A DNA stretch of 64,000 nucleotides from Pseudarthrobacter sp. BIM B-2242 (lineage in GTDB: Bacteria; Actinomycetota; Actinomycetes; Actinomycetales; Micrococcaceae): the NCBI RefSeq assembly GCF_014764445.1, contig NZ_CP061721.1, forward strand, positions 2,728,001-2,792,000, read 5' to 3'. The notes below the pieces were generated by a model. That model searched no databases, was not told where the DNA came from, and saw nothing but the letters and a program-made list of their open reading frames with translations. Below are positions 1 through 64,000 of this stretch, in pieces (position 1 is the first letter of the stretch; each line of letters opens with the position of its first letter). A program made the position numbers and the translations under genes.

Positions 1-144
1 GCCGCCTGTTAGGCGGCCAGGCCAAAGGTGCCCGAGCACAACCAGCACGACCGCCAGGGCGCGAAGCGCCTGTATGTCCGCTCTAAAGCCATTCCGATTC
101 TTATGCGGCGCCGATGTTCGGACCTCGGTCGGACGGATTTTCAC
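1..144 (-). CDS. Acyltransferase-3 family membrane protein, N-terminal part only
   Basis: The first 48 codons of a gene that leaves the window on the left. They begin with GTG at 144-142, seven bases after a GAGGA ribosome site (152-156). Residues 20-48 include FRADIQALRALAVV, a hydrophobic helix, and HLWPGRLTGG, which is the typical start of OafA/YrhL-type membrane acyltransferases that O-acetylate surface sugars. The catalytic region lies outside the window, so the substrate is unknown. A 7-bp hairpin at 1-17 lies inside the coding sequence. Its position next to a pyruvyl transferase and a galactofuranose export operon suggests modification of the same polysaccharide; that is inference. The call rests on this short motif alone. 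Confidence 0.75.
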   Translation of the reverse strand, partial: MKIRPTEVRTSAPHKNRNGFRADIQALRALAVVLVVLGHLWPGRLTGG

Positions 145-477
145 CGAACCATCCTCGTGAAGAACTGCTCGACTGATTGACACGCTTACTCTTGCTCCTC
201 GGGGTTCTGCACTCACTGGTTCGGGCCCGCGACAGACTATGCCACCAGTCACCGCGCTCCAAGCCAAATCCTGTTTAATGGCTGGAAGTACCATCATGTA
301 CGGGCCATATATCCCAAAGGCCCGACGGCCAATGATACCGGGAACCTAGGTACTAGGCATTTCCAGCTCCAAACGCTCGGCCCTCAGTTGGCGCCAATGA
401 TTCTGCTGTGGCGTCTTCAACCCCCGACGCCGGGTCCGGAATCAGGTAGTGAAACTAGAAGGTGTTAACCTTGGCCG
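145..477. other. Divergent intergenic region
   Basis: About 330 bases between the leftward acyltransferase and the rightward pyruvyl transferase. No convincing reading frame is seen. It contains a small inverted repeat, CCTAG-GTA-CTAGG, at 345-357. It presumably holds both promoters, but no clear -35/-10 pair could be picked out. Confidence 0.5.
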
Positions 478-1611
478 ATGACTGAAAACCTCTACCTCGT
501 TGCTTCCGGAGGGAATCCTAACTACGGCGATGAACTGATCGTGGCCTCTTGGCTGCGATTTCTGGCCCGCGTCCGACCCGATGCCACTGTTTGGCTGGAC
601 TGCCCTCAGCCGGGTACCGCAAGCGCCCTGTTCGCTGGAATCCATCCCGGGTTCCACGCCACCAACACCCTCTGGCGTTCTTGCGCAGAAGCCCCCGACC
701 AGTCTGCCCAGGCCGTATGGGAGCATGTGGACAATGCAGTAACCCGCGGCGGTACGCCAATGTATGACGTCGGGCTCATGGCGTTGGGGCAGGCGGATTC
801 GATCCATCTTCTGGGCGGGGGCTACGTGAACGGGGTTTGGCCGGACCACGTGGGGCTGGTCGCGGGAATGGCCGCGGCGCAAAGGCTGAACGGATGCAGG
901 CTCGCAGGTTCTGGGCTCGGCCTCATGCCGCTACCTGAGAACGCGGAACAATTAGCAAAGACTTTTGGGGACTTCTCGGACGTCACCGTCCGCGACGACG
1001 CCAGTGCAGAATTCCTTGGCTTAGAAACGGGACTGGACGATGTCTTCCTGGGCATTCTCCATGAGCTACGACGGAGCGCTGAGTCCCCCCTCGTTCAGTC
1101 CCGTGCCAAAGACGTGATGCTTTGCATCCAGAGCGATATGACCGACGCAGATACCTTCTCACGGCTCAGGGACAAACTGCGGGTAGTTGTCGAAAACTCT
1201 ATGGCCGCAGGCCTCTCTGTCGGTTACGCGGAGGCAATCCCGGGCTCCGATCGGAGGATGTTTGACGCCCTTGGCGGGATCATCCCGGAAGAGAACTTCG
1301 TCCCGTTTACGCAGGTCTGGAACGATGGCTTGCCTGTCCGCCGGGGACAACAGTGGTACACCACCAGGTTTCATCCGCACATGGTTGCTGCGGCCGCGGG
1401 GGCGAAGGGCGTGGCCATCGGCATCCTCGACGACTACTACGACATCAAGCATCGCTCGCTACTGGATCTGGGTTCCGGCTGGACCTACGCGTCCGCAAGC
1501 AGCCACAACGAACTTCCTGAACCCACCGGCTCCCCGGAATTCGAAGCTACCGCGGCCCGGTTGGCGAGCAGGAAGAGAACGGAAGCCCTGGCATTGTATC
1601 CGGTCCGCTGA
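478..1611 (+). CDS. Polysaccharide pyruvyl transferase family protein
   Basis: A 377-residue protein of the polysaccharide pyruvyl transferase family (CsaB/WcaK type), which adds ketal-linked pyruvate from phosphoenolpyruvate to wall or exported polysaccharides. Evidence is the N-terminal GGNPNYGDE motif (residues 11-19), the HLLGGGYVNGVW loop near 110-121, a GSGLGLMPL strand and the VRDDAS segment typical of this GT-B-like fold, plus a C-terminal TTRFHPHMVAAAAG motif. The ATG at 478 is the only start in frame with an upstream AGAAGG (457-462), although the spacing of 15 bases is long. A palindromic terminator follows. The gene converges on a galactofuranose operon, so its acceptor may be that polymer. 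Other family members modify glycolipids or capsule, so the acceptor is unproven. Confidence 0.82.
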   Translation: MTENLYLVASGGNPNYGDELIVASWLRFLARVRPDATVWLDCPQPGTASALFAGIHPGFHATNTLWRSCAEAPDQSAQAVWEHVDNAVTRGGTPMYDVGLMALGQADSIHLLGGGYVNGVWPDHVGLVAGMAAAQRLNGCRLAGSGLGLMPLPENAEQLAKTFGDFSDVTVRDDASAEFLGLETGLDDVFLGILHELRRSAESPLVQSRAKDVMLCIQSDMTDADTFSRLRDKLRVVVENSMAAGLSVGYAEAIPGSDRRMFDALGGIIPEENFVPFTQVWNDGLPVRRGQQWYTTRFHPHMVAAAAGAKGVAIGILDDYYDIKHRSLLDLGSGWTYASASSHNELPEPTGSPEFEATAARLASRKRTEALALYPVR

Positions 1612-1623
1612 GAGGCTGGCATG

Positions 1624-1653
1624 AGAAGGGGGAGGCCATGGCCTCCCCCTTCT
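1624..1653. terminator. Bidirectional terminator, perfect palindrome
   Basis: A 30-bp perfect palindrome (14-bp arms around a central AT) lies between convergent genes ending at 1611 and 1673. In RNA either strand folds into the same GC-rich hairpin, and a short T-rich stretch follows on the plus strand. Confidence 0.8.
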
Positions 1654-1672
1654 GTCTACGGTGAAAAAATTC

Positions 1673-2575
1673 TTATCGAACAGTACGGGCCATCTTCGGT
1701 TTTGGATCGAACTTGATGCCTGCAAGGATGCGTTTTGCAACCCTGAGCTGCAGGCGGCGCCCTACCCCGCCCCTAATCATCCATGCAAAGGTTGTGATCA
1801 CGAACCTCATCCAAGCCAGCTTGTCATCGTGGTGCCACCGGTACGACGATTCGTTGCGCGCACCATAGAAAAACTTCCAGGCGTTCCCTGGATTCAGGTC
1901 GCCGAAGTTAACGCCGCGGTTCGTTGGCATGTCGTGAGTGACAAGGCTGTCCAGAATCTGAACACCAGGTCCATCAGCACTAATGCGAAGCGTGTATTCC
2001 ATATCGTCGAACCAGATGAAGTAATCCACCAACGGCAGTCCGAATTTTGCGATGGACCGGCGAGGAATCAGTACCGACACGAACGAGCAGTTGGTGATCA
2101 GGACAGCCTGCTGGCCTTTAGCGATTAGCCGTCCCCAGTCCCACGTGGCGCCAGCGTTGTTCATTTCGCAGATTGAGCCGTCGGTGTAGCGGACCAGGGA
2201 GCAGCTGTACGGCACGTTGCGCCCCAGTTCCTGCTCGGCTTCAGCATGGCCACTCAGAAGCCTTTCAAGAGCCGTTTCATCCGTGTAGCAATCGTCGTCC
2301 ATGATCCACACCCAGTCGGCGCCGCGCTCGTAAGCGCGTTCCATGCCCGCCGAAAAACCGCCTGCTCCGCCGGTGTTGGAATCCAAACGAACGATCTCCA
2401 CCCGGGGATCGTCGTCGTACACGGACAACAGCTGTGGGGTTGAATCCGTGCTCGCGTTGTCGATCACGATAAGGCGGTCCACGGGCCGCGTCTGGGCCAG
2501 AATAGAGTCGAGCACCCTTCCGAGCTTGTCAACCCGGTTATATGTGACTACTACGGCTGCGACCTGCTCGGTCAT
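1673..2575 (-). CDS. GT2 family glycosyltransferase, GlfT1/rhamnosyl-transferase-like
   Basis: A 300-residue cytoplasmic glycosyltransferase of family 2. The N-terminus has the nucleotide-sugar fold (VVVTYN, then VIDNAST), with the metal-binding triad MDDD near residues 92-95 and FIWFDDMEYTLRIS further on. This pattern is common to GlfT1-type galactofuranosyl and rhamnosyl transferases. The ATG at 2575 is chosen because it overlaps the preceding stop as ATGA and follows GAAGGA at eight bases; an upstream in-frame ATG at 2584 overlaps that ribosome site. It is the last gene of the glf-wzm-wzt-GT4-GT2 operon. In mycobacteria wzt, glfT1 and wzm are clustered for galactan synthesis, which supports a galactofuranose role. 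The exact sugar and linkage cannot be read from sequence. Confidence 0.85.
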   Translation of the reverse strand: MTEQVAAVVVTYNRVDKLGRVLDSILAQTRPVDRLIVIDNASTDSTPQLLSVYDDDPRVEIVRLDSNTGGAGGFSAGMERAYERGADWVWIMDDDCYTDETALERLLSGHAEAEQELGRNVPYSCSLVRYTDGSICEMNNAGATWDWGRLIAKGQQAVLITNCSFVSVLIPRRSIAKFGLPLVDYFIWFDDMEYTLRISADGPGVQILDSLVTHDMPTNRGVNFGDLNPGNAWKFFYGARNESSYRWHHDDKLAWMRFVITTFAWMIRGGVGRRLQLRVAKRILAGIKFDPKPKMARTVR

Positions 2576-4197
2576 GCTTTCCATCCTTCGTAAAGTTCTG
2601 TGGTCCAGGTCCGTGCGTCGGGAAGTTCCTTCAGCGCAGCAATCTTCTGCCTTTGTTCTTCTACGATCTGCTCGCGTAGCTCGTCTGACGCCATGATCGC
2701 CTTCGTGCGCTCCACGGCTTCCTTGATAAACGCCAGCGGTTGCCTCGGCACCAGCGCCCGGGCGGAAACCAAAGAAGCTTGGGAACCGACATCGGTAGAG
2801 AGGACGGCGACGTCGTGGGCTGTCGCCTCGAACGTCGTCAGGGTGAGTCCCTCATTATCTGAGGAAATAACGAGAAGGTCCGATTCAGCAAGCGTTTCGT
2901 CTACGGAATGCGGTGGCTGGCGCAGTTCAAGGTGATCCGTCAGCCCATATTTCGCGACAAGTTGCGCGGTCTCCTTTTCCAAAGTGCCGGAGCCGTGGAG
3001 GATGAACCGGATGTCCTGGTCCGTGGAGCGCTTCAGCTGCGCTGCGTAGCGCAGAAACAGATACGGGCGCTTCTGCTGGCTGAGACGCCCGACGAAGGAC
3101 ACCGTGAAGGGGCGTCCCGGTTCCTTCTCAACTTTCGCGGCGGCAGAGATTTCGTTCAGCCCGTAGAGCGGAGCGAGTGAAACCTTTGCCTTCGGAACAT
3201 CGCGCTGCAGGACCATATAATCCCTCAGCTGCGGCGAGATGACGTGGTGCATGTCTATTGCATTCGACAGCTTGACCGCTACTTCAACAAATCCGCCGGT
3301 CCGCCACTCGATGATATGTAACGAGTCGACCGTCCTGATCCGAGGATCCATGGCCTTGAACCATGGAAGGCGGTGATACAACCAGCCATTGTGGTGGACA
3401 TGAATGCCTTGAACGGAGAAGTGCGTCAGCAGTGCCAGCAACAGAGCGGACTCTTCTTCGGCGGAAATAGGCAGATTTACCGGCAGGACAAGCGCCCCAT
3501 CCAGTTCAGGCCGAACGATCCACGGGTGGGCTGACTCGCGGTCAGTTAGAACGATGGGCAGAAAGCCGGCTTCGCGGGCCAACGCGATGGTTTCGATGGC
3601 CCATCGCTCTGCACCACCCATCTCAAGCCAGTGCAGCCCAAAGATGATCGCCGGCACCCCTTGCTGAGACGGGCCGAGAGACGGCGTCGTCGATTCCAGA
3701 GGAGCCATACGGTGCGGACGGCGGAAAGGGGTAACGCGCTTTTCGTAGTAGTCAGTAAGTCCTTGGCGCAGCGCGTCGAATGCGATCGGTGCACCAAATC
3801 GGGCAACCCGCAATACTTTGGCTTTCCGGCCAGGGCGGTCGTAAAAGTTTGTTCCGCCCTCTGAGCTTTCTCCACCCAAGTCCAGGACCAAGGGAATGAT
3901 CTGCGAATCGGCTGACACCGGTGCTGGGAGTGTGCTTTTGACGCCCACTGCGCAAACGACGGTACGGTTAGGCTCCCACTCGTGCTGGTGGCACGCGTAT
4001 CCGGTCAGGCGAGGAAACTCGCCGTCCGGTGCGCGGAGGACAATGACCTTGAACTCACGGCCAGGCTGTATCAGCGAGTGATAGTTCAACCCGCCAACGA
4101 GGAGTCCGAGCTCCCTGTCCGAGAGCCGGCCTTCGCCACCGGCGAGGCCGGAGCCGCCGTCGTCGATTGTTTCAAAGAGCTTATGGGCATTGTTCAT
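2572..4197 (-). CDS. GT4 family glycosyltransferase
   Basis: A 541-residue GT-B glycosyltransferase. The roughly 170-residue N-terminal part is not recognised; after it come a FGLHWLEMGGAERW donor-domain start, a VSFVGRLSQQKRPYLFL segment opening the nucleotide-binding half, and the SSDNEGLTLTTFEA motif that carries the E-x7-E-type nucleotide-sugar site. No membrane segment is seen. The reading frame is open to 4323, but the ATG at 4197 follows a GGGGGA ribosome site and leaves a 40-base gap from wzt, whereas longer starts would overlap wzt. The stop overlaps the next gene as ATGA. It likely adds sugars to the polymer exported by Wzm-Wzt. Donor and acceptor are unknown. Confidence 0.85.
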   Translation of the reverse strand: MNNAHKLFETIDDGGSGLAGGEGRLSDRELGLLVGGLNYHSLIQPGREFKVIVLRAPDGEFPRLTGYACHQHEWEPNRTVVCAVGVKSTLPAPVSADSQIIPLVLDLGGESSEGGTNFYDRPGRKAKVLRVARFGAPIAFDALRQGLTDYYEKRVTPFRRPHRMAPLESTTPSLGPSQQGVPAIIFGLHWLEMGGAERWAIETIALAREAGFLPIVLTDRESAHPWIVRPELDGALVLPVNLPISAEEESALLLALLTHFSVQGIHVHHNGWLYHRLPWFKAMDPRIRTVDSLHIIEWRTGGFVEVAVKLSNAIDMHHVISPQLRDYMVLQRDVPKAKVSLAPLYGLNEISAAAKVEKEPGRPFTVSFVGRLSQQKRPYLFLRYAAQLKRSTDQDIRFILHGSGTLEKETAQLVAKYGLTDHLELRQPPHSVDETLAESDLLVISSDNEGLTLTTFEATAHDVAVLSTDVGSQASLVSARALVPRQPLAFIKEAVERTKAIMASDELREQIVEEQRQKIAALKELPDARTWTTELYEGWKA

Positions 4198-4237
4198 CAG
4201 GATCCCCCGTCGCAAATCACGTTCATGTGCTTCTCCA

Positions 4238-4965
4238 TTAGCCTTCTCGCAAGAGGCGGACCGCATCTTCGATGGGGCCATCGGCAATCTTGATGCCCTT
4301 TTGGAGCACCACGCCACGGTCACAGACCTTGCTAACCATGTCCAGATCGTGGCTGACGACTACCAACGTGGTTCCCGTCTCCCGGAGCTCCTGGATCCGT
4401 GCCAGGCACTTCTTCTGGAAAGGCTCATCACCAACCGAGAGGATCTCATCGATCAGGAAGACGTCAGGCTTGGTGTGAACCGCGACAGAGAAGGCCAGGC
4501 GCAGAAACATTCCGGAAGAGTAGAACTTCACTTCGGTGTCGATGAACTTTCCGATTTCGGAGAACTCAACGATCTCATCGAACCTGTCGGCCGTTTCCTG
4601 CTCTGTCATCCCCAGGATCACACCATTGAGGTAGACGTTTTCCCTGCCTGTCAGATCCGGGTGGAAACCCGCTCCGACCTCGATGAGGCCCGCAACTTTT
4701 CCGCGGGTACGGATACTGCCCGTGTCAGAACTCATCACGCCGGAAATGAGCTTCAGCAGCGTTGATTTGCCCGAGCCGTTGAACCCCAGCAAAGCAACGG
4801 ATTCCCCGGAGTCCACCTTGACGTCGACTCCGTCGAGCGCCATAAAGGTTGACGACAGATCACCCCGGCGGCCCTTAAACAGCCATACAACCGTTTCCTT
4901 CAGGGACCGCGTGTGGCGGAGGTTGAACCGTTTTGAAACATTCTCAACGACAATAGCTTCCGGCA

Positions 4966-4966
<1 letters not shown>
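4238..4966 (-). CDS. wzt: ABC-type polysaccharide exporter, ATPase subunit
   Basis: A 242-residue ABC ATPase of the polysaccharide/teichoic-acid export class. The Walker A GFNGSGKST is at residues 61-69, the family-specific signature YSSGMFLR at 149-156 (in place of the usual LSGGQ), and Walker B VFLIDEIL at 169-176. It is the short form without the C-terminal sugar-binding domain of some O-antigen Wzt proteins, and in this resembles mycobacterial Rv3781. The start ATG overlaps the wzm stop by one base (TAATG). It pairs with the permease encoded just upstream to move a lipid-linked glycan across the membrane. Clustering with glf points to a galactofuranose-containing polymer. Confidence 0.93.
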
Positions 4967-7181
<2,215 letters not shown>

Positions 7182-7204
7182 CTAAACGTAAGGACTTTCG
7201 CATC

Positions 7205-10200
7205 ATGCTGCTGCACTGCACGCTCGTTCGGAGCCTGTGCGCGGCCCTTCAGGAACCGCTCGTGGAGCTGACCATCGATGGTCCTGCGGGGGCCTCCGGC
7301 GCCGACCTGCAGGAGTCGCTGGCCGCCAGGTTCGGGACCGGTAAGGTGTCGATTGATGGGCACGAGGTGAGATCACTCACGCTTGGGGAACCTCCGCTGG
7401 TCAACGGTGCCGTTCTCGTCGATACTCCGGTGGTGGCCCGCAGATCCAGGCAGCGAACCCCTGAACTGCCGGCCTCGCTGGGCCTCGCAGTCCATAGCGG
7501 TGCCGGCGCGGGCCTGGTTGTTCCGCTTCGGCGGGGAAGTTACACCATTGGCCGCAGCAATGCCGACATCGTCATCCGCGACGCCGACCTGTCGCGGGCC
7601 CACGCACTCCTGGTGGTCGCGGAGACGGCCATCACGATAGAGGACCTGGACAGTGCCAACGGCACAGAAGTGGACGGCGTGCGCCAGAGGAACGCTGTCA
7701 TCACAACGAGTTCCACCATCCGATGCGGCAACTCAACGATGTCGCTCGTGTTTCTGGAACCCGGAAACCACCTGGACGACGCAGGCACGGATGTCCACGA
7801 GCCCCTGGTCGTTCACCGGCGCGATGACCCCACAAACCGAGCGGCACTCCTGTTGACGGCTGTCCTGCCGGTGATAATCGGCGTTGGTCTTGCGGTGGTG
7901 ACTGGAGTATGGATGTTCCTTGCTTTTACCGCTGTCTCGGCTGTCTCCGTTCTGGTGCAACTGGTCGGCGGACGCCGGCAACGCCGTGACCTCGCTGCGG
8001 CTGTCGGTTCCGCCGTCATGGAAGACCAGAAACGACGACGGCGGGCAGCTCCGCCGCTGTCCGCCCTAACCATTGGCGGTGCCACGGGAATGGACCTTTC
8101 TTCCCGGGCTACAGATAAAGGTATCTGGTTGCGCTTGGGCCAGGGCATTCAGACGGCCAATCTCAAATTCGACCCGCCCTATCCGGGCCGGGCCATCCCA
8201 TCAGGCGGGTTGCTGCCTGTCACGCTTGACCCCGGACAGCTCCTCACCACCATTCGGGGCCCGCGCAATGCTGTTGAGGGTCTGGTGCGTTCACTCATAA
8301 TGCAAATTGCAGCCTACCCACAGGGCCGGGGAACGAGCCTCGTGATCCACGGACCTGTGGACCAGCTGCCCCTCGCTGCCCGTTTCCTGAACGGAGTGAC
8401 TCTTTCCAGCCGTCCCTACAACACCCATGACCAAATCAAGCGCGGCCACAAGTCCTCCTACGGGCACGGGGTGCTGATTCTCCTTAACGGGCAAGAGGAC
8501 ACAGAGGCACTCATGGAGGTTGCCCGTGAACATCGTTGGCAAGTGATCAATTTTCCGGGCGGCGGCGAAGACCAGACACCTGCGGATGTCGATCTCGGCG
8601 TGCGAAGCTCCTGTTTCCGTACAGCCGGGGAAACCCTCATGTTCGTGCCGGATCTGGCCCCCGTTGATGTCTTCACCAGCTTTTGCCGCCGCCGGGTCCG
8701 TGACAAACACACTCTTGGAGAAGCCCTGGATGGCATTCCACTTTCTTGTCGCCTGAATGACTTACTTCCAAGTTCCACCGCCGAGACAACCCGACGATGG
8801 ATGGCGAACAGGAGGCAACCCGGACTGCCCGTTCCGGTCGGGCTGGGTCCTGAGCACCCACAAATGCTGGATCTGCAAACGGATGGGCCGCATCTGCTGG
8901 TGGCCGGCACCACGGGTGCAGGCAAATCCGAACTCCTACGCGGACTTACCATTGCCCTGGCTTTGAGCTACGAGCCGGCGCGAATCAATTTCCTTTTTGT
9001 GGATTTCAAAGGCGGCTCTGGTCTTGGGCCACTGACAGGACTTCCACATTGTGCAGGCATGCTCACCGACCTCAGTAACCACGAACTGGGACGGTACCTG
9101 CAGTCGCTCCGCGCTGAAATCAGATTCAGGGAAGAAGTCCTCGCGGCGGTACAGGCCCCCGACCTTGCGTCCTACAGGACAACTCCCGAGGGCCAATCGC
9201 TACCGCTCCCCCATCTCGTGGTTGTCATCGATGAATTCCGCATGCTCGTCGAAGATGCTCCCGAAGCGCTCCATGAACTCATGAGGATCGCGGCGATTGG
9301 CCGTTCTTTGGGGATTCACCTCATCATGGCAACGCAACGGCCCCAAGGCGCATTAACTCCTGACATCCGTGCCAATGTGACTACAAGCATCGCTTTGCGC
9401 GTCCAGTCCGAGATGGAGTCGATGGACGTTATCAACTCCAAAGCCGCCGCCGGGATAAGAGTGGACACGCCGGGTCGGGCCTACCTGGCGCGTGGAACCG
9501 AAGCGCCGGTCGAATTTCAGGCCAGTTCCCTCACCGCCGGGGCTATTGCGTCAGAACCCCCGGAGCTCTCCATCCACCTGGCCGCGGACTACATAGATGC
9601 CCTCCCCGAGACAGGTGAAAACGAGTCGGTAGGCCTTGCACCGACGCCGACCCTGGCAGCCACGCCGCTGATCGCATCCATGGCCGGGCTGTGGGAATCC
9701 ATGAACGGCGCCCCTGTCCGGAAACCGGTCGCGGACCCACTCCCCTGCATTCTGACCCACCCTTCTGCAATGCCAGACAAATGTTCCGGTCTCCCGGACG
9801 GGTGGAAGATCAGACTCGGTCTGATGGACCTGCCTTGGGAACAGAGGACTGCTCCGCTCGTCTGGGAGCCCGCGGCGCACGGACACCTGGGCTTTGTCGG
9901 CGGACCGCAATCGGGCGTAGCTGACGCGATCGGGCTGGCAGTGGGCGGCCTGGCGACCCACCGGCGGGAATCTCACTTGTACATCCTTGATCCCGACAGC
10001 TCGTTCACGGTGCTGGAATCACACGGCCGGGTGGGTTCCAGGGCCGGGTTGCACGAGCTTCGCCGCGCTGTCCGTATCCTGGAGCGACTCGCACAGGAGC
10101 TGTCGCACCGTCTGGCCGGTCCGGCCACCATTACCACACCGCTCGTACTGGTAATCGCCGGTTGGGGTTCCTGGACATCTGCTTTTAGGTCCGGGCCACT

Positions 10201-11473
10201 TGCCTGGGCGGAGGATTTGGTTCACGATCTGGTCCGTGACGGGGGCAGGGCCGGTATCACGGTGGTCATTTCCGGCCAGCGGGAACTTGTCACTGCAAGG
10301 TTCTTCGCCGCTATTCCCAGCCGCGTGTACTTCCCCACTGGTTCAAGCGAAGAGAGCCGGATCGGCTGGCCGAAAGTGCCTGCCACTGCACCTGTGGTTG
10401 GTCGGGGCGTGGCAAGTGGCGCACTCTCGGCTGGGACAACGACGGTCTGCCAGTTCTATACGGGCACCGGTACACAGTCTGTTGGGATGACGTCCGGTCA
10501 GGGGGAATCGTCGAGCCCTGTCATCCGGCCCTTCCGTGTTGACCCACTGCCCGCTGTAGCTCCCGCAGAACAGATTTTGGATACGACTCCTTCACCAGGC
10601 GGGAGCATCGCGACCCGACTGCCAGAAGGCATTACAGGAGCGATGAAACATACAACGCGCCGCCTTTGGATAGGAGTCGGCGGTGACGAACTCAAACCAG
10701 TCTCGATCCGCATACCTGCGGGCGGCGTCCTGGCTGTGCTGGGCGGGCCGTCATCGGGAAAGTCCTCTTTCCTCCGGCTGTTGCCGCGCCTCAACCCTGA
10801 TGCAGGACCATGGCTCCAACCGGAACCGGACATTGATTCCGCGGCGTACTGGTCGGAAGTTCTTGGCCAGGCAACTGCCGGTAGCCTGCATGGAGGGTCC
10901 GTGGCCTTGGTGGACAATGCCGATCTGTTGCCCCACGACGTGAACCGCAATCTTGCCGATCTCAACGCCCTAGGAACCACTGTGGTCATGACTGCCTGCT
11001 ACAGCCAGGCACTCGCCCAAAGAGTCCCGCTGGCCCTCCAAGCACGCAATCTGGGCACCGGCCTGCTAATCGGCCCGCGTACTTTCCTGGATGGCGAGCT
11101 ATTTGGGGTGCGGTTCGAGGTGGAACCCAATCCACCCCCGGGGCGGGGCATACTTGTCCAGGATGGCCGCCCCTTGGCAGTCCAGCTGGGGTGGGCACCA
11201 CCCGACGATCCGCTGCGTAGGCTACAGGGCTGGCGGCAACCCACCGGTCCTGGATGCGTAGCTGATAACACGCTTGTCGAAGAGAAGAACGATGGCGGTC
11301 AAGGCCGGCAGGAGAAGGGCAAGTCCGGGCACTACAACGCCGCCGGAAAGGGTGGGGAATCCGATGGTCAGGACGAACAATTGCGCGACCAGGGCGGCGG
11401 CCCGTGTCCACCTGCGCCCACGAAAAAGGAAGTGCGCCACCGAATAGAGCCAGACAGAGAAAGCCAGCAGTAG
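7205..11473 (+). CDS. FHA-domain FtsK/SpoIIIE (EssC/EccC-like) ATPase
   Basis: About 1422 residues from ATG 7205 (TAAGGAC at 7189-7195; earlier in-frame codons overlap the glf leader). In order: a small N-terminal domain, an FHA domain at about 95-185 with the phosphothreonine-binding TIGRS and SRAH motifs, two membrane helices near 212-255, then three P-loop modules. Module 1 is intact (GTTGAGKS near 567; VVVIDEF near 674). Module 2 has a degraded loop (GGPQSGVADA near 898, no Lys). Module 3 again has GGPSSGKSS near 1180 with VALVDNAD. This is the plan of EssC/EccC motors of type VII secretion, yet no WXG100, EccB/D/E or EsaA-type gene lies nearby. The last ~84 residues are hydrophilic and antisense to the convergent gene, so the ancestral end was probably near 11220-11240. 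A TAGCTT-N6-AAGCTA repeat (7167-7184) lies in the leader. Confidence 0.85.
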   Translation: MLLHCTLVRSLCAALQEPLVELTIDGPAGASGADLQESLAARFGTGKVSIDGHEVRSLTLGEPPLVNGAVLVDTPVVARRSRQRTPELPASLGLAVHSGAGAGLVVPLRRGSYTIGRSNADIVIRDADLSRAHALLVVAETAITIEDLDSANGTEVDGVRQRNAVITTSSTIRCGNSTMSLVFLEPGNHLDDAGTDVHEPLVVHRRDDPTNRAALLLTAVLPVIIGVGLAVVTGVWMFLAFTAVSAVSVLVQLVGGRRQRRDLAAAVGSAVMEDQKRRRRAAPPLSALTIGGATGMDLSSRATDKGIWLRLGQGIQTANLKFDPPYPGRAIPSGGLLPVTLDPGQLLTTIRGPRNAVEGLVRSLIMQIAAYPQGRGTSLVIHGPVDQLPLAARFLNGVTLSSRPYNTHDQIKRGHKSSYGHGVLILLNGQEDTEALMEVAREHRWQVINFPGGGEDQTPADVDLGVRSSCFRTAGETLMFVPDLAPVDVFTSFCRRRVRDKHTLGEALDGIPLSCRLNDLLPSSTAETTRRWMANRRQPGLPVPVGLGPEHPQMLDLQTDGPHLLVAGTTGAGKSELLRGLTIALALSYEPARINFLFVDFKGGSGLGPLTGLPHCAGMLTDLSNHELGRYLQSLRAEIRFREEVLAAVQAPDLASYRTTPEGQSLPLPHLVVVIDEFRMLVEDAPEALHELMRIAAIGRSLGIHLIMATQRPQGALTPDIRANVTTSIALRVQSEMESMDVINSKAAAGIRVDTPGRAYLARGTEAPVEFQASSLTAGAIASEPPELSIHLAADYIDALPETGENESVGLAPTPTLAATPLIASMAGLWESMNGAPVRKPVADPLPCILTHPSAMPDKCSGLPDGWKIRLGLMDLPWEQRTAPLVWEPAAHGHLGFVGGPQSGVADAIGLAVGGLATHRRESHLYILDPDSSFTVLESHGRVGSRAGLHELRRAVRILERLAQELSHRLAGPATITTPLVLVIAGWGSWTSAFRSGPLAWAEDLVHDLVRDGGRAGITVVISGQRELVTARFFAAIPSRVYFPTGSSEESRIGWPKVPATAPVVGRGVASGALSAGTTTVCQFYTGTGTQSVGMTSGQGESSSPVIRPFRVDPLPAVAPAEQILDTTPSPGGSIATRLPEGITGAMKHTTRRLWIGVGGDELKPVSIRIPAGGVLAVLGGPSSGKSSFLRLLPRLNPDAGPWLQPEPDIDSAAYWSEVLGQATAGSLHGGSVALVDNADLLPHDVNRNLADLNALGTTVVMTACYSQALAQRVPLALQARNLGTGLLIGPRTFLDGELFGVRFEVEPNPPPGRGILVQDGRPLAVQLGWAPPDDPLRRLQGWRQPTGPGCVADNTLVEEKNDGGQGRQEKGKSGHYNAAGKGGESDGQDEQLRDQGGGPCPPAPTKKEVRHRIEPDRESQQ

Positions 11474-11746
11474 TCCCAAGGTGAAAACCGCACCCCAAAA
11501 GGAAAGCACTGGTGCCCCTGTCACCAGTTCGTAGCCGTACCACGACGCAGCTACCAAAAGGGCAGTTGCCTCCGCGGCCACAATGAGAGAGATCACAAGG
11601 ATTCCACGCGGGCGCACCGAAGCGGAAGGTGCACCTGCGTCGGTGCCGGCCGCCGTACCGGCTGCCGGGCCAGGGCTCGGGGAAGTACCACCGGCGGGCT
11701 CATCCTCGGGCTGCGGATCTGAAGGGTTTTGGGGGGCTCTTGACAC
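11222..11746 (-). CDS. Four-helix membrane protein of unknown function
   Basis: A 174-residue protein with a Pro/Ala/Gly-rich cytoplasmic N-terminus (about 45 residues) followed by four hydrophobic segments near 48-68, 80-100, 112-130 and 135-155. The start is GTG 11746 after a weak TAGGGTG site. I do not recognise a family. Helix-like hydrophobicity and strong third-position G/C support a real gene. Its 3' half lies antisense to the end of the FtsK-like gene (252 shared bases). It is divergent from whiB1. The long Pro/Ala linker makes the exact start uncertain. Confidence 0.65.
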   Translation of the reverse strand: MSRAPQNPSDPQPEDEPAGGTSPSPGPAAGTAAGTDAGAPSASVRPRGILVISLIVAAEATALLVAASWYGYELVTGAPVLSFWGAVFTLGLLLAFSVWLYSVAHFLFRGRRWTRAAALVAQLFVLTIGFPTLSGGVVVPGLALLLPALTAIVLLFDKRVISYASRTGGLPPAL

Positions 11747-11891
11747 ACTGGCACCCTACCGGACATAGTCGGACAGTGGTGGGGGTCGGCAACACGGATG
11801 TGATGTATCGCTCAGGAATCCGGGGATTTCAAGCTGTATTACCCCTTGTTTACACAGCGTTAACATGACAATCTTGATGAAGATGACCGAT

Positions 11892-11909
11892 GGGGCCCCT
11901 CAGGGCCCC
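11892..11909 (+). promoter_or_regulatory. Leader hairpin with T-rich tail upstream of whiB1
   Basis: GGGGCCC-CTCA-GGGCCCC is followed directly by TTTCCTTTGT, the shape of an intrinsic terminator. Both flanking genes are transcribed away from this region, so nothing obvious needs terminating here except a transcript heading into whiB1. An attenuator in the whiB1 leader is the simplest reading, but it is inferred from structure only. Confidence 0.4.
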
Positions 11910-11978
11910 TTTCCTTTGTAGACCCTAGTGAATAATTTCACAAACGGGCCCTTCCCAGAATTGGAGCAACTGATAAGC

Positions 11979-12227
11979 ATGGATTGGCGTAACCGCGCAG
12001 CGTGCCTCGACAAGGACCCGGAACTGTTCTTCCCCGTCGGAAACACAGGGCCTGCCCTCCTTCAGATCGAGGAAGCAAAAAGCGTTTGCCGCCGCTGCCC
12101 GGTTGTTGACACTTGCCTCCAGTGGGCCTTGGAGTCCGGCCAGGACGCCGGCGTCTGGGGCGGCATGAGCGAAGACGAGCGCCGCGCCCTCAAGCGCCGC
12201 GCCGCAAGGGCACGCCGCGCCTCCTAG
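11979..12227 (+). CDS. whiB1: WhiB1-type iron-sulfur transcription regulator
   Basis: An 82-residue WhiB protein. Four cysteines (RAACLDKD, then AKSVCRRCP and DTCLQW) bind a 4Fe-4S cluster, followed by the GVWGG turn and a basic C-terminal tail (RRALKRRAARARR) that contacts DNA. The MDWR start, DPELFFPVGN and GMSEDERRALKRR match the WhiB1 subgroup, which partners the vegetative sigma factor and senses nitric oxide in mycobacteria. I choose ATG 11979 because WhiB1 proteins begin MDWR; GGAG at 11962-11965 is somewhat distant. An in-frame GTG at 11928 would add 17 residues. In Mycobacterium whiB1 sits next to pdtaS; here about 2.8 kb with a deacetylase lies between them. A strong terminator follows. 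Confidence 0.93.
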   Translation: MDWRNRAACLDKDPELFFPVGNTGPALLQIEEAKSVCRRCPVVDTCLQWALESGQDAGVWGGMSEDERRALKRRAARARRAS

Positions 12228-12270
12228 CCCAGGCGCCAGCGCAAAACAAACAGCATAAACGAATTCCTCA

Positions 12271-12311
12271 AAGCTATGGCTGCGACCCTTTCCGGGTCGC
12301 AGCCATAGCTT
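12271..12311 (+). terminator. Intrinsic terminator of whiB1
   Basis: An 18-bp perfect stem (12271-12288 with 12294-12311), loop TTTCC, ending in TTTTT. Confidence 0.9.
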
Positions 12312-13019
12312 TTTCACCCATTGTCTTGGGCCGCTTCCCGCTCCGGAGATCAACTGGATGGTTGTAGTTCGGTGAAAGGGACCATTTCGCGCCCCCGTGA
12401 AATACACGGGATCGACTGACTGTAGGCACGTCGGTCCGGTTGCAGGCACTACCCGCCCGGCCGCGGATCCTTGTCACGTTTACTACTTGTTTCATCTTCT
12501 TAGTACTCAGGCTCAGAGTCGCCGCCTACGCGCCCTAAATTATCGGCTACCTGTCTTTTCATCCATTCAACATTCGGGTACCCAGCCCGCTTGATGGGCC
12601 ATTTTCGCCATGCCACTCTGGTTCTGAAAGCCGGATCATCCAGCAGCGCACTGCAGCCTGGTCCCGCCGCGAAAAGCACCAATGCCGTTAGTGGGGGAAA
12701 TGGAAAGCATCGTGGGGACAACGCCTGAATTATTACAGCCAATTACTTTTCGCCTCTTTGGAGTAATTGAAGCCCGGCACAGCAAGGTCCAGCAGAGCGC
12801 CAAGAGCGGCGCCCTCACAACTCCCAACCGAGGCAACGTGCCGGGCCTGGAAGCTAGGCCTGAGCACCACGAACGTGCCCCCAGCCCAGCTGATGCTCAG
12901 CGGCGAAAGCGGCATCGAACCGCAACACGTCGCACACGTTCGAACATCTCAGAGCCCTTGCGCACCCTTCCGCGATGTCACCCGGCGCCGTCGGCCACCG
13001 AAAAAGAACGGAGTAACTC
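12312..13019. other. Long region without a supported gene
   Basis: About 700 bases between the whiB1 terminator and the deacetylase. It is less G/C-biased than its surroundings. The only frame with some protein-like character is a short leftward one at 12500-12742, whose last ~45 residues (ending WMKRQVADNLGRVGGDSEPEY minus the first residue) look like the tail of a real protein but match nothing I recognise. It may be a gene remnant. The deacetylase promoter must lie in the right-hand part; a ribosome site CGGAG stands ahead of ATG 13020. Confidence 0.4.
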
Positions 13020-14933
13020 ATGACCATAACCAGATCCCGCTCGGCGCGGTGGCGCGCCAAGCTCGTGACCATCGGGGTGGTGGCGCCTGCCCTGACCGCC
13101 GCGCTGCTGACGCCTGGCGTGGCTAACGCGGCGATAGACAATCCGGCCCCGACGCCATTGGTGTCCTTCACTTTCGACGACGGCGGCCTCAGCGCGCTGA
13201 CACAGGCCGCGCCGACACTTAAGAAACACGGGCTCACCGGCACGAATTACATCGTCACCGACTGCGTCGGTTTGACGTCTCTTCCCAATACCTGCCGCGC
13301 CGACGCGGACGTACCCTATATGTCGTGGGACCAGATCCTGGAGTTGCAGAACTCTTACGGGTGGGAGATCGGGTCACACACCGTGTCCCACCAATGCCTC
13401 GTGAGCGTCGGCAACGACTGCCAGGCCAACAAACTGACGCCCGCCCAGGTGGACGCCGAACTGGCAAACAGCAAAGCTGCCCTGGCCGCGCGCGGCATCA
13501 ACGCGACCGCGTTCGCACCGCCTTACGGCGATTACGACATGTCAGTGGTGGCCCAGGTTGCCAAGTACTACAGCTCCATGCGCGGCTTCGCGGACACCGG
13601 TAACAACGTCTGGCCGCTCGGCGACTACCTGCTGCACAACGTGCCTGTCCAGGAGGTGACCACGCCGGTCTCCGCGTTGAAGGTAAAGGTTGACGAGGCG
13701 ATCAGGGACAAGAAGTGGGTGGTGTTCACCTTCCACGACATCCGGCCGAATCCAAGCCAGGACCCGGACTACTACCAGTACGGAACCGCCGAGCTTGATG
13801 AGCTCGCCGCGTACGTCAAGACCAAGGTGGCGGCTGGCGAGATCAAGAATGTTAATGTCAGCCAGGGCCTGGTCACGGGTTCGCCGAACATGATGCCGAA
13901 CCCCACGTTCAATAATGGGCTCGGGGACGGCTGGCGGACCGACTCCGTGACTTCCATCGCAGCCGATTCGGGAAATAACGGCAGCTACCCGGACTCCACC
14001 AATTCCATCAAGCTCGTTTCCGGCGCGACCCCGACCCATCTGTTCTCGCCGCTGGTCAGCGTCTCCCCGACGACGACCTATCTGTTCAAGGCCTTCCTCA
14101 ATGTGGCTGCGATCACGACCGGTACTGTCACGTTCTACGTCGACGAGTACGACACGTCCGGCGCCTGGATTTCGGGTCAGTTCAAAAAGGTGGAGGATTC
14201 GCGGTGGGTGGAAGCCATGAACTTCTCCTACACACCGACATCGGCCAATGTTGCCAAGGCGAGCCTGCAGGTCGCCGTAGAGGGCACCGGCATTACCGCC
14301 TATGTGGACAACGTGCAGATGCTGGCCCCGGGCTACCTTCCGCCAACGGTCTCGCCCTTCGCGGACGTGGCTACGACCCATGACTTCTACAAGCAGATTG
14401 CGTGGCTGGCGGAGAAGGGCATTTCCCGGGGCTGGACTGAGAATGGAGTGGTGACCTTCCGTCCGGCAGAGAAAATCAACCGTGACCAGATGGCAGCGTT
14501 CCTCTACCGGATGAGCGGCACGACCGACGCCCAGTACACGCCGCCAGCGGTCTCGCCGTTCGCGGACGTGGCTACCAACCATGACTTCTACAGGCAGATT
14601 GCGTGGCTGGCGGAGAAGGGCATCTCGAAGGGCTGGACTGAGAATGGAGTAGTGACCTTCCGTCCGGCAGAGCAGATCAACCGTGACCAAATGGCAGCCT
14701 TCCTCTACCGGATGAGCGGCACGACCGACGCCCAGTACACGCCGCCAGCGGTCTCGCCGTTCGCGGACGTGGCTACCAACCATGACTTCTACAGGCAGAT
14801 TGCGTGGCTGGCGGAGAAGGGCATCTCGAAGGGCTGGACTGAGAATGGAGTAGTGACCTTCCGTCCGGCAGAGCAGATCAACCGTGACCAAATGGCAGCC
14901 TTCCTCTACCGGATGAGTAACCCGGAAGGATAG
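13020..14933 (+). CDS. Secreted polysaccharide deacetylase with three SLH repeats
   Basis: A 637-residue exported protein. A signal peptide with a basic start and a hydrophobic core ends near ANA at residue 39. A NodB-type deacetylase domain follows at about 45-285: VSFTFDDGG carries the catalytic and metal-binding Asp pair, IGSHTVSHQ the zinc histidines, and FAPPYGDYD and FTFHDI the remaining conserved motifs. A jelly-roll carbohydrate-binding-like domain occupies about 290-438. The C-terminus is three 67-residue S-layer-homology repeats (SPFADV...AWLAEKGIS.GW...FRPAE.INRDQMAAFLYRM). It probably removes acetyl groups from peptidoglycan or another wall glycan while held on the surface through the SLH repeats. 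It sits between whiB1 and pdtaS with its own terminator, which suggests insertion into an older gene order. Confidence 0.92.
   Translation: MTITRSRSARWRAKLVTIGVVAPALTAALLTPGVANAAIDNPAPTPLVSFTFDDGGLSALTQAAPTLKKHGLTGTNYIVTDCVGLTSLPNTCRADADVPYMSWDQILELQNSYGWEIGSHTVSHQCLVSVGNDCQANKLTPAQVDAELANSKAALAARGINATAFAPPYGDYDMSVVAQVAKYYSSMRGFADTGNNVWPLGDYLLHNVPVQEVTTPVSALKVKVDEAIRDKKWVVFTFHDIRPNPSQDPDYYQYGTAELDELAAYVKTKVAAGEIKNVNVSQGLVTGSPNMMPNPTFNNGLGDGWRTDSVTSIAADSGNNGSYPDSTNSIKLVSGATPTHLFSPLVSVSPTTTYLFKAFLNVAAITTGTVTFYVDEYDTSGAWISGQFKKVEDSRWVEAMNFSYTPTSANVAKASLQVAVEGTGITAYVDNVQMLAPGYLPPTVSPFADVATTHDFYKQIAWLAEKGISRGWTENGVVTFRPAEKINRDQMAAFLYRMSGTTDAQYTPPAVSPFADVATNHDFYRQIAWLAEKGISKGWTENGVVTFRPAEQINRDQMAAFLYRMSGTTDAQYTPPAVSPFADVATNHDFYRQIAWLAEKGISKGWTENGVVTFRPAEQINRDQMAAFLYRMSNPEG
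14340..14925 (+). repeat. Three tandem 201-bp SLH-coding repeats
   Basis: In-frame copies begin at 14340, 14541 and 14742. Copies 2 and 3 appear base-for-base identical over about 176 bases until the final codons, while copy 1 differs at several positions. This indicates a recent duplication or gene conversion and makes the locus prone to length variation by slippage or recombination. Confidence 0.92.
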
Positions 14934-14968
14934 CAGCCCCAACAAACGCACGATATGAAAAACAAAAT

Positions 14969-14993
14969 GCGGGCCCGGAGCATCCGGGCCCGC
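14969..14993 (+). terminator. Intrinsic terminator of the deacetylase gene
   Basis: GCGGGCCCGG with CCGGGCCCGC around a 5-base loop, then CTTTTGCT. It lies between convergent genes and can serve mainly the plus strand. Confidence 0.85.
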
Positions 14994-15022
14994 CTTTTGC
15001 TCACTAACCGGCTCAGCCAGCC

Positions 15023-16492
15023 CTACCGCGCCGTCAGGCTGAGGCGGATCTGCACAGCCGTTCCGCCTTCGTCGCGGGGGTGCCACTGGATGGTACCGCC
15101 GAGCTCGCTGGTCACGAGCGTCCGGACGATCTGCAAGCCAAGGCCCTCAACATGGGGCGTATCCGGCAGTCCCACGCCATCGTCGGCAATGGTGACCGTC
15201 AGCAGTTCCTCACCGTCTTCTTCCTCGGACCGGTCCGCGATGAGCCAGACGGTGCCCGCGCGCCCCGCCAGGCCGTGCTCGACGGCGTTGGTCACCAGCT
15301 CGTTGATGACCAGTGCCAGCGGGGTGGCGAAGTCACTGGGCAGTTCCCCGAAGAGGCCCGACCGCTCGGTCTTGACCTGCTGCGAGGGTGATGCCACCTC
15401 GGCGGACAGCCTGAACTGACGGCCAATGAGCTCATCGAAGTCAACACTCTGCGCCAAGCCCTGGGACAGGGTCTCGTGAACCAGGGCGATGGTGGCCACC
15501 CGCCGCATCGCCTGTTCCAGCCCCTGTTTGGCCTCATCGCTGACCATCCGCCGGGACTGCATCCGCAGGAGGGCGGCCACGGTCTGAAGGTTGTTTTTCA
15601 CGCGGTGGTGGATCTCGCGGATGGTGGCGTCCTTGGTGACGAGCTCCATCTCCCGGCGCCGCAGTTCCGAAACGTCACGGCACAGCACCAGTGCGCCGAA
15701 GCGCTGCTGCTCATCCCGCAGCGGAATTGCCCGCAGGGACAGGCTCACGCCGCGGGATTCAATCTCACTGCGCCACGGCATCCGTCCCGTGACCACCAGC
15801 GGCAGCGTCTCGTCCACCAGGCGCCGGTCCTTCAGCAGCCCGGCAGTGACTTCGGCCAACGACCTGCCTTCCAGCGACTCGCCGTCGCCGAGCCGCCGGA
15901 AAGCGGAGACCCCGTTAGGGCTTGCGTACTGCACAATCCCCTCGGCATCAAGCCTGATGAGCCCGTCCCCCACACGCGGCGCACCGCGGCGCGAGCCGGT
16001 GGGCGACGCGAAGTCGGGCCACAGCCCCAGGGTTCCCATTCGCAGCAGATCGTAGGCGCACTGCCGGTAGGTCAGCTCCAGCCGCGACGGCATCCTTGAA
16101 CTGGACAGGTCCATGTGCGTGGTCACCACAGCTAGCGTCCGGCCGTTGCGGACCATCGGCACAGCCTCCACCCGCAGGGCCATGTCCGAGCTCCAGTTCG
16201 TCTCACTGGACCGTTCGATGGACCGGCTCGCCCACGCCTTATCCACCAGCGGCTGCAGGTCCTGCCGGATCGGTTCGCCCACAAAGTCACCGTGGAAAAC
16301 GGTGTGCGTTGTGGAGGGCCTGACGTGGGCCAGCGCAACATAGCCGTGATCCGGGTGCGGGAACCACAAGGCCAGGTCAGCGAACGCAAGGTCCGCCACC
16401 ATCTGCCAGTCGCCCACCAGGAGGTGCAGCCATTCGGCATCGCCCGGCCCAAAATCAGCGTGTTCCCTGATGGGGTCCGTAAAGATTGCCAC
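15023..16492 (-). CDS. pdtaS: PdtaS-type sensor histidine kinase
   Basis: A 489-residue soluble histidine kinase. An N-terminal GAF-like sensor domain (about 1-150) and a PAS domain (about 170-275) precede a HisKA_2 dimerisation domain with IHHRVKNNLQT, whose first His of the pair is the likely phosphorylation site. The HATPase domain has NELVTNAVEHG, DDGVGLP and GLGLQIV. This matches PdtaS (Rv3220c), which phosphorylates the RNA-binding antiterminator PdtaR. No pdtaR is in the window. No membrane segment is seen, as in PdtaS. The start is GTG 16492 with GGAGGTG just upstream. The gene lies 29 bases after gdh and may be co-transcribed with it. Confidence 0.9.
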   Translation of the reverse strand: MAIFTDPIREHADFGPGDAEWLHLLVGDWQMVADLAFADLALWFPHPDHGYVALAHVRPSTTHTVFHGDFVGEPIRQDLQPLVDKAWASRSIERSSETNWSSDMALRVEAVPMVRNGRTLAVVTTHMDLSSSRMPSRLELTYRQCAYDLLRMGTLGLWPDFASPTGSRRGAPRVGDGLIRLDAEGIVQYASPNGVSAFRRLGDGESLEGRSLAEVTAGLLKDRRLVDETLPLVVTGRMPWRSEIESRGVSLSLRAIPLRDEQQRFGALVLCRDVSELRRREMELVTKDATIREIHHRVKNNLQTVAALLRMQSRRMVSDEAKQGLEQAMRRVATIALVHETLSQGLAQSVDFDELIGRQFRLSAEVASPSQQVKTERSGLFGELPSDFATPLALVINELVTNAVEHGLAGRAGTVWLIADRSEEEDGEELLTVTIADDGVGLPDTPHVEGLGLQIVRTLVTSELGGTIQWHPRDEGGTAVQIRLSLTAR

Positions 16493-16521
16493 TGCACCTC
16501 CAGTTACGACGCAGGGGTTTC

Positions 16522-19500
16522 CTAGCGTCGGACGATTGACCTCAAGAGCCTCAATGCTACCGACAGTGAAGCCATGTCGTCGGCTTCGAGCGCGTTGACC
16601 TCATCAAACATGCTCTTCGCACGGCCCAGCTGCTCGGCATTTTGCCCCTCCCAGTCCTTTAGCCGGTTCTCCGCGGAGTCCTGGGACCCCGTGGACTCAA
16701 GCACCGCCGTCGTCATGTCCGAAACGGTGGAATACAGGTCATCCCGCAGGGCGGCCCGCGCCAGGGCCTGCCACCTGTCCTGGCGCGGCAGGTTGGTGAT
16801 CCGCTCCAACAGGGCGTCGGCATGGAACCGGTTGAACACTGTGTAGTAGACCGCGGCGATCTCTTCCACCGGCTCGTTGCGTGCGTGCACGATCTTGGCA
16901 ATGTCCAGCAGGACGAAGCTCTCGAACAGCTCTGCCCACCGGACGGCAAGGTCTTCCGGAAGCTCCCAGCCGCGTGCTTTCTCCAGCCAGCCCGCAACCC
17001 GCTCGCGGTCGTCGCCGCGCAGGTACTCAAGCAACCGGCCCCGCATCGGATCCAGGAGCGGCTTGAACTCCGCCACCACCCCGGCGATGGGACGGGAACT
17101 GCCGCCCTGGGCCAGCAGCCATCGGACGGCACGGTCCAGGATGCGGCGGATGTCCAGATGGACAGTGCTCCAGTGTTCGGTGGGGAATGAGGCCGGCAGA
17201 CTGTTCAGTTCGTCCACCATGACATCGAGTTCGAAGATCTCACGGAGCGCCACGAACGCCTTAGCGACGGCCACCTCGGTAGCCGATGTCTCCTCCATGG
17301 TGCGGAACGCGAACGTGATGCCGCCCAGGTTGATCATGTCGTTGGCCACGACCGTGGCAATAATCTCGCGCCGCAGCGGGTGGGTGTCCAGTTCGGCGTC
17401 AAACCGTTCCCGCAACTGCGCCGGGAAGTAGGCGCGCAGCGTCGCCCGGAACCACGGATCATCAGCCAGGTCGCTGTCACGCAATGCCGACGCCAGCTCA
17501 ATTTTCGCGTAGGCAGCCAGCACCGAGAGCTCAGGCGACGTCAGCCCCTGCCCCTGGCCAAGCCGCTCCTGCAGTGTCTCCGTGCTCGGCAGGGCCTCCA
17601 GTTCACGCTTCAGGTCAGCAGACTTCTCAAGCCAGTCCATCAGGCGCTCATAACTGGGACTCCACTCGGCCACTTTCTGTCGGTCGTTCAGGAGTAGGAT
17701 GTTCTGGTCCACGTTGTCCTCGAGGACCAGCCGCCCCACTTCATCGGTCATGGAAGCGAGGAAGCCTGCGCGTTCCTCCGCGGACAGCTTGCCCGCCGCC
17801 ACCATCCGGTCCACGAAGATCTTGATGTTGACCTCATGGTCCGAACAGTCCACGCCGGCAGAGTTGTCGATCGCATCAGTGTTCAGGATGACGCCCTGGA
17901 GCGCAGCCTCGATGCGGCCGCGCTGGGTCATGCCCAAGTTGCCGCCTTCGCCCACCACCTTGACCCGCAGGTCTTTGCCGTCCACGCGGATGGCGTCGTT
18001 GGCCTTGTCTCCCACAGAGGCATTGGATTCGGTGCTTGCCTTCACGTAGGTCCCGATCCCGCCGTTGTAGAGCAAATCGGCGGGGGCCAGCAGGATGGCC
18101 CGCAGCAGCTCCGGCGGGCTCAATTCGGTGGTCGCCTCGGGGAGCCCGAGCGCCGCGCGGACCTGCGGCGAAACCGGTACGGACTTTACTTGGCGCGCAT
18201 ACACGCCGCCGCCCTCGCTGATCAGGGACTTGTTGTAGTCGTCCCAGGAGGACCGTGGCAACTCAAAGAGCCGTTTCCGTTCCTCAAATGACGTTTCCGC
18301 ATCCGGCGTCGGGTCCAGGAAGATGTGCCGGTGGTCGAAGGCGGCGACAAGCCGGATCTGACGGGACAGCAGCATGCCGTTGCCGAACACGTCACCGGAC
18401 ATGTCACCCACACCCACCACGCTGAACGGCTGCGTCTGGGTGTCTACGTCCAGCTCGCTGAAGTGGCGCTTGACCGACTCCCAGGCCCCGCGGGCGGTGA
18501 TGCCCATGGCCTTGTGGTCATAGCCGACCGAACCGCCGGAGGCGAACGCGTCGCCAAGCCAGAAACCGTATTCAGCGGCCAGTCCGTTGGCGATGTCCGA
18601 GAACGTGGCCGTCCCCTTGTCCGCCGCCACCACAAGGTAGGAATCGTCGTCGTCGTGCCTGACAACGTCCGACGGCGGCACAACAGTTTCCGCCCCGTCC
18701 CTGGTGACGAGGTTGTCAGTGATGTCCAGCAGGCCGCGGATAAAGGTCCTGTAGCTCTCGGTGCCCTCGGCCAGCCAGGCAGCGCGGTCGGCAGCCGGAT
18801 CAGGGAGCCGCTTCGCAAAGAAGCCGCCCTTGGCCCCGGTGGGCACAATGACCGCGTTCTTGACTGTCTGCGCCTTCACGAGGCCGAGAATCTCCGTCCG
18901 GAAGTCCTCACGCCGGTCAGACCAGCGCAGGCCGCCGCGGGCCACCTTGCCGAAGCGCAGGTGCACACCTTCCACGCGCGGGGAATAGACCCAGATCTCG
19001 AACATCGGCCGGGGGAACGGCAACCCCTCAATCCGGGCGGGATCGAGCTTGAAGCTCAGGTGCGGCTTGTACTGGTAGTAGTTAGTGCGGAGGGTGGCCT
19101 CGATAAGGTTGGCCATGGTGCGCAGGACACGGTCGGCGTCGAGCGTTGCCACCTCTTCAATCGCGGCCGCAAGTTCGGCACGGACCTTCCCCTGGGCTGC
19201 TGCCCGCTCATCACCGGACAAAGCCGGATCGAACCTGGCGGCGAACAGCGCCAGCAAGGCCTTGGTGACGCGCGGGTTGGCGAGGAGGGTGTCCGCCATA
19301 AAGCCGAACGAGTTGGAATTGCCCATCTGCCGGATGTACCGCGCGTACGCCCGCAGGACGGTGATCTGGCGCCAGTGCATCCCCTCACGCAGCACCAGCC
19401 GGTCAAAGCTGTCCGACTCCACTGCTCCGGAGACTGCGGCACCGAAGGAATCGCCCAGCAGCTCGCCGGTAGCCAGCGGATCGACGCCCGCCGGGTACTT

Positions 19501-21375
19501 CAGACCCAGGTCGTAGAGGAAGAAATCGCGGCGGTCCGCCGTCTCAATCTCAAACGGCCGCTCGTCCAGCACCTCAAGTCCCAAATTATGGAAGTACGGC
19601 AGGATCTGGCTCAGGCTCTTGGGCTCAAGCATGTACAGCTTAACCCTGGCGTCCTCTTCGAGATCCTCCCCGGCACCCTTCGGAAGGTACACGTGGACGC
19701 CGGGCCGCTCCTGCCGGGCACCGGCAATCCGCTCGGCTTCCGCCCCGTACTTCTCGAACCGGGCGATGTCCTCCAGCGCGTCCTCTACCTCGTAGTCCAC
19801 CCGGTAGCCGGCAGGGAAGGCTTCGGACCAGATGGCGGCGAGCTCCTTCGACTTCCCGTCTGCCCCGCGGTCGCGCAGGACTTCGGCAATCCCCTCACTC
19901 CAGGAGCGGGCCGCCCGGACCAACCGCTTTTCGAGCTCCTCAACATTGACATGGCTGAGCTCGGCGTTTTTGGGCAGGCGGATCCGGTAGAAGAGGCGGG
20001 CCAGGGCCGATTCGGTCATCCTGGCTTCGTAGTCGATGCTTTCCGCTTTGAACGTGGACCGCAACTCATCCTCGATGCGGAGCCGGACGTTGGTGGTGTA
20101 CCGGTCACGGGGCAGGTAGATCACCGCGGACATAAAGCGGCCGTAAATGTCCGGGCGCAGGAACAACCGCGTCCGCCGGCGCTCCTGGAGCCGCTGGATT
20201 CCGGACGCCGTGGCCGCCAGGTCCTCAATTTCGATCTGGAACAGCTCGTCGCGCGGGTAGGTTTCCAGGATCCCCAGCAGGTCCTTTCCGGAGTGGGAAT
20301 CCGGCGGGAATCCCGCACTGTTCAGCACTGCGTCCACCTTCTCGCGGACGATGGGGATGTTCCGGACGGATCCGGTGTAGGCGCTCGTAGCGAACAGGCC
20401 GATAAAGCGGCGCTCGCCGTTCACGTTTCCAGCCGCGTCAAAGCTCTTCACGCCGATGTAATCCAGGTAGGCCGGGCGATGGACGGTTGAGCGGGAGTTG
20501 GCCTTGGTAATCACCAGCGCGCGCTTCTCGCGGGCCTTCCGCCGGCCTGCGTCGGTCAGGTGCTGCATGTGAGGCGCACCTGGTTTGGCGCGAAGCAGGC
20601 CCAGCCCGCTGTCCTCGCGCAGTTCCAGCAAATCTTCGCCGTCAACGGTGACCAGGTCGTACTCGCGGTAGCCCAGGAACGTGAAGTTGCCGTCATCGAG
20701 CCACCGCAGCAGGTCCTGAGCCTGCCGCAGCTCGGCGATCTGGGACGGGTGGGCCACCTGGTCAAGGCTCGCTGCGATCTGCATGGCCTTGTTCCGCATT
20801 TTCGGCCAGTCTTCGACGGCGGCGCGCACGTCCGCAAGGATCCGTTCCAGTCCCTCCTTGAGGGATGCCCGCGCTTCATCGGAGACGCGGTTGATCTCCA
20901 CAGCGATCCACGACTCCATGTGGGACGTGTTTTCACCCTGCGCAATGAGGTGGGACATGAGGGGCATCGCGGCGGTGTCACCACTGGAGATCCCGATGTG
21001 GGACGGCACCCGGTCCACCTTCACCAGCTCTCCTGTTTCCCTGTTTCGGGTCACAACAAAGAGCGGGTGCAGGACGAGCTTGATCGCGGCGTTCTGGCGG
21101 ACGAGTTCGGCGTTGACCGAGTCCACGAGGAACGGCATGTCGTCCGTGACGATATAAACGACGCTGTTGTCTTCTTCGCTGACGATCGAAATGTTCGCTT
21201 GTCCCGGCCGCCGTGTGGCGGCCATGTTGCGGTGGGTCTCCGCGCGGGTGGCCAGCAACTCCTGGGGGTAGCTCCGGGCATCCTCTTCAGCCAGGTGCTC
21301 GTAATAGTCTGCCAGGAATCCCTCCCGGTCTCCGACGGCTACGGACTGATCCTCCACGCTGGATCCAGACGACAT
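16522..21375 (-). CDS. gdh: NAD-dependent glutamate dehydrogenase, large (GDH-180) type
   Basis: About 1617 residues, the size of the actinobacterial/proteobacterial giant NAD-GDH, which deaminates glutamate to 2-oxoglutarate and ammonia. The long N-terminal half has ACT-like regulatory character ([24 protein letters not shown]). The catalytic region contains [23 protein letters not shown], the PTGAKGGF substrate lysine region and [17 protein letters not shown], followed by a helical C-terminal domain. ATG 21375 is chosen, with GGAGG nine bases upstream; a TTG two codons earlier also fits the frame. An inverted repeat (21405-21422) lies in the leader. In mycobacteria this enzyme is inhibited by unphosphorylated GarA; whether that holds here is unknown. 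Confidence 0.95.
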   Translation of the reverse strand: [1617 protein letters not shown]

Positions 21376-21404
21376 CAACAAACGCCTCCATCACAAGAAA
21401 TTGT

Positions 21405-21422
21405 TGCTGCACCGTTGCAGCA
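21405..21422. promoter_or_regulatory. Inverted repeat in the gdh leader
   Basis: TGCTGCA-CCGT-TGCAGCA lies 30 bases upstream of the gdh start, in the 59-base gap behind the cpaE-like gene. Its position suits a repressor site or a small leader hairpin; no regulator can be named. Confidence 0.4.
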
Positions 21423-21434
21423 CCTATGGCGAGC

Positions 21435-22754
21435 CTAACCCTTAACGAAGCGCCGCGAGGTGGAAGAAAATACAGAGGATTTAGCTGATCGTTGGGCAGG
21501 TGCACAAACCAAATCAGCTATTGCACGCCGGAGCTTGGACTCGGGGGCCGTTTCGAGCAATAAAGAGCCTCCCAAGAGGGCAGCATCGGCCGCGGAGCTG
21601 TCGGCAGGCAGGAAGGCGCTCAACCGAGGCGACGGGCCGTACCGTTCCCAAGCATCCTTCAGCTGACGTTCGGGCGACCTCCCGACAGCCGATGCCCGGA
21701 CCTTGTTCAGCACCACAACAGGTGAAACGTGGGGCACGGCCAATTCAAGTTCTGCGAGCCCGCGGACCAGCCGCGGAACCCCTACAGGGTCGGCGGCCCC
21801 GACGGCGAAAACGGTGTCCGCCAGTTCCAGGCTCCGCAGGGTGGCCGCGTTCCGGCGCGGTGCCACCGTGTCGAAGCTGAGTTCTTCATCGGCTTCCAGG
21901 CAAAAGCCGGTGTCCACCACAACGACGTCGGCGATCTCCCTGGCGCGTTCCAGCACCAAGGACAGGGCTGCTGCCCGGAGCTCAGTCCATCTGTCAGCCC
22001 GGGTGATTCCCGTAAGCACCCGGAAGGTACCCAGCTTGGTGGCGACAGGAGACGCCACCTTGAGCAAAGCTTCGGCCTCGAGCAATCCCTGGTCCGCGAG
22101 CCTGCAGGCCTGGGCGATGCCGGCGGACTCGTCCAGGAGGCCCAGGACGGCCGCGATGCTGGCCCCGTAACTGTCCGCATCCACCAGCAGGACGGATTTT
22201 CCTTCTGCCGCCAGTTCCCCGGCGATGTTGGCTGCGACGAAGGTGCGGCCAGGCGAGCCGGCGGGTCCCCACACTGCGATGATCCTGCCGGCGCCCGAGG
22301 CCTCCGGCACCCCGGCGGATTCGGCAGCCAGCGGACGCAGAGCTGCACCCGTGTCGCCCAGCGCACTCCCGGACGTGGCGCCCCGGGTGGCGACGGCTGG
22401 CTGTCCCGTCAGCTGGGAAACGGCCTCGGCGATCCTGCCTGCCAAGGCGGCCGATTCGACACCGGTCAGTGCGGACGCCACGCCGATCCCGCGCAGCCTG
22501 GCGGCCTCTTCAGCGTTATCCGTCAGGGCAATGATGGCCACGCCCACTGCCCCGAGCCGGTCAACCAGGGAAGCGGTCAGCCCCTCGGAGCCGTCGGCCA
22601 CCACTGCTGCCCGCGCCAGCCCGCTCTGGCAGGCAGCGAGCAGCTCGGTCAGTTCGGCGCAGCGCCGGACGACCGTGACGGGACCGTGAAGCCGTTCCAG
22701 GCCTCCGACGACGTCTTCCCGCGCCTGGCCGACTGTCACCACGGGGATGCTCAT
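21435..22754 (-). CDS. CpaE-like ParA/MinD-family protein with altered P-loop
   Basis: A 439-residue protein with an N-terminal receiver-like pseudo-domain (about 1-120), a linker, and a ParA/MinD ATPase-like domain from about residue 160. The nucleotide loop reads GPAGSPGRT where KGGVGKT is expected, so both the signature and the P-loop lysines are missing. LLVDADSYGASI and DVVVVDTGF are retained. In Flp/Tad pili CpaE localises the assembly machine. No TadA, TadB, prepilin or prepilin peptidase is present nearby. It overlaps the upstream SAF gene as ATGA, so the pair is one unit. Its role outside pili is not known. Confidence 0.78.
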   Translation of the reverse strand: MSIPVVTVGQAREDVVGGLERLHGPVTVVRRCAELTELLAACQSGLARAAVVADGSEGLTASLVDRLGAVGVAIIALTDNAEEAARLRGIGVASALTGVESAALAGRIAEAVSQLTGQPAVATRGATSGSALGDTGAALRPLAAESAGVPEASGAGRIIAVWGPAGSPGRTFVAANIAGELAAEGKSVLLVDADSYGASIAAVLGLLDESAGIAQACRLADQGLLEAEALLKVASPVATKLGTFRVLTGITRADRWTELRAAALSLVLERAREIADVVVVDTGFCLEADEELSFDTVAPRRNAATLRSLELADTVFAVGAADPVGVPRLVRGLAELELAVPHVSPVVVLNKVRASAVGRSPERQLKDAWERYGPSPRLSAFLPADSSAADAALLGGSLLLETAPESKLRRAIADLVCAPAQRSAKSSVFSSTSRRFVKG

Positions 22755-23395
22755 GAGGTGCCGCCGCCCGGGTTCCAGACCACGGAGATTTTGGCCTGGT
22801 TGGCCTGCGCTCCAAGGATGGCCGGCATTTGGCTGTCCTCAACAAGGACCATCAGCACCGTGTTGCGCGACGAGCCGAGGGCAGTGGATGCGGCAGTAAC
22901 CTGGGCTATTTCAGCTCCGGACAACAGCAGCTTCGGCTCGCTGAATCCGTTCCTGGCATCGGGCGGCGCCACCCAGACATCCACCCGAGTACCCGCTACC
23001 GCCTGAGGGGGAAGGGGTTCGTCAATGGTCAGGGCGACAGGTTTGCGGTCCAAAGCGTCCACCGTGGCGAGGCTTTCCTTGGGCAGCAGCTGGTTCTTGC
23101 CGATTCGCTGGACCGCCACCATGTCCTCAGGCAGGCCCGCCTCCACGGTAACGTAATGCTCCTCAGTTTCACCGAGGCGGACCTTTGCCCTGACCACGCT
23201 GTCCGTGGTCAGTTTCTCTCCCACGGCGATGGAGTCCCGGGCAGCGTATACCTCAGTGGTCTTATCGGCACTGCCCACCAGCGAGATCACCCCCACTACG
23301 GACGCCAGGACCAACAGGACCCCCACCAGCAACCGCGGGTCCTTCCAGGAAGGCGGCTTCAGCCTGGCTCCCGCGGTTCCTGCATCGTGGCTCAT
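22751..23395 (-). CDS. SAF-domain (CpaB/RcpC-like) membrane-anchored protein
   Basis: A 214-residue protein with a short cytoplasmic N-terminus, one membrane helix at about 23-42 (LLVGVLLVLASVVGVISLVG), then an extracytoplasmic SAF domain (YAARDSIAVGEKLTTDSVVRAKVRLGE) like the one in pilus protein CpaB and in flagellar FlgA. A GGGGGAG ribosome site precedes ATG 23395. It is divergent from the BldC-like regulator gene; the 152-base space between them carries the direct repeats. It probably binds peptidoglycan or another glycan near the membrane, but this is a family-level guess. Confidence 0.78.
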   Translation of the reverse strand: MSHDAGTAGARLKPPSWKDPRLLVGVLLVLASVVGVISLVGSADKTTEVYAARDSIAVGEKLTTDSVVRAKVRLGETEEHYVTVEAGLPEDMVAVQRIGKNQLLPKESLATVDALDRKPVALTIDEPLPPQAVAGTRVDVWVAPPDARNGFSEPKLLLSGAEIAQVTAASTALGSSRNTVLMVLVEDSQMPAILGAQANQAKISVVWNPGGGTS

Positions 23396-23471
23396 GCCCT
23401 GCTCCCCCTAGCTTCGAGCCAGGCGGCTGCATGCGCCCGGACACCTCATTGTTGCGGCCCGGGCCCCGGAA

Positions 23472-23501
23472 CAAAAGTCAAAAGCCCAAACAACATCAAA
23501 C
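23472..23501. promoter_or_regulatory. CAAA-type direct repeats in the divergent promoter
   Basis: Four CAAA(C) units start at 23472, 23479, 23487 and 23497. The last two are part of the 14-mer AAACAACATCAAAC (23488-23501), which also occurs at 24557-24570 before the LysM gene. The site lies between the SAF-cpaE pair and the small HTH gene. Head-to-tail repeats are the kind of target used by BldC proteins, so autoregulation is plausible but untested. Confidence 0.45.
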
Positions 23502-23547
23502 TGTGGATAACCACACCAGATCACACCTTCAGTGGCAAAATGGTTTT

Positions 23548-23763
23548 ATGCCCAGATTCCTCACCCTCGCCGATGTTGCTGAGCAACTCCAGATCAACTC
23601 GCCGGCAGCTTATGCACTGGTCCGAAGCGGGGAACTCAAGGCGATCCAGGTGGGTGGCCGCGGTCAGTGGCGTGTTGAGGAAAAAATGCTCGAGCAGTAC
23701 ATCGAGGAGCGTTACGCCGAGGCCAGCCGAATGATCCAGGAAGCCAAGGCCAAGCAGGGCTGA
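23548..23763 (+). CDS. BldC-like small helix-turn-helix regulator
   Basis: A 71-residue protein made almost entirely of one MerR/excisionase-type winged helix-turn-helix (FLTLADVAEQLQI...AYALVRSGELKAIQVGGRGQWRV) and a C-terminal helix. Size and layout match the BldC/AlpA group, in which proteins bind DNA as head-to-tail oligomers. The frame is open from 23431, but ATG 23548 puts the domain at the N-terminus as in relatives. No ribosome site is visible; CAAAAT six bases upstream suggests a leaderless or nearly leaderless mRNA. An excisionase role is unlikely because no integrase or attachment site is near. Confidence 0.82.
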   Translation: MPRFLTLADVAEQLQINSPAAYALVRSGELKAIQVGGRGQWRVEEKMLEQYIEERYAEASRMIQEAKAKQG

Positions 23764-23792
23764 CCCGGGACCGCGTTCCAATCGGCCGGGTC
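23762..23792. terminator. Possible terminator between convergent genes
   Basis: GACCCGG (23762-23768) pairs with CCGGGTC (23786-23792) over a 17-base loop; a GT-rich stretch follows on the plus strand. A weak candidate. Confidence 0.3.
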
Positions 23793-23875
23793 CCGCGCGC
23801 GTTGTGTTGTTGTCCGGAGAATCTGCGCACGCGGGTCCAAAAAACTTGATGGGTTGGACACGCGCTGGCCGACGG

Positions 23876-24448
23876 CTACATCCCGCCGACGTGCCATGAC
23901 CGGATTGCGCCCAGCGATCCGAAGGGAATTGTGGCAACCTGCCGGACCTGCGCGGCCCGCCGCGCCTCGCCCGGGGTGACCAGCGCCAGGTCCATAAAAT
24001 CACCGCCCACGCGGTCAATGACGCCGGTGAGCCCGCCTTCCTTCGCCATGTCATGCCGCACCATGACTGCCACCCCGGCCCGATCGCGCGCCAGGCCCCG
24101 CAAGGCATGCGCCAGCCCGATCCGCCGGCGCACCTGCGAAGGCTCCGCAACCGAGAGCCGCCCCAGCCCGGCGTAGCGCGCCACCGCGCCATAAGGGATC
24201 AGCACCTGCTGCAGACCCTCGTCCAGGACCAGCGCGTCTGCTCCGGCATGGCTGAGCCTGCCTTCGAACGTCCGCCCGCCCAGGAGATGTACAGCCACCT
24301 GGCTCCCGAGGCCGGCGCGCAACCTGCCGGCCAGGACAACTGAGGCGGCCTCCACCCTGGCTCGCTCGGAGATCTCGGACTCAACCGCGAGCTTGCCGTC
24401 CTCGGCAAACTGGGCCTCCATGTCAGTGAACAGTGCATCCCAACGCAT
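23876..24448 (-). CDS. Conserved-looking protein of unknown function
   Basis: A 190-residue soluble protein. The first half is helical and acidic (MRWDALFTDMEAQFAED), the second half is built from short strands with VAVHLLGGRTFEGRLSHAGADALVLD, reminiscent of an Sm/KOW-like small barrel repeated later at GVIDRVGGDFMDLAL. No family is recognised with confidence. ATG 24448 is chosen over GTG 24475 because TACGCT stands seven bases upstream with no ribosome site, the arrangement of a leaderless actinobacterial gene. It converges on the HTH gene and is divergent from the LysM gene. Confidence 0.72.
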   Translation of the reverse strand: MRWDALFTDMEAQFAEDGKLAVESEISERARVEAASVVLAGRLRAGLGSQVAVHLLGGRTFEGRLSHAGADALVLDEGLQQVLIPYGAVARYAGLGRLSVAEPSQVRRRIGLAHALRGLARDRAGVAVMVRHDMAKEGGLTGVIDRVGGDFMDLALVTPGEARRAAQVRQVATIPFGSLGAIRSWHVGGM

Positions 24449-24554
24449 GGGCCCAAGCGTAGGGCGAGGCTTCACCGGCGGTCAACGCATCAATCCATTC
24501 CTTCCAGTCTCTGGACAAATCAAGAGCAGCGCAGTCAAACTGAACTCAGAAGGA

Positions 24555-24580
24555 TCAAACAACATCAAACGACATTAAAC
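24555..24580 (+). promoter_or_regulatory. Three 10-bp direct repeats before the LysM gene
   Basis: TCAAAC (24555), TCAAAC (24565) and TTAAAC (24575) are spaced exactly ten bases apart, one helical turn, and end 17 bases before the LysM start codon. Positions 24557-24570 repeat the 14-mer found upstream of the BldC-like gene. A cooperative binding site for that regulator is a reasonable hypothesis. Confidence 0.5.
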
Positions 24581-24597
24581 ATATCGATTGGGACCTC

Positions 24598-25533
24598 ATG
24601 ACCAGGGCTACGACACGCGAGCTTCGCGCTGATGCACTCATGGCACTTTCCATCCTGCTGCTGGGGGCATTTCTTTTCGCATCCGGACTGGGACTGCTGG
24701 ATCGCTGGGAGCTCTCGGCGGCACGAGGGCAGTCACTCAGCGTGGACGACCTGCTGGGAGCTTTCGCCGCGGCAGCCGGGTTGGCGATCGTGGCGTGGTG
24801 GACCTTCGCCGTCATGCTGGCGGTGACAGTTGCCGCCTTGGCACGCTGCGGAAGGCCGCGGGCTGCCGCCCGGGCTGGCAAATATTGTCCGGCTTTTATG
24901 CGTCGCCTCGCCGTGGCGGCGCTTTCAGTGCAGCTCCTCGCAGCTCCGATGGCCCAGGCCGCCGTCCCTCCCACAGGACCTGCCTGGGTGCCAACGCAGG
25001 AAGCTGCGGTGCAGGCCCAGTGGTCCCCCACGGCGGCGCAGCTGGCCGCGAACCCACCGGAAGCGGATGTGCCCGCCGCACCGGTCACGCAACTGCAGGC
25101 CACACCGGAATCGCCCCTCGCCACACAATCCCGGATGGCAGAACCCCGGGCACCACAAACGCCACTTGCAGAAGCGCCGACACCACAACCGCTGCCCACG
25201 GACGACCCGGCAACAGAAACGCCGTCAACTGACGCTCCGCCGGCCGCGGTCCGGCCAGACTGGAGGCCCAGCGCACCCGTACCCGGCCCCGGGCTGCTGG
25301 CACCCCGGCCTGTCCGCGCCGCTCAGGACACAGCGTCGACGGGGAACGCGGTCACTGTGCTGGCAGGCGACACACTGTGGGACATCGCAAAGCGTCATCT
25401 GGGACCAGCTGCTTCCGATGTTGATGTCGCATTGCACTGGCCCCGCTGGTATGAGGCCAACAAGGCCCGGATCGGCGAAAGCCCGCATGTCCTGCTCCCC
25501 GGCCAGATCCTGAATGCTCCTTCCACCCGCTAG
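24598..25533 (+). CDS. LysM-domain membrane protein
   Basis: A 311-residue envelope protein. Hydrophobic segments lie at about 14-33, 55-84 and, after a basic loop, 103-122 (RLAVAALSVQLLAAPMAQA, resembling an internal signal sequence). A Pro/Ala/Thr-rich extracytoplasmic linker spans about 125-250. The C-terminal LysM module (VTVLAGDTLWDIAKRHLG...LLPGQIL) should bind peptidoglycan or chitin-like sugar. It starts at ATG 24598 with a weak GGGA site and is followed after 44 bases by the Rv3235-family gene in the same direction. It probably links membrane to wall; no enzymatic domain is seen. Confidence 0.85.
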   Translation: MTRATTRELRADALMALSILLLGAFLFASGLGLLDRWELSAARGQSLSVDDLLGAFAAAAGLAIVAWWTFAVMLAVTVAALARCGRPRAAARAGKYCPAFMRRLAVAALSVQLLAAPMAQAAVPPTGPAWVPTQEAAVQAQWSPTAAQLAANPPEADVPAAPVTQLQATPESPLATQSRMAEPRAPQTPLAEAPTPQPLPTDDPATETPSTDAPPAAVRPDWRPSAPVPGPGLLAPRPVRAAQDTASTGNAVTVLAGDTLWDIAKRHLGPAASDVDVALHWPRWYEANKARIGESPHVLLPGQILNAPSTR

Positions 25534-25577
25534 CCGTTCGTTCCGATCTTCATCAGCACACAACTAAGGGGAATCAC

Positions 25578-26054
25578 ATGAACGCAGTCACGCCAATCCG
25601 CCCCGCCCGGGCCGACGGAGGGCCGGCGGCAGCAGTCCCCCCTGTTCCGCTACGGCCCGCCAACACGCCGGGGGCTCCGGGCCTGCCGCTGCGCGCAGCG
25701 GACGAAACTTCGGAAATCCTCGCCATCACGCGCAGTACGGTGCAGGCCGCGATGGAGGTGCTGGCCGGCATCAGGCCGATCCACCAGCTGGCACGACGAC
25801 TGGATCCCCGGTGTCTTGCATTGCTCCAGCACCGTGCAGGGCTGATCCGCCGCGAACAGGCCCGATCCTCGTCGCCTGCCCTGGCCAGGCTGCACCGGAA
25901 CTCAGTGGTGCGCTCGGTCAGGGCATGCGAAGTCTCCCCCGGCATCTATGAGGCCAGCGCAGTGGTTATTGACGATGTCCGGGCACGGGCGGTGGCGGTC
26001 CGGCTGGAACGGGGCAAACAGGTCTGGCGTGTGACGGAATTCGTCGTTGGCTGA
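25578..26054 (+). CDS. Rv3235-family protein
   Basis: A 158-residue soluble protein with a Pro/Ala-rich N-terminus and a compact C-terminal domain (HRNSVVRSVRACEVSPGIYEASAVVIDDVRARAVAVRLERGKQVWRVTEFVVG) typical of the Rv3235 family, which resembles SecB-independent, SecA-neighbouring proteins of unknown role in Actinobacteria. A good site AAGGGGAATCAC precedes ATG. The gene points towards secA and the two share a terminator. Function is unknown; co-location with secA and a LysM protein suggests an envelope or export link. Confidence 0.82.
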   Translation: MNAVTPIRPARADGGPAAAVPPVPLRPANTPGAPGLPLRAADETSEILAITRSTVQAAMEVLAGIRPIHQLARRLDPRCLALLQHRAGLIRREQARSSSPALARLHRNSVVRSVRACEVSPGIYEASAVVIDDVRARAVAVRLERGKQVWRVTEFVVG

Positions 26055-26123
26055 AGGTAGTTGCCGGGTGGAGGGAGACCGGGCGCTGGAAGGAGCCGCT
26101 TGCCGAAACAGACACCCAATGAA

Positions 26124-26163
26124 ACAGGAAATGCCCGGAGCAGATGGTCCGGGCATTTCCTGT
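26124..26163. terminator. Bidirectional terminator between Rv3235-family gene and secA
   Basis: A 16-bp perfect stem (26124-26139 with 26148-26163) and an 8-base loop, between convergent genes. Confidence 0.85.
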
Positions 26164-26213
26164 TGCCTGTCGTGCTGTCATGCCATGCCGCACGATCGCA
26201 TGGTCCGCTGGGG

Positions 26214-28952
26214 TCAGCGGCGCTTCTTTTTCGCCTGACGCTTGGCGGTGTCCTGCGTTGCGGCCTTGGCCGGGTTGCCGGACCGGGACGAGGCGCGGCC
26301 CTCAACCCGGGTCTGGGAAGCGCCGTCTTCGCCGGGTGCCGTGTACTGCAGCTGTGCCGGCTTTTCGGGCGCTTCCAGGCCGGCGGCGTGGATCTGCGGT
26401 TCAACGTGCTCGGTGTGGCCACCGGCGGCATCCGCCACCACAACGTCCTGCGCCGGGGTGACCTCGACCTCCAGGTTGTAGAGGAAGCCGACACTCTCTT
26501 CGCGGATGGCCTCCATCATGGCCTGGAACATGGTGAAACCCTCGCGCTGGTATTCCACCAGCGGGTCACGCTGGGCCATCGCACGCAGGCCGATGCCTTC
26601 CTTGAGGTAGTCCATCTCGTAGAGGTGTTCCTGCCACTTGCGCCCGATGACTGAAAGCACCACGCGGCGTTCCAGTTCCCGCATGCTCTCCGAGCCAATG
26701 GCCTCTTCGCGGGCCTGGTAGACCAGCCGGGCATCAGAGAGCAGCTCCTCCTTGAGCATCTCAACGGTCAGCCGCGACTTGCCGCCGGCCTCCTCGATGA
26801 TCTCCTCCGGGGTGATGCTCACGGGGTAGAGCGTCTTCAGGTTGGTCCACAGCTGCGTGTAGTCCCAGTCGTCACCGTTGCCTTCGGCGGTGGCGGAGTC
26901 GATCAGCGCGGTGATCGTGTCCTCGATGAAGAACTGCACCTTCTCGTGCAGGTCATCGCCTTCCAGGATCCGGCGCCGGTCACCATAGATGGCTTCGCGC
27001 TGGCGGTTCAGGACGTCGTCGTACTTGAGCACGTTCTTCCGCTGCTCTGCGTTGCGGCCTTCCACCTGGCCCTGCGCAGACGCGATGGCCCGCGAAACCA
27101 GCTTTGATTCCAAGGCCACATCGTCCGGGACGGAACTGTTCATCAGCCGCTCGGCGGCGCCGGAGTTGAAGAGCCGCATCAGGTCATCGGTCAGCGAGAG
27201 ATAGAAGCGCGACTCACCCGGGTCGCCCTGGCGGCCGGAGCGGCCGCGGAGCTGGTTGTCGATGCGCCGGGATTCGTGCCGCTCGGTGCCCAGGACGTAG
27301 AGCCCGCCGGTGTTCAGGACTTCCTCGTGCTCGTCCTTGACGGCCTGTTTGGCCGCTTCCAGGGCGGCAGGCCACGCGGCCTCGTACTCTTCGGAATTAG
27401 CTTCCGGATCCAGCCCGCGCCTGGCCAGTTCGGCCACGGCGGTGAACTCGGCATTGCCGCCCAGCATGATGTCCGTGCCGCGGCCTGCCATGTTGGTGGC
27501 CACGGTGACAGCACCCTTGCGGCCGGCCTGGGCCACGATGGCGGCCTCACGCGCGTGGTTCTTGGCGTTCAGGACCTCGTGCCGGATGCCTTCCTTGGCC
27601 AGCAGCCGGGACAGGTATTCGCTCTTCTCCACGCTGGTGGTGCCCACGAGGACGGGCTGGCCCTTTTCGTGGCGTTCGGCAATGTCCTGCACCACGGCGT
27701 CGAACTTCACGGTCTCGTTTTTGTAGACAAGGTCCGGCTGGTCGATGCGCTGCATGTCCCGATTGGTCGGGATGGCCACAACACCGAGCTTGTAGGTGCT
27801 CATGAACTCGGCGGCCTCGGTCTCGGCCGTACCTGTCATGCCTGCCAGCTTGGAGTACATGCGGAAGTAGTTCTGCAGGGTCACCGTGGCCAAGGTCTGG
27901 TTTTCGGCCTTGATCTCCACGGCTTCCTTGGCCTCGATGGCCTGGTGCATGCCCTCGTTGTAGCGCCGGCCGGCCAGGATGCGGCCGGTGTGCTCGTCAA
28001 CGATGAGGACCTCGCCGTCGAGGATGACGTAGTCCTTGTCGCGCTTGAAGAGTTCCTTGGCCTTGATGGCGTTGTTGAGGAAGCCGATCAGCGGGGTGTT
28101 CGCGGACTCATAGAGGTTCTGGATGCCCAGGTAGTCCTCCACCTTTTCGATGCCACTCTCGAGGACGCCGACGGTGCGCTTCTTTTCGTCCGTTTCATAG
28201 TCTTCGCCCAGTTTCAGGCGCTGGACGACCTTCGCGAATTCGCTGTACCAGCGGTTTGTGTCGCCCTGGGCAGGGCCGGAAATGATGAGCGGCGTGCGGG
28301 CTTCGTCAATGAGGATGGAGTCGACCTCATCCACGATCGCGAAATTATGGCCCCGCTGGACCAGCTCGGATTTGTCCCACGCCATGTTGTCGCGCAGGTA
28401 GTCAAAGCCGAATTCGTTGTTGGTGCCGTACGTGATGTCTGCGGCGTACATCTGCCGGCGCACCGAAGGATCCTGATTGGACAGAATGCAGCCGCTGGTC
28501 AGGCCAAGGAACCGGTAAACCCTGCCCATGAGATCTGACTGATATTCGGCGAGGTAGTCGTTCACAGTAATCACGTGCACGCCGTTGCCGGTGAGGGCGT
28601 TGAGGTAGGCCGGAGCAGTGGCGACGAGGGTCTTACCTTCACCGGTCTTCATTTCGGCGATGTTGCCAAGGTGGAGGGCAGCGCCGCCCATCAGCTGGAC
28701 ATCGAAGTGGCGCATCCCGAGCGTCCGTGACGACGCCTCCCGCACGGCAGCAAAAGCCTCCGGGAGAAGGTCATCCAGCTGCTCCCCGTCCTTGTGGCGG
28801 GCCCGGAGCCGGTCTGTCTCCTCACGGAGTTCGGCGTCAGTGAACGTCTGGAACGATTCTTCGAGAGCATTGATGGAGTCGGCATAGTTCCGAAGTTGCC
28901 GCAGGGTTTTTTTGTCACCCGTACGGAGAAGTTTTTCGATAAGTGATGCCAC
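26214..28952 (-). CDS. secA: Preprotein translocase motor ATPase SecA
   Basis: A 912-residue SecA, the motor that pushes unfolded preproteins through SecYEG. It has the Walker [14 protein letters not shown] near residue 100, Walker [17 protein letters not shown], the preprotein cross-linking region, and the second helicase-like fold ([22 protein letters not shown]). The C-terminus ends in a basic [10 protein letters not shown] tail and lacks the zinc-binding cysteines of Escherichia coli SecA, as usual for the actinobacterial housekeeping SecA1. The start is GTG 28952 with GGGAG upstream. It lies 47 bases downstream of ycaQ and may also have its own promoter. Confidence 0.97.
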
Positions 28953-28999
28953 GTGAAGATACTCCCAGTCTGATGCTGCCGAATTCTGGCGTTTTTAGT

Positions 29000-30268
29000 C
29001 TACGGGAGAGACACAGGCCACGCGGCCGGTGTTCCCTCAGAGCGGATCGCTTCCCCGCCGCTGCGGAGGGCCGCCGCCACGGGCCCCGCCAGGTCCCCTG
29101 CCGGGGTGACCACAATGTCCCCTAGTCCCAGCCATTCAGCCATGAGTTCCAGCTCCCCGGCAAGTTCGACGGCGGTTCCCGGCGGCGCGTCCGGCTCACC
29201 GTACGCGGACCTGACCAGGAGCTTTCCTGCGGCACGGTCAGCCTTCAGGTCGACGCGTGCCACGATGGTCTCACCCAGGAGGAAGGGCAGCACGTAATAC
29301 CCAAAGCGGCGCCGGTGTTCGGGGGTGTAGATCTCAATCCGGTAGTGGAATCCGAATAGTTCCTCGAGCCGGCGCCGCTCGAACACCAGCGAATCGAAGG
29401 GGCTCAGCAACGCCCGCCCGGCAGCCCTGCGGGGCATTCTGGCATCCGCATGGAGGAACACCTTCCGGTCCCACCCCGTCACCGACACCGGCTCCAGCCG
29501 GCCGGCCCGGACCAAATGCTCCACCGAGTCAGCCGCCGCCTTGATCGGCGTGCGGAAGTAGTCCGCGAAGCACCGCACGGTGCCGATTCCGTGGGCCTGG
29601 GCCGCAGCGTCGATCAGCCGATGCAGGGCTTCCACAGGATCCCGCTGGTCTTCCGCCAGCGGCCGACGGTCCGGCAGCACCCGCGCGGTGAGGGCGTATC
29701 TGCGCTCGAACTGCTCCGTCCTGGAATCGGCCGAGATGAGGCCCTCCTGGAAGAGGTCTTCGAGGACCCGCTTGACCGCGTTCCAGTTCCATCCCCAGTT
29801 CTCGGTGCTCCGGTCCTCCACATGCCCGATTCTTACCGTAAGTTCGGCCGCTGTCAGGGGCTTACCCGCGGCGAGGACAGCAAGGATCTTGCCGGCCACA
29901 TCTTCGCGGAGCTCGGGCTCCAGCCGGCCGGCGCCTACCCACGTGCGTTTCTGCCACAGGACAAGGTCCGGGAAAAGTTCGGGTCGGATGAAGCTGGCCT
30001 CATGCGCCCAGTACTCCATCATGCGCCTGGGGTGCGTTCCGGACATCCGCTGCAGGATGGTGCGGTCGTAGTTGCCCAGCCTGGAAAAGAAGGGAAGGAA
30101 ATGACTGCGGGACAGCACATTGACGGAATCGATCTGGACCACCTGGAGCCGGGCAAAGGTGCGGCCCACCGTCCGTGAGGTCACGGGGCCGGCGGGCCGT
30201 CCTTTGTCGAGTCCTTGTGCTGCCAGTGCGATCCGCCGGGCCTGATTAAGGCTCAGCGTCGCTGACAC
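29000..30268 (-). CDS. YcaQ-family DNA glycosylase / winged-helix protein
   Basis: A 422-residue protein of the YcaQ/AlkX family, DNA glycosylases built of winged-helix modules that unhook interstrand crosslinks. The catalytic QxD motif is seen as VVQIDSVNVL, and HPRRMMEYWAHEASFIRPELFP, GWNWNAVKRVLEDLFQEGLI and SPFDSLVFERRRLEELFGFHYRIEIYTPEHRRRFGY (conserved stretches, not contiguous) are typical. The start follows within 40 bases of hpf, so it is likely in the mtrA-to-secA transcription unit. Which lesion it repairs cannot be told from the sequence. Confidence 0.87.
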   Translation of the reverse strand: MSATLSLNQARRIALAAQGLDKGRPAGPVTSRTVGRTFARLQVVQIDSVNVLSRSHFLPFFSRLGNYDRTILQRMSGTHPRRMMEYWAHEASFIRPELFPDLVLWQKRTWVGAGRLEPELREDVAGKILAVLAAGKPLTAAELTVRIGHVEDRSTENWGWNWNAVKRVLEDLFQEGLISADSRTEQFERRYALTARVLPDRRPLAEDQRDPVEALHRLIDAAAQAHGIGTVRCFADYFRTPIKAAADSVEHLVRAGRLEPVSVTGWDRKVFLHADARMPRRAAGRALLSPFDSLVFERRRLEELFGFHYRIEIYTPEHRRRFGYYVLPFLLGETIVARVDLKADRAAGKLLVRSAYGEPDAPPGTAVELAGELELMAEWLGLGDIVVTPAGDLAGPVAAALRSGGEAIRSEGTPAAWPVSLP

Positions 30269-30300
30269 GACAGTCCTTTCATTGGCGGGTGTGAACCAAC

Positions 30301-31026
30301 CTAGACTTTTGCAGCCTCATCGTCGGAACGGTAGGCAATGATCTTCTCTTCCACCACGGTGTCCCCGGGTTCGCATTCGTGGTCAAGGGTGATGACGCCG
30401 TATGTCCAGCCACGGCGGCGGTAAACGACGGACGGGGTGTTGGTGGCTTTGTCCACAAACAGGTAGAAATCGTGGCCGACGAGCTCCATGTTGTCCACGG
30501 CGTCGTCGAGGCTAAGGGAGGCCGCCGGGAAAACCTTGCGCCGGATCAGCACCGGGGAATTTCCTGCGGGAATGTCGTTCTCGACCTCATAAGGCGATCG
30601 TTCTGCAACCGGTTCCTGGGGCTCACTGCGATGGCTGGCCTCCACGTAAAGCGGTTCAGTGGTACTGGCTGGCTCAAGCGAAGCGGTTGCCTCGCGCACA
30701 GCCTTGGGAGTGTGGCGCCCGTGGTGGACCTTTTTGCGGTCCTTGGCCCGGCGGAGCCGCTCAAGCAGTTTGGTGTAAGCGAGATCAAAGGCAGCAAACT
30801 TATCTGCGGCGCTGGCTTCCGCACGGATCACGGGTCCGCGGCCCAGAACGGTGACTTCAACGGTAAGTTGGTCGCCGGTCTGGCGTGCGTTCGTTTCTTT
30901 GGACACCTTCGCATCCACGCGCTGGACCTTGTCGCCCAATGATTCGATCTTCGAGATCTTCTCACCGGCGTATTCGCGGAACCGGTCCGAGACCGTCAGA
31001 TTCCGTCCGCTGATCATAAACTCCAT
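30301..31026 (-). CDS. hpf: Long-form ribosome hibernation promoting factor
   Basis: A 241-residue long HPF that binds the 30S decoding region and pairs ribosomes into inactive 100S dimers in stationary phase. The N-terminal S30AE domain begins MEFMISGRNLTVSDRFREYAGEK; a linker follows, and the C-terminal dimerisation domain contains VIRRKVFPA, DDAVDNMELVGHDFYLF and YRRRGWTYGVI segments. ATG 31026 is preferred to the open frame start at 31095 because GGAGGGCACC directly precedes it and the domain then begins at residue 1. A promoter lies about 45 bases upstream. Confidence 0.95.
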   Translation of the reverse strand: MEFMISGRNLTVSDRFREYAGEKISKIESLGDKVQRVDAKVSKETNARQTGDQLTVEVTVLGRGPVIRAEASAADKFAAFDLAYTKLLERLRRAKDRKKVHHGRHTPKAVREATASLEPASTTEPLYVEASHRSEPQEPVAERSPYEVENDIPAGNSPVLIRRKVFPAASLSLDDAVDNMELVGHDFYLFVDKATNTPSVVYRRRGWTYGVITLDHECEPGDTVVEEKIIAYRSDDEAAKV

Positions 31027-31065
31027 GGTGCCCTCCAAATGACTTCGGTGACACGACGACGGCAC

Positions 31066-31095
31066 ATCCCAGAGGCCGATCTGATTGACAGTCAA
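31066..31095 (-). promoter_or_regulatory. Promoter of hpf
   Basis: Reading leftward, TTGACT (31095-31090) and TGGGAT (31071-31066) are separated by 18 bases, and the start codon of hpf is 39 bases beyond. It fits a housekeeping-type promoter. Confidence 0.5.
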
Positions 31096-31186
31096 GCCCC
31101 TTTCCGAGCCGCCATCGAAAGGTACAACTTGTTCTTGGTACCCACCACCGACGTTAGTTCATCGCCACCGCTTATTCATCCTTTCT

Positions 31187-32119
31187 TCATTTATTTTTTC
31201 CCAAGTCGGGCCGCTTTCCGCCAGCTGCCGGGGACGGCGGTCCGCTGCCGGCTGAATCGGGCGGGCGTGTCGCCGCAAGGACAACCGCGCCGGCCACACC
31301 GGCGCCGCCGAGGTGGAGCGCACGCGCCGCTTCCGCCAAGGTGGCGCCGGTGGTAAGGACATCGTCGACAATGATGCACCGGCGTCCGGCGACCTGCCTG
31401 CGCTTCCGGGACGGGACTGTCATGGATCCTCTCACCCGTGCAGCCCTGGCTCCCCTGCCGAGTCCTTTTTGGCCGCCCGGCAGTCGTTCCAGGGCCGCCA
31501 GGCGGCGCGATTTCCTGAGCACATCCAGCACAGGAGGCCCGCCGCCCGCGTGGCCTTGGCGCCATCCGGCCAGCAGGAGGTGAACGGGGCTGAAGCCCCG
31601 CTTGATGAACGCGCCGGTACTGCCGGGGACTGGAACCAGGCAGACATTGCCCGCGCCGGCAGCCGCGGTGGCAATGCCCTGGCCCAGTCCCTTCGCCAGC
31701 ACTGACTTGAGCTGGTGCTGTCCGTGGCGCTTAAACGACAACAGTGCCTGGCTTAACTCCTCGCGGTACACCCCTGCGGCCACCACGGGAAGGATGATGC
31801 CGCCGTCGACAGTCATCAGCGCCGGCGCCTGTTCCTCGGCCCTGAACGGGTGCCTGGTCAGAATGCGTATCCGGCGTTCGCAGGCAACGCAGAGGGCCAG
31901 GTCCTCGGCGCCACAGCAGACGCAGTCCACCGGAACCCCCAGCGCCAGCATCTCCGCACCGGCACGCATAACGTGATCGGCAACCAGCAGCCAGGCGCTG
32001 CGCTGCACGCCGCGGTGCTTGCCCGACACCACGGGCGCAAGGAGGTCCGGGTCCGCGGCGGCCACCGCCCTACGGACAGGGCGTTTGGTTTCAGGACGGG
32101 GTGGCTGTTCAGCTCGCAC
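31187..32119 (-). CDS. ComF-family phosphoribosyltransferase-like protein
   Basis: A 310-residue ComF-family protein. A CxxC pair near residues 67-80 (VDCVCCGAEDLALCVAC) forms the usual zinc-finger-like start, and the PRPP-binding loop CIIVDDVLTTGATLAEAA is intact. Relatives aid DNA uptake in naturally competent species, but in Actinobacteria the function is not settled and no other competence gene is near. Position between lpqB and hpf is the same as in mycobacteria. The N-terminal ~40 residues are of low complexity, so the true start may be further in. Confidence 0.87.
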   Translation of the reverse strand: MRAEQPPRPETKRPVRRAVAAADPDLLAPVVSGKHRGVQRSAWLLVADHVMRAGAEMLALGVPVDCVCCGAEDLALCVACERRIRILTRHPFRAEEQAPALMTVDGGIILPVVAAGVYREELSQALLSFKRHGQHQLKSVLAKGLGQGIATAAAGAGNVCLVPVPGSTGAFIKRGFSPVHLLLAGWRQGHAGGGPPVLDVLRKSRRLAALERLPGGQKGLGRGARAARVRGSMTVPSRKRRQVAGRRCIIVDDVLTTGATLAEAARALHLGGAGVAGAVVLAATRPPDSAGSGPPSPAAGGKRPDLGKNK

Positions 32120-32180
32120 ACCTCATGCTCCCCCGGCGGCAGCGGGCCCTCCACCGGGCACGCGCCCTATGTGGACAAAC

Positions 32181-33896
32181 CTATCCGGGAAACGACGGAT
32201 CGATGGGGCCTTTGAGCTGGGGCGACCAGCCGTTGCCCAGCCGCTGGAAGATCCCTTCTGCGGACTGGCCATAGATCTCCTCAGCCCCGTTGCCGGCGCT
32301 GAGCCAGACCAGGCCCGGCCAGGGGGCCAGCTGCTGGGGCTGGCCTGAAGTGAGGGACAGCAGCTCAGGCACGACATTTGCCGTGGCAGAGCCCTTCATC
32401 ACGGCCACCGTTGTGTCGTTAACCCAGACGCCCTGATCCGGGTCGCTGGCGGTCACGAGGGTGATCGGGGCCGTCAGTTCTCTGGGCGTCCCGTCGGCGT
32501 TGCGGATAATCCCTGCGACCTGAACCTTGGTCTGGCCGTTCTGTTCCGAGATGACCAGTACACGGACACCCTCGCGGGAAATCCGCAGGTCCTTGACCGT
32601 CCTCCCGGCAAGCCAGGCCGGAGTCAGGGTGACAGTGGGAACTGTTGCCCCGTCCGCCACCCCTGCCGGCCGGAATGCCACCACTTCGGTGCCGCCGGTG
32701 GCTCCGGGGCCGGCCGCCCATACCCAGTCGTGGAGGCTGAACGAAGGATGGGTGATGGTACTGCGTGTGGTCAGCGCACGTGCGGGCTGGCCCGGCACCA
32801 TGCTGTAGAGCGTGGTTCGGCTTTCGTTGAGGAAGGCCACAGTCTGTGACACGGGTGACTCCGCCGGGTAGCGGGGTCCGAGCGAGGACACCGGCTGCAT
32901 GTCCGGAAGCGGGGACACCCTGTTGTTTTCGTAGCGCACCAGTTCGTTGCCGCTGACGGCGATCTCCCGGGACGGCACATTCTTGTCCCGCACCGGCGGC
33001 AGGACCGAGCCGTTGTCCTCTACGCGCACCAGGTCCTGGTTGGCACGCAACTCAACGTTGACGACGTCGGGCTGGCTGCGGAAAGTCAGCGAGAGCTGGG
33101 TCTGCATCCGGAGCCTGTCCTCGGCAGACGCCTCAGTAAGTTCCTTGGCGGTAAGTTCCACCTGGGCCGCTCCCGATACCACCGGCACCGACTCCCGGGC
33201 CAGCTTGATGCCTGACGGGAAGGCACTCACTACGGCTCCGCGAAGGTACGGGGCGGGGCCGGCGAGCAGGGCACTGGTCATGGCCTTGACCGTTTTGTTC
33301 CTGATGAACCAGCGGACGTCGGGCACGGCGTACGTGAAGCTGGGATCGTAGAAGTAGATGGGGTAGGCGCCGTAGATGACCTTGAACGTCTCCTCCGGGA
33401 TAGCGGTCCCGTCCGGGATGGCCGAAATCCGCCACTCACCGTCCACCTGGGTGACCGTTGCCGGAATGTTCTCGATGGTGCCTTCCGGTGACTGGGTGGC
33501 GATGCCGTCGACATCCACCGTGTAGGCCACATCCAGCTGATAGTTGTAGACGTTTTCGACGCCGGTGCTCACCACCTTTGCGTCGCGGTACACGAGTGCC
33601 CGCTGGTCAGGCTTCCACGCAACCGCGGCTGCCTGCGTCAAGTACTCGCGAGCCACGGCGTAATCGCCTTCATACCCCGTACCGGCCCGGTAGAAGTAAT
33701 CGATGATGTTCTCCGGAGTTGCCCCCTGCTGCGGCGCCGCGGGAAAAAACACCGGGGCGTTGCTGTTGCCGTCGCTGCCCTGGTCACTCTTCCCCACGGG
33801 TCCGGACGTGGGGATGCGCGCACAGGAGGCCAGCAGCAGCGCCACCATGAGCAGTACAACGGCCTTCAGCAGTCCCCGAGAGACTCGTCCCGTCAT
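32181..33896 (-). CDS. lpqB: Lipoprotein LpqB, partner of MtrAB
   Basis: A 571-residue exported lipoprotein. The signal peptide ends in the lipobox LASC (Cys near residue 25). A GerMN domain lies at about 190-310, followed by a WD-like beta region with repeated strands. LpqB interacts with the MtrB sensor and tunes MtrA activity in mycobacteria. It overlaps mtrB by four bases (ATGA), the standard mtrA-mtrB-lpqB order. Confidence 0.94.
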
Positions 33897-35767
33897 GAAG
33901 ACTCCTTTGCCGATGGAGCTGCCCCGGCCCCTGGACCCGCGCCGACGGCGGTTCGGGGTGCCGGTTCAAGAACATCCGTGCCTGCAGGATCGTCGGCCGG
34001 AACGGTGTCTTCCGGTTCAAGGGGGACCGGTGAGTTTTCGATTTCCTCGCCTTGGTGCAGCGGGATGGTCAGCCGGAAGCTGGACCCGCTGCCTTTCATG
34101 CCCCACGCCTGAAGCCAGCCATTGTGCAGTTTTGTATCCTCCATGGCGATGGAGAGGCCCAGGCCGCTGCCGCCGGTGGTCCGGGCACGGGCAGGATCCG
34201 CACGCCAGAACCGGTCAAAGACCCGGGCGGCTTCGGCGGGTGTCATGCCTATTCCCTGGTCCCGCACGAGGACTCCCACTGCTGACCGGTTGGCGGCAAC
34301 GGTGACCGTCACCGGCCGCCCTTCGCCGTGTTCCACCGCATTCAGGATGAGGTTGCGCAGGATCCGGTCGATCCGGCGGGCGTCCATTTCGGCCACGATG
34401 TCTCCGGCCGGTGCCCGAAGGATGATGTCCGATCCGTATTCCGCGGCGACGGGCGCTGCTCCGTCAATGACGTGGTTGATGACCTGCAGTATATCGGCGG
34501 GTTCGGCGTCGAGCATTGCCACCCCGGCGTCGAAGCGGGAGATCTCCAGGAGGTCAGCCAGCAAGGACTGGAACCTCTCCACCTGGTTGTAGAGCAGCTC
34601 GGCCGAGCGCTTGTTGATCGGGTCGAAGTCATGGCGTGCGTCGTAGAGCACTTCGGCGGCCATGCGTACCGTGGTCAGCGGCGTTCGAAGCTCATGGGAA
34701 ACGTCCGAAACGAACCGCTGCTGCATCTGCGACAGCGTGGCCAGCTGCGTGATCTGTTCCTGGAGGCTGGCGGCCATGTGGTTGAAGGAGGCGCCGAGGC
34801 GTGCCACTTCGTCCTCGCCTTTGACCACCATCCGCTCCTGCAACTGGCCTGCTGCCAGTTTTTCCGAGACGAGGGCGGCGTGGCTGACCGGGCTCACCAC
34901 GTTGCGGGTTACATACCAGGCGATCGCGCCGATCATGAGCACCAGCACCGCGCCGCCGGCCAGGAGCACGCGCTGGATTTCATCGAGTGTCTGCTGGGCT
35001 GTGTTGAGGTCGTAGATCAGGTACAGCTCGTACACAGTGCCGTTGAATGTAACGGTGTTGCCTACCGCAATGCCCGGCCGGTCTTCCGTCCCCACCGGGA
35101 TCACCGTTGACGCCCAGTATTGGTCCTTGGGTGAGTCCTGGACGGCGCGGCGAAGTTCGGGCGGGATGACACTCACCGTCAACTGGTCCGACGCGCGCGA
35201 TTCCACCCACCTGTTCCGGGGCTTGGTCTGCTCCGGCATGGCCTCAAAGACGTACCGCCGCTGGATGACCGAACCGCGGCCCTCCACCGCGTTCAGGGTG
35301 TCATAAACGAGGGTGATGACGCTGGACTGGTCGGTGACCTGGGCGCCGTCGAACGTGTCCTGGACCTGCTTGACGTTGTACCGGGTTTCAGATTCGGCCT
35401 GCGTCAGGCGCTCCTGGAACAGGTTGTTGGCGATCTGGTTCGACAAGTAGGCGCCAACAGCCCCGAAGGACGTCACGGCCAGCAGCAGCGTGGTGAGGAC
35501 GGTGCGGAACTGCAGGGACCTGCGCCAACGCCGTTGGAGGGAGCGTCCCACATAGCGCACGGCCGGGAGAAAACGCTTCAGCCCGACCTGGATGAGTCGC
35601 GCCACACGCAGGGCAACGATGATGGCACGTCGGCGCCAGATTCGGGCGCGCAGGGGCAAGGCGGCCAGGGCATCCGTATGCTCAGGCCCCTTGCCAGCCG
35701 CCGGGTCCGGTGCAGGGGCCCCTTCCGGTCCCGGGGACTCAGGAACCTGCTTTGTAGCCGACACCAC
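33893..35767 (-). CDS. mtrB: Sensor histidine kinase MtrB
   Basis: A 624-residue membrane kinase. The N-terminus is Pro-rich, with membrane helices near 98-118 and 258-280 that bracket an extracytoplasmic domain of about 140 residues. A HAMP domain, a HisKA domain with [18 protein letters not shown] (phospho-His in SHELRTP) and an HATPase domain ([27 protein letters not shown]) follow. The C-terminal ~60 residues are Pro/Ala-rich. MtrB phosphorylates MtrA and localises to the septum in mycobacteria. The proposed GTG start at 35767 overlaps mtrA by 29 bases; a second GTG follows at 35764, so the start is approximate. Confidence 0.95.
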
Positions 35768-36413
35768 GAACCGTCAATACAACTTCCGGGGCTTCCGGGT
35801 CGCGTTCAATCTTGGACCGGAGCCGCTGCACGTGGACGTTGACCAGCCGGGTGTCTGCCGCGTGGCGGTAGCCCCAGACCTGCTCCAGCAGAAGTTCGCG
35901 GGTGAACACCTGCCAGGGTTTCCGTGCCAGCGCCACGAGGAGGTCGAACTCCAGGGGCGTCAGGGATATGCGCTCGTCCGCACGTTTGACCGTGTGGCCG
36001 GCAACGTCGATGGTGATGTCAGCGATCCGCAGTGTTTCGGGCGCCTTCTGGTCACCGGGACGCAGGCGCGCCCGGACCCGGGCAACCAGCTCGGCGGGCT
36101 TAAACGGTTTCGGCACATAGTCGTCGGCCCCGGACTCGAGCCCGCGGACGACGTCGGACGTGTCCGATTTGGCGGTGAGCATCACGATGGGCACGTCAGA
36201 CTCAGCCCGGATCTGCCGGCAGACCTCGATGCCGTCCACACCGGGAAGCATCAGGTCAAGCAGCACAAGGTCCGGCTTCGATGAACGGAAGACATCGAGC
36301 GCCTGGCCGCCGTCAGCACAAAAGACGGGGTCAAAACCGTCATTGCGCAGAACAATACCGATCATTTCGGCCAGCGCCTCGTCATCATCAACTACCAGAA
36401 TGCGTGCCTTCAT
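35739..36413 (-). CDS. mtrA: Response regulator MtrA
   Basis: A 224-residue OmpR-type regulator. The receiver domain shows DDDEALA at the acid pocket and LVLLDLMLPGVDG with the phosphorylated Asp; the C-terminal winged helix holds LTPLEFDLLVALARKP and VWGYRHAADTRLVNVHVQRL (segments listed separately). MtrA controls cell-wall hydrolases and DNA-replication genes in Actinobacteria. The frame is open to 36530, but ATG 36413 after AAGGGA gives the conserved MKARILVVDDD start. A perfect 9-bp inverted repeat lies just upstream. Confidence 0.97.
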   Translation of the reverse strand: MKARILVVDDDEALAEMIGIVLRNDGFDPVFCADGGQALDVFRSSKPDLVLLDLMLPGVDGIEVCRQIRAESDVPIVMLTAKSDTSDVVRGLESGADDYVPKPFKPAELVARVRARLRPGDQKAPETLRIADITIDVAGHTVKRADERISLTPLEFDLLVALARKPWQVFTRELLLEQVWGYRHAADTRLVNVHVQRLRSKIERDPEAPEVVLTVRGVGYKAGS

Positions 36414-36430
36414 AGTTATATATTCCCTTA

Positions 36431-36454
36431 TTGAACAGGGTTTGTCCTGTTCAA
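36431..36454. promoter_or_regulatory. Perfect inverted repeat in the mtrA leader
   Basis: TTGAACAGG-GTTTGT-CCTGTTCAA ends 17 bases before the mtrA start codon. It could be a dimeric repressor site or a leader hairpin next to the ribosome site. It is not the direct-repeat arrangement reported for MtrA sites. Confidence 0.5.
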
Positions 36455-36569
36455 CGCCGTTCCGGCATGGCGCAGCACGCGACGCCGGGCAGGGCCGGGG
36501 CCGCGTGACCAGCCGGTACATTGGGAACAAACCGCAGCGCAGCCGGCGGTACCGTCCAGGAGGTTACTG

Positions 36570-37283
36570 ATGAATGTCCCCATCTACCAGCGGGCCCTGG
36601 GCGCAGATTTCAGCCGCCTGCAGCCGGAGCTGCAGGAATATTTTTCGATGCTGCCCGGATCAGGGCGGTACGGCGTCGGGGAGGGCGTCTTCGACGTCGC
36701 CGGCTGCCGGCAGTCATGGCTGAGGCCGCTGCTGAAGCTCAGCTCCGGGGAGGAAGCGTTCTTCCCGGAATTCGGCGCGAACGTCCCGTTTCGGATCGAA
36801 AACCATGCGCATCTTGACCCGTTCGGGCGTCCCAGCCTTACCGCCCGGCGGGAGATCCGGTTCCCCGGCCGCAGCAGGATTTTCCAGGACACCACCAGCC
36901 TGGTGGAATCCGACGGCACTCCGCGGTTGGTGGACTACCTGGGCCGGTTCCGGCGCATGGTCACCGACCTGAAGCTCAGCGTGACCGAGGAGGGCAGGCT
37001 GCGTGGCGTTTCCGAAGATTCGCGGCTGTTCCTTGGCCATCTTCGCCTGCCGCTGCCGGGAGCGTTGGATGCCAAAGCATATGCCGAGCAGTGGTGGGAA
37101 AACACCGCGGACGGGCAGGGGCGGCACCGGATCCAGGTCAAGGTCCTCCAGCCGCAGATCGGCGAAGTCCTGGTTTATGCCGGCCACATGCAATACCGGC
37201 TGCGTCCGTATGTCGGCGGCAGCTCAGCCCCGAGCTTCCTGCCCCGCTACGCCCAGCCGGACCGCTGGGAAGAGCGCGTGTAA
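36570..37283 (+). CDS. DUF4166-domain protein
   Basis: A 237-residue soluble protein resembling DUF4166 domains: it opens YQRALGADFSRLQPELQEYF and has FFPEFGANVPFRIENHAHLD and VLVYAGHMQYRL segments. A strong site CCAGGAGG precedes ATG 36570. The gene is divergent from mtrA and converges on the MetE-like gene with only 17 bases between. The biochemical role of the family is unknown. Confidence 0.72.
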   Translation: MNVPIYQRALGADFSRLQPELQEYFSMLPGSGRYGVGEGVFDVAGCRQSWLRPLLKLSSGEEAFFPEFGANVPFRIENHAHLDPFGRPSLTARREIRFPGRSRIFQDTTSLVESDGTPRLVDYLGRFRRMVTDLKLSVTEEGRLRGVSEDSRLFLGHLRLPLPGALDAKAYAEQWWENTADGQGRHRIQVKVLQPQIGEVLVYAGHMQYRLRPYVGGSSAPSFLPRYAQPDRWEERV

Positions 37284-37300
37284 CTCCAGGCCCATTGCCG

Positions 37301-38311
37301 CTAGCCGTGCGCCCGCTGGTTCAGCCCGTCGGCTAACTGGGTGAGCCGACCCAGCACAGCCGTGGCGGCCGCCGGAGTGAGGCCCGCCAATCCGCCTGCC
37401 GGAGTGACACGCACACTGCCCAATGACGACGCCGGCAAACCCATCTGGTGCCATGGGCGCCACACCGCGTCGACGGCGTCGGCCACTTTTGGCAGGGTGC
37501 CGACGCGGGGGTCCAGCGCACCGGCCCAGACTTTCTTGCCGGCCTCCACGGCGGCAGCCAGCTGCTCCCACTGCCGCGAGGTAAGCGCCTTTAACGGCAC
37601 TGCCACGCCGTCGGCGCCGGCCTGTACGATACGTTCGATCGGCGCTTCCACTTCAGGTACTGCCATAACAACCTCGACGGCGCCGGCCGCCCGGAGCGCC
37701 TCAATGACCAGCTGCCAGGCCTCGGTGACCTCCTGGCCGCCCACCGCCCGCAGCGTTCGGTATCCGCTCGCTGTCGGAATGGTTCCTGCCAGGACGGCGG
37801 CGATGTCGGGTTCATCGAGCTGGACCACAGGCCGGGCACCGGGAACTGCACTGGAGATCCGCGAAAGGTACGCGCCCACCCCGGCGGCCAGCGATTCGGC
37901 GATGTCCCGTCTGGCGCCGTAATCGATCAGCGAACGTTCGCCGTTGTGCAGGTGCAGGGCAGCGGCCAGGCTGAGCGGGCCCAGCAGCTGGACCTTCAGT
38001 TCAGGGGCGGGAGTGTCCTCGGTACCGGCGACGTCAGCCAGGACATTGATGTCTGTGGACAGCGCCGAAGCGGCCCGGCGGAAGTCCTTGCCCGGACGGT
38101 CCACCAGCCGCCAGCCATAGGGCTGCACATCCACGGCCAGTTCCACAAGTAGCGACGCGGTGCGTCCCACTGCGTCGGAGCCGACTCCGCGGTCCGGGAG
38201 CTCAGCCAGGAACGGCAGGTGCGGGCTGCCCAGTTCGCCCCGGATAATCCGCGCGGCCTCCACGGGGTCCTCTCCAGGCCAGGGCCCCAGTGCTGTGGCT
38301 GTTACTTCCAC
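37301..38311 (-). CDS. MetE C-terminal-like (cobalamin-independent methionine synthase family) protein
   Basis: A 336-residue single-domain TIM-barrel protein of the uroporphyrinogen-decarboxylase/MetE superfamily. VQLDEPDIAAVLAG resembles the MetE barrel, and GALDPRVGTLPKVADAVDAV resembles the barrel end, but the full MetE has two domains and about 750 residues, and the usual zinc ligands (His, Cys, Glu, Cys) are not evident here. Methyl transfer is therefore uncertain. GTG 38311 overlaps the end of chorismate mutase by ten bases, so the two are coupled. Confidence 0.75.
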   Translation of the reverse strand: MEVTATALGPWPGEDPVEAARIIRGELGSPHLPFLAELPDRGVGSDAVGRTASLLVELAVDVQPYGWRLVDRPGKDFRRAASALSTDINVLADVAGTEDTPAPELKVQLLGPLSLAAALHLHNGERSLIDYGARRDIAESLAAGVGAYLSRISSAVPGARPVVQLDEPDIAAVLAGTIPTASGYRTLRAVGGQEVTEAWQLVIEALRAAGAVEVVMAVPEVEAPIERIVQAGADGVAVPLKALTSRQWEQLAAAVEAGKKVWAGALDPRVGTLPKVADAVDAVWRPWHQMGLPASSLGSVRVTPAGGLAGLTPAAATAVLGRLTQLADGLNQRAHG

Positions 38312-38688
38312 TCTGCAGCGGCCTCGTGGTCCTCGGCGATGGCTTCGTGGTGGCGGATGACCTCACCGATGATGAAGTTCAGGAACTTCTCGGCGAAAGC
38401 GGGGTCGAGGTGGGCATCCTCAGCCAACCGCCGCAGCCGGGCGATCTGGGCGCTTTCGCGGCCCGGATCCCCGGCCGGCAGCCGGTGCGCAGCCTTGAGG
38501 AAGCCCACCTTCTGCGTCGCTTTGAACCGCTCAGCGAGGAGGTAGACCAGCGTGGCATCGATGTTGTCGATGCTGGACCGGATGGACAGCAGTTCCGCCA
38601 TCACCGAGTTGTCCACCTGGCCGGCGAGCGAACTCGCAGCGGCGTCGTAGGTTTCGGCGTCGGGAACATCATGGTTTTGCTGCGTCAT
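38302..38688 (-). CDS. Chorismate mutase, AroQ-type
   Basis: A 128-residue all-helical AroQ-fold chorismate mutase (chorismate to prephenate, towards Phe and Tyr). SIRSSIDNIDATLVYLLAERF is followed by KATQKVGFLKAAHRLPAGDPGRE, holding the active-site Arg/Lys residues, then FLNFIIGEVIRHHE. It is cytoplasmic with no signal peptide. GGAGC lies just before ATG 38688 and the gene is nine bases after the peptide-transporter ATPase, so it is expressed from that operon. Confidence 0.9.
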   Translation of the reverse strand: MTQQNHDVPDAETYDAAASSLAGQVDNSVMAELLSIRSSIDNIDATLVYLLAERFKATQKVGFLKAAHRLPAGDPGRESAQIARLRRLAEDAHLDPAFAEKFLNFIIGEVIRHHEAIAEDHEAAAEWK

Positions 38689-38697
38689 GCTCCAAGT

Positions 38698-40413
38698 CTA
38701 TGTGGCCAGCAGCGCCCGGTGCGCCGCCCGCCGCCGTGCCTGCTCGTCCGGATCCGGCACAGGCAGGGACGCGATCAGCCGCTTGGTGTAGTCGTGCTGC
38801 GGGGCCCCCATCACCTGGCTGCCGATCCCCTGTTCCACCAGTTTGCCCTTGTACAGTACGCCCACCCACTGCGAGAGGATGTCCACCACCGCGAGGTCGT
38901 GGCTGATGAACAGGGCCGCGAAGCCGAACTCAGCCTGGATCTCCTTGAACAGTTCCAGCACTTTGGCCTGGACTGACACGTCCAGGGCCGAGGTGGGTTC
39001 GTCAGCGATCAGCAGCCGCGGGTTCAGGATGAGTGCGCGCGCCAGGGACGCCCGCTGACGCTGCCCGCCCGAGAGTTCGTGCGGGTACCGGTCAGCGTAC
39101 GACGCCGGCAGCTGGACTGATTCGAGCAGCTCACCAACGCGTTTGCGCGCCTGCGCCGGACTGGGTTTGGTGTGGATGATCATGGGCTCTGCTACGCAGT
39201 CGCCGATAGTCAGCTGCGGATTGAAGGATGCCGCCGGGTCCTGGAACACAAAGCCGATGTCCTTCCGGAGCGGTTTGAACGTCCGCTCCTTGAGGTTCAG
39301 CATTTCGTAGCCGAGCACCTTCAGGCTGCCGCCCGTGGTCCGGTTCAGGCCCGCAATGGCCCGGCCGATGGTGGTTTTACCCGAGCCCGACTCCCCCACC
39401 AGCCCAAAGACCTCGCCTTGGGAGAGGGTGAAACTGACGCCGTCCACTGCTTTGAAAGCAGGGGTGCCCAGCCGGCCGGGGTATTCGATGGTCAGGTTGG
39501 TGGCTTCCACCAGCACCGGCGAGTCCTGGTGCGCACGTTCCGCCAGCCCCGCCGAGGCTGAATTATGGCCCAGGTGCGGCACGGCGGCCAGCAGTTTCCT
39601 GGTGTAGTCCTGCTTCGGCTCGGCAAACAGCACACGCGCCGGCGCCTCCTCCACGACGTCGCCCTGATACATCACCACCACGCGGTCAGCCAGGTCCGCC
39701 ACCACACCCATGTTGTGCGTAATCAGCACGATCGACGTGCCGTACTTGTCCCTCAGATCCCGCAGCAGTTCCAGGATCTCCGCCTGCACGGTGACGTCCA
39801 GGGCAGTGGTGGGTTCATCCGCCACAATAAGGCCGGGGTTCAGCGCCAGGGCTGCGGCGATGACCACGCGCTGCTTCTGGCCGCCGGAGAACTGGTGCGG
39901 GTAATAGTTGACCCGGTGCTCAGGGTCCGGGATGCCCACCTTACGCAGCGCCTCGATGGCCCGGGTTTTGGCTTCCTTGGCTGTGACCCGCTTGCCGGCC
40001 GCCCCGCCGGCATGGGCGCGGATGCCCTCGGCAATCTGCCAGCCCACCGTAAACACCGGGTTCAGGGCGGTGGAGGGTTCCTGGAACACCATGGCAACAT
40101 CGCGGCCGCGGATTTGCCTCAGCTTCGAGGCACTTACGCTGATCACGTTGCTCCCGTTGATCAGGACGGCGCCCTCGCTGGTTGCGGTCTCCGGCAGCAG
40201 CCCCAGGATGGTTTTCGCTGTCACCGTTTTGCCGGAACCGGATTCGCCCACGATGGCCAGGACTTCGCCGGAGCGGACGTCCAGGCTCACGTCCTTTACG
40301 GCGTAGACGTCTCCCCCGTCGGTGGCGAACGTGACTTTGAGGTGGTCAATGGCCAGGACCGGCTGGTCCGCAGGCCGTGCCTGGTCCGGTATGGAATCAA
40401 TATTAATGGTCAA
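38698..40413 (-). CDS. Peptide ABC transporter, fused double ATPase (DppD-DppF type)
   Basis: A 571-residue fusion of the two ATPases of an oligopeptide/dipeptide importer. Half 1 has GESGSGKTVTAK, FSGGQKQRVVIAAAL and LIVADEPTTALD; half 2 has GESGSGKTTIGRA, LSGGQRQRASLARAL and LLIADEPTSALD, so both sites look active. Each half ends in the OppD/F C-terminal extension. It starts with TTG at 40413 inside a TTGA overlap with the dppC stop, preceded by GAGGGGA. It powers import through the permeases encoded upstream. Confidence 0.94.
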   Translation of the reverse strand: MTINIDSIPDQARPADQPVLAIDHLKVTFATDGGDVYAVKDVSLDVRSGEVLAIVGESGSGKTVTAKTILGLLPETATSEGAVLINGSNVISVSASKLRQIRGRDVAMVFQEPSTALNPVFTVGWQIAEGIRAHAGGAAGKRVTAKEAKTRAIEALRKVGIPDPEHRVNYYPHQFSGGQKQRVVIAAALALNPGLIVADEPTTALDVTVQAEILELLRDLRDKYGTSIVLITHNMGVVADLADRVVVMYQGDVVEEAPARVLFAEPKQDYTRKLLAAVPHLGHNSASAGLAERAHQDSPVLVEATNLTIEYPGRLGTPAFKAVDGVSFTLSQGEVFGLVGESGSGKTTIGRAIAGLNRTTGGSLKVLGYEMLNLKERTFKPLRKDIGFVFQDPAASFNPQLTIGDCVAEPMIIHTKPSPAQARKRVGELLESVQLPASYADRYPHELSGGQRQRASLARALILNPRLLIADEPTSALDVSVQAKVLELFKEIQAEFGFAALFISHDLAVVDILSQWVGVLYKGKLVEQGIGSQVMGAPQHDYTKRLIASLPVPDPDEQARRRAAHRALLAT

Positions 40414-41432
40414 AATCCCCTCACATCCGCTGAGATGGCCGCCTGCCCGGCTACCGATGAATCCGGCCCGCCCGTGGTGCCTGCGGCTTTGCGCCCGCGC
40501 AAGCGCGGATCATTTAGGTCATTGATGCTTTCCCCGACGAGGGTGAGTCCGACCACCGTTAACACGATGGCCAGGCCGGGAAAGAGGCCCGTCCACCAGA
40601 TGCCGGAGGTGGTGTCGGCGAGCGCCTTGTTCAGGTCGAAACCCCACTCGGCGGCGGAGCTCGGCTCGATACCGAATCCGAGGAAGCCGAGCCCGGCCAG
40701 TGTCAGGATGGCTTCCGAGGCGTTGAGCGTAAAGATCAGCGGCAGGGTCCGCGTGGCATTTTTATAGATATGCCGGGTCATGATGCGGATGTTCGAGGCT
40801 CCCACCACTTTGGCGGACTCCACAAAGGGCTCGGCCTTCAGCCTGACGGTTTCGGCACGGATGACCCTGAAATACTGCGGAATGAACACCAGGGTGATGG
40901 CTGTGCCGGCCGCGAAGACGCCGCCGATGAGGCTGGACTGGCCGCCGCTGATCACGATGGCCATCACGATGGCCACAAGCAGGGACGGAAACGCGTACAC
41001 CGCGTCGGCGATGACCACCAGGATCCGGTCCAGCCAGCCGCCAATGTAGCCGCTCACCAGGCCAAGGATCACCCCGATGACGATGGACATCAGGACCGCC
41101 ACCACAATGACGAACAGGGCGGTCTGCGCACCCCAGACAACCCGGGAGAAGACGTCATACCCGCCCACGGTAGTGCCGAGGAGGTGCTTTCCGCCGGGGG
41201 CCTCCTGGGTGGGGAAGTTGCCGTCGGCATCTGAGAGCTGGGCGTAACCGTAGGGCGCCAGCAGGGGTGCGAAGCACGCTGTCAGGAGGAAGAGCGCGGT
41301 CAGGACGAGGCCTGCCACCAGCATGCCGCGCTGGAGTCCGACGCTTTTCTGGAAATGCGAAATCACCGGCAGCCGGCGGTAGAACGGTGCCCGGGGGTTC
41401 ACCACGGGCTCGTTTGCGGGAAGGACGCTCAT
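40410..41432 (-). CDS. Peptide ABC transporter permease (DppC type)
   Basis: A 340-residue inner-membrane permease with an OppC N-terminal segment, one N-terminal helix (about 36-56), then five more helices bearing the EAA-type loop (ESAKVVGASNIRIMTRHIYKN region) that docks the ATPase. The gene begins one base after the dppB stop, and overlaps the ATPase gene. The substrate is peptide-like by family; nickel or sugar are minor alternatives. Confidence 0.93.
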   Translation of the reverse strand: MSVLPANEPVVNPRAPFYRRLPVISHFQKSVGLQRGMLVAGLVLTALFLLTACFAPLLAPYGYAQLSDADGNFPTQEAPGGKHLLGTTVGGYDVFSRVVWGAQTALFVIVVAVLMSIVIGVILGLVSGYIGGWLDRILVVIADAVYAFPSLLVAIVMAIVISGGQSSLIGGVFAAGTAITLVFIPQYFRVIRAETVRLKAEPFVESAKVVGASNIRIMTRHIYKNATRTLPLIFTLNASEAILTLAGLGFLGFGIEPSSAAEWGFDLNKALADTTSGIWWTGLFPGLAIVLTVVGLTLVGESINDLNDPRLRGRKAAGTTGGPDSSVAGQAAISADVRGF

Positions 41433-41433
41433 G

Positions 41434-42525
41434 TCAGTACCTCACGCGGGGATCGATCAGCGCGGCCACAATGTCCACGATGAAGTTGGTGACGGCCACA
41501 ATGATGGCCAGCAGGACCACAATGCCCTGGACCGCCACAAAGTCGCGTGCCGTCAGGTAGTTGGCCAGCTGGAAGCCCAGGCCCTTCCATTCGAAGGTCT
41601 TCTCCGTGAGGACGGCACCGCCCAGCATCACTGCGATTTGCAGCCCCATGACCGTGATGATGGGAATCAGCGCCGGCTTGTAGGCGTGCTTGGTCACCAG
41701 CCGGAATTCGCTGACTCCGCGGGAGCGGCCGGCTTCCACATAGTCCTTGCCCAGGGTGCCGATCACGTTGGTGCGGACAAGCCGGAGGAAGATTCCCGCG
41801 GTCAGCAGACCGAGGGCGACGGCGGGAAGCACTGCATGTGCCATCACGTCGCCGAGTGCCGCCATGTTCCCGCTGCGCACGGCGTCCAGCCAGTAGATCC
41901 CGGTAGGAGCCTGGAGAGAGGTCAGGGCCAGTTCGCTGGACGTTTTGGCGCGCCCGGCCACCGGCAGCCACCCCAGCCAGACTGCGAAGGTCAGTTTGAG
42001 CAGCATTCCGGCGAAGAACACCGGGGTTGCGTAGCAGAGGATCGCGAAGACCCTGAGGATGGCGTCCGGAGCATGGTCGCGGCGCTGGGCGGCGATCATG
42101 CCCAGCGGAATACCCACCAGCAGCGCGATGATCAGGGCGTTGACGGAGAGCTCCAGGGTGGCGGACCCGTAGGTGGCCAGCATCTCGGAAACTGCCCGGT
42201 TGTCAGTCAGGGTCCGGCCGAAGTTGCCTGTTGCCAGCTGCCCGAGGTATTCGAAGTACTGCACCAGGATGGGCCGGTCGTAGCCGGCGTTGTGGATGCG
42301 TTCCTGCAGCTGTTCGGCGGGCAATCTGCCGCCCATGGCGGCCGTGATGGGATCGCCCGTGATCCGCATCAGGAAGAACACCATGGTGACGAGGATGAAT
42401 ATGGTGGGAAAGATCAGGAGGAACCGGACCAGGATGTACTGTCCCAGTCCGCCGCCTGAAGATTTTTTACTGGCCGGAAGGATTCCGTCTGCGTCGATGG
42501 GCGGCGCGTCAATCAAAGTTGTCAT
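41434..42525 (-). CDS. Peptide ABC transporter permease (DppB type)
   Basis: A 363-residue permease with six helices. The N-terminal YILVRFLLIFPTIFILVTMVFFLMR region (two segments of a hydrophobic helix) and MRITGDP are typical of DppB, as is the EAGRSRGVSEFRLVTKHAYK coupling loop. Coding starts at ATG 42525 after a 130-base gap from the binding-protein gene, in which a strong hairpin lies; that hairpin probably sets lower expression of this and the following genes. Confidence 0.93.
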   Translation of the reverse strand: MTTLIDAPPIDADGILPASKKSSGGGLGQYILVRFLLIFPTIFILVTMVFFLMRITGDPITAAMGGRLPAEQLQERIHNAGYDRPILVQYFEYLGQLATGNFGRTLTDNRAVSEMLATYGSATLELSVNALIIALLVGIPLGMIAAQRRDHAPDAILRVFAILCYATPVFFAGMLLKLTFAVWLGWLPVAGRAKTSSELALTSLQAPTGIYWLDAVRSGNMAALGDVMAHAVLPAVALGLLTAGIFLRLVRTNVIGTLGKDYVEAGRSRGVSEFRLVTKHAYKPALIPIITVMGLQIAVMLGGAVLTEKTFEWKGLGFQLANYLTARDFVAVQGIVVLLAIIVAVTNFIVDIVAALIDPRVRY

Positions 42526-42587
42526 TGGTACCTAAATTCGTGGTGGCCAAGGCCAGCGGCTCCCCCACAGCGCTGGCCTCTGACCAA

Positions 42588-42626
42588 CAGCGAGGCGGGA
42601 CACCGGTAGGGCGTCCCGCCTCGCTG
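42588..42626 (-). terminator. Intercistronic hairpin after the binding-protein gene
   Basis: A 14-bp perfect stem (42588-42601 with 42613-42626), 11-base loop, no T run. It sits between the substrate-binding protein gene and dppB, the place where ABC operons often carry an attenuating or mRNA-stabilising hairpin. Confidence 0.7.
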
Positions 42627-42655
42627 CCGTGATCAGAGCCGGATGAGCTGGGAAC

Positions 42656-44287
42656 CTACTTGGACATCACGCCAAGACGGGTCTTGAACGAGGCGTCCAG
42701 CGTCATTTCGACACCCTTCACGTCCGTTCCGGCAACCATGACCTGCGCGCCCTGGAGCAGCGGGATGGTGGAGAGGTCCTTGGCGATGGCCTCCTGGGCT
42801 TCGCCAATGAGCTTGCTGCGCTCGGCCTTGTCCGTGGTGACCAACTGCTTGTTGATGATCTCCGTGACGGCCGGGTTCTCGTAGTGGTTTCCGAGGAAGT
42901 TGTTCGGAATGAAAAACGGCGTCAGGTAGTTGTCCGCATCGGAGTAGTCCGGGAACCAGCCAAGCTGGTAGACGGGGTACGCGTCGGCACGGCGCTCCTT
43001 GGTGTACGTGGTCCATTCCGTTGACTTCAGGTCCACGGTGAAGAGGCCCGACTGCTCCAGCTGCTGCTTCACAAGCGCATACTCATCTGCCGCGGACGTG
43101 CCGTAACGGTCGGTGTACTGGAGTTTCAGGTCCACCACGGAGCTGACGCCGGCGTCTGCCAGCACCTTCTTGGCCTTTTCGAGGCTGGGCTTGCCGCTGC
43201 CGTCGCCGTAAAGGCTCTTCAGCGGCTCGGATGCCCCTTCAAAGCCCTGCGGAACGTAGGAGTACACCGGGGTGTAGGTGTTCTTGAAGACCTGGGAGGC
43301 GATCACGTCCCGGTCCACGAGGTGGGCCACAGCCTGGCGGACGGCCAGGGCCTTTGCCGGATCGGCTTCGGGGGTCTTGGCCCCGAACGGCATGGTGTCG
43401 AAGTTGAATACCATGTAGCGGAGTTCGCCGCCGGGGCCCTTGTGGACCTTGACCTTGGAGTCCTTCTCCAGGTCGGCGACATCGGTTGCTGTCAGGATGC
43501 GGCCGGCGACGTCGATGTTGCCCTGCTGGACGTCCAGCTTGAGGTTGTTCGGGTCGGCGTAGTGCTTGAGGTTCGCACCGTCATTGGAAGCCGCGCCCAA
43601 CAGGCCCTTGTACTCAGCATTAGGTTTGAAGCTGACAAGCTCGTTCTTTTTGTAGCTTTCAATTGTGTACTGGCCCGCGAACGGCTTGCCCTGGATGATG
43701 GCATCGTCATCCATGACCTTGTCTGCAGGGAACACCTGTTCATCCACGATGGGCCCGGGGTTGGACGCGAGGACGCCCGGGAACACCTGGTCGTTGGCCG
43801 CTTTGAGCGTGAAGACCACCGTTGTGGGGTCCTTGGCCTCAACGGTGCTCATATTCGATAGCAGGGAGGCCGGACCGTTGGGGTCATTGATTGCTACAAC
43901 GCGCTTGAAGGAAAAGACCACGTCCGAGGAGTCGAGCGTGTTCCCGTTGGCGAATTTGAGGCCGGACTTGAGCTTGACCGTGTACTCGGTGGGGCTGGTG
44001 AACGAGGCTGACTCTGCGATGTCGGGGGTGGCGTCCGCAGTGCCGGGCTTGTAGTTCAGCAGGAACGGGTAGATCTGGTTCATCACCATAAACGACCCGC
44101 CATCGTACGAGCCTGCAGGATCGAGCGTGACTACTTTGTCAGTCGTTCCGTACGTAATGGTGCCGCCACCGGCGTTCTCTGTTGAAGTTCCGCCGCCGCC
44201 GGAGGGGCCCGTGCAGGCTGTCAAAGCGAAGGCGGAAACGCCTGCGAGCGCGATTGCGCTGCGCCAGGCTGGAGTGCTCTTGGTCAT
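42656..44287 (-). CDS. Peptide ABC transporter substrate-binding lipoprotein
   Basis: A 543-residue SBP_bac_5 family protein. The signal peptide ends at lipobox LTAC (Cys near residue 25), followed by a Gly/Ser-rich linker. YKPGTADATPDIAESASFTS, LKSGLKFANGNTLDSSDVVFS and FNFDTMPFG regions are typical of DppA/OppA. It captures peptides outside the membrane and hands them to the permeases. It is the first gene of the operon dppA-B-C-DF-chorismate mutase-metE-like. An inverted repeat TTTGTG-N8-CACAAA (44409-44428) lies farther upstream in a possible control region. Confidence 0.94.
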   Translation of the reverse strand: MTKSTPAWRSAIALAGVSAFALTACTGPSGGGGTSTENAGGGTITYGTTDKVVTLDPAGSYDGGSFMVMNQIYPFLLNYKPGTADATPDIAESASFTSPTEYTVKLKSGLKFANGNTLDSSDVVFSFKRVVAINDPNGPASLLSNMSTVEAKDPTTVVFTLKAANDQVFPGVLASNPGPIVDEQVFPADKVMDDDAIIQGKPFAGQYTIESYKKNELVSFKPNAEYKGLLGAASNDGANLKHYADPNNLKLDVQQGNIDVAGRILTATDVADLEKDSKVKVHKGPGGELRYMVFNFDTMPFGAKTPEADPAKALAVRQAVAHLVDRDVIASQVFKNTYTPVYSYVPQGFEGASEPLKSLYGDGSGKPSLEKAKKVLADAGVSSVVDLKLQYTDRYGTSAADEYALVKQQLEQSGLFTVDLKSTEWTTYTKERRADAYPVYQLGWFPDYSDADNYLTPFFIPNNFLGNHYENPAVTEIINKQLVTTDKAERSKLIGEAQEAIAKDLSTIPLLQGAQVMVAGTDVKGVEMTLDASFKTRLGVMSK

Positions 44288-44433
44288 CTGTGAACTTTCT
44301 GTTCGATGAGTACGCGTCCGCCGCCCGCCTAGGGGTGTTTACTCGGGCGGGCAGCGCGCTGTCCTGATGCGTAGATTCAATCAGACGCCGGGCTCATCAA
44401 CCGGCCAATTTGTGAGTTGAGACACAAACTTTA

Positions 44434-44463
44434 CCTGCGGCGGCTCGACAGCCCCGCCACAGG
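44434..44463 (-). terminator. Possible terminator of mnmA
   Basis: CCTGCGGCGG (44434-44443) pairs with CCGCCACAGG (44454-44463) with one mismatch, 17 bases past the mnmA stop; AGTTTG follows on the transcribed strand. Confidence 0.4.
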
Positions 44464-44479
44464 CTCCCCTCAGGGCTCC

Positions 44480-45610
44480 CTAAAGTTCGGCGCGCTGCAG
44501 TGACCGCGCAGCATCGATGGTGGCCTGGCCGAGTACGCGGCTGCCCTGGTAGAGGACCACAGTCTGGCCGGGCGCGACACCGCGAAGCGGCTCGGTCAGC
44601 GTCACCAGAAGCTGGGCCGCATCCTCGCCGGGAACCGTCACCATGCGTGCGGTTGCCGGCACCGGGTCCCCGTGCGCCCGGACCTGGGCATGGCACTCAA
44701 ACTCCGCCCCGGTTTCGATCTCTGCGATGGGCAGGCCGGCCCAGGAGACCTTGATGCCGCGGATCTCGTCGATGGCCAGGAGCGTCTGGGGCCCTACGAC
44801 TACCTTGTTTTCCTTTGGCCGGATCTCCAGCACGAAGCGGGGCTTGCCGTCCGCTGCAGGGGTGCCGAGCTTCAGGCCGCGTCGCTGGCCGATGGTGAAG
44901 GCGTTGGCGCCCGGGTGTTCCCCCACCTTGGATCCGGTTTCGTCCACGATGTCGCCGGTGGTCATTTCGATCTTTTCGGCCAGCCACCCGGCGGTGTCGC
45001 CGTCGGGAATGAAGCAGATGTCATGGCTGTCCGGCTTGTTTGCCACCGAGAGCCCGCGGCGCTCTGCTTCCGCACGGACTTCGGCCTTGGAGGGGGTATC
45101 GGCCAGCGGGAACATGGAGTGCTTCAGCTGCTCGTGGGTCAGGACGCCCAGGACGTAGCTTTGGTCCTTGGCCCAGTCCGCTGCACGGTGGAGTTCGGGG
45201 TTGCCTTCGGCGTCGGTGATCACCTTCGCGTAGTGGCCGGTGCAGACGGCGTCGAAGCCCAGGGCAATGGCCTTCTCCAGCAGCGCAGCGAACTTGATCC
45301 GCTCATTGCAGCGCATGCACGGGTTGGGTGTGCGGCCGGCAGCGTATTCGTCGATGAAGTCCTGGACCACGTCTTCCTTGAACCGCTCCGAGAAGTCCCA
45401 GACATAGTAAGGGATACCCAGCACGTCACAGGCACGCCAGGCGTCGCGGGAGTCTTCGATGGTGCAGCAGCCCCGGCTGCCCGTCCGCAGCGTGCCTGGC
45501 ATCCGGGACAGCGCGAGGTGAACGCCCACGACGTCATGCCCGGCTTCAACGGCACGTGCTGCGGCTACGGCGGAGTCGACTCCGCCGCTCATGGCTGCTA
45601 AGACTCGCAT
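44480..45610 (-). CDS. mnmA: tRNA-specific 2-thiouridylase MnmA
   Basis: A 376-residue enzyme that thiolates U34 of tRNA-Lys, -Glu and -Gln using sulfur relayed from a cysteine desulfurase. The PP-loop [16 protein letters not shown] is at the N-terminus, with the catalytic cysteines in [12 protein letters not shown] and [14 protein letters not shown] 45610 gives the canonical [13 protein letters not shown] start; the frame is open to 45649. An 8-bp hairpin (45655-45674) lies in the leader. A cysteine desulfurase gene lies 1.4 kb away on the same strand, the likely sulfur donor. Confidence 0.95.
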
Positions 45611-45737
45611 ACTGGCTTTCTCTGGGGTTCGGGGGGCTGCGTGCATCAAGGGAGGGCTGCCGTTACCGGCAGCCGAATAAATATCACAATGCCTGCCGGT
45701 CTATTCTATCGGCACGCCCAATCCTTCCCAAAAGACC

Positions 45738-45766
45738 TTGACTGCACCTGCTTGCGCTTCTAAAGT
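45738..45766 (+). promoter_or_regulatory. Promoter of the ferredoxin-reductase-like gene
   Basis: TTGACT (45738-45743) and TAAAGT (45761-45766) with a 17-base spacer; the gene starts 45 bases beyond at 45812 after GGAGG (45802-45806). Confidence 0.6.
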
Positions 45767-45811
45767 CAGGCATAACCGTTTTAGAATTGGGCTCACCAGC
45801 GGGAGGCAGGG

Positions 45812-47068
45812 ATGGGTGTCCGGAGCATCATCATTGCGGGCGGCGGGCTGGCCGGTGCCACGGCAGCCAAAACCCTGCGGGCTGAAGGGTTCACCGGGCA
45901 GGTAACCGTTGTGGGCGCCGAAAGCCACCACCCCTACCTGCGCCCGCCGCTGTCCAAGGAGTACCTGCTGGGCAAGGCTGCAGAGGACGCCGTCCCGGTG
46001 GTGCCGGCCGGCTGGTACTCGGAAAACGACGTCGACCTCCGCCTGGGCGTGCGGGTCACTGCCGTTCAGGCGCGGGAGCGCAGGGTCCAGCTCGACGACG
46101 GAACATCCCTGGCCTACGAGTCACTGCTGCTCGCCACCGGCGCATCTCCCCGGCGGCTGCGCCTCCCGGGTACTGAGCTGGCGGGCGTTTCTACCTTTCG
46201 CACCCTGGATGACAGCAGGCGGCTCCGCGACCAGCTGTCACCGGGCGGAAAGAACGTGGTGATGATCGGTTCAGGCTGGATCGGCATGGAACTGGCGGCC
46301 GCCGCGGCCACGTACGGCAACCACGTCACCCTGCTGGGCCTGGAGGAGATTCCCCTGGCCGGTGCCATCGGCCCGGACCTCGGACGGTTCTTCCGCCGCC
46401 TTCACGAAGCCCAAGGGGTCAGCTTCCGGCTGCCCGCCTCAGCGCGGGAGATCACCGGGACGGACGGGACCGTCACAGGGGTTGTGACGGACTCCCGCGA
46501 ACTGCTCCCGGCGGACATTGTGATCATTGCCGTGGGTGTGGTTCCGGAAACCGGACTTGCCGACGCTGCCGGCCTGGCGCTGGACAACGGCATCCTTACA
46601 GACGCGTCGCTGCAAACCAGCGAACCCGGCATTTATGCCGCCGGCGACGTCGCCAACGCCCTGCATCCCTTCACCGGCCGGCACCACCGCAGCGAACACT
46701 GGTCCAACGCCCTGAACGGCGGCAAGGTGGCAGCGAAGGCGATGCTGGGCCAGCACGCCACGCTCAGCACAATTCCCTATTTCTATACAGACCAGTTCGA
46801 TATCAGCATGGAGTACTCCGGCTTCCCCGCACTGGCTGCAGGCGCCGAACCTGTGATCCGGGGGTCGCTGGAGGACAAGGAGTTCATCGCATTCTGGCAG
46901 CAGGATTCCCGGGTTGTGGCCGGGATGAGCGTCAACTGGCCGCGGAAGGCCCAGCCCGGCGCGCAGAAGACCATCAAGGCCCTCATCTCAGCCCGGACGC
47001 CGGTGACAGCTGAACGCCTTGCCGACGCTTCCGCCGGACTCGATCAGCTCCTGCCGGCGCCTGCCTGA
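45812..47068 (+). CDS. FAD/NAD(P)-binding ferredoxin-reductase-like oxidoreductase
   Basis: A 418-residue flavoprotein of the ferredoxin/rubredoxin reductase class. FAD-binding [18 protein letters not shown] is at the N-terminus, [12 protein letters not shown] closes the first fold, the NAD-binding [17 protein letters not shown] lies near 155, and [10 protein letters not shown] near 270 contacts FAD. A C-terminal reductase domain follows. These enzymes pass electrons from NAD(P)H to a ferredoxin serving a monooxygenase or dioxygenase; no such partner is next to it, so its partner is unknown. Its 3' end overlaps the convergent cysteine desulfurase by 25 bases. Confidence 0.92.
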
Positions 47069-48276
47069 CGCGCAACCGTACCGGCAGTCTGGATGGACGA
47101 TTCATGTCCGGCCATTCCGGCCTGGCGGGCGCGCTGGTATGCCGCGGGGAGTGCTGCAAGCAGGGCATCCACATCCTCCCGGGTGGAGGCATGTCCGAGC
47201 GTAAACCGTTGCGCGCCGCGGGCCGTTTCCTCGTCCAGCCCCATGGCCAGAAGCACATGGGACGGGCGCGGCACGCCGGCCGTGCAGGCGGACCCCGTGG
47301 ACGATTCGACCCCCGCAAGGTCCAGCAGAAAAAGCAGCGAATCCCCCTCGCAGCCCGGGAAGGTGAAGTGCGCGTTGCCCGGCAGACGCCCCTCTCCTGC
47401 CGCTCCGCGAAGCACAGCCTCCGGCACGCGCTCAAGGACACCGTCGATAAGCCGATCACGGAGTGCCGCGATGCGGGCCGCCTCGGCGGCGAGCCCGGTG
47501 GTGGCTGCTTCGGCTGCCGCGGCGAACGCGGCAATGGATGCCGTGTCCAGCGTCCCGGAGCGAACATCGCGCTCCTGGCCGCCGCCGTGCTGCACCGGCG
47601 TCAGCTTGACCGCCCGTCCCAGCAACAGGGCACCCACACCGACGGGGCCGCCGATCTTGTGCCCGGAGACGGACATCGCGTCCACGCCGGAGGCTTTGAA
47701 ATCGACGGGCAGCGAGCCGAACGCCTGTACCGCATCGGAATGGACCGGGATGCCCGCGGCGTGTGCCAGTTCCACAATCCGGTGCACAGGCTGGATGGTG
47801 CCCACTTCGTTGTTGGCCCACATCACGGTCACAAGGGCTATCGATTCCGGTTCGCGCGCCAGTTCGGCGCCGAGGACGTCCAGGTCCACCACACCGTCCC
47901 CGTCCACCGGCAGCCAGGTGACCTCGGCACCTTCGTGCCGCTCCAGCCATTCGACGGTGTCCAGCACGGCATGGTGCTCGACGGCGGAGCATAGGATGCG
48001 CCGCCGGGACGGGTCCTCGCCGGAGCGGGCCCAATACAGGCCCTTGACGGCCAGGTTGTCCGACTCAGTGCCGCCGGAGGTGAAGATGACCTCGGAGGGA
48101 TGGGCGCCGGCTGCCTTCGCGATTGTTTCCCTGGCGTCCTCCACGGAGCGGCGGGCGCGGCGGCCCGAGCCATGCAGGGAGGACGGATTTCCGGTGCGGG
48201 AAAGCTCCCGCGTCATGGCTGCCAGAGCCTCGGCAGAAAGCGGCGTGGTGGCGGCATGATCGAGGTAGACGGGCAC
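47044..48276 (-). CDS. Cysteine desulfurase (IscS/NifS family)
   Basis: A 410-residue PLP enzyme that takes sulfur from cysteine. [18 protein letters not shown] is the family start, [12 protein letters not shown] contains the His stacked on [15 protein letters not shown] holds the PLP lysine and [10 protein letters not shown] the catalytic Cys loop. It likely supplies MnmA (encoded nearby on the same strand) and possibly iron-sulfur assembly. The C-terminal ~25 residues, which overlap the convergent flavoprotein gene, are not typical of the family. Confidence 0.93.
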
Positions 48277-48309
48277 GCATCAATTCTAGCGGCGTCGGCC
48301 GCAAAGAAT

Positions 48310-48972
48310 TCAGGGCGGCGTGATCCGTGCACAGCACTGCCCGGGGACGCTGTTCGATGCAATGCGTCCTTCCGGCTCGCCGCATGCTGTGGCGGCCCCC
48401 TGCAGGAACGAACCGTTCATGGCGCAGACCACGTCCGGGTGACCGTCGGCGAGCCGATGGAAAGGGCAATTGTCCAACACCAGGCCTCCGTCGCCGTCGG
48501 GCCGTGGCTGATAGCCCTCCCCCGCCAGAAACTCTGCCAGGCCCGTCGCCCCGGCGGCCAGCTCCTGGCCTTTACGGTACGAGGTGGTCCGCAGCGAATC
48601 AGCCACGGGCTCGCCGGTTGCCGTGGAGTGTTCGACGGCGGCGGCGAGCAGATCCCCGGCGAGATCGTAATTCCGATCAGGCACCGAGGCACCCACTTCG
48701 TTGGCCGCAGGCCGATACATCTTGGCGGGCCGGCCCGAACCCGGACCGGATTTGCCGGCCGCTTTGTGGAATTCCACTGCCAGCAGCCCGTCCTGGACCA
48801 GCCTGTCGAGGTGGAAGGAAGCAGTACTGCGGGGCAGGCCGAGGGCCACGGCGGCTTCGTCGCGCCCCACCGCGCCGTCCGCCGAGGCAATCAGCTCAAA
48901 CAACTGCCGCCGCTTGTCATCCCCCAGCGATGCCACGGCTGCCATGCGGCGTCCCCATGGAAGTCTGCGCAT
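48310..48972 (-). CDS. SufR-like winged-helix regulator with C-terminal cysteines
   Basis: A 220-residue regulator. An ArsR/DeoR-type winged helix-turn-helix spans about 10-85 (LFELIASADGAVGRDEAAVAL...STASFHLDRLVQDGLL). The C-terminal part has cysteines spaced C-13-C-13-C-15-CC (from LDNCPF to GQCCARI), close to the spacing that holds a 4Fe-4S cluster in SufR proteins. ATG 48972 is chosen, eight bases after AGAAAG; GTG 48981 is an alternative. It is divergent from a DoxX-like gene over an operator-rich gap and follows no suf gene, but a cysteine desulfurase is 33 bases downstream in the same direction. Cluster binding is inferred only from spacing. Confidence 0.8.
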   Translation of the reverse strand: MRRLPWGRRMAAVASLGDDKRRQLFELIASADGAVGRDEAAVALGLPRSTASFHLDRLVQDGLLAVEFHKAAGKSGPGSGRPAKMYRPAANEVGASVPDRNYDLAGDLLAAAVEHSTATGEPVADSLRTTSYRKGQELAAGATGLAEFLAGEGYQPRPDGDGGLVLDNCPFHRLADGHPDVVCAMNGSFLQGAATACGEPEGRIASNSVPGQCCARITPP

Positions 48973-48982
48973 ACGCACCACT

Positions 48983-49049
48983 TTCTAAAAGCAATCTTCA
49001 TTGCTTAAACCCTTGGATGTTTCTAAAATGATAATACCTACTTTTAGAA
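48983..49049. promoter_or_regulatory. Operator cluster between the SufR-like gene and the DoxX-like gene
   Basis: TTCTAAAA occurs at 48983-48990 and 49021-49028, and its reverse, TTTTAGAA, at 49042-49049, so the last two form an inverted pair around a GATAAT -10-like element (49030-49035). AAGCAAT-CTTC-ATTGCTT (48989-49006) is a second inverted repeat. This AT-rich patch stands out from its GC-rich surroundings and fits control of both genes by the SufR-like protein. Confidence 0.6.
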
Positions 49050-49059
49050 GGAGTCCACC

Positions 49060-49485
49060 ATGAAAACCACCACAGAAAACGTGTCACGTGGCCGCCTGCA
49101 GTCGATGACACCGGACCGGCAGGCATTCCTCCTGCTCCGCACAGTGTTCACCGTGGCGCCTGTCCTCTTCGGGCTGGACAAGTTCACGAACATCCTCACC
49201 GACTGGACCATCTATCTCGCCCCCGTCGCCACCGCCGTTGTGCCCGTCCCGGCGCAAACATTTATGTACGTCGTGGGCGTGGTGGAGATCATCGCCGGTG
49301 TCATGGTGGCCGTCCGTCCCCGGTTCGGTTCCCTGCTGGTGGCCGTCTGGCTGCTGGGCATCATCATCAACCTGCTCGTACTGGGCAGCTTCTACGATGT
49401 GGCACTGCGGGACTTTGGCCTGCTGGTCGGCGCACTGGCCCTGAACCGGCTTTCACCCGCCGGGTCCTGGCGCCGTCACAGCTAG
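49060..49485 (+). CDS. DoxX-like four-helix membrane protein
   Basis: A 141-residue protein with four hydrophobic segments and the DoxX-type LLRTVFTVAPVLFGLDKF start; FMYVVGVVEIIAGVMVAVRP and DFGLLVGALALNRLSP are typical later segments. The ribosome site AAGGAG is at 49048-49053. DoxX-like proteins are linked to redox and thiol stress in mycobacteria, but a specific role cannot be given. Repression by the divergent SufR-like protein is likely. Its stop codon shares four bases with that of the convergent lipoprotein gene. Confidence 0.82.
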   Translation: MKTTTENVSRGRLQSMTPDRQAFLLLRTVFTVAPVLFGLDKFTNILTDWTIYLAPVATAVVPVPAQTFMYVVGVVEIIAGVMVAVRPRFGSLLVAVWLLGIIINLLVLGSFYDVALRDFGLLVGALALNRLSPAGSWRRHS

Positions 49486-50150
49486 TTCGACGGCGGAACC
49501 ACCACGAGCCGCGCTGCCACCTCGGCCTGAGCCGCCGCAAGGGTGGCAGCGTCCGGGCAGGACACCGAGACGTACACCGACGATGCTGCGGTGCCGAAGA
49601 CCCTGGCCAGCACCGCCGTTGATGTGGCGCCCGACTGCCCAGGCTTCTCGAGCATCAGGACTTCAACATTCGGACCCGGCTTCTCAGGCTGGCCGCCCCA
49701 CCGAAGCGTTGCCGTCTTCAGGTAGGCGGGCAGGATAGTCGGGTCCAAGTAGGTAAAGAGGCCAACGGTTGACTCCCTGTCGTCACCGAGCACCAGCGGC
49801 GACTGATTACTGCGGACCTTGGCCGCCACCAGGCAGCCGTCGCCTTTGAGGTATTGGCTCTCCCCCGCCACGTTCTGCTTGACCGGCGTCCACCCGGGCG
49901 CATCCTTGAGTCCGTCCGAGATCCCCACCGGGACGCCACTGGCCAGCGTCGCACCGGCCGAGAAGGGCATATCCTTGGCGGCCACTGCCGCGGCGTCATG
50001 GCCCGGTGTGATGGTGGGAGTGGCCAGCGCGGTGGCGGTCGGCACCACTTTGGGGGCGGCGGGGTCCGGAACGCCAACACTGCATCCTGCCAGCACCGCG
50101 GCGCCAAGCAGCGCCCCCGCCATGAGTACAGCCTGTGCCTTCACGTTCAC
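49482..50150 (-). CDS. Putative lipoprotein of unknown function
   Basis: A 222-residue exported protein; the signal peptide ends in lipobox LAGC (Cys near residue 20) followed by a Pro/Ala/Thr linker. The rest is a soluble domain with one intradomain Cys pair possible (GDGCLVAAKV and VSVSCPDA). No family is recognised. GTG 50150 is chosen because AAGGA lies eight bases upstream and the signal peptide then begins at residue 1; the open frame runs to 50300. It is presumably a membrane-tethered extracytoplasmic protein. Confidence 0.78.
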   Translation of the reverse strand: MNVKAQAVLMAGALLGAAVLAGCSVGVPDPAAPKVVPTATALATPTITPGHDAAAVAAKDMPFSAGATLASGVPVGISDGLKDAPGWTPVKQNVAGESQYLKGDGCLVAAKVRSNQSPLVLGDDRESTVGLFTYLDPTILPAYLKTATLRWGGQPEKPGPNVEVLMLEKPGQSGATSTAVLARVFGTAASSVYVSVSCPDAATLAAAQAEVAARLVVVPPSN

Positions 50151-50347
50151 CCCAATATTCCTTCCGGACGGCCGGCCTGCCGTCGCCATCCACGAGTCTA
50201 GACGGCGGGCCGGTGCCCGCGCCGTCAGCGCCCCACCGGCACGGGAACCACTTCCCCCCGCGCAGTCGTTGTGTGGACAGGCCGCTAAACTGGGGCCCAA
50301 CCGGGCTGCCTGCCGTGGACTGGCCAGACGAACCGAAGGATGAGTGC

Positions 50348-51313
50348 TTGACCGAGAGCAGCAGCTCCTACTACGAGGTGCTCCGCGTCGCGGTGACAGC
50401 CACCGACAAAGAGATCAAGGTTGCCTACCGCCGGGCTGCGCGGACGGCGCATCCGGACCATGGCGGGGACGCCGCGGCGTTCCGCCGGGTAACGGCCGCG
50501 TACGAAACCCTGATAGACCCTTCGCGCCGTAAGGCCTACGACCGCTCGTACGCGGCGGGGACGGCCGGAAACACCTTCGGTGCCGGCGACACCGAAGCAC
50601 ACTTCGACGCACCGGCCGCCGGCAGCCGCGCCTCCGCCACCGTGCACAGGCCCAACACGCCCCGCAATACCGCCGGGGACCCGGCTGTCTACATCCCGCC
50701 TTACGACACGGCCGCCTTCGAAGCCTCCGGCACGGTTCCGCTGATCCCTCTCAGCCAGGCTAGCCAACAGGTGCACGGTATGCCCCGAAAACGCGGAATA
50801 TTTGGCGCGGAGGCGCGCATCCAGCGTGAAATGCGCACCGTTCAGCTCATCAGCCGGCAGGTGCTGCCGCCCATACCGGCGGCCCGGCTGATCAACGGCC
50901 TTCAATCTCCCGCAGACAACAGCCACATCGATCACGCGCTGCTCTCCGGCTACCGGCTGGCGCTCATCGGCTCCATGCTCCTGCCCAAGGGGGCTTATGC
51001 CTGGGACGGGCAGAGCCTCAGGCACGGCGGGCGTTCCATCGCGCCGCCACAACTTGCCCACGTGGTCCGCGCCATGCAGGACATCTTCCCGGAACTCAAC
51101 GTCACCGGCTGGACGGTCATCCACAGCCCCGACGGCAACCTCCACGAGCCCGTCATCGACCGCCACAAGCGCTCAGCCGGCGCCGGCGAAACTGTGCAGG
51201 TGGTCAACGCAGCGGGGCTGGTGCGCGGCCTCAAGCAGTTCCTGTCCTCCGGCCCCGCTCCCAACACAGTCAATGTACAGATTCTCGCGAGGCTGCTGCG
51301 CGGCATGCACTGA
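50348..51313 (+). CDS. DnaJ-domain protein with novel C-terminal region
   Basis: A 321-residue protein. The N-terminal J domain (YYEVLRVAVTATDKEIKVAYRRAARTAHPDHGG, two helices and the HPD motif) should stimulate a DnaK ATPase. There is no Gly/Phe region, zinc finger or standard substrate domain; the C-terminal ~200 residues contain a NERD-like patch (VLPPIPAARLINGLQSP, IDHALLSGYRLALIGSMLLPKGAYAWDG in pieces) suggesting a nuclease-related domain, which is uncertain. TTG 50348 is chosen since AAGGA lies seven bases upstream and the J domain then begins near residue 8. Confidence 0.78.
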   Translation: MTESSSSYYEVLRVAVTATDKEIKVAYRRAARTAHPDHGGDAAAFRRVTAAYETLIDPSRRKAYDRSYAAGTAGNTFGAGDTEAHFDAPAAGSRASATVHRPNTPRNTAGDPAVYIPPYDTAAFEASGTVPLIPLSQASQQVHGMPRKRGIFGAEARIQREMRTVQLISRQVLPPIPAARLINGLQSPADNSHIDHALLSGYRLALIGSMLLPKGAYAWDGQSLRHGGRSIAPPQLAHVVRAMQDIFPELNVTGWTVIHSPDGNLHEPVIDRHKRSAGAGETVQVVNAAGLVRGLKQFLSSGPAPNTVNVQILARLLRGMH

Positions 51314-51391
51314 CCCGCGTCATCAAGAACGGCAGCCACTGGCGGGCGGCCACGGAACGGCAGCGGGGGCTGGACTGGCTAGGATTGGACC

Positions 51392-51859
51392 GTGTTCCGT
51401 ATCCTCTTCCACTCCCCCGAAATCCCCGGCAACACCGGCAATGCGATCAGGCTGGCGGCCATCACCGGCGCCGAACTGCACCTGGTGGAACCCCTGGGCT
51501 TTGATTTTTCCGACGCCAAGCTCCGGCGGGCCGGCCTGGATTACCACGACCTCGCGGTGGTGACCATCCATAAAACAATCGAGGACGCCTGGCATGCGCT
51601 GCAGCCCGAACGGGTGTATGCCTTCACCTCCGACGGCACCGCCAGCTATGCGGATATCGCCTACCTGCCGGGCGATGTGCTGATGTTCGGCCAGGAATCC
51701 GTGGGCCTGCCCGAGCACGTAAAGCGGGATCCGCATGTCACCGCAACCGTGCGCCTGCCCATGCTGCCCTCCCTGCGATCGCTGAACCTTGCCAATGCTG
51801 CCTCCATCGCCGTCTACGAGGCGTGGCGCCAGCAGGGATTCGCAGGAGCCCAAGTCTGA
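51392..51859 (+). CDS. trmL: tRNA (cytidine/uridine-34-2'-O)-methyltransferase
   Basis: A 155-residue SPOUT (knotted) methyltransferase that 2'-O-methylates the wobble base of tRNA-Leu. FHSPEIPGNTGNAIRLAA, LMFGQESVGLPEHV (SAM-binding knot) and LPMLPSLRSLNLANAASIAVYE are diagnostic. GTG 51392 lies six bases after TAGGAT, with no ribosome site, so the mRNA is probably leaderless. Confidence 0.93.
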   Translation: MFRILFHSPEIPGNTGNAIRLAAITGAELHLVEPLGFDFSDAKLRRAGLDYHDLAVVTIHKTIEDAWHALQPERVYAFTSDGTASYADIAYLPGDVLMFGQESVGLPEHVKRDPHVTATVRLPMLPSLRSLNLANAASIAVYEAWRQQGFAGAQV

Positions 51860-52046
51860 GCTAAATTCGGGCACGCACGGGCCCATCCGCGCCGGTCACG
51901 GCACCGAATCCCTCCTGACAGCAATTCCAGGGCGATGAAGGAGCGGCAGGTGACTCTGTTGAAAGCCGGGCCGGCCGCGGTGCCTGCCCTACCCGCTGCT
52001 CTCTTCAGTCCCGGCGGTAATGCCCCGGATTCACCGCCCGGACACC

Positions 52047-52052
52047 TATGCT
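52047..52052 (+). promoter_or_regulatory. -10 element of a probable leaderless sigK transcript
   Basis: TATGCT ends eight bases before ATG 52061. No consensus -35 hexamer is visible, which would fit an alternative-sigma promoter. Confidence 0.35.
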
Positions 52053-52060
52053 TAGTGGTG

Positions 52061-52669
52061 ATGGAAACTCCCAACGCGCCGAATTTTGAGTCCCGGGCCG
52101 CAGTCACAGACACACCGGCGGACCCTGGCCAGCGCCTGGCCGGGCTGCTCGCCCGGATTGCCGGTGGCGACCAGGCCGCGTTTGCGGAGTTCTACCAGCT
52201 GACCTCGCGCCGGGTTTTTGGCATGGCGCGCCGGGTCCTGATCGATCCCGAACTCAGCGAAGACACAACCCAGGAAGTTTTCCTCCAGGTGTGGCAGAAC
52301 GCCACAAAGTTCAACCCGGAGGCAGGCAGTCCCATGTCGTGGCTGATGACCATTTCCCATCGCCGGGCAGTGGATAAAGTGCGGTCCGCGCAGTCGGCCA
52401 CGGACCGTGAGGCCAAGTACGGTGCCAGCAGCCAGGATGTGGACCACGACTCCGTTTCAGCTGAAGTGGACAGCAAGCTTGAGGCCGAGGCGGTGGTCCG
52501 GTGCCTGGAAACGCTGACCGATACGCAGCAGGAATCCGTGCGGCTCGCCTACTACGGCGGCCTCACGTACCGCGAAGTCGCGGAAAAGCTCAATGCAGCA
52601 GTACCCACCATCAAGTCCCGCATCCGCGACGGACTGATCCGATTGAAGACCTGTCTGGGGGTGAGTTGA
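52061..52669 (+). CDS. sigK: ECF RNA polymerase sigma factor SigK
   Basis: A 202-residue extracytoplasmic-function sigma factor. Region 2 (FAEFYQLTSRRVFGMARRVL...EDTTQEVFLQVWQNA...SWLMTISHRRAVDKVR) binds core enzyme and the -10 element; region 4 (LTDTQQESVRLAYYGGLTYREVAEKLNAAVPTIKSRIRDG, in parts) binds the -35. The frame is open from 51935, but ATG 52061 begins 25 residues before region 2 and lies behind a TATGCT element. It is followed two bases later by its anti-sigma factor, the SigK-RskA order of mycobacteria, where SigK is freed by proteolysis of RskA. The regulon here is not visible. Confidence 0.92.
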   Translation: METPNAPNFESRAAVTDTPADPGQRLAGLLARIAGGDQAAFAEFYQLTSRRVFGMARRVLIDPELSEDTTQEVFLQVWQNATKFNPEAGSPMSWLMTISHRRAVDKVRSAQSATDREAKYGASSQDVDHDSVSAEVDSKLEAEAVVRCLETLTDTQQESVRLAYYGGLTYREVAEKLNAAVPTIKSRIRDGLIRLKTCLGVS

Positions 52670-52670
52670 G

Positions 52671-53555
52671 ATGACTGAAATGAACAGCCCCGGAGGCGCC
52701 CGCCGGCCCGGGTCCTTCGGCCTCGAAATCGCTGCCGACCTGGATTCAGGGCGGGCCGTGGACCTGGCCGAGCTCTATGCCCTGGACGCGGTGACCGACG
52801 ACGAACGCGCCGCCATTGACCGCTACATCTCCGCTGCCCCGGAGGCTGAGCGGAATATCTTCCTGGAGCGGGTGCGCCAGGCCCGGGAAACCCTGGCCAT
52901 GTCGTTTACCGCAGAGGAGGAACCTCCCGCGGATCTGTTTGCACGCATCGTGTCGCAGTTGCCCGCCCTCGCGCAGCTCCCTGCTGACGGTTCTGCGGTG
53001 CCTGTTTCCGCTCCCGCAGCCGCTCCGGCCGTCCGGCAGCAGGCAGTAGCACCGGATGAGCTCTCGGCTGCGAGGCTTCGCCGTGAACAAGGCGGGCAGG
53101 CACGACGCCGGCCTGCCGGCGCACGCCGCTGGCTCGCCGCAGCCGCTGCGGCTGCCGTGATCGCGCTCGGTGGCGTGGCCGTCGGCAGCTACGTTGCCGA
53201 TCAGAACGACCCCCTGAACCAGGTGGTCCGGGCCGAGGACGTCCAGGAAGCGACAGTCCCCGTGGCGGCAGGCGGAACGGCAACGGTCCTGATCTCGTCC
53301 TCCAAGGATGCGCTTGTAGTCAAGATGAATGACGTCCCCGCCCCGCCGTCGGGCAAGGTCTACCAGATGTGGCTGATCCCGAAAGACGGCTCGGCACCTG
53401 TCTCGCAGGGCCTGATGGATGAGGCCGCGCTGTCCAAGCCGGCCGTGGTGAAGGGGATCGCGTCGGCTGCATCCCTGGGAATCACCGTGGAGCCGGTGGG
53501 TGGCTCAGCTGCCCCGACCTTCCCCATCGTCGCAGCCGCGCCGCTGGGTGCCTGA
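52671..53555 (+). CDS. rskA: Anti-sigma-K factor RskA
   Basis: A 294-residue transmembrane anti-sigma factor. The cytoplasmic N-terminal ~150 residues (DLAELYALDAVTDDERAAIDRYI...) bind SigK; one membrane helix follows at about 148-168 (WLAAAAAAAVIALGGVAVGS); the extracytoplasmic C-terminal domain (SSKDALVVKMNDVPAPPSGKVYQMWLIPKDG, in segments) is the conserved RskA fold. Signal-triggered cleavage would release SigK. A terminator follows. Confidence 0.92.
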   Translation: MTEMNSPGGARRPGSFGLEIAADLDSGRAVDLAELYALDAVTDDERAAIDRYISAAPEAERNIFLERVRQARETLAMSFTAEEEPPADLFARIVSQLPALAQLPADGSAVPVSAPAAAPAVRQQAVAPDELSAARLRREQGGQARRRPAGARRWLAAAAAAAVIALGGVAVGSYVADQNDPLNQVVRAEDVQEATVPVAAGGTATVLISSSKDALVVKMNDVPAPPSGKVYQMWLIPKDGSAPVSQGLMDEAALSKPAVVKGIASAASLGITVEPVGGSAAPTFPIVAAAPLGA

Positions 53556-53559
53556 GGAT

Positions 53560-53581
53560 CCCGGGTTTCCCCGGGGTTTTT
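53560..53581 (+). terminator. Intrinsic terminator of sigK-rskA
   Basis: CCCGGG (53560-53565) pairs with CCCGGG (53570-53575), then GTTTTT. Confidence 0.65.
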
Positions 53582-53619
53582 GTCCAGATAATGAAGTTTC
53601 AGGCTTCATTATCTGGACA
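53581..53619. repeat. AT-rich 16-bp perfect inverted repeat
   Basis: TGTCCAGATAATGAAG and its reverse complement flank the 7-base loop TTTCAGG, between the convergent rskA and PIG-L genes. It has no T run on either side and is much more AT-rich than its neighbours. It may be a terminator of the I-shaped type, a protein-binding site, or a trace of recombination. Confidence 0.6.
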
Positions 53620-53627
53620 GCTACTCC

Positions 53628-54407
53628 CTAAAAACCCGCGATGGTCTCCGGACTGTTGACCGCAACCACGTGGAACGCTTCGGCGCTGCGGCCCTCCGCC
53701 AGCCCTGCACGCCCCGCGTTGGCCAGCATCCCCTTCCGGACCGCCACCTCCATGGCCGCAACGTCGGGATGCTGGCTGACGTGTACGTGGATGGCGTCAA
53801 GCTTCGCAGCCACATGGTCCGTGACGTCTACAAAGTGGTTCTCCCGCGCATCCGGACCGGCGTACAGCCACAGCCAGGGCAGCTTGTACGCAGCCAGTCC
53901 TGCGTCGGCCAGTTCAGGGTAGGCGAACGGGTTTTCCACTGCGGGATACACGGCCCGGGTCACGGCCTCGCCCACTGCCAGGTGATCCGGGTGACTCTTC
54001 TGGATACGGTTCCAGTTCCGCTCCGGATGCATGGCAAGCACGACGTCGGGACGGACTTCCCGGATGAGCTTCACCACGCTTTTGATCACTTCGTGCGTCG
54101 GTTCGAGGTAGCCGTCGCGTTCATGCAGGTAATGGATGTCGCTGACGCCCACCAGCTCGGCTGCCCGGCGCTGCTCGGCAGCCCTCAAGGTGATGATTTC
54201 GGCGCGGTGCGCCGGATCGAATCCGCCGGCGTCGCCGTCGGTCATGATGCAGTAGCTGACGTGGACGCCTGCGGCTGTCCAGGCGGCGATGGTGCCGGCG
54301 GCAGCGAAGTCAATGTCGTCGGGATGGGCGGCAAAACAGAGCACCCGCTCAATCCGGTGTGTGGCCGGGTTGAACGGGCTCTGTGCAGAGGCAGCGGATT
54401 CAGCCAC
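53628..54407 (-). CDS. PIG-L family (LmbE-like) deacetylase
   Basis: A 259-residue zinc deacetylase of the PIG-L/MshB/Mca family. The metal-binding AHPDD (within VLCFAAHPDDIDF) is at residues 28-32, with EIITLRAAEQRRAAELVG and SHPDHLAVGEAV giving the other His/Asp ligands. It may act on N-acetyl sugars, such as the mycothiol pathway, or on a natural product; the sequence does not decide. GTG 54407 starts two bases after the etfA stop, so it is the third gene of the etfBA operon. Confidence 0.87.
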   Translation of the reverse strand: MAESAASAQSPFNPATHRIERVLCFAAHPDDIDFAAAGTIAAWTAAGVHVSYCIMTDGDAGGFDPAHRAEIITLRAAEQRRAAELVGVSDIHYLHERDGYLEPTHEVIKSVVKLIREVRPDVVLAMHPERNWNRIQKSHPDHLAVGEAVTRAVYPAVENPFAYPELADAGLAAYKLPWLWLYAGPDARENHFVDVTDHVAAKLDAIHVHVSQHPDVAAMEVAVRKGMLANAGRAGLAEGRSAEAFHVVAVNSPETIAGF

Positions 54408-54409
54408 AA

Positions 54410-55363
54410 TCAGCCTTTGCGCTTCTTGATCTCTTCCGTGGCCTGGGGCAGGACGTCGAAAAGGTCCCCGATGATGCCGAAGTCGGCGATCTCGAAGACC
54501 GGGGACTCGGCGTCCTTGTTGACGGCAACAATGACCTTCGCTGTCTGCATCCCGGCCTTCTGCTGGATGGCACCGGAGATGCCGGCAGAGATGTAGAGCT
54601 GCGGGGACACGGTCTTGCCGGTCTGACCCACCTGTGCATCGTGGCTGATCCAGCCGGCGTCGGTGGCTGCGCGCGAGGCGCCCACGGCAGCACCCAAGGC
54701 ATCTGCGAGTTCTTCCACCGGGCCGAAGTCGCCGTCGAGGCCGCGTCCGCCGGCCACAACGATCCGGGCGTCGGTGAGGTCCGGGCGGCCGCTGGCCACT
54801 TTCTGCTCGCGGGCTGTGATGCGTGCTGCCGCTGCTGTGCCGTCGGCGGGCACCTCAACGGTGCTTGTCGAGGGGGCACTCGGTGCCGAGGCCGGCTCGG
54901 GGGTAACGCTGTTGGCCTTCAGGGTCAGCACGGAAACGGGCGTTACAGCCTTGGCAGCTGTGGTGTAGGACCCGGCGAGGACCGACTTATGTGCTGTGCC
55001 GTCGGCGTCGACCGCGACAACGTCGGTGATGACGCCGGCGCTGAGCCTGATGCCGAGACGTGCCGCGATTTCCTTGCCTTCCGGTGAATTGTCGAGGAGC
55101 ACGGTGGAGGCACCGGCAGCGCCGACGGCAGCCGCGAGGTAGGCCGCCTTGGGCGCCACGAGATAGTCATCCAGGTCTGCAGCGGAGGGCTGGAAGACGG
55201 CACTGACACCGTAGTCGGCGAAGGCGGCCAAAACAGCGGGGTTCAGGTCGCCGTTGACGGCGACGGCGGTTTCGCCCAGGGCGCGGCCTACCGTCAGCAG
55301 TTCCAGGCTGCTCTTCTTGAGCGCGTCCCCGGGGTTGTCAATGAATACAAGTACGTTAGCCAT
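54410..55363 (-). CDS. etfA: Electron transfer flavoprotein, alpha subunit
   Basis: A 317-residue EtfA. The C-terminal FAD-binding domain is clear: VVAGGRGLDGDF, GASRAATDAGWISHDAQVGQTGKTVSPQLYI (two adjacent segments), GISGAIQQKAGM and IVAVNKDAESPVFEIADFGI. With EtfB it carries electrons from acyl-CoA and other dehydrogenases to ETF-quinone oxidoreductase. It is 14 bases after etfB. Confidence 0.97.
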   Translation of the reverse strand: MANVLVFIDNPGDALKKSSLELLTVGRALGETAVAVNGDLNPAVLAAFADYGVSAVFQPSAADLDDYLVAPKAAYLAAAVGAAGASTVLLDNSPEGKEIAARLGIRLSAGVITDVVAVDADGTAHKSVLAGSYTTAAKAVTPVSVLTLKANSVTPEPASAPSAPSTSTVEVPADGTAAAARITAREQKVASGRPDLTDARIVVAGGRGLDGDFGPVEELADALGAAVGASRAATDAGWISHDAQVGQTGKTVSPQLYISAGISGAIQQKAGMQTAKVIVAVNKDAESPVFEIADFGIIGDLFDVLPQATEEIKKRKG

Positions 55364-55377
55364 GTCTGTGATCCCTC

Positions 55378-56169
55378 TTAGAGCAGCTTCTGGGCGGCCA
55401 GGAAGTCGACGAGCTTAATGCCGGCGTCGCCTTCGTCGGTGATGATGGTGCCGGCGGTGCGCGGCGGGCGCTCGGCCGCGGACGTCACGGTGGTCCACGA
55501 TCCGGGGTGGCCCACCTGCGCAGGATCAACCCCGATGTCTGCCAGAGACAGCGTGGTGATGCTCTTGCGCTTGGCCGCGATGATGCCCTTGAAGTTCGGG
55601 TAGCGCGGCTCGTTGATCTGGTCGGTCACGGAGACGACAGCCGGCAGGGGCGCCTCGACGGTTTCCGAGAAGGTGTCCGCGTCACGGCGCGCGGTGAGCC
55701 GTCCGCCGTCGACCGTCAGCGATGACGCGAAGGTGACCTGCGGGAGGCCGAGGCGCTCAGCCAGTTGCGCCGGCACCAGCGAGGTTTCGCCGTCGGTGGA
55801 GGCCATGCCGGTGAGGACAAGGTCTACCGCGCCGAGGTGGCGGATAGCGGCGGCGAGCGCCAGTGACGTGGCGGCAGCGTCTGAACCGGCCAGCGCCGCG
55901 TCCGTGAGGTGCACGCCTTCGGTGGCGCCCATCTGGAGCGACTTCTTGACCGCGTTGACCGCGCCGGACGGGCCCATGCTCAGCGCGATGACCTGATTGC
56001 CGGCCTTGGCGCCGCCACGGGCTTCTGCCAGTTGCAGGGCTGCCTCCAGCGCGTATTCGTCCAGCTCCGAAAGGATGCTTTCATCGCGGTCCGTGGTGTA
56101 GCCCTCCCCGTTGAGGTGACGGTCGAACTGCGCGTCCGGTACATGCTTGACCAGGACGATGATCTTCAA
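55378..56169 (-). CDS. etfB: Electron transfer flavoprotein, beta subunit
   Basis: A 263-residue EtfB with the KIIVLVKHVPDAQ start, the AMP-binding NEPRYPNFKGIIAAKRK region and VLTGMASTDGETSLVP. TTG 56169 gives the usual MKIIVLVKH start with GGAAGAG three bases upstream; GTG 56181 in the same frame would add four residues. It forms a heterodimer with EtfA encoded just downstream. Confidence 0.95.
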   Translation of the reverse strand: MKIIVLVKHVPDAQFDRHLNGEGYTTDRDESILSELDEYALEAALQLAEARGGAKAGNQVIALSMGPSGAVNAVKKSLQMGATEGVHLTDAALAGSDAAATSLALAAAIRHLGAVDLVLTGMASTDGETSLVPAQLAERLGLPQVTFASSLTVDGGRLTARRDADTFSETVEAPLPAVVSVTDQINEPRYPNFKGIIAAKRKSITTLSLADIGVDPAQVGHPGSWTTVTSAAERPPRTAGTIITDEGDAGIKLVDFLAAQKLL

Positions 56170-56349
56170 TGTCTCTTCCACTGTGTTTACAGCAGCCTTC
56201 CATGCTTGTGGACAGCCAGCCGGATGGGGTCATGGCCTCGGAACGCCCGGGGTACGGGTAGATCCTAGCTAACCATATAGCCGTGTTCCGTTGCCGCCCC
56301 GTTAACGCCTGTGTCACTGCGTTTGCCTGTCGGGGTCAGCGGGCAACGG

Positions 56350-56383
56350 ACGACGGCGGCGCTCACCGGAGCGCCGCCGTCGT
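56350..56383. terminator. Hairpin terminator downstream of the HtrA gene
   Basis: A 15-bp perfect stem (56350-56364 with 56369-56383), loop ACCG, about 20 bases past the HtrA stop; few T residues follow, so it is of the I-shaped kind common in Actinobacteria. Confidence 0.75.
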
Positions 56384-56404
56384 TGTTGCTTCGTGCCGTA
56401 CTGC

Positions 56405-58000
56405 CTATTGGTCCGCCGCAGTGCCGAGCGTAACGTCAACCGTCTGCTCCTGGCCGTTGCGCAGGACAGTGAGCTTGGCGGTTGAGCCGCCGGCCTGTTC
56501 ACGGACTGCTGCCGTCAGCTGGTTGGACTCGCTGATGACCAGGTCGTTGAACTTGGTGATTACATCGCCCACCTTGATGCCGGCCTTGGCAGCCGCCGAG
56601 TTGGCCTCCACCGTGGCCACGTCCGCTCCTACCGAGAAGTTGGAGGACGAACTCCCGGACGCCTTATCCCTGACGCTGACGCCAAGCTGGCCGTGCGAGG
56701 CCTTGCCGGTATCGATGATCTCCTGGGCAACACGCTTGGCGTGGTTGATCGGGATGCTGAAGCCCACGCCGATGTTTCCGCTGGATGAGGAATCGGAGCC
56801 GGCGGATGCGATGGCCACATTCACGCCGATGATTTCGCCGTCGGTGTTGACCAGTGCACCGCCGGAGTTACCCGGGTTGATGGCAGCATCGGTCTGGATC
56901 ACGTTGATGGAAATGGAGCCCTGTCCCGACGTGCTTTGACCCTGTTCGCCGCCCGGGGGCGCGAACTTAAAGCCGCCTTCGTCGTCCTGGGACTCGTCGC
57001 CGTCCTTGGGGGCCGCCGCGGATGCCACGCTGATGGTCCGGTTCAGCGTGGAGACAATGCCGTCCGTGACAGTGCCGGTGAGGCCCAGCGGGGAGCCGAT
57101 GGCGATGGCCGTGTCACCCACATTGAGCTTGCCGGAATCGCCCAGGGCGGCCGGGGTGAGTCCGGAAGTGTCGTCCACCTTGATGACCGCCAGGTCAGAG
57201 AGCGGGTCCGTGCCCACGAGAGTGGCCTTGAGGACCTTGCCAGTGCTGGTGCGGACCTCCAGGGCGGCGTTTGCGCTCTGGCCGTCGAGCGTCACCACAT
57301 GGGTGTTGGTCAGGATATGCCCTTCCTTGTCCAGGACGATGCCGGAGCCCGTCCCGCCGGAACCGCCACTGGAGGCGCTGATGGTCACCACGCTGGGGGT
57401 GGCCTTCAGTGCGGCAGCCGTGATGGCATTGACGTCATCCTGGTTGTTGACGATGACCGTGCCGGGCTGGCTGTTGCTGCTGACCGCCGCCGGGGACCCG
57501 TTGTCGAACATGCCGCCCGTCGCCACCGCCCCCACCCCGCCGCCGACGAGGCCGGCAGCGAGGATGCTTGCCACGAGGGTGCCGACGCCGAACGCGGCCT
57601 TCCGCCGCGGGGCGTCAGCCGGGTTGGGGGTGGCGTTGTTGTATTGGTTTGAGTTGTACTGGCCCGAATAGCTGCCGGGAAGCGCTGGGTGCGCGCCGGG
57701 CTGGGCGTATTGGTGTCCGCTGGTGGACTGGCCGTACGGGTTCTGGTCCTGTTGGTTCTGGGACTGCTGGTTTTGGGACTGCTGGCCGTAGAAGGGTTCG
57801 CGGGGAGGATAAACCGGACGGGGTGCCCCGGGCAGTTCCTGCGTAGGGTTTTCAGTTGGCCCGGGACGGTCCAACCGCTCGGTCGGATAGGAGTGACCGC
57901 CAGCGTCGCTGCGGTCCTCCGCAGGGGTCCGGGCCGGATTCCGGTTCTCGTCCGGCTCCCGGTTTCCAGGCGCTGCACCCGGGGTTGGGTTCTCAGTCAT
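56405..58000 (-). CDS. HtrA/DegP-family membrane serine protease with PDZ domain
   Basis: A 531-residue S1C protease resembling mycobacterial PepD. A Gln/Pro/Asn-rich cytoplasmic N-terminus of about 150 residues precedes one membrane helix (VGTLVASILAAGLVGGGVGAV). The protease domain has its triad at TNTHVV (His), DLAVIKVDD (Asp) and NPGNSGGALVN (Ser). A PDZ domain follows at about 430-525 (AKAGIKVGDVITKFND). It degrades or refolds damaged envelope proteins. ATG 58000 is chosen because AAGGAAGTCAC lies before it; the frame is open to 58027. Confidence 0.94.
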   Translation of the reverse strand: MTENPTPGAAPGNREPDENRNPARTPAEDRSDAGGHSYPTERLDRPGPTENPTQELPGAPRPVYPPREPFYGQQSQNQQSQNQQDQNPYGQSTSGHQYAQPGAHPALPGSYSGQYNSNQYNNATPNPADAPRRKAAFGVGTLVASILAAGLVGGGVGAVATGGMFDNGSPAAVSSNSQPGTVIVNNQDDVNAITAAALKATPSVVTISASSGGSGGTGSGIVLDKEGHILTNTHVVTLDGQSANAALEVRTSTGKVLKATLVGTDPLSDLAVIKVDDTSGLTPAALGDSGKLNVGDTAIAIGSPLGLTGTVTDGIVSTLNRTISVASAAAPKDGDESQDDEGGFKFAPPGGEQGQSTSGQGSISINVIQTDAAINPGNSGGALVNTDGEIIGVNVAIASAGSDSSSSGNIGVGFSIPINHAKRVAQEIIDTGKASHGQLGVSVRDKASGSSSSNFSVGADVATVEANSAAAKAGIKVGDVITKFNDLVISESNQLTAAVREQAGGSTAKLTVLRNGQEQTVDVTLGTAADQ

Positions 58001-58287
58001 GTGACTTCCTTTCATCCTCGTCTGCATTAACTATGTACCGTCTGACTGGAACTGGGGCGTGCGTTCGCTGAGAGGTTCCTGAGAGCGGTGTTTGTGCCGC
58101 TTTCCCGGCCGGCCGGAGGTTTCGCTGGTGGCATATTCCCCCCAATGGACGCACTGCCGGGTGCACCATAGAATCAAAAGGAAATGCCACAGCGACCTGC
58201 GGCTTTACACCAATGCGTGGGGGCGCTGCTGCATTCTGAGACGCTCATTCGTCCCGAATAGGTGTCAAGCGTGCTGAAGGGTTGCAC

Positions 58288-60342
58288 ATGCGGTCAAAGT
58301 TCAAGCGTATCCTCGCCGTAATCGGCCTGACCGGTTTGCTCGCGGTTCCTGCCGGCGCGGCTTTTGCGGAGGATCCTGTCGCGCTGGACCCGGTGACAAA
58401 GATTGTCGACAAGGCCGGAGTCCTTGGCGGCGACAAAGCCGAGGTTGAGTCAGCAATCAAGAAGTTGGGCACAGACCACGCGATGACATTGCACGTGGTC
58501 TATGTTAAGACCTTCACCAATCCGGATGTTCCCGCGGAGTGGGCCGCCGAAGTGGCAACGAATGCCAAACTGGGGCAGAACGCCCTGGTTCTTGCGGTTG
58601 CGACCGAGTCCAGGAAGTACCAGCTCAGCAAACCCGGCAACAGCAAAATCACCAACGCGCAGCGGGACAAGATCCTGTCGAGCGCGGTGGACCCACAGCT
58701 CCGCGCCGGCGACTGGGCACAGGCAGCCGTTGACGCAGCCGCCGCCATTGGCGATGCAGCAGGCGGCGGGAGCGGAACCGTTCCCTCCGGTGACGGCGCC
58801 GGCGCAGCCATCCTGGTTGGAACGGGCATTGCGGCCGCCGGTGGAGCCGGCGCGTATCTCTACTTCCGAAACAAACGCAAGAAGGCCGCCCAGGCATCCA
58901 GCGCCAGCTACGGTCCCCAGGGCGCGGAGCTCGATCCGCTGGCATCACTGAGCATCGAGGAACTCCGGCGCAAGAGCGGATCGCTCATCATCGAAGCCGA
59001 CGACGCCATCAAATCCAGCGAACAGGAACTCGGCTTCGCAGAGGCACAGTACGGTGACGCCGCTGTAGGGAACTTCACCAAGGCTTTGGCCGAGGCAAAA
59101 GCCCACATGACCGAATCCTTCAAACTTCAACAGCAGCTCGATGACCACATCCCGGATACTGAGGAGCAGCAACGCAGCTGGTACGGCGAGATCATCCGCC
59201 GCTCCGAGGCAGCGCTCGGCTCGCTCCAGGAGCAAAAAGCAGACTTTGATTCCCTGCGTGAACTCGAAAAGAACGCCCCGCAGGCCCTGGCCACTGTCAG
59301 TGCCGGAGCACGCGAGGCCGACGCCAAGATCACCAGCGCCGAACAGTCACTGACGGCGTTGCGGGCCAAGTATGCCGACAGCGCCCTGGTACAGGTGGCT
59401 GACAACATCACCCAGGCCAAGGAACGACTGGCATTCGTTCAGAACGCCACGGCCACGGCCGAGGAAAAGCTCGCAGCCGGCGAAGGCAGCCTGGCAGCTG
59501 TTGCCGTGCGCGCATCTGAGGAGAGCCTGCATCAGACCAACGTCCTGCTTGATGCCATCACCAAGGTGTCCGCCAGCCTGGACGAGGCGCGCAGCGGTCT
59601 GGAGGCGGCCGTCGTCGAGACTTCCCAGGACCTTGCCCAGGCGAAGGCCATGATCCAATCCGGACAGCATCCCGAACTCGCCGGCCCGGTGGCCGGGGTT
59701 GAAGCCGCGCTTAGCCAGGTCAAGGCAGAAATCCAGGGCGGGAAGATTGACCCGATCGCCACCCTGCAGCGGGTTGAGACCGCGCACCAGTCCCTGGACC
59801 AGTCCCTTACCGGCATCCGCAACCAGCAGGACCAGGCCCGTCGCGCCCAGGCGTCCCTGCAGCAGACCATCATGTCGGCCCAGGCACAGATCAGTGCCAC
59901 CTCGGATTACATCACCGCCCGTCGTGGCGGAGTGGGCACTGAAGCCCGGACGCGGCTCGCTGAATCGCAGCGCAATCTGGACTACGCACTGTCCATTTCC
60001 CGCAACGATCCCGTGACCGCCCTCACCTACGCCCAGCAGGCGCACGCCCTCGCAGCCCAGGCAGCTCAGCTGGCCCAGGCAGACGTCGACAACTTCGGGG
60101 GTTATGCCAACCAGGGCTTCGGCGGCGGGGGCATGTTCGGCGGACGGGGTGGAGGCGGCGGCGGCCTCGGCGGCGCCATCCTTGGCGGCATCCTGATCAA
60201 CTCCATCCTCAACGGCGGCAGCGGCGGCGGTTGGGGCGGCGGTCACAGCGACGGCGGCGGCTGGGGCGGTGACGGCGGCGGTTTCGGCGGCGGAGACATG
60301 GGCGGCTGGGGCGGTGACTCCGGCGGCGGCGGTGACTTCTAA
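58288..60342 (+). CDS. TPM-domain membrane protein with coiled coil and Gly-rich tail
   Basis: A 684-residue envelope protein. A signal peptide (to about residue 27, AGAAFA) precedes a TPM (TLP18.3/Psb32) domain at about 30-150; one membrane helix lies near 175-195 (ILVGTGIAAAGGAGAYLYF) followed by a basic stop-transfer. A long cytoplasmic coiled coil covers about 215-600, and the last ~55 residues are almost all Gly with Trp and Asp. ATG 58288 follows GAAGGG by six bases; a TTG two codons earlier shares the frame. The gene is directly followed by pspA, suggesting that it helps recruit or respond with PspA. Confidence 0.88.
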   Translation: MRSKFKRILAVIGLTGLLAVPAGAAFAEDPVALDPVTKIVDKAGVLGGDKAEVESAIKKLGTDHAMTLHVVYVKTFTNPDVPAEWAAEVATNAKLGQNALVLAVATESRKYQLSKPGNSKITNAQRDKILSSAVDPQLRAGDWAQAAVDAAAAIGDAAGGGSGTVPSGDGAGAAILVGTGIAAAGGAGAYLYFRNKRKKAAQASSASYGPQGAELDPLASLSIEELRRKSGSLIIEADDAIKSSEQELGFAEAQYGDAAVGNFTKALAEAKAHMTESFKLQQQLDDHIPDTEEQQRSWYGEIIRRSEAALGSLQEQKADFDSLRELEKNAPQALATVSAGAREADAKITSAEQSLTALRAKYADSALVQVADNITQAKERLAFVQNATATAEEKLAAGEGSLAAVAVRASEESLHQTNVLLDAITKVSASLDEARSGLEAAVVETSQDLAQAKAMIQSGQHPELAGPVAGVEAALSQVKAEIQGGKIDPIATLQRVETAHQSLDQSLTGIRNQQDQARRAQASLQQTIMSAQAQISATSDYITARRGGVGTEARTRLAESQRNLDYALSISRNDPVTALTYAQQAHALAAQAAQLAQADVDNFGGYANQGFGGGGMFGGRGGGGGGLGGAILGGILINSILNGGSGGGWGGGHSDGGGWGGDGGGFGGGDMGGWGGDSGGGGDF

Positions 60343-60450
60343 GCGCTGAAGGCGGGGCGCCGACGCTACCGCGCGCCGGCGCAAGGAAGCTGTACAACAA
60401 CGGTTCACTGATTTCAGTGGCCACCACTGAGCAGGACGAAAGGTAACACT

Positions 60451-61242
60451 ATGGTTAAGCAGTCCATTTTCGGCCGGATCGCGCAGCTTGCAAAGGCGAA
60501 CATCAACTCTTTGCTGGACAACGCTGAGGATCCGCAGAAGATGCTGGACCAGATGGTCCGGGACTACACGAACAACATTGCGGAAGCTGAATCCGCAGTT
60601 GCCCAGACCATCGGAAACCTCCGGATGCTCGAGGACGACTACCGCGAAGACGTCAAGAACGCACAGGACTGGGGCAACAAGGCCCTGGCCGCCTCGCGCA
60701 AGGCGGACGAGTATCGTGCCGGCGGCGACACCGTTGATGCCGAGAAGTTCGACAACCTCGCCAAGGTGGCCCTGCAGCGCCAGATGTCCGCTGAGAACGA
60801 GGCCAAGGGCGCAGAGCCCAGCATCGCCTCGCAGCGCGAAGTGGTGGACAAGCTCAAGACCGGCCTGGACCAGATGAAGGGCAAGCTCAACGAGCTGACC
60901 AGCAAGCGCAACGAACTGGTGGCCCGCTCGAAGACTGCGGCAGCACAGTCCCAGGTCCACGACGCCATCAAGAGCATCGACTTCATGGATCCCACCAGCG
61001 AGGTTGGCCGCTTCGAAGAGAAGATCCGCCGTGAAGAGGCCAAGGTCCGCGGCCAGCAGGAACTTGCTGCGTCGAGCCTGGACGCCCAGTTCAACCAGCT
61101 CGAGGACCTCGGGGAGCAGACCGAAATCGAAGCTCGCCTGGCAGCCCTGAAGTCCGGCGGCGCCAAGCCTGCGCTCGGAGCCTCGGGCGACTCCATCCGG
61201 TCCGGGTCCACCGTGGACGAAGCCGACTTCGACAAACTGTAG
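60451..61242 (+). CDS. pspA: PspA/IM30 family membrane-stress protein
   Basis: A 263-residue PspA/Vipp1-type protein, almost all alpha-helical coiled coil. The family start FGRIAQLAKANINSLLDNAEDP and MLDQMVRDYTNNIAEAESAVAQ are evident, with an amphipathic N-terminal helix. It oligomerises on damaged membranes and maintains proton-motive force. A site CGAAAGG precedes ATG. It lies 108 bases after the TPM gene, probably in the same unit; a CAGTGG-CCA-CCACTG repeat lies in the gap. Confidence 0.95.
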   Translation: MVKQSIFGRIAQLAKANINSLLDNAEDPQKMLDQMVRDYTNNIAEAESAVAQTIGNLRMLEDDYREDVKNAQDWGNKALAASRKADEYRAGGDTVDAEKFDNLAKVALQRQMSAENEAKGAEPSIASQREVVDKLKTGLDQMKGKLNELTSKRNELVARSKTAAAQSQVHDAIKSIDFMDPTSEVGRFEEKIRREEAKVRGQQELAASSLDAQFNQLEDLGEQTEIEARLAALKSGGAKPALGASGDSIRSGSTVDEADFDKL

Positions 61243-61278
61243 CCACCGGCCTCCGCTGGATCAGCGGGCGGCGCCGTC

Positions 61279-61309
61279 AAGGCCGGGGTTCATCATGAAC
61301 TCCGGCCTT
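61279..61309 (+). terminator. Intrinsic terminator of pspA
   Basis: A 13-bp stem (61279-61291 with 61297-61309, one G-T wobble), 5-base loop, ending in TTT. Confidence 0.75.
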
Positions 61310-61349
61310 TGCCGGCTGGCGCTGCTGGTTGGTGTGTAGCGTGGAGTCC

Positions 61350-62792
61350 ATGGCTTCTTCCGTCGCATCGACCATCGTCTGGCTCCGTGATGACCTCCGT
61401 CTGGACGATAATCCTGCCCTCTCCCACGCCGCCGGGCTCGGCCTGCCACTCACGGTGGTCTACATCCTGGACGAGGAATCAGACGGGATCCGGCCCCTCG
61501 GCGGTGCCGTCCGGTGGTGGCTGCACCACTCCCTGACGTCGCTGGCGGCCGATCTGGAAAAAACCGGTTCGGCCCTCACCCTCAGGCGCGGTCCGGCCGC
61601 CAAGGTCATACGGGAGCTGGCGGAGGAAACAGGTGCCCGGCAGCTGGTCTGGAACCGCCGCTATGGCGGCCCCGAACGTGCGCTGGACGCGGACATCAAG
61701 GCCTGGGCTGCGGAGAGCGGCATCGAAGCCACCAGCTTCCAGGCGAATCTCCTGTTCGAGCCGTGGACCATCACCACCGGCAGCGGTGGGCCCTACAAGG
61801 TGTTCACGCCGTTCTGGCGCGCCTGTGGGGCGGCAGGTGAACCCCGCAAACCCCTGGATGCGCCGACGCGCCTGCCCTCCCCCGCTCCGGCGGGCCGCAG
61901 GAAAATGGCAGTCAGTGAGCCGTTGGCCGACTGGAGCCTGCTGCCCGTGTCACCGGACTGGAGCGGCGGCCTGGCAAAGACCTGGGAGCCCGGGGAAGCC
62001 GGCGCGCACCAGCGGCTGGATGACTTCCTGGACGGACCGGCCGAGGACTACGGTACGGGGCGGAACGTGCCCGGAGTGGAGGGCACCAGCAGGCTCTCAC
62101 CCCATCTTCGGTTCGGCGAGATCAGTCCGTTCCGCATCTGGCACGAAATCCGTCTCCGCTTCCCGCCGGAGGCGGGTCCCGACATCGGGATTTTCCGGTC
62201 CGAGCTTGGCTGGCGTGAGTTCTGCTGGCAGCTTCTGTACGTCAACCCGCAACTGGCTACGCGCAACTACCGGCCGGAGTTCGATGCCTTCGAATGGCAG
62301 AAACCCACCCCGGGCGAACTGGCGGCGTGGCAACAGGGCAGGACCGGATATCCGCTGGTGGACGCCGGGATGCGGCAACTGTGGCAGACAGGCTGGATGC
62401 ATAACCGGGTCCGGATGGCCGCGGCTTCCTTCCTGGTCAAAAATCTCCTGGCCGATTGGCGGCTCGGGGAAGAGTGGTTCTGGGACACCCTGGTGGACGC
62501 CGATGCCGCCAGCAACCCAGCGAACTGGCAGTGGGTGGCGGGCTCAGGCGCCGACGCGTCCCCCTATTTCCGGATCTTTAACCCGGTGACGCAGAGCAAG
62601 AAGTTCGACGCCGAGGGCCGCTACCTGCGCGAGTTCATCCCGGAACTGGCCCCGTTGGACAGCGAGGCCATCCATGAACCGTGGAAACAGCCCGACGTGG
62701 AGGGCTACCCCGCGCCCGTGGTGGGGCTGCCCGAGTCCAGAGAGCGCGCGCTGGCCACCTACCAGCGGCTCAAGGACCAGAAGCAGGACTAA
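61350..62792 (+). CDS. phr: Deoxyribodipyrimidine photolyase
   Basis: A 480-residue CPD photolyase that repairs UV dimers with blue light using FAD. The N-terminal antenna domain begins TIVWLRDDLRLDDNPAL. The C-terminal FAD domain has TSRLSPHLRFGEIS, GWMHNRVRMAAASFLVKNLL, and WQWVAGSGADASPYFRIFNP, all diagnostic. ATG 61350 is chosen: TAGCGT stands seven bases upstream, fitting a leaderless start; GGAG is too close to act well. Confidence 0.95.
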   Translation: MASSVASTIVWLRDDLRLDDNPALSHAAGLGLPLTVVYILDEESDGIRPLGGAVRWWLHHSLTSLAADLEKTGSALTLRRGPAAKVIRELAEETGARQLVWNRRYGGPERALDADIKAWAAESGIEATSFQANLLFEPWTITTGSGGPYKVFTPFWRACGAAGEPRKPLDAPTRLPSPAPAGRRKMAVSEPLADWSLLPVSPDWSGGLAKTWEPGEAGAHQRLDDFLDGPAEDYGTGRNVPGVEGTSRLSPHLRFGEISPFRIWHEIRLRFPPEAGPDIGIFRSELGWREFCWQLLYVNPQLATRNYRPEFDAFEWQKPTPGELAAWQQGRTGYPLVDAGMRQLWQTGWMHNRVRMAAASFLVKNLLADWRLGEEWFWDTLVDADAASNPANWQWVAGSGADASPYFRIFNPVTQSKKFDAEGRYLREFIPELAPLDSEAIHEPWKQPDVEGYPAPVVGLPESRERALATYQRLKDQKQD

Positions 62793-62824
62793 GGCGAAGG
62801 CGTGCGCAGTGCCTGGACGGGCCG

Positions 62825-63757
62825 TTAGCGGCTGACTTTGCCCGTCAGCGAGGCAATGGGGCGGAGGAAGAGTGGGCGCGCCAGGAACCAGGCCGCCACC
62901 ATCACCGCAACAGAGGCGACGAACACCCAGAAACCAAACCAGCCGGCGTCGTCACTGCCCCCGTACATGTGGTTCAGGTTGCGCAAAGCTCCCGTAGCCA
63001 GGACGAGGAACACGTGCACCACAATGAACGCCACGAAGTAGATCATGACCGGGAAGTGGATGGCCCGCGCCAGTTCCATGGGATAGGCCTTGTTCAGGGC
63101 CGGTGCCTTCTTGGGCCAGGCCGGGGACGTCCGGATGCCGGAGATGAACGCCAGCGGGGCGGCGATGAAGACCGTGGCAAAGTACGTCAGCAGTTGCAGC
63201 GCGTTGTAGTTCACCCAGCCGTTGTCCGTGGGCCAGTTCAGCGAAGCGTACTGAAGTGCCGCAGACAGCGCATTGGGGATGACGTCCCAGTTGGTGGGCA
63301 CGATCCGCATCCACTGGCCGGTGGCAAACAGCAGGACCACGAACACGAGTCCGTTGAGGATCCACAGCGCGTCCAGCGTCAGGTGCAGCCACAGCTCCAG
63401 CGTGATTTTGGCGGGCGGGTTCTTGGTCTTGATCAGGCCCTTGTTGTTACGCGTCCAGTGCCCGCTGGGGCGTGTGGTGGTCCGCACCTGCCAGCCGGTC
63501 CTGATGATGAGCAGCAGGAAGAACCCGTTCAGGAAGTGCTGCCAGGCGAGCCAGGCCGGAAAACCCACTGGCGCACCATCGGGAAGTTCCGAATGCCCCG
63601 GATAGTCAGCCAGGAACGAGGCCACAGCCGGGAGTCCGGTCATCCACTTGGCCAGGAGCACCACAAGCACCAGGGCCACAAGAGCGGCCGGCACACCCCA
63701 GTACAGCCTGGACCGTTTGCCCGTCGCAGAACCGGGCTTCTTCGTGGGTGTGGACAT
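62825..63757 (-). CDS. Cytochrome b561-type membrane protein
   Basis: A 310-residue integral membrane protein with about five hydrophobic helices. Conserved histidines for haem b are visible in AWQHFLNGFF, TLELWLHLTLDALW, IHFPVMIYFVAFIVVHVF. Such subunits pass electrons between the quinone pool and a periplasmic-side oxidoreductase, for example a molybdoenzyme or thiosulfate reductase. No catalytic partner lies in the window, so the electron acceptor is unknown. It converges on the photolyase gene with 32 bases between. Confidence 0.82.
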   Translation of the reverse strand: MSTPTKKPGSATGKRSRLYWGVPAALVALVLVVLLAKWMTGLPAVASFLADYPGHSELPDGAPVGFPAWLAWQHFLNGFFLLLIIRTGWQVRTTTRPSGHWTRNNKGLIKTKNPPAKITLELWLHLTLDALWILNGLVFVVLLFATGQWMRIVPTNWDVIPNALSAALQYASLNWPTDNGWVNYNALQLLTYFATVFIAAPLAFISGIRTSPAWPKKAPALNKAYPMELARAIHFPVMIYFVAFIVVHVFLVLATGALRNLNHMYGGSDDAGWFGFWVFVASVAVMVAAWFLARPLFLRPIASLTGKVSR

Positions 63758-63846
63758 CGAACAACATTCCTCTCGAGAATGACTGACCAGTGCTCAAATG
63801 GCTTTGCGAACGAGAATACTAGGAAGCAGCAGTAATCGGGCAAAAG

Positions 63847-63881
63847 AAGACCCCGGCCGGCGTAATGCCGGTCGGGGTCTT
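63847..63881 (-). terminator. Terminator of tRNA-fMet
   Basis: A 15-bp stem (63847-63861 with 63867-63881, one wobble) six bases past the tRNA 3' end, followed on the transcribed strand by CTTTTG. Confidence 0.8.
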
Positions 63882-63886
63882 TCACA

Positions 63887-63963
63887 TGGTTGCGGGGACA
63901 GGATTTGAACCTGTGACCTCTGGGTTATGAGCCCAGCGAGCTACCGAACTGCTCCACCCCGCG
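63887..63963 (-). tRNA. Initiator tRNA-Met (CAU)
   Basis: A 77-base tRNA with anticodon CAT. Initiator hallmarks are present: an unpaired C1-A72 at the end of the acceptor stem (CGCGGGG with CCCCGCA) and three G-C pairs in the anticodon stem (GGG with CCC). The 3' CCA is encoded. It lies at the right edge with its promoter probably just beyond. Confidence 0.97.
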
Positions 63964-64000
63964 TCGCAAGATCAACACTACCCTAGTTTGGCGGAGGCAA

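Follow-up and report, generated by a model that had tools for sequence, protein, structure and literature searches.

The locus studied here carries the same short direct repeat on both sides of a small regulator gene, and the question is which protein reads this repeat and what the reading does to the neighbouring genes. The window, that is, the whole 64-kb stretch of DNA analysed, comprises bases 2728001-2792000 of contig C1 (NZ_CP061721.1) in the 4.78-Mb genome of Pseudarthrobacter sp. BIM B-2242 (GCF_014764445.1). The original prediction placed three genes, including the regulator's own, under a BldC-like protein of 71 residues. The features concerned, in window positions, are the following.

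21435 to 22754, minus strand: CpaE/MinD-like protein with a GPAGSPGRT P-loop (Pfam ParA/CbiA above cut-off, TIGR03815 below cut-off; syntenic)
22751 to 23395, minus strand: SAF-type (CpaB/FlgA-like) protein, divergent from the regulator (weak FlgA C-terminal match below cut-off; syntenic)
23478 to 23501, plus strand: SAF/regulator-side site with TCAAAAG, CCAAAC and ATCAAAC units (genus-level, weaker)
23502 to 23510, minus strand: DnaA-box-like TTATCCACA (plus-strand reading TGTGGATAA), abutting the SAF/regulator-side site
23533 to 23541, plus strand: candidate extended -10 element of the regulator gene, TGGCAAAAT
23548 to 23763, plus strand: gene of the 71-residue wHTH (HTH_17) regulator (Pfam HTH_17, E 1.7e-12)
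23876 to 24475, minus strand: SH3-like protein, divergent from LysM (weak DUF150_C match below cut-off; syntenic)
24512 to 24541, plus strand: candidate LysM promoter, TGGACA (24512-24517), 18 bp, CAAACT (24536-24541)
24554 to 24580, plus strand: putative LysM-side operator, three ATCAAAC-type units in 10-bp steps
24598 to 25533, plus strand: LysM protein with hydrophobic N-terminal segments, seen by eye (Pfam LysM just below cut-off, E 5e-4; syntenic)
25578 to 26054, plus strand: DUF6459 protein (Pfam PF20060, E 5.9e-28)

The next gene, at 26214-28952 on the minus strand, encodes what we take from its sequence to be SecA. Only HTH_17, ParA/CbiA and DUF6459 (Pfam) and the excisionase domain (NCBIfam) are above the curated cut-offs in this block, and the labels LysM, SAF and SH3 are based on weaker, below-cut-off matches. 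The Pfam search gave no match for the SAF-type protein, whose name is that of the original prediction, and the match of the LysM protein to PRK11198 (E 1.7e-5) is also below the cut-off. The DUF6459 gene probably belongs to the same operon as the LysM gene. The synteny of the block extends, with losses, to other families of the order and of the class. The P-loop motif of the CpaE/MinD-like protein was located in 50 loci (window and other families), 49 of which have it in a WGPxGAPGR[TS]-like form; Walker A has a lysine where this P-loop carries an arginine. A link to Tad pili was considered and dropped as uninformative, PF00437 ATPases being found in 20/20 block-bearing genomes and also in 14/14 control genomes.

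Site counts for the genus (Arthrobacter group) refer to the best 80 of 552 confirmed loci, around which 800,542 bases were scanned. A protein search gave a match to the regulator at E <= 1e-5 in 55 of 59 genomes (the own genome included, paralogues counted), and the regulator profile was found in 78 of the 148 genomes of a class sample. The other-family sample consists of 58 regulator-bearing loci (20 of the same order and 38 of the same class), 18 from the protein search and 40 from the 78 profile matches, chosen before the array scan. Twenty negative genomes comprise 16 of the 70 class-sample genomes without a match and all four without a match in the protein search; two of them (L235 and L237) carry a diverged regulator (34-43%), and the negative loci L250-L253 have few or no recognisable neighbours. 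Matches below position 7000 of L208, inside CpaE, were excluded from the array counts. Kinship among the loci inflates all counts.

The 14-mer AAACAACATCAAAC, from which the original prediction started, is indeed exact at 23488-23501 and 24557-24570, and a third copy with two mismatches is found at 24567-24580. With up to two mismatches it gives 3 matches in the window versus 0.08 expected, a number reached in 0 of 100 shuffles. The LysM-side units are ATCAAAC (24554-24560), ATCAAAC (24564-24570) and ATTAAAC (24574-24580), in exact steps of 10 bp, as had been claimed. A genome-wide scan for the 16-mer TCAAACNACATCAAAC at up to one mismatch gives three occurrences, all in the SAF/regulator and SH3/LysM intergenic regions, with one further place at two mismatches; chance level is reached at three mismatches, with 23 further places (27 in total vs 20 for the reversed pattern).

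The array is well kept in relatives, where the original prediction had proposed to look for it. Between SH3 and LysM, a pair of units (<=1 mismatch) is present in 71 of 80 named Arthrobacter-group loci (best 80 of 552), and weaker repeats were seen by eye in the remaining nine. Each of the first 30 genus loci has pairs spaced by 10 bp (<=2 mismatches) on the downstream side of the regulator, and the array beside the regulator gene contains 2 to 5 units (<=2 mismatches per pair). Outside both intergenic sites, the 800,542 bases hold three matches, two of them in L188, just upstream of the regulator on a contig too short for SAF. The consensus unit is [TG]CAAACNNNN. Within a 700-bp stretch of the genus loci, [TG]CAAA units are separated by 10 bases in 110 pairs, by 20 in 88 and by 30 in 49, compared with 35 pairs for all other distances up to 35 taken together, and 2 on the reverse strand. 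Across 61 genus genomes, CATCAAACNNCATCAAAC (<=1 mismatch) has 66 matches in 46 genomes vs 2 for the reversed pattern, and no match in the other 15. Of these, 64 fall at the regulator locus, including a few at the SAF/regulator site; 45 + 2 were placed by tblastn, and 17 by coordinates no more than about 1 kb away from the regulator. The remaining two (genomes G014 and G080) are elsewhere, both in the same long open frame. Random occurrence elsewhere, against which the original prediction was to be judged, is thus not what is seen in the genus genomes, which are the scope of this near-confinement. The units are short and A-rich, as chance or low-complexity repeats would be; this origin, to which we assign a negligible probability, is rejected on the basis of the window shuffles, the genome-wide and genus reversed-pattern controls and the unit distances, and the conservation across families described below also speaks against it. 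In one genus genome (locus L078, genome G050) the regulator gene is inverted with respect to the usual order, and the array still precedes LysM, on the LysM strand.

In the site between SAF and the regulator, CAAA cores start at 23479, 23487 and 23497, with only the last two units 10 apart, a less regular spacing than on the LysM side. The pair (<=1 mismatch) was found here in 30 of 79 SAF-bearing genus loci (from the best 80 of 552), and in other families only the LysM/DUF6459-side site was seen. This weaker site appears to be a feature of the Arthrobacter group, often degenerate. The comparison with relatives speaks for the proposed three-gene regulon at the LysM site; its self-regulatory and SAF parts are more weakly supported and are confined to this one group.

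In the other families, 38 of the 58 loci have [TG]CAAAC-N4-[TG]CAAAC (<=1 mismatch) downstream of the regulator and in the orientation of LysM. Both SH3 and LysM were found at 37 loci, 31 of which have the pair between the two genes; at the other seven positive loci SH3 or LysM was not detected, in some owing to contig ends. The pair is absent at this threshold in 20 of the 58 loci, six of them having both SH3 and LysM. In GC-rich loci the unit is often GCAAAC, e.g. GCAAACGCAAGCAAAC. At L211 the order is regulator, array, DUF6459, and SH3, LysM, SAF and CpaE were not found. None of the 20 DUF6459 loci of the genomes scored as regulator-less (including the two with a diverged regulator) contains the pair. 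Only one of them, L234, keeps CpaE, SAF, SH3, LysM and DUF6459; the regulator was not found there, and its LysM leader contains no more than two TAAAC elements, at a distance of 11 bp. Judging from these loci, many families of the class appear to have kept protein and repeat together. Small HTH_17-like matches, several per genome, occur in many of the searched genomes, and one such paralogue (at C1:3389697, for example) might bind the arrays in place of the 71-residue protein, which would then have other targets. The pair is missing in 20/20 of the negative loci though an HTH_17 paralogue is present in 15 of these genomes, so the presence of a paralogue does not account for the arrays, and we regard binding by another protein as improbable.

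The regulator scores above the curated cut-offs for HTH_17 (PF12728, 47.9 bits, cut-off 27) and for the excisionase-type family TIGR01764 (34.3 bits, cut-off 28.8). Its model (mean pLDDT 89.6) consists of a wHTH and one long C-terminal helix (45-70), and the predicted fold matches the BldC-DNA complexes 6ama/6amk and Pukovnik Xis 4j2n. The model superposes on 6amk_B with an rmsd of 1.2 over 51, and the identity to the BldC chains is 20-22% in the structural alignment. A PDB sequence search with the single protein gave no match, and a profile search returned Pukovnik Xis as a weak match (E 0.005) and one chance-like row. As in BldC-type proteins, there is a single small wHTH without a coiled-coil dimerisation or effector domain; the long last helix of the model is a difference from that type and could in principle serve self-association. 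By its predicted fold the regulator is BldC/Xis-like, which bears out this half of the original description; it is probably not BldC itself or a BldC orthologue, and its putative operator is not of the AATTXXXX(C) type. A one-to-one orthology, though possible, is not supported; another HTH_17-like protein (L082) is encoded in the genome, with similar ~40% matches in most genus genomes.

With an offset of 7, taken from the start of the structurally aligned ranges (the residue-by-residue register being our extrapolation), the residues that we take to form the hydrophobic head-to-tail interface of BldC correspond in the regulator as Leu11 to Phe4, Phe21 to Leu14, Val23 to Ile16, Trp31 to Leu24, Ile40 to Ile33, Thr42 to Val35, Leu43 to Gly36 and Gly44 to Gly37. 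These positions are mostly hydrophobic and conserved in the regulator, with the exception of Leu43 to Gly. Arg30 of BldC, the reader of an operator guanine, would correspond to Ala23 if the N-terminal register is right.

Further copies of the regulator were noted. A second homologue, 48-54% identical, lies on the 418-kb second contig of the same genome (L083, G000:C2:226614-226793), and extra copies with 39-50% identity occur in many genus genomes. In L063 (G029, positions 3408-8990), an insert of ~5.4 kb splits the regulator gene after about codon 39. It contains two long frames of 836 and 367 aa, tyrosine-recombinase-like by eye, a smaller frame and, just inside, a full-length regulator homologue (59-63% identical), as if the insert had supplied a replacement; the LysM-side array is retained despite the interruption.

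The position of the array relative to promoter-like elements was described with patterns composed after inspecting the sequences. The pattern [TC]T[GA]GACA-N18-CANA[ACT]T precedes the array in 55 of the 80 genus loci (best 80 of 552) and is missing in 25, and it has no other occurrence on either strand in the 800 kb. The distance between its -10 part and the first unit is 13 bp (29 loci), 3 (18), 12 (3), 2 (2), 22 (2) or 23 bp (1). In the window, the -10 at CAAACT would place the start near 24548 and hence the array at about +6 to +33. In other families, TTGA[CA] is found at -30 relative to the first unit in 11 of 38 loci and TANMCWA at -7 in 10 of 38, which puts the array directly behind a -10-like element. 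The array thus overlaps or just follows a promoter-like pair, by sequence a repressor-like position; neither this pair nor the DnaA-box-like element beside the first site was part of the original prediction. Ahead of the regulator gene, every position of TGGCAAAAT-6-ATG is 91-100% conserved among 78 distinct genus upstream sequences. An extended -10 element six bases before the ATG suggests a leaderless transcript, and the regulator mRNA probably starts at the ATG of the 71-residue frame; the database versions of the protein are often longer, with many rows of 86-117 aa.

Taken together, we put at about two in three the probability that the regulator is a dedicated oligomerising repressor of LysM-DUF6459, acting at this single locus, with the LysM gene as its main target. 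Its monomers would bind the CAAAC units one helical turn apart and align head to tail, by analogy with BldC, Xis and Apl. With an oligomer occupying the DNA between the -10 element or start site and about +33, RNA polymerase should be blocked and LysM-DUF6459 thereby repressed; the divergent SH3 gene may be affected as well. The second site in the Arthrobacter group would add autoregulation and possibly control of SAF-CpaE. A dedicated repressor with such a genus-level second site accounts for the 10-bp period of the repeats, their near-confinement and deep conservation, their link to the regulator gene and their overlap with the promoter.

The same protein might instead bind the arrays and activate LysM (and SAF or itself), for example by bending the promoter DNA in the manner of MerR. 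The wHTH is of the MerR kind, and the SAF/regulator-side units lie upstream of the candidate regulator promoter, where activators frequently bind; the LysM-side array, at or downstream of the predicted start, is at an unusual activator site, and the predicted promoter spacing is 17-18 bp, compared with the 19-20 bp given for MerR in passages of PMC5859096. Activation is therefore considered unlikely. Still less credit is given to an RNA element, a repeat read in the 5' UTR: most of the array does fall inside the predicted leader, yet its units stand at fixed multiples of roughly one DNA turn, and in other families its beginning, directly behind the -10-like element, in part coincides with the start site or precedes it, which makes this explanation very improbable.

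The proposed repeat-reading oligomer has counterparts in known systems. The part of PMC5859096 used here describes BldC of Streptomyces as a protein of 68 residues with a single wHTH and neither coiled coil nor effector domain, which binds cooperatively and head to tail to direct repeats of variable number; its operator is AATTXXXX(C), the exact consensus not being critical. The regulator shares the small single wHTH and the superposition on 6ama/6amk. Unlike the pleiotropic BldC, it is paired with [TG]CAAAC-N4 units at essentially one locus in the genus, and its positions of Arg30 and Leu43 appear changed in the register used. According to passages of PMC7498355 and PMC11963761, RdfS, Xis and BldC have a common wHTH fold, and in phage 186 two promoters flank an array of seven recognition sequences from which Apl represses both. 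Like other excisionase-type wHTH proteins, Apl binds cooperatively to direct repeats spaced by roughly one helical turn. In contrast to Apl and Xis, no recombinase was noticed by eye beside the regulator gene in the window neighbourhood, and this chromosomal locus is kept in many families, with CpaE, SAF, SH3, LysM, DUF6459 and SecA as the recognised neighbours in the genus and beyond. A repressor devoted to one target also resembles, by description, BldO, which PMC5859096 mentions as the dedicated repressor of whiB. Among the matches listed in a search of the open-access literature at title and abstract level, no account of the regulator protein or the locus was found. The array and its regulator offer a handle on a syntenic, poorly characterised block beside secA in many families of the class, and a clean natural system for repeat reading by an oligomerising wHTH, with one regulator, essentially one operator locus in the genus and many variants.

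The DnaA-box-like element is conserved next to the SAF/regulator-side site. Among 78 distinct genus rows, 72 have TGTGGATAA between -60 and -30 relative to the regulator ATG, and all 78 have it there at up to one mismatch. TTATCCACA is also the sequence of seven of the eight boxes clustered at C1:18.4-19.5 kb, presumably oriC. The conserved 9-mer matches high-affinity DnaA boxes, listed in passages of PMC4285127 as TTGTCCACA (M. tuberculosis, S. coelicolor) and TTATCCACA (E. coli and others).

In 57 other-family loci (L078 was excluded from the box counts, and 300 bp upstream were taken where SAF was not found), the 16.2 kb between SAF and regulator contain 45 boxes at up to one mismatch to TTRTCCACA, distributed over 38 loci, with none at this threshold in the other 19. 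The controls are 9 boxes in 14.4 kb between SH3 and LysM and 37 in the remaining 434.6 kb; this remainder is mostly coding, so fold enrichments over it overstate the contrast with ordinary intergenic DNA, and the SH3/LysM region is the fairer control. Strict boxes number 20, 2 and 2, respectively. In the SAF-bearing subset of 51 loci (14.4 kb), TTRTCCACA occurs 17 times (mean 0.05 and maximum 2 in 40 shuffles) and YYVTCCACA 43 times in 35 loci (mean 1.6 and maximum 5 in 40 dinucleotide shuffles). The reversed 9-mer was found once (shuffle mean 1.0) and the reversed 6-mer nine times (mean 3.7, maximum 8), slightly above its shuffles, which therefore understate chance a little. The other-family boxes vary in strand, lie anywhere between about 50 and 350 bp from the regulator match, and persist near SAF in regulator-less loci (L234 at 5606, L242 at 6134); they may thus belong to SAF-CpaE and not to the regulator.

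DnaA activates or represses genes beyond replication, according to passages of a review (PMC8203912), whereas here we have candidate boxes read from the sequence. A class-wide circuit may be proposed only tentatively, and we hold it to be rather doubtful: DnaA would set the output of CpaE and of the regulator through the SAF/regulator box, and the regulator would gate LysM-DUF6459 beside secA. If true, replication status would reach a peptidoglycan-binding protein via one small repressor, and the boxes, if functional, would connect wall-associated genes of actinobacteria with the initiation of replication in a way that can be tested.

TCCACA cores also occur within 250 bp after the SH3 start in 16 of 48 other-family regions (16 in total; shuffle mean 5.6, maximum 12), fewer than between SAF and regulator. 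Exact TTRTCCACA is present six times in the 64-kb window (at about 726, 7120, 14303, 23502, 30449 and 32170) and 91 times in the whole 4.78-Mb genome, so that its density in the window is above the average.
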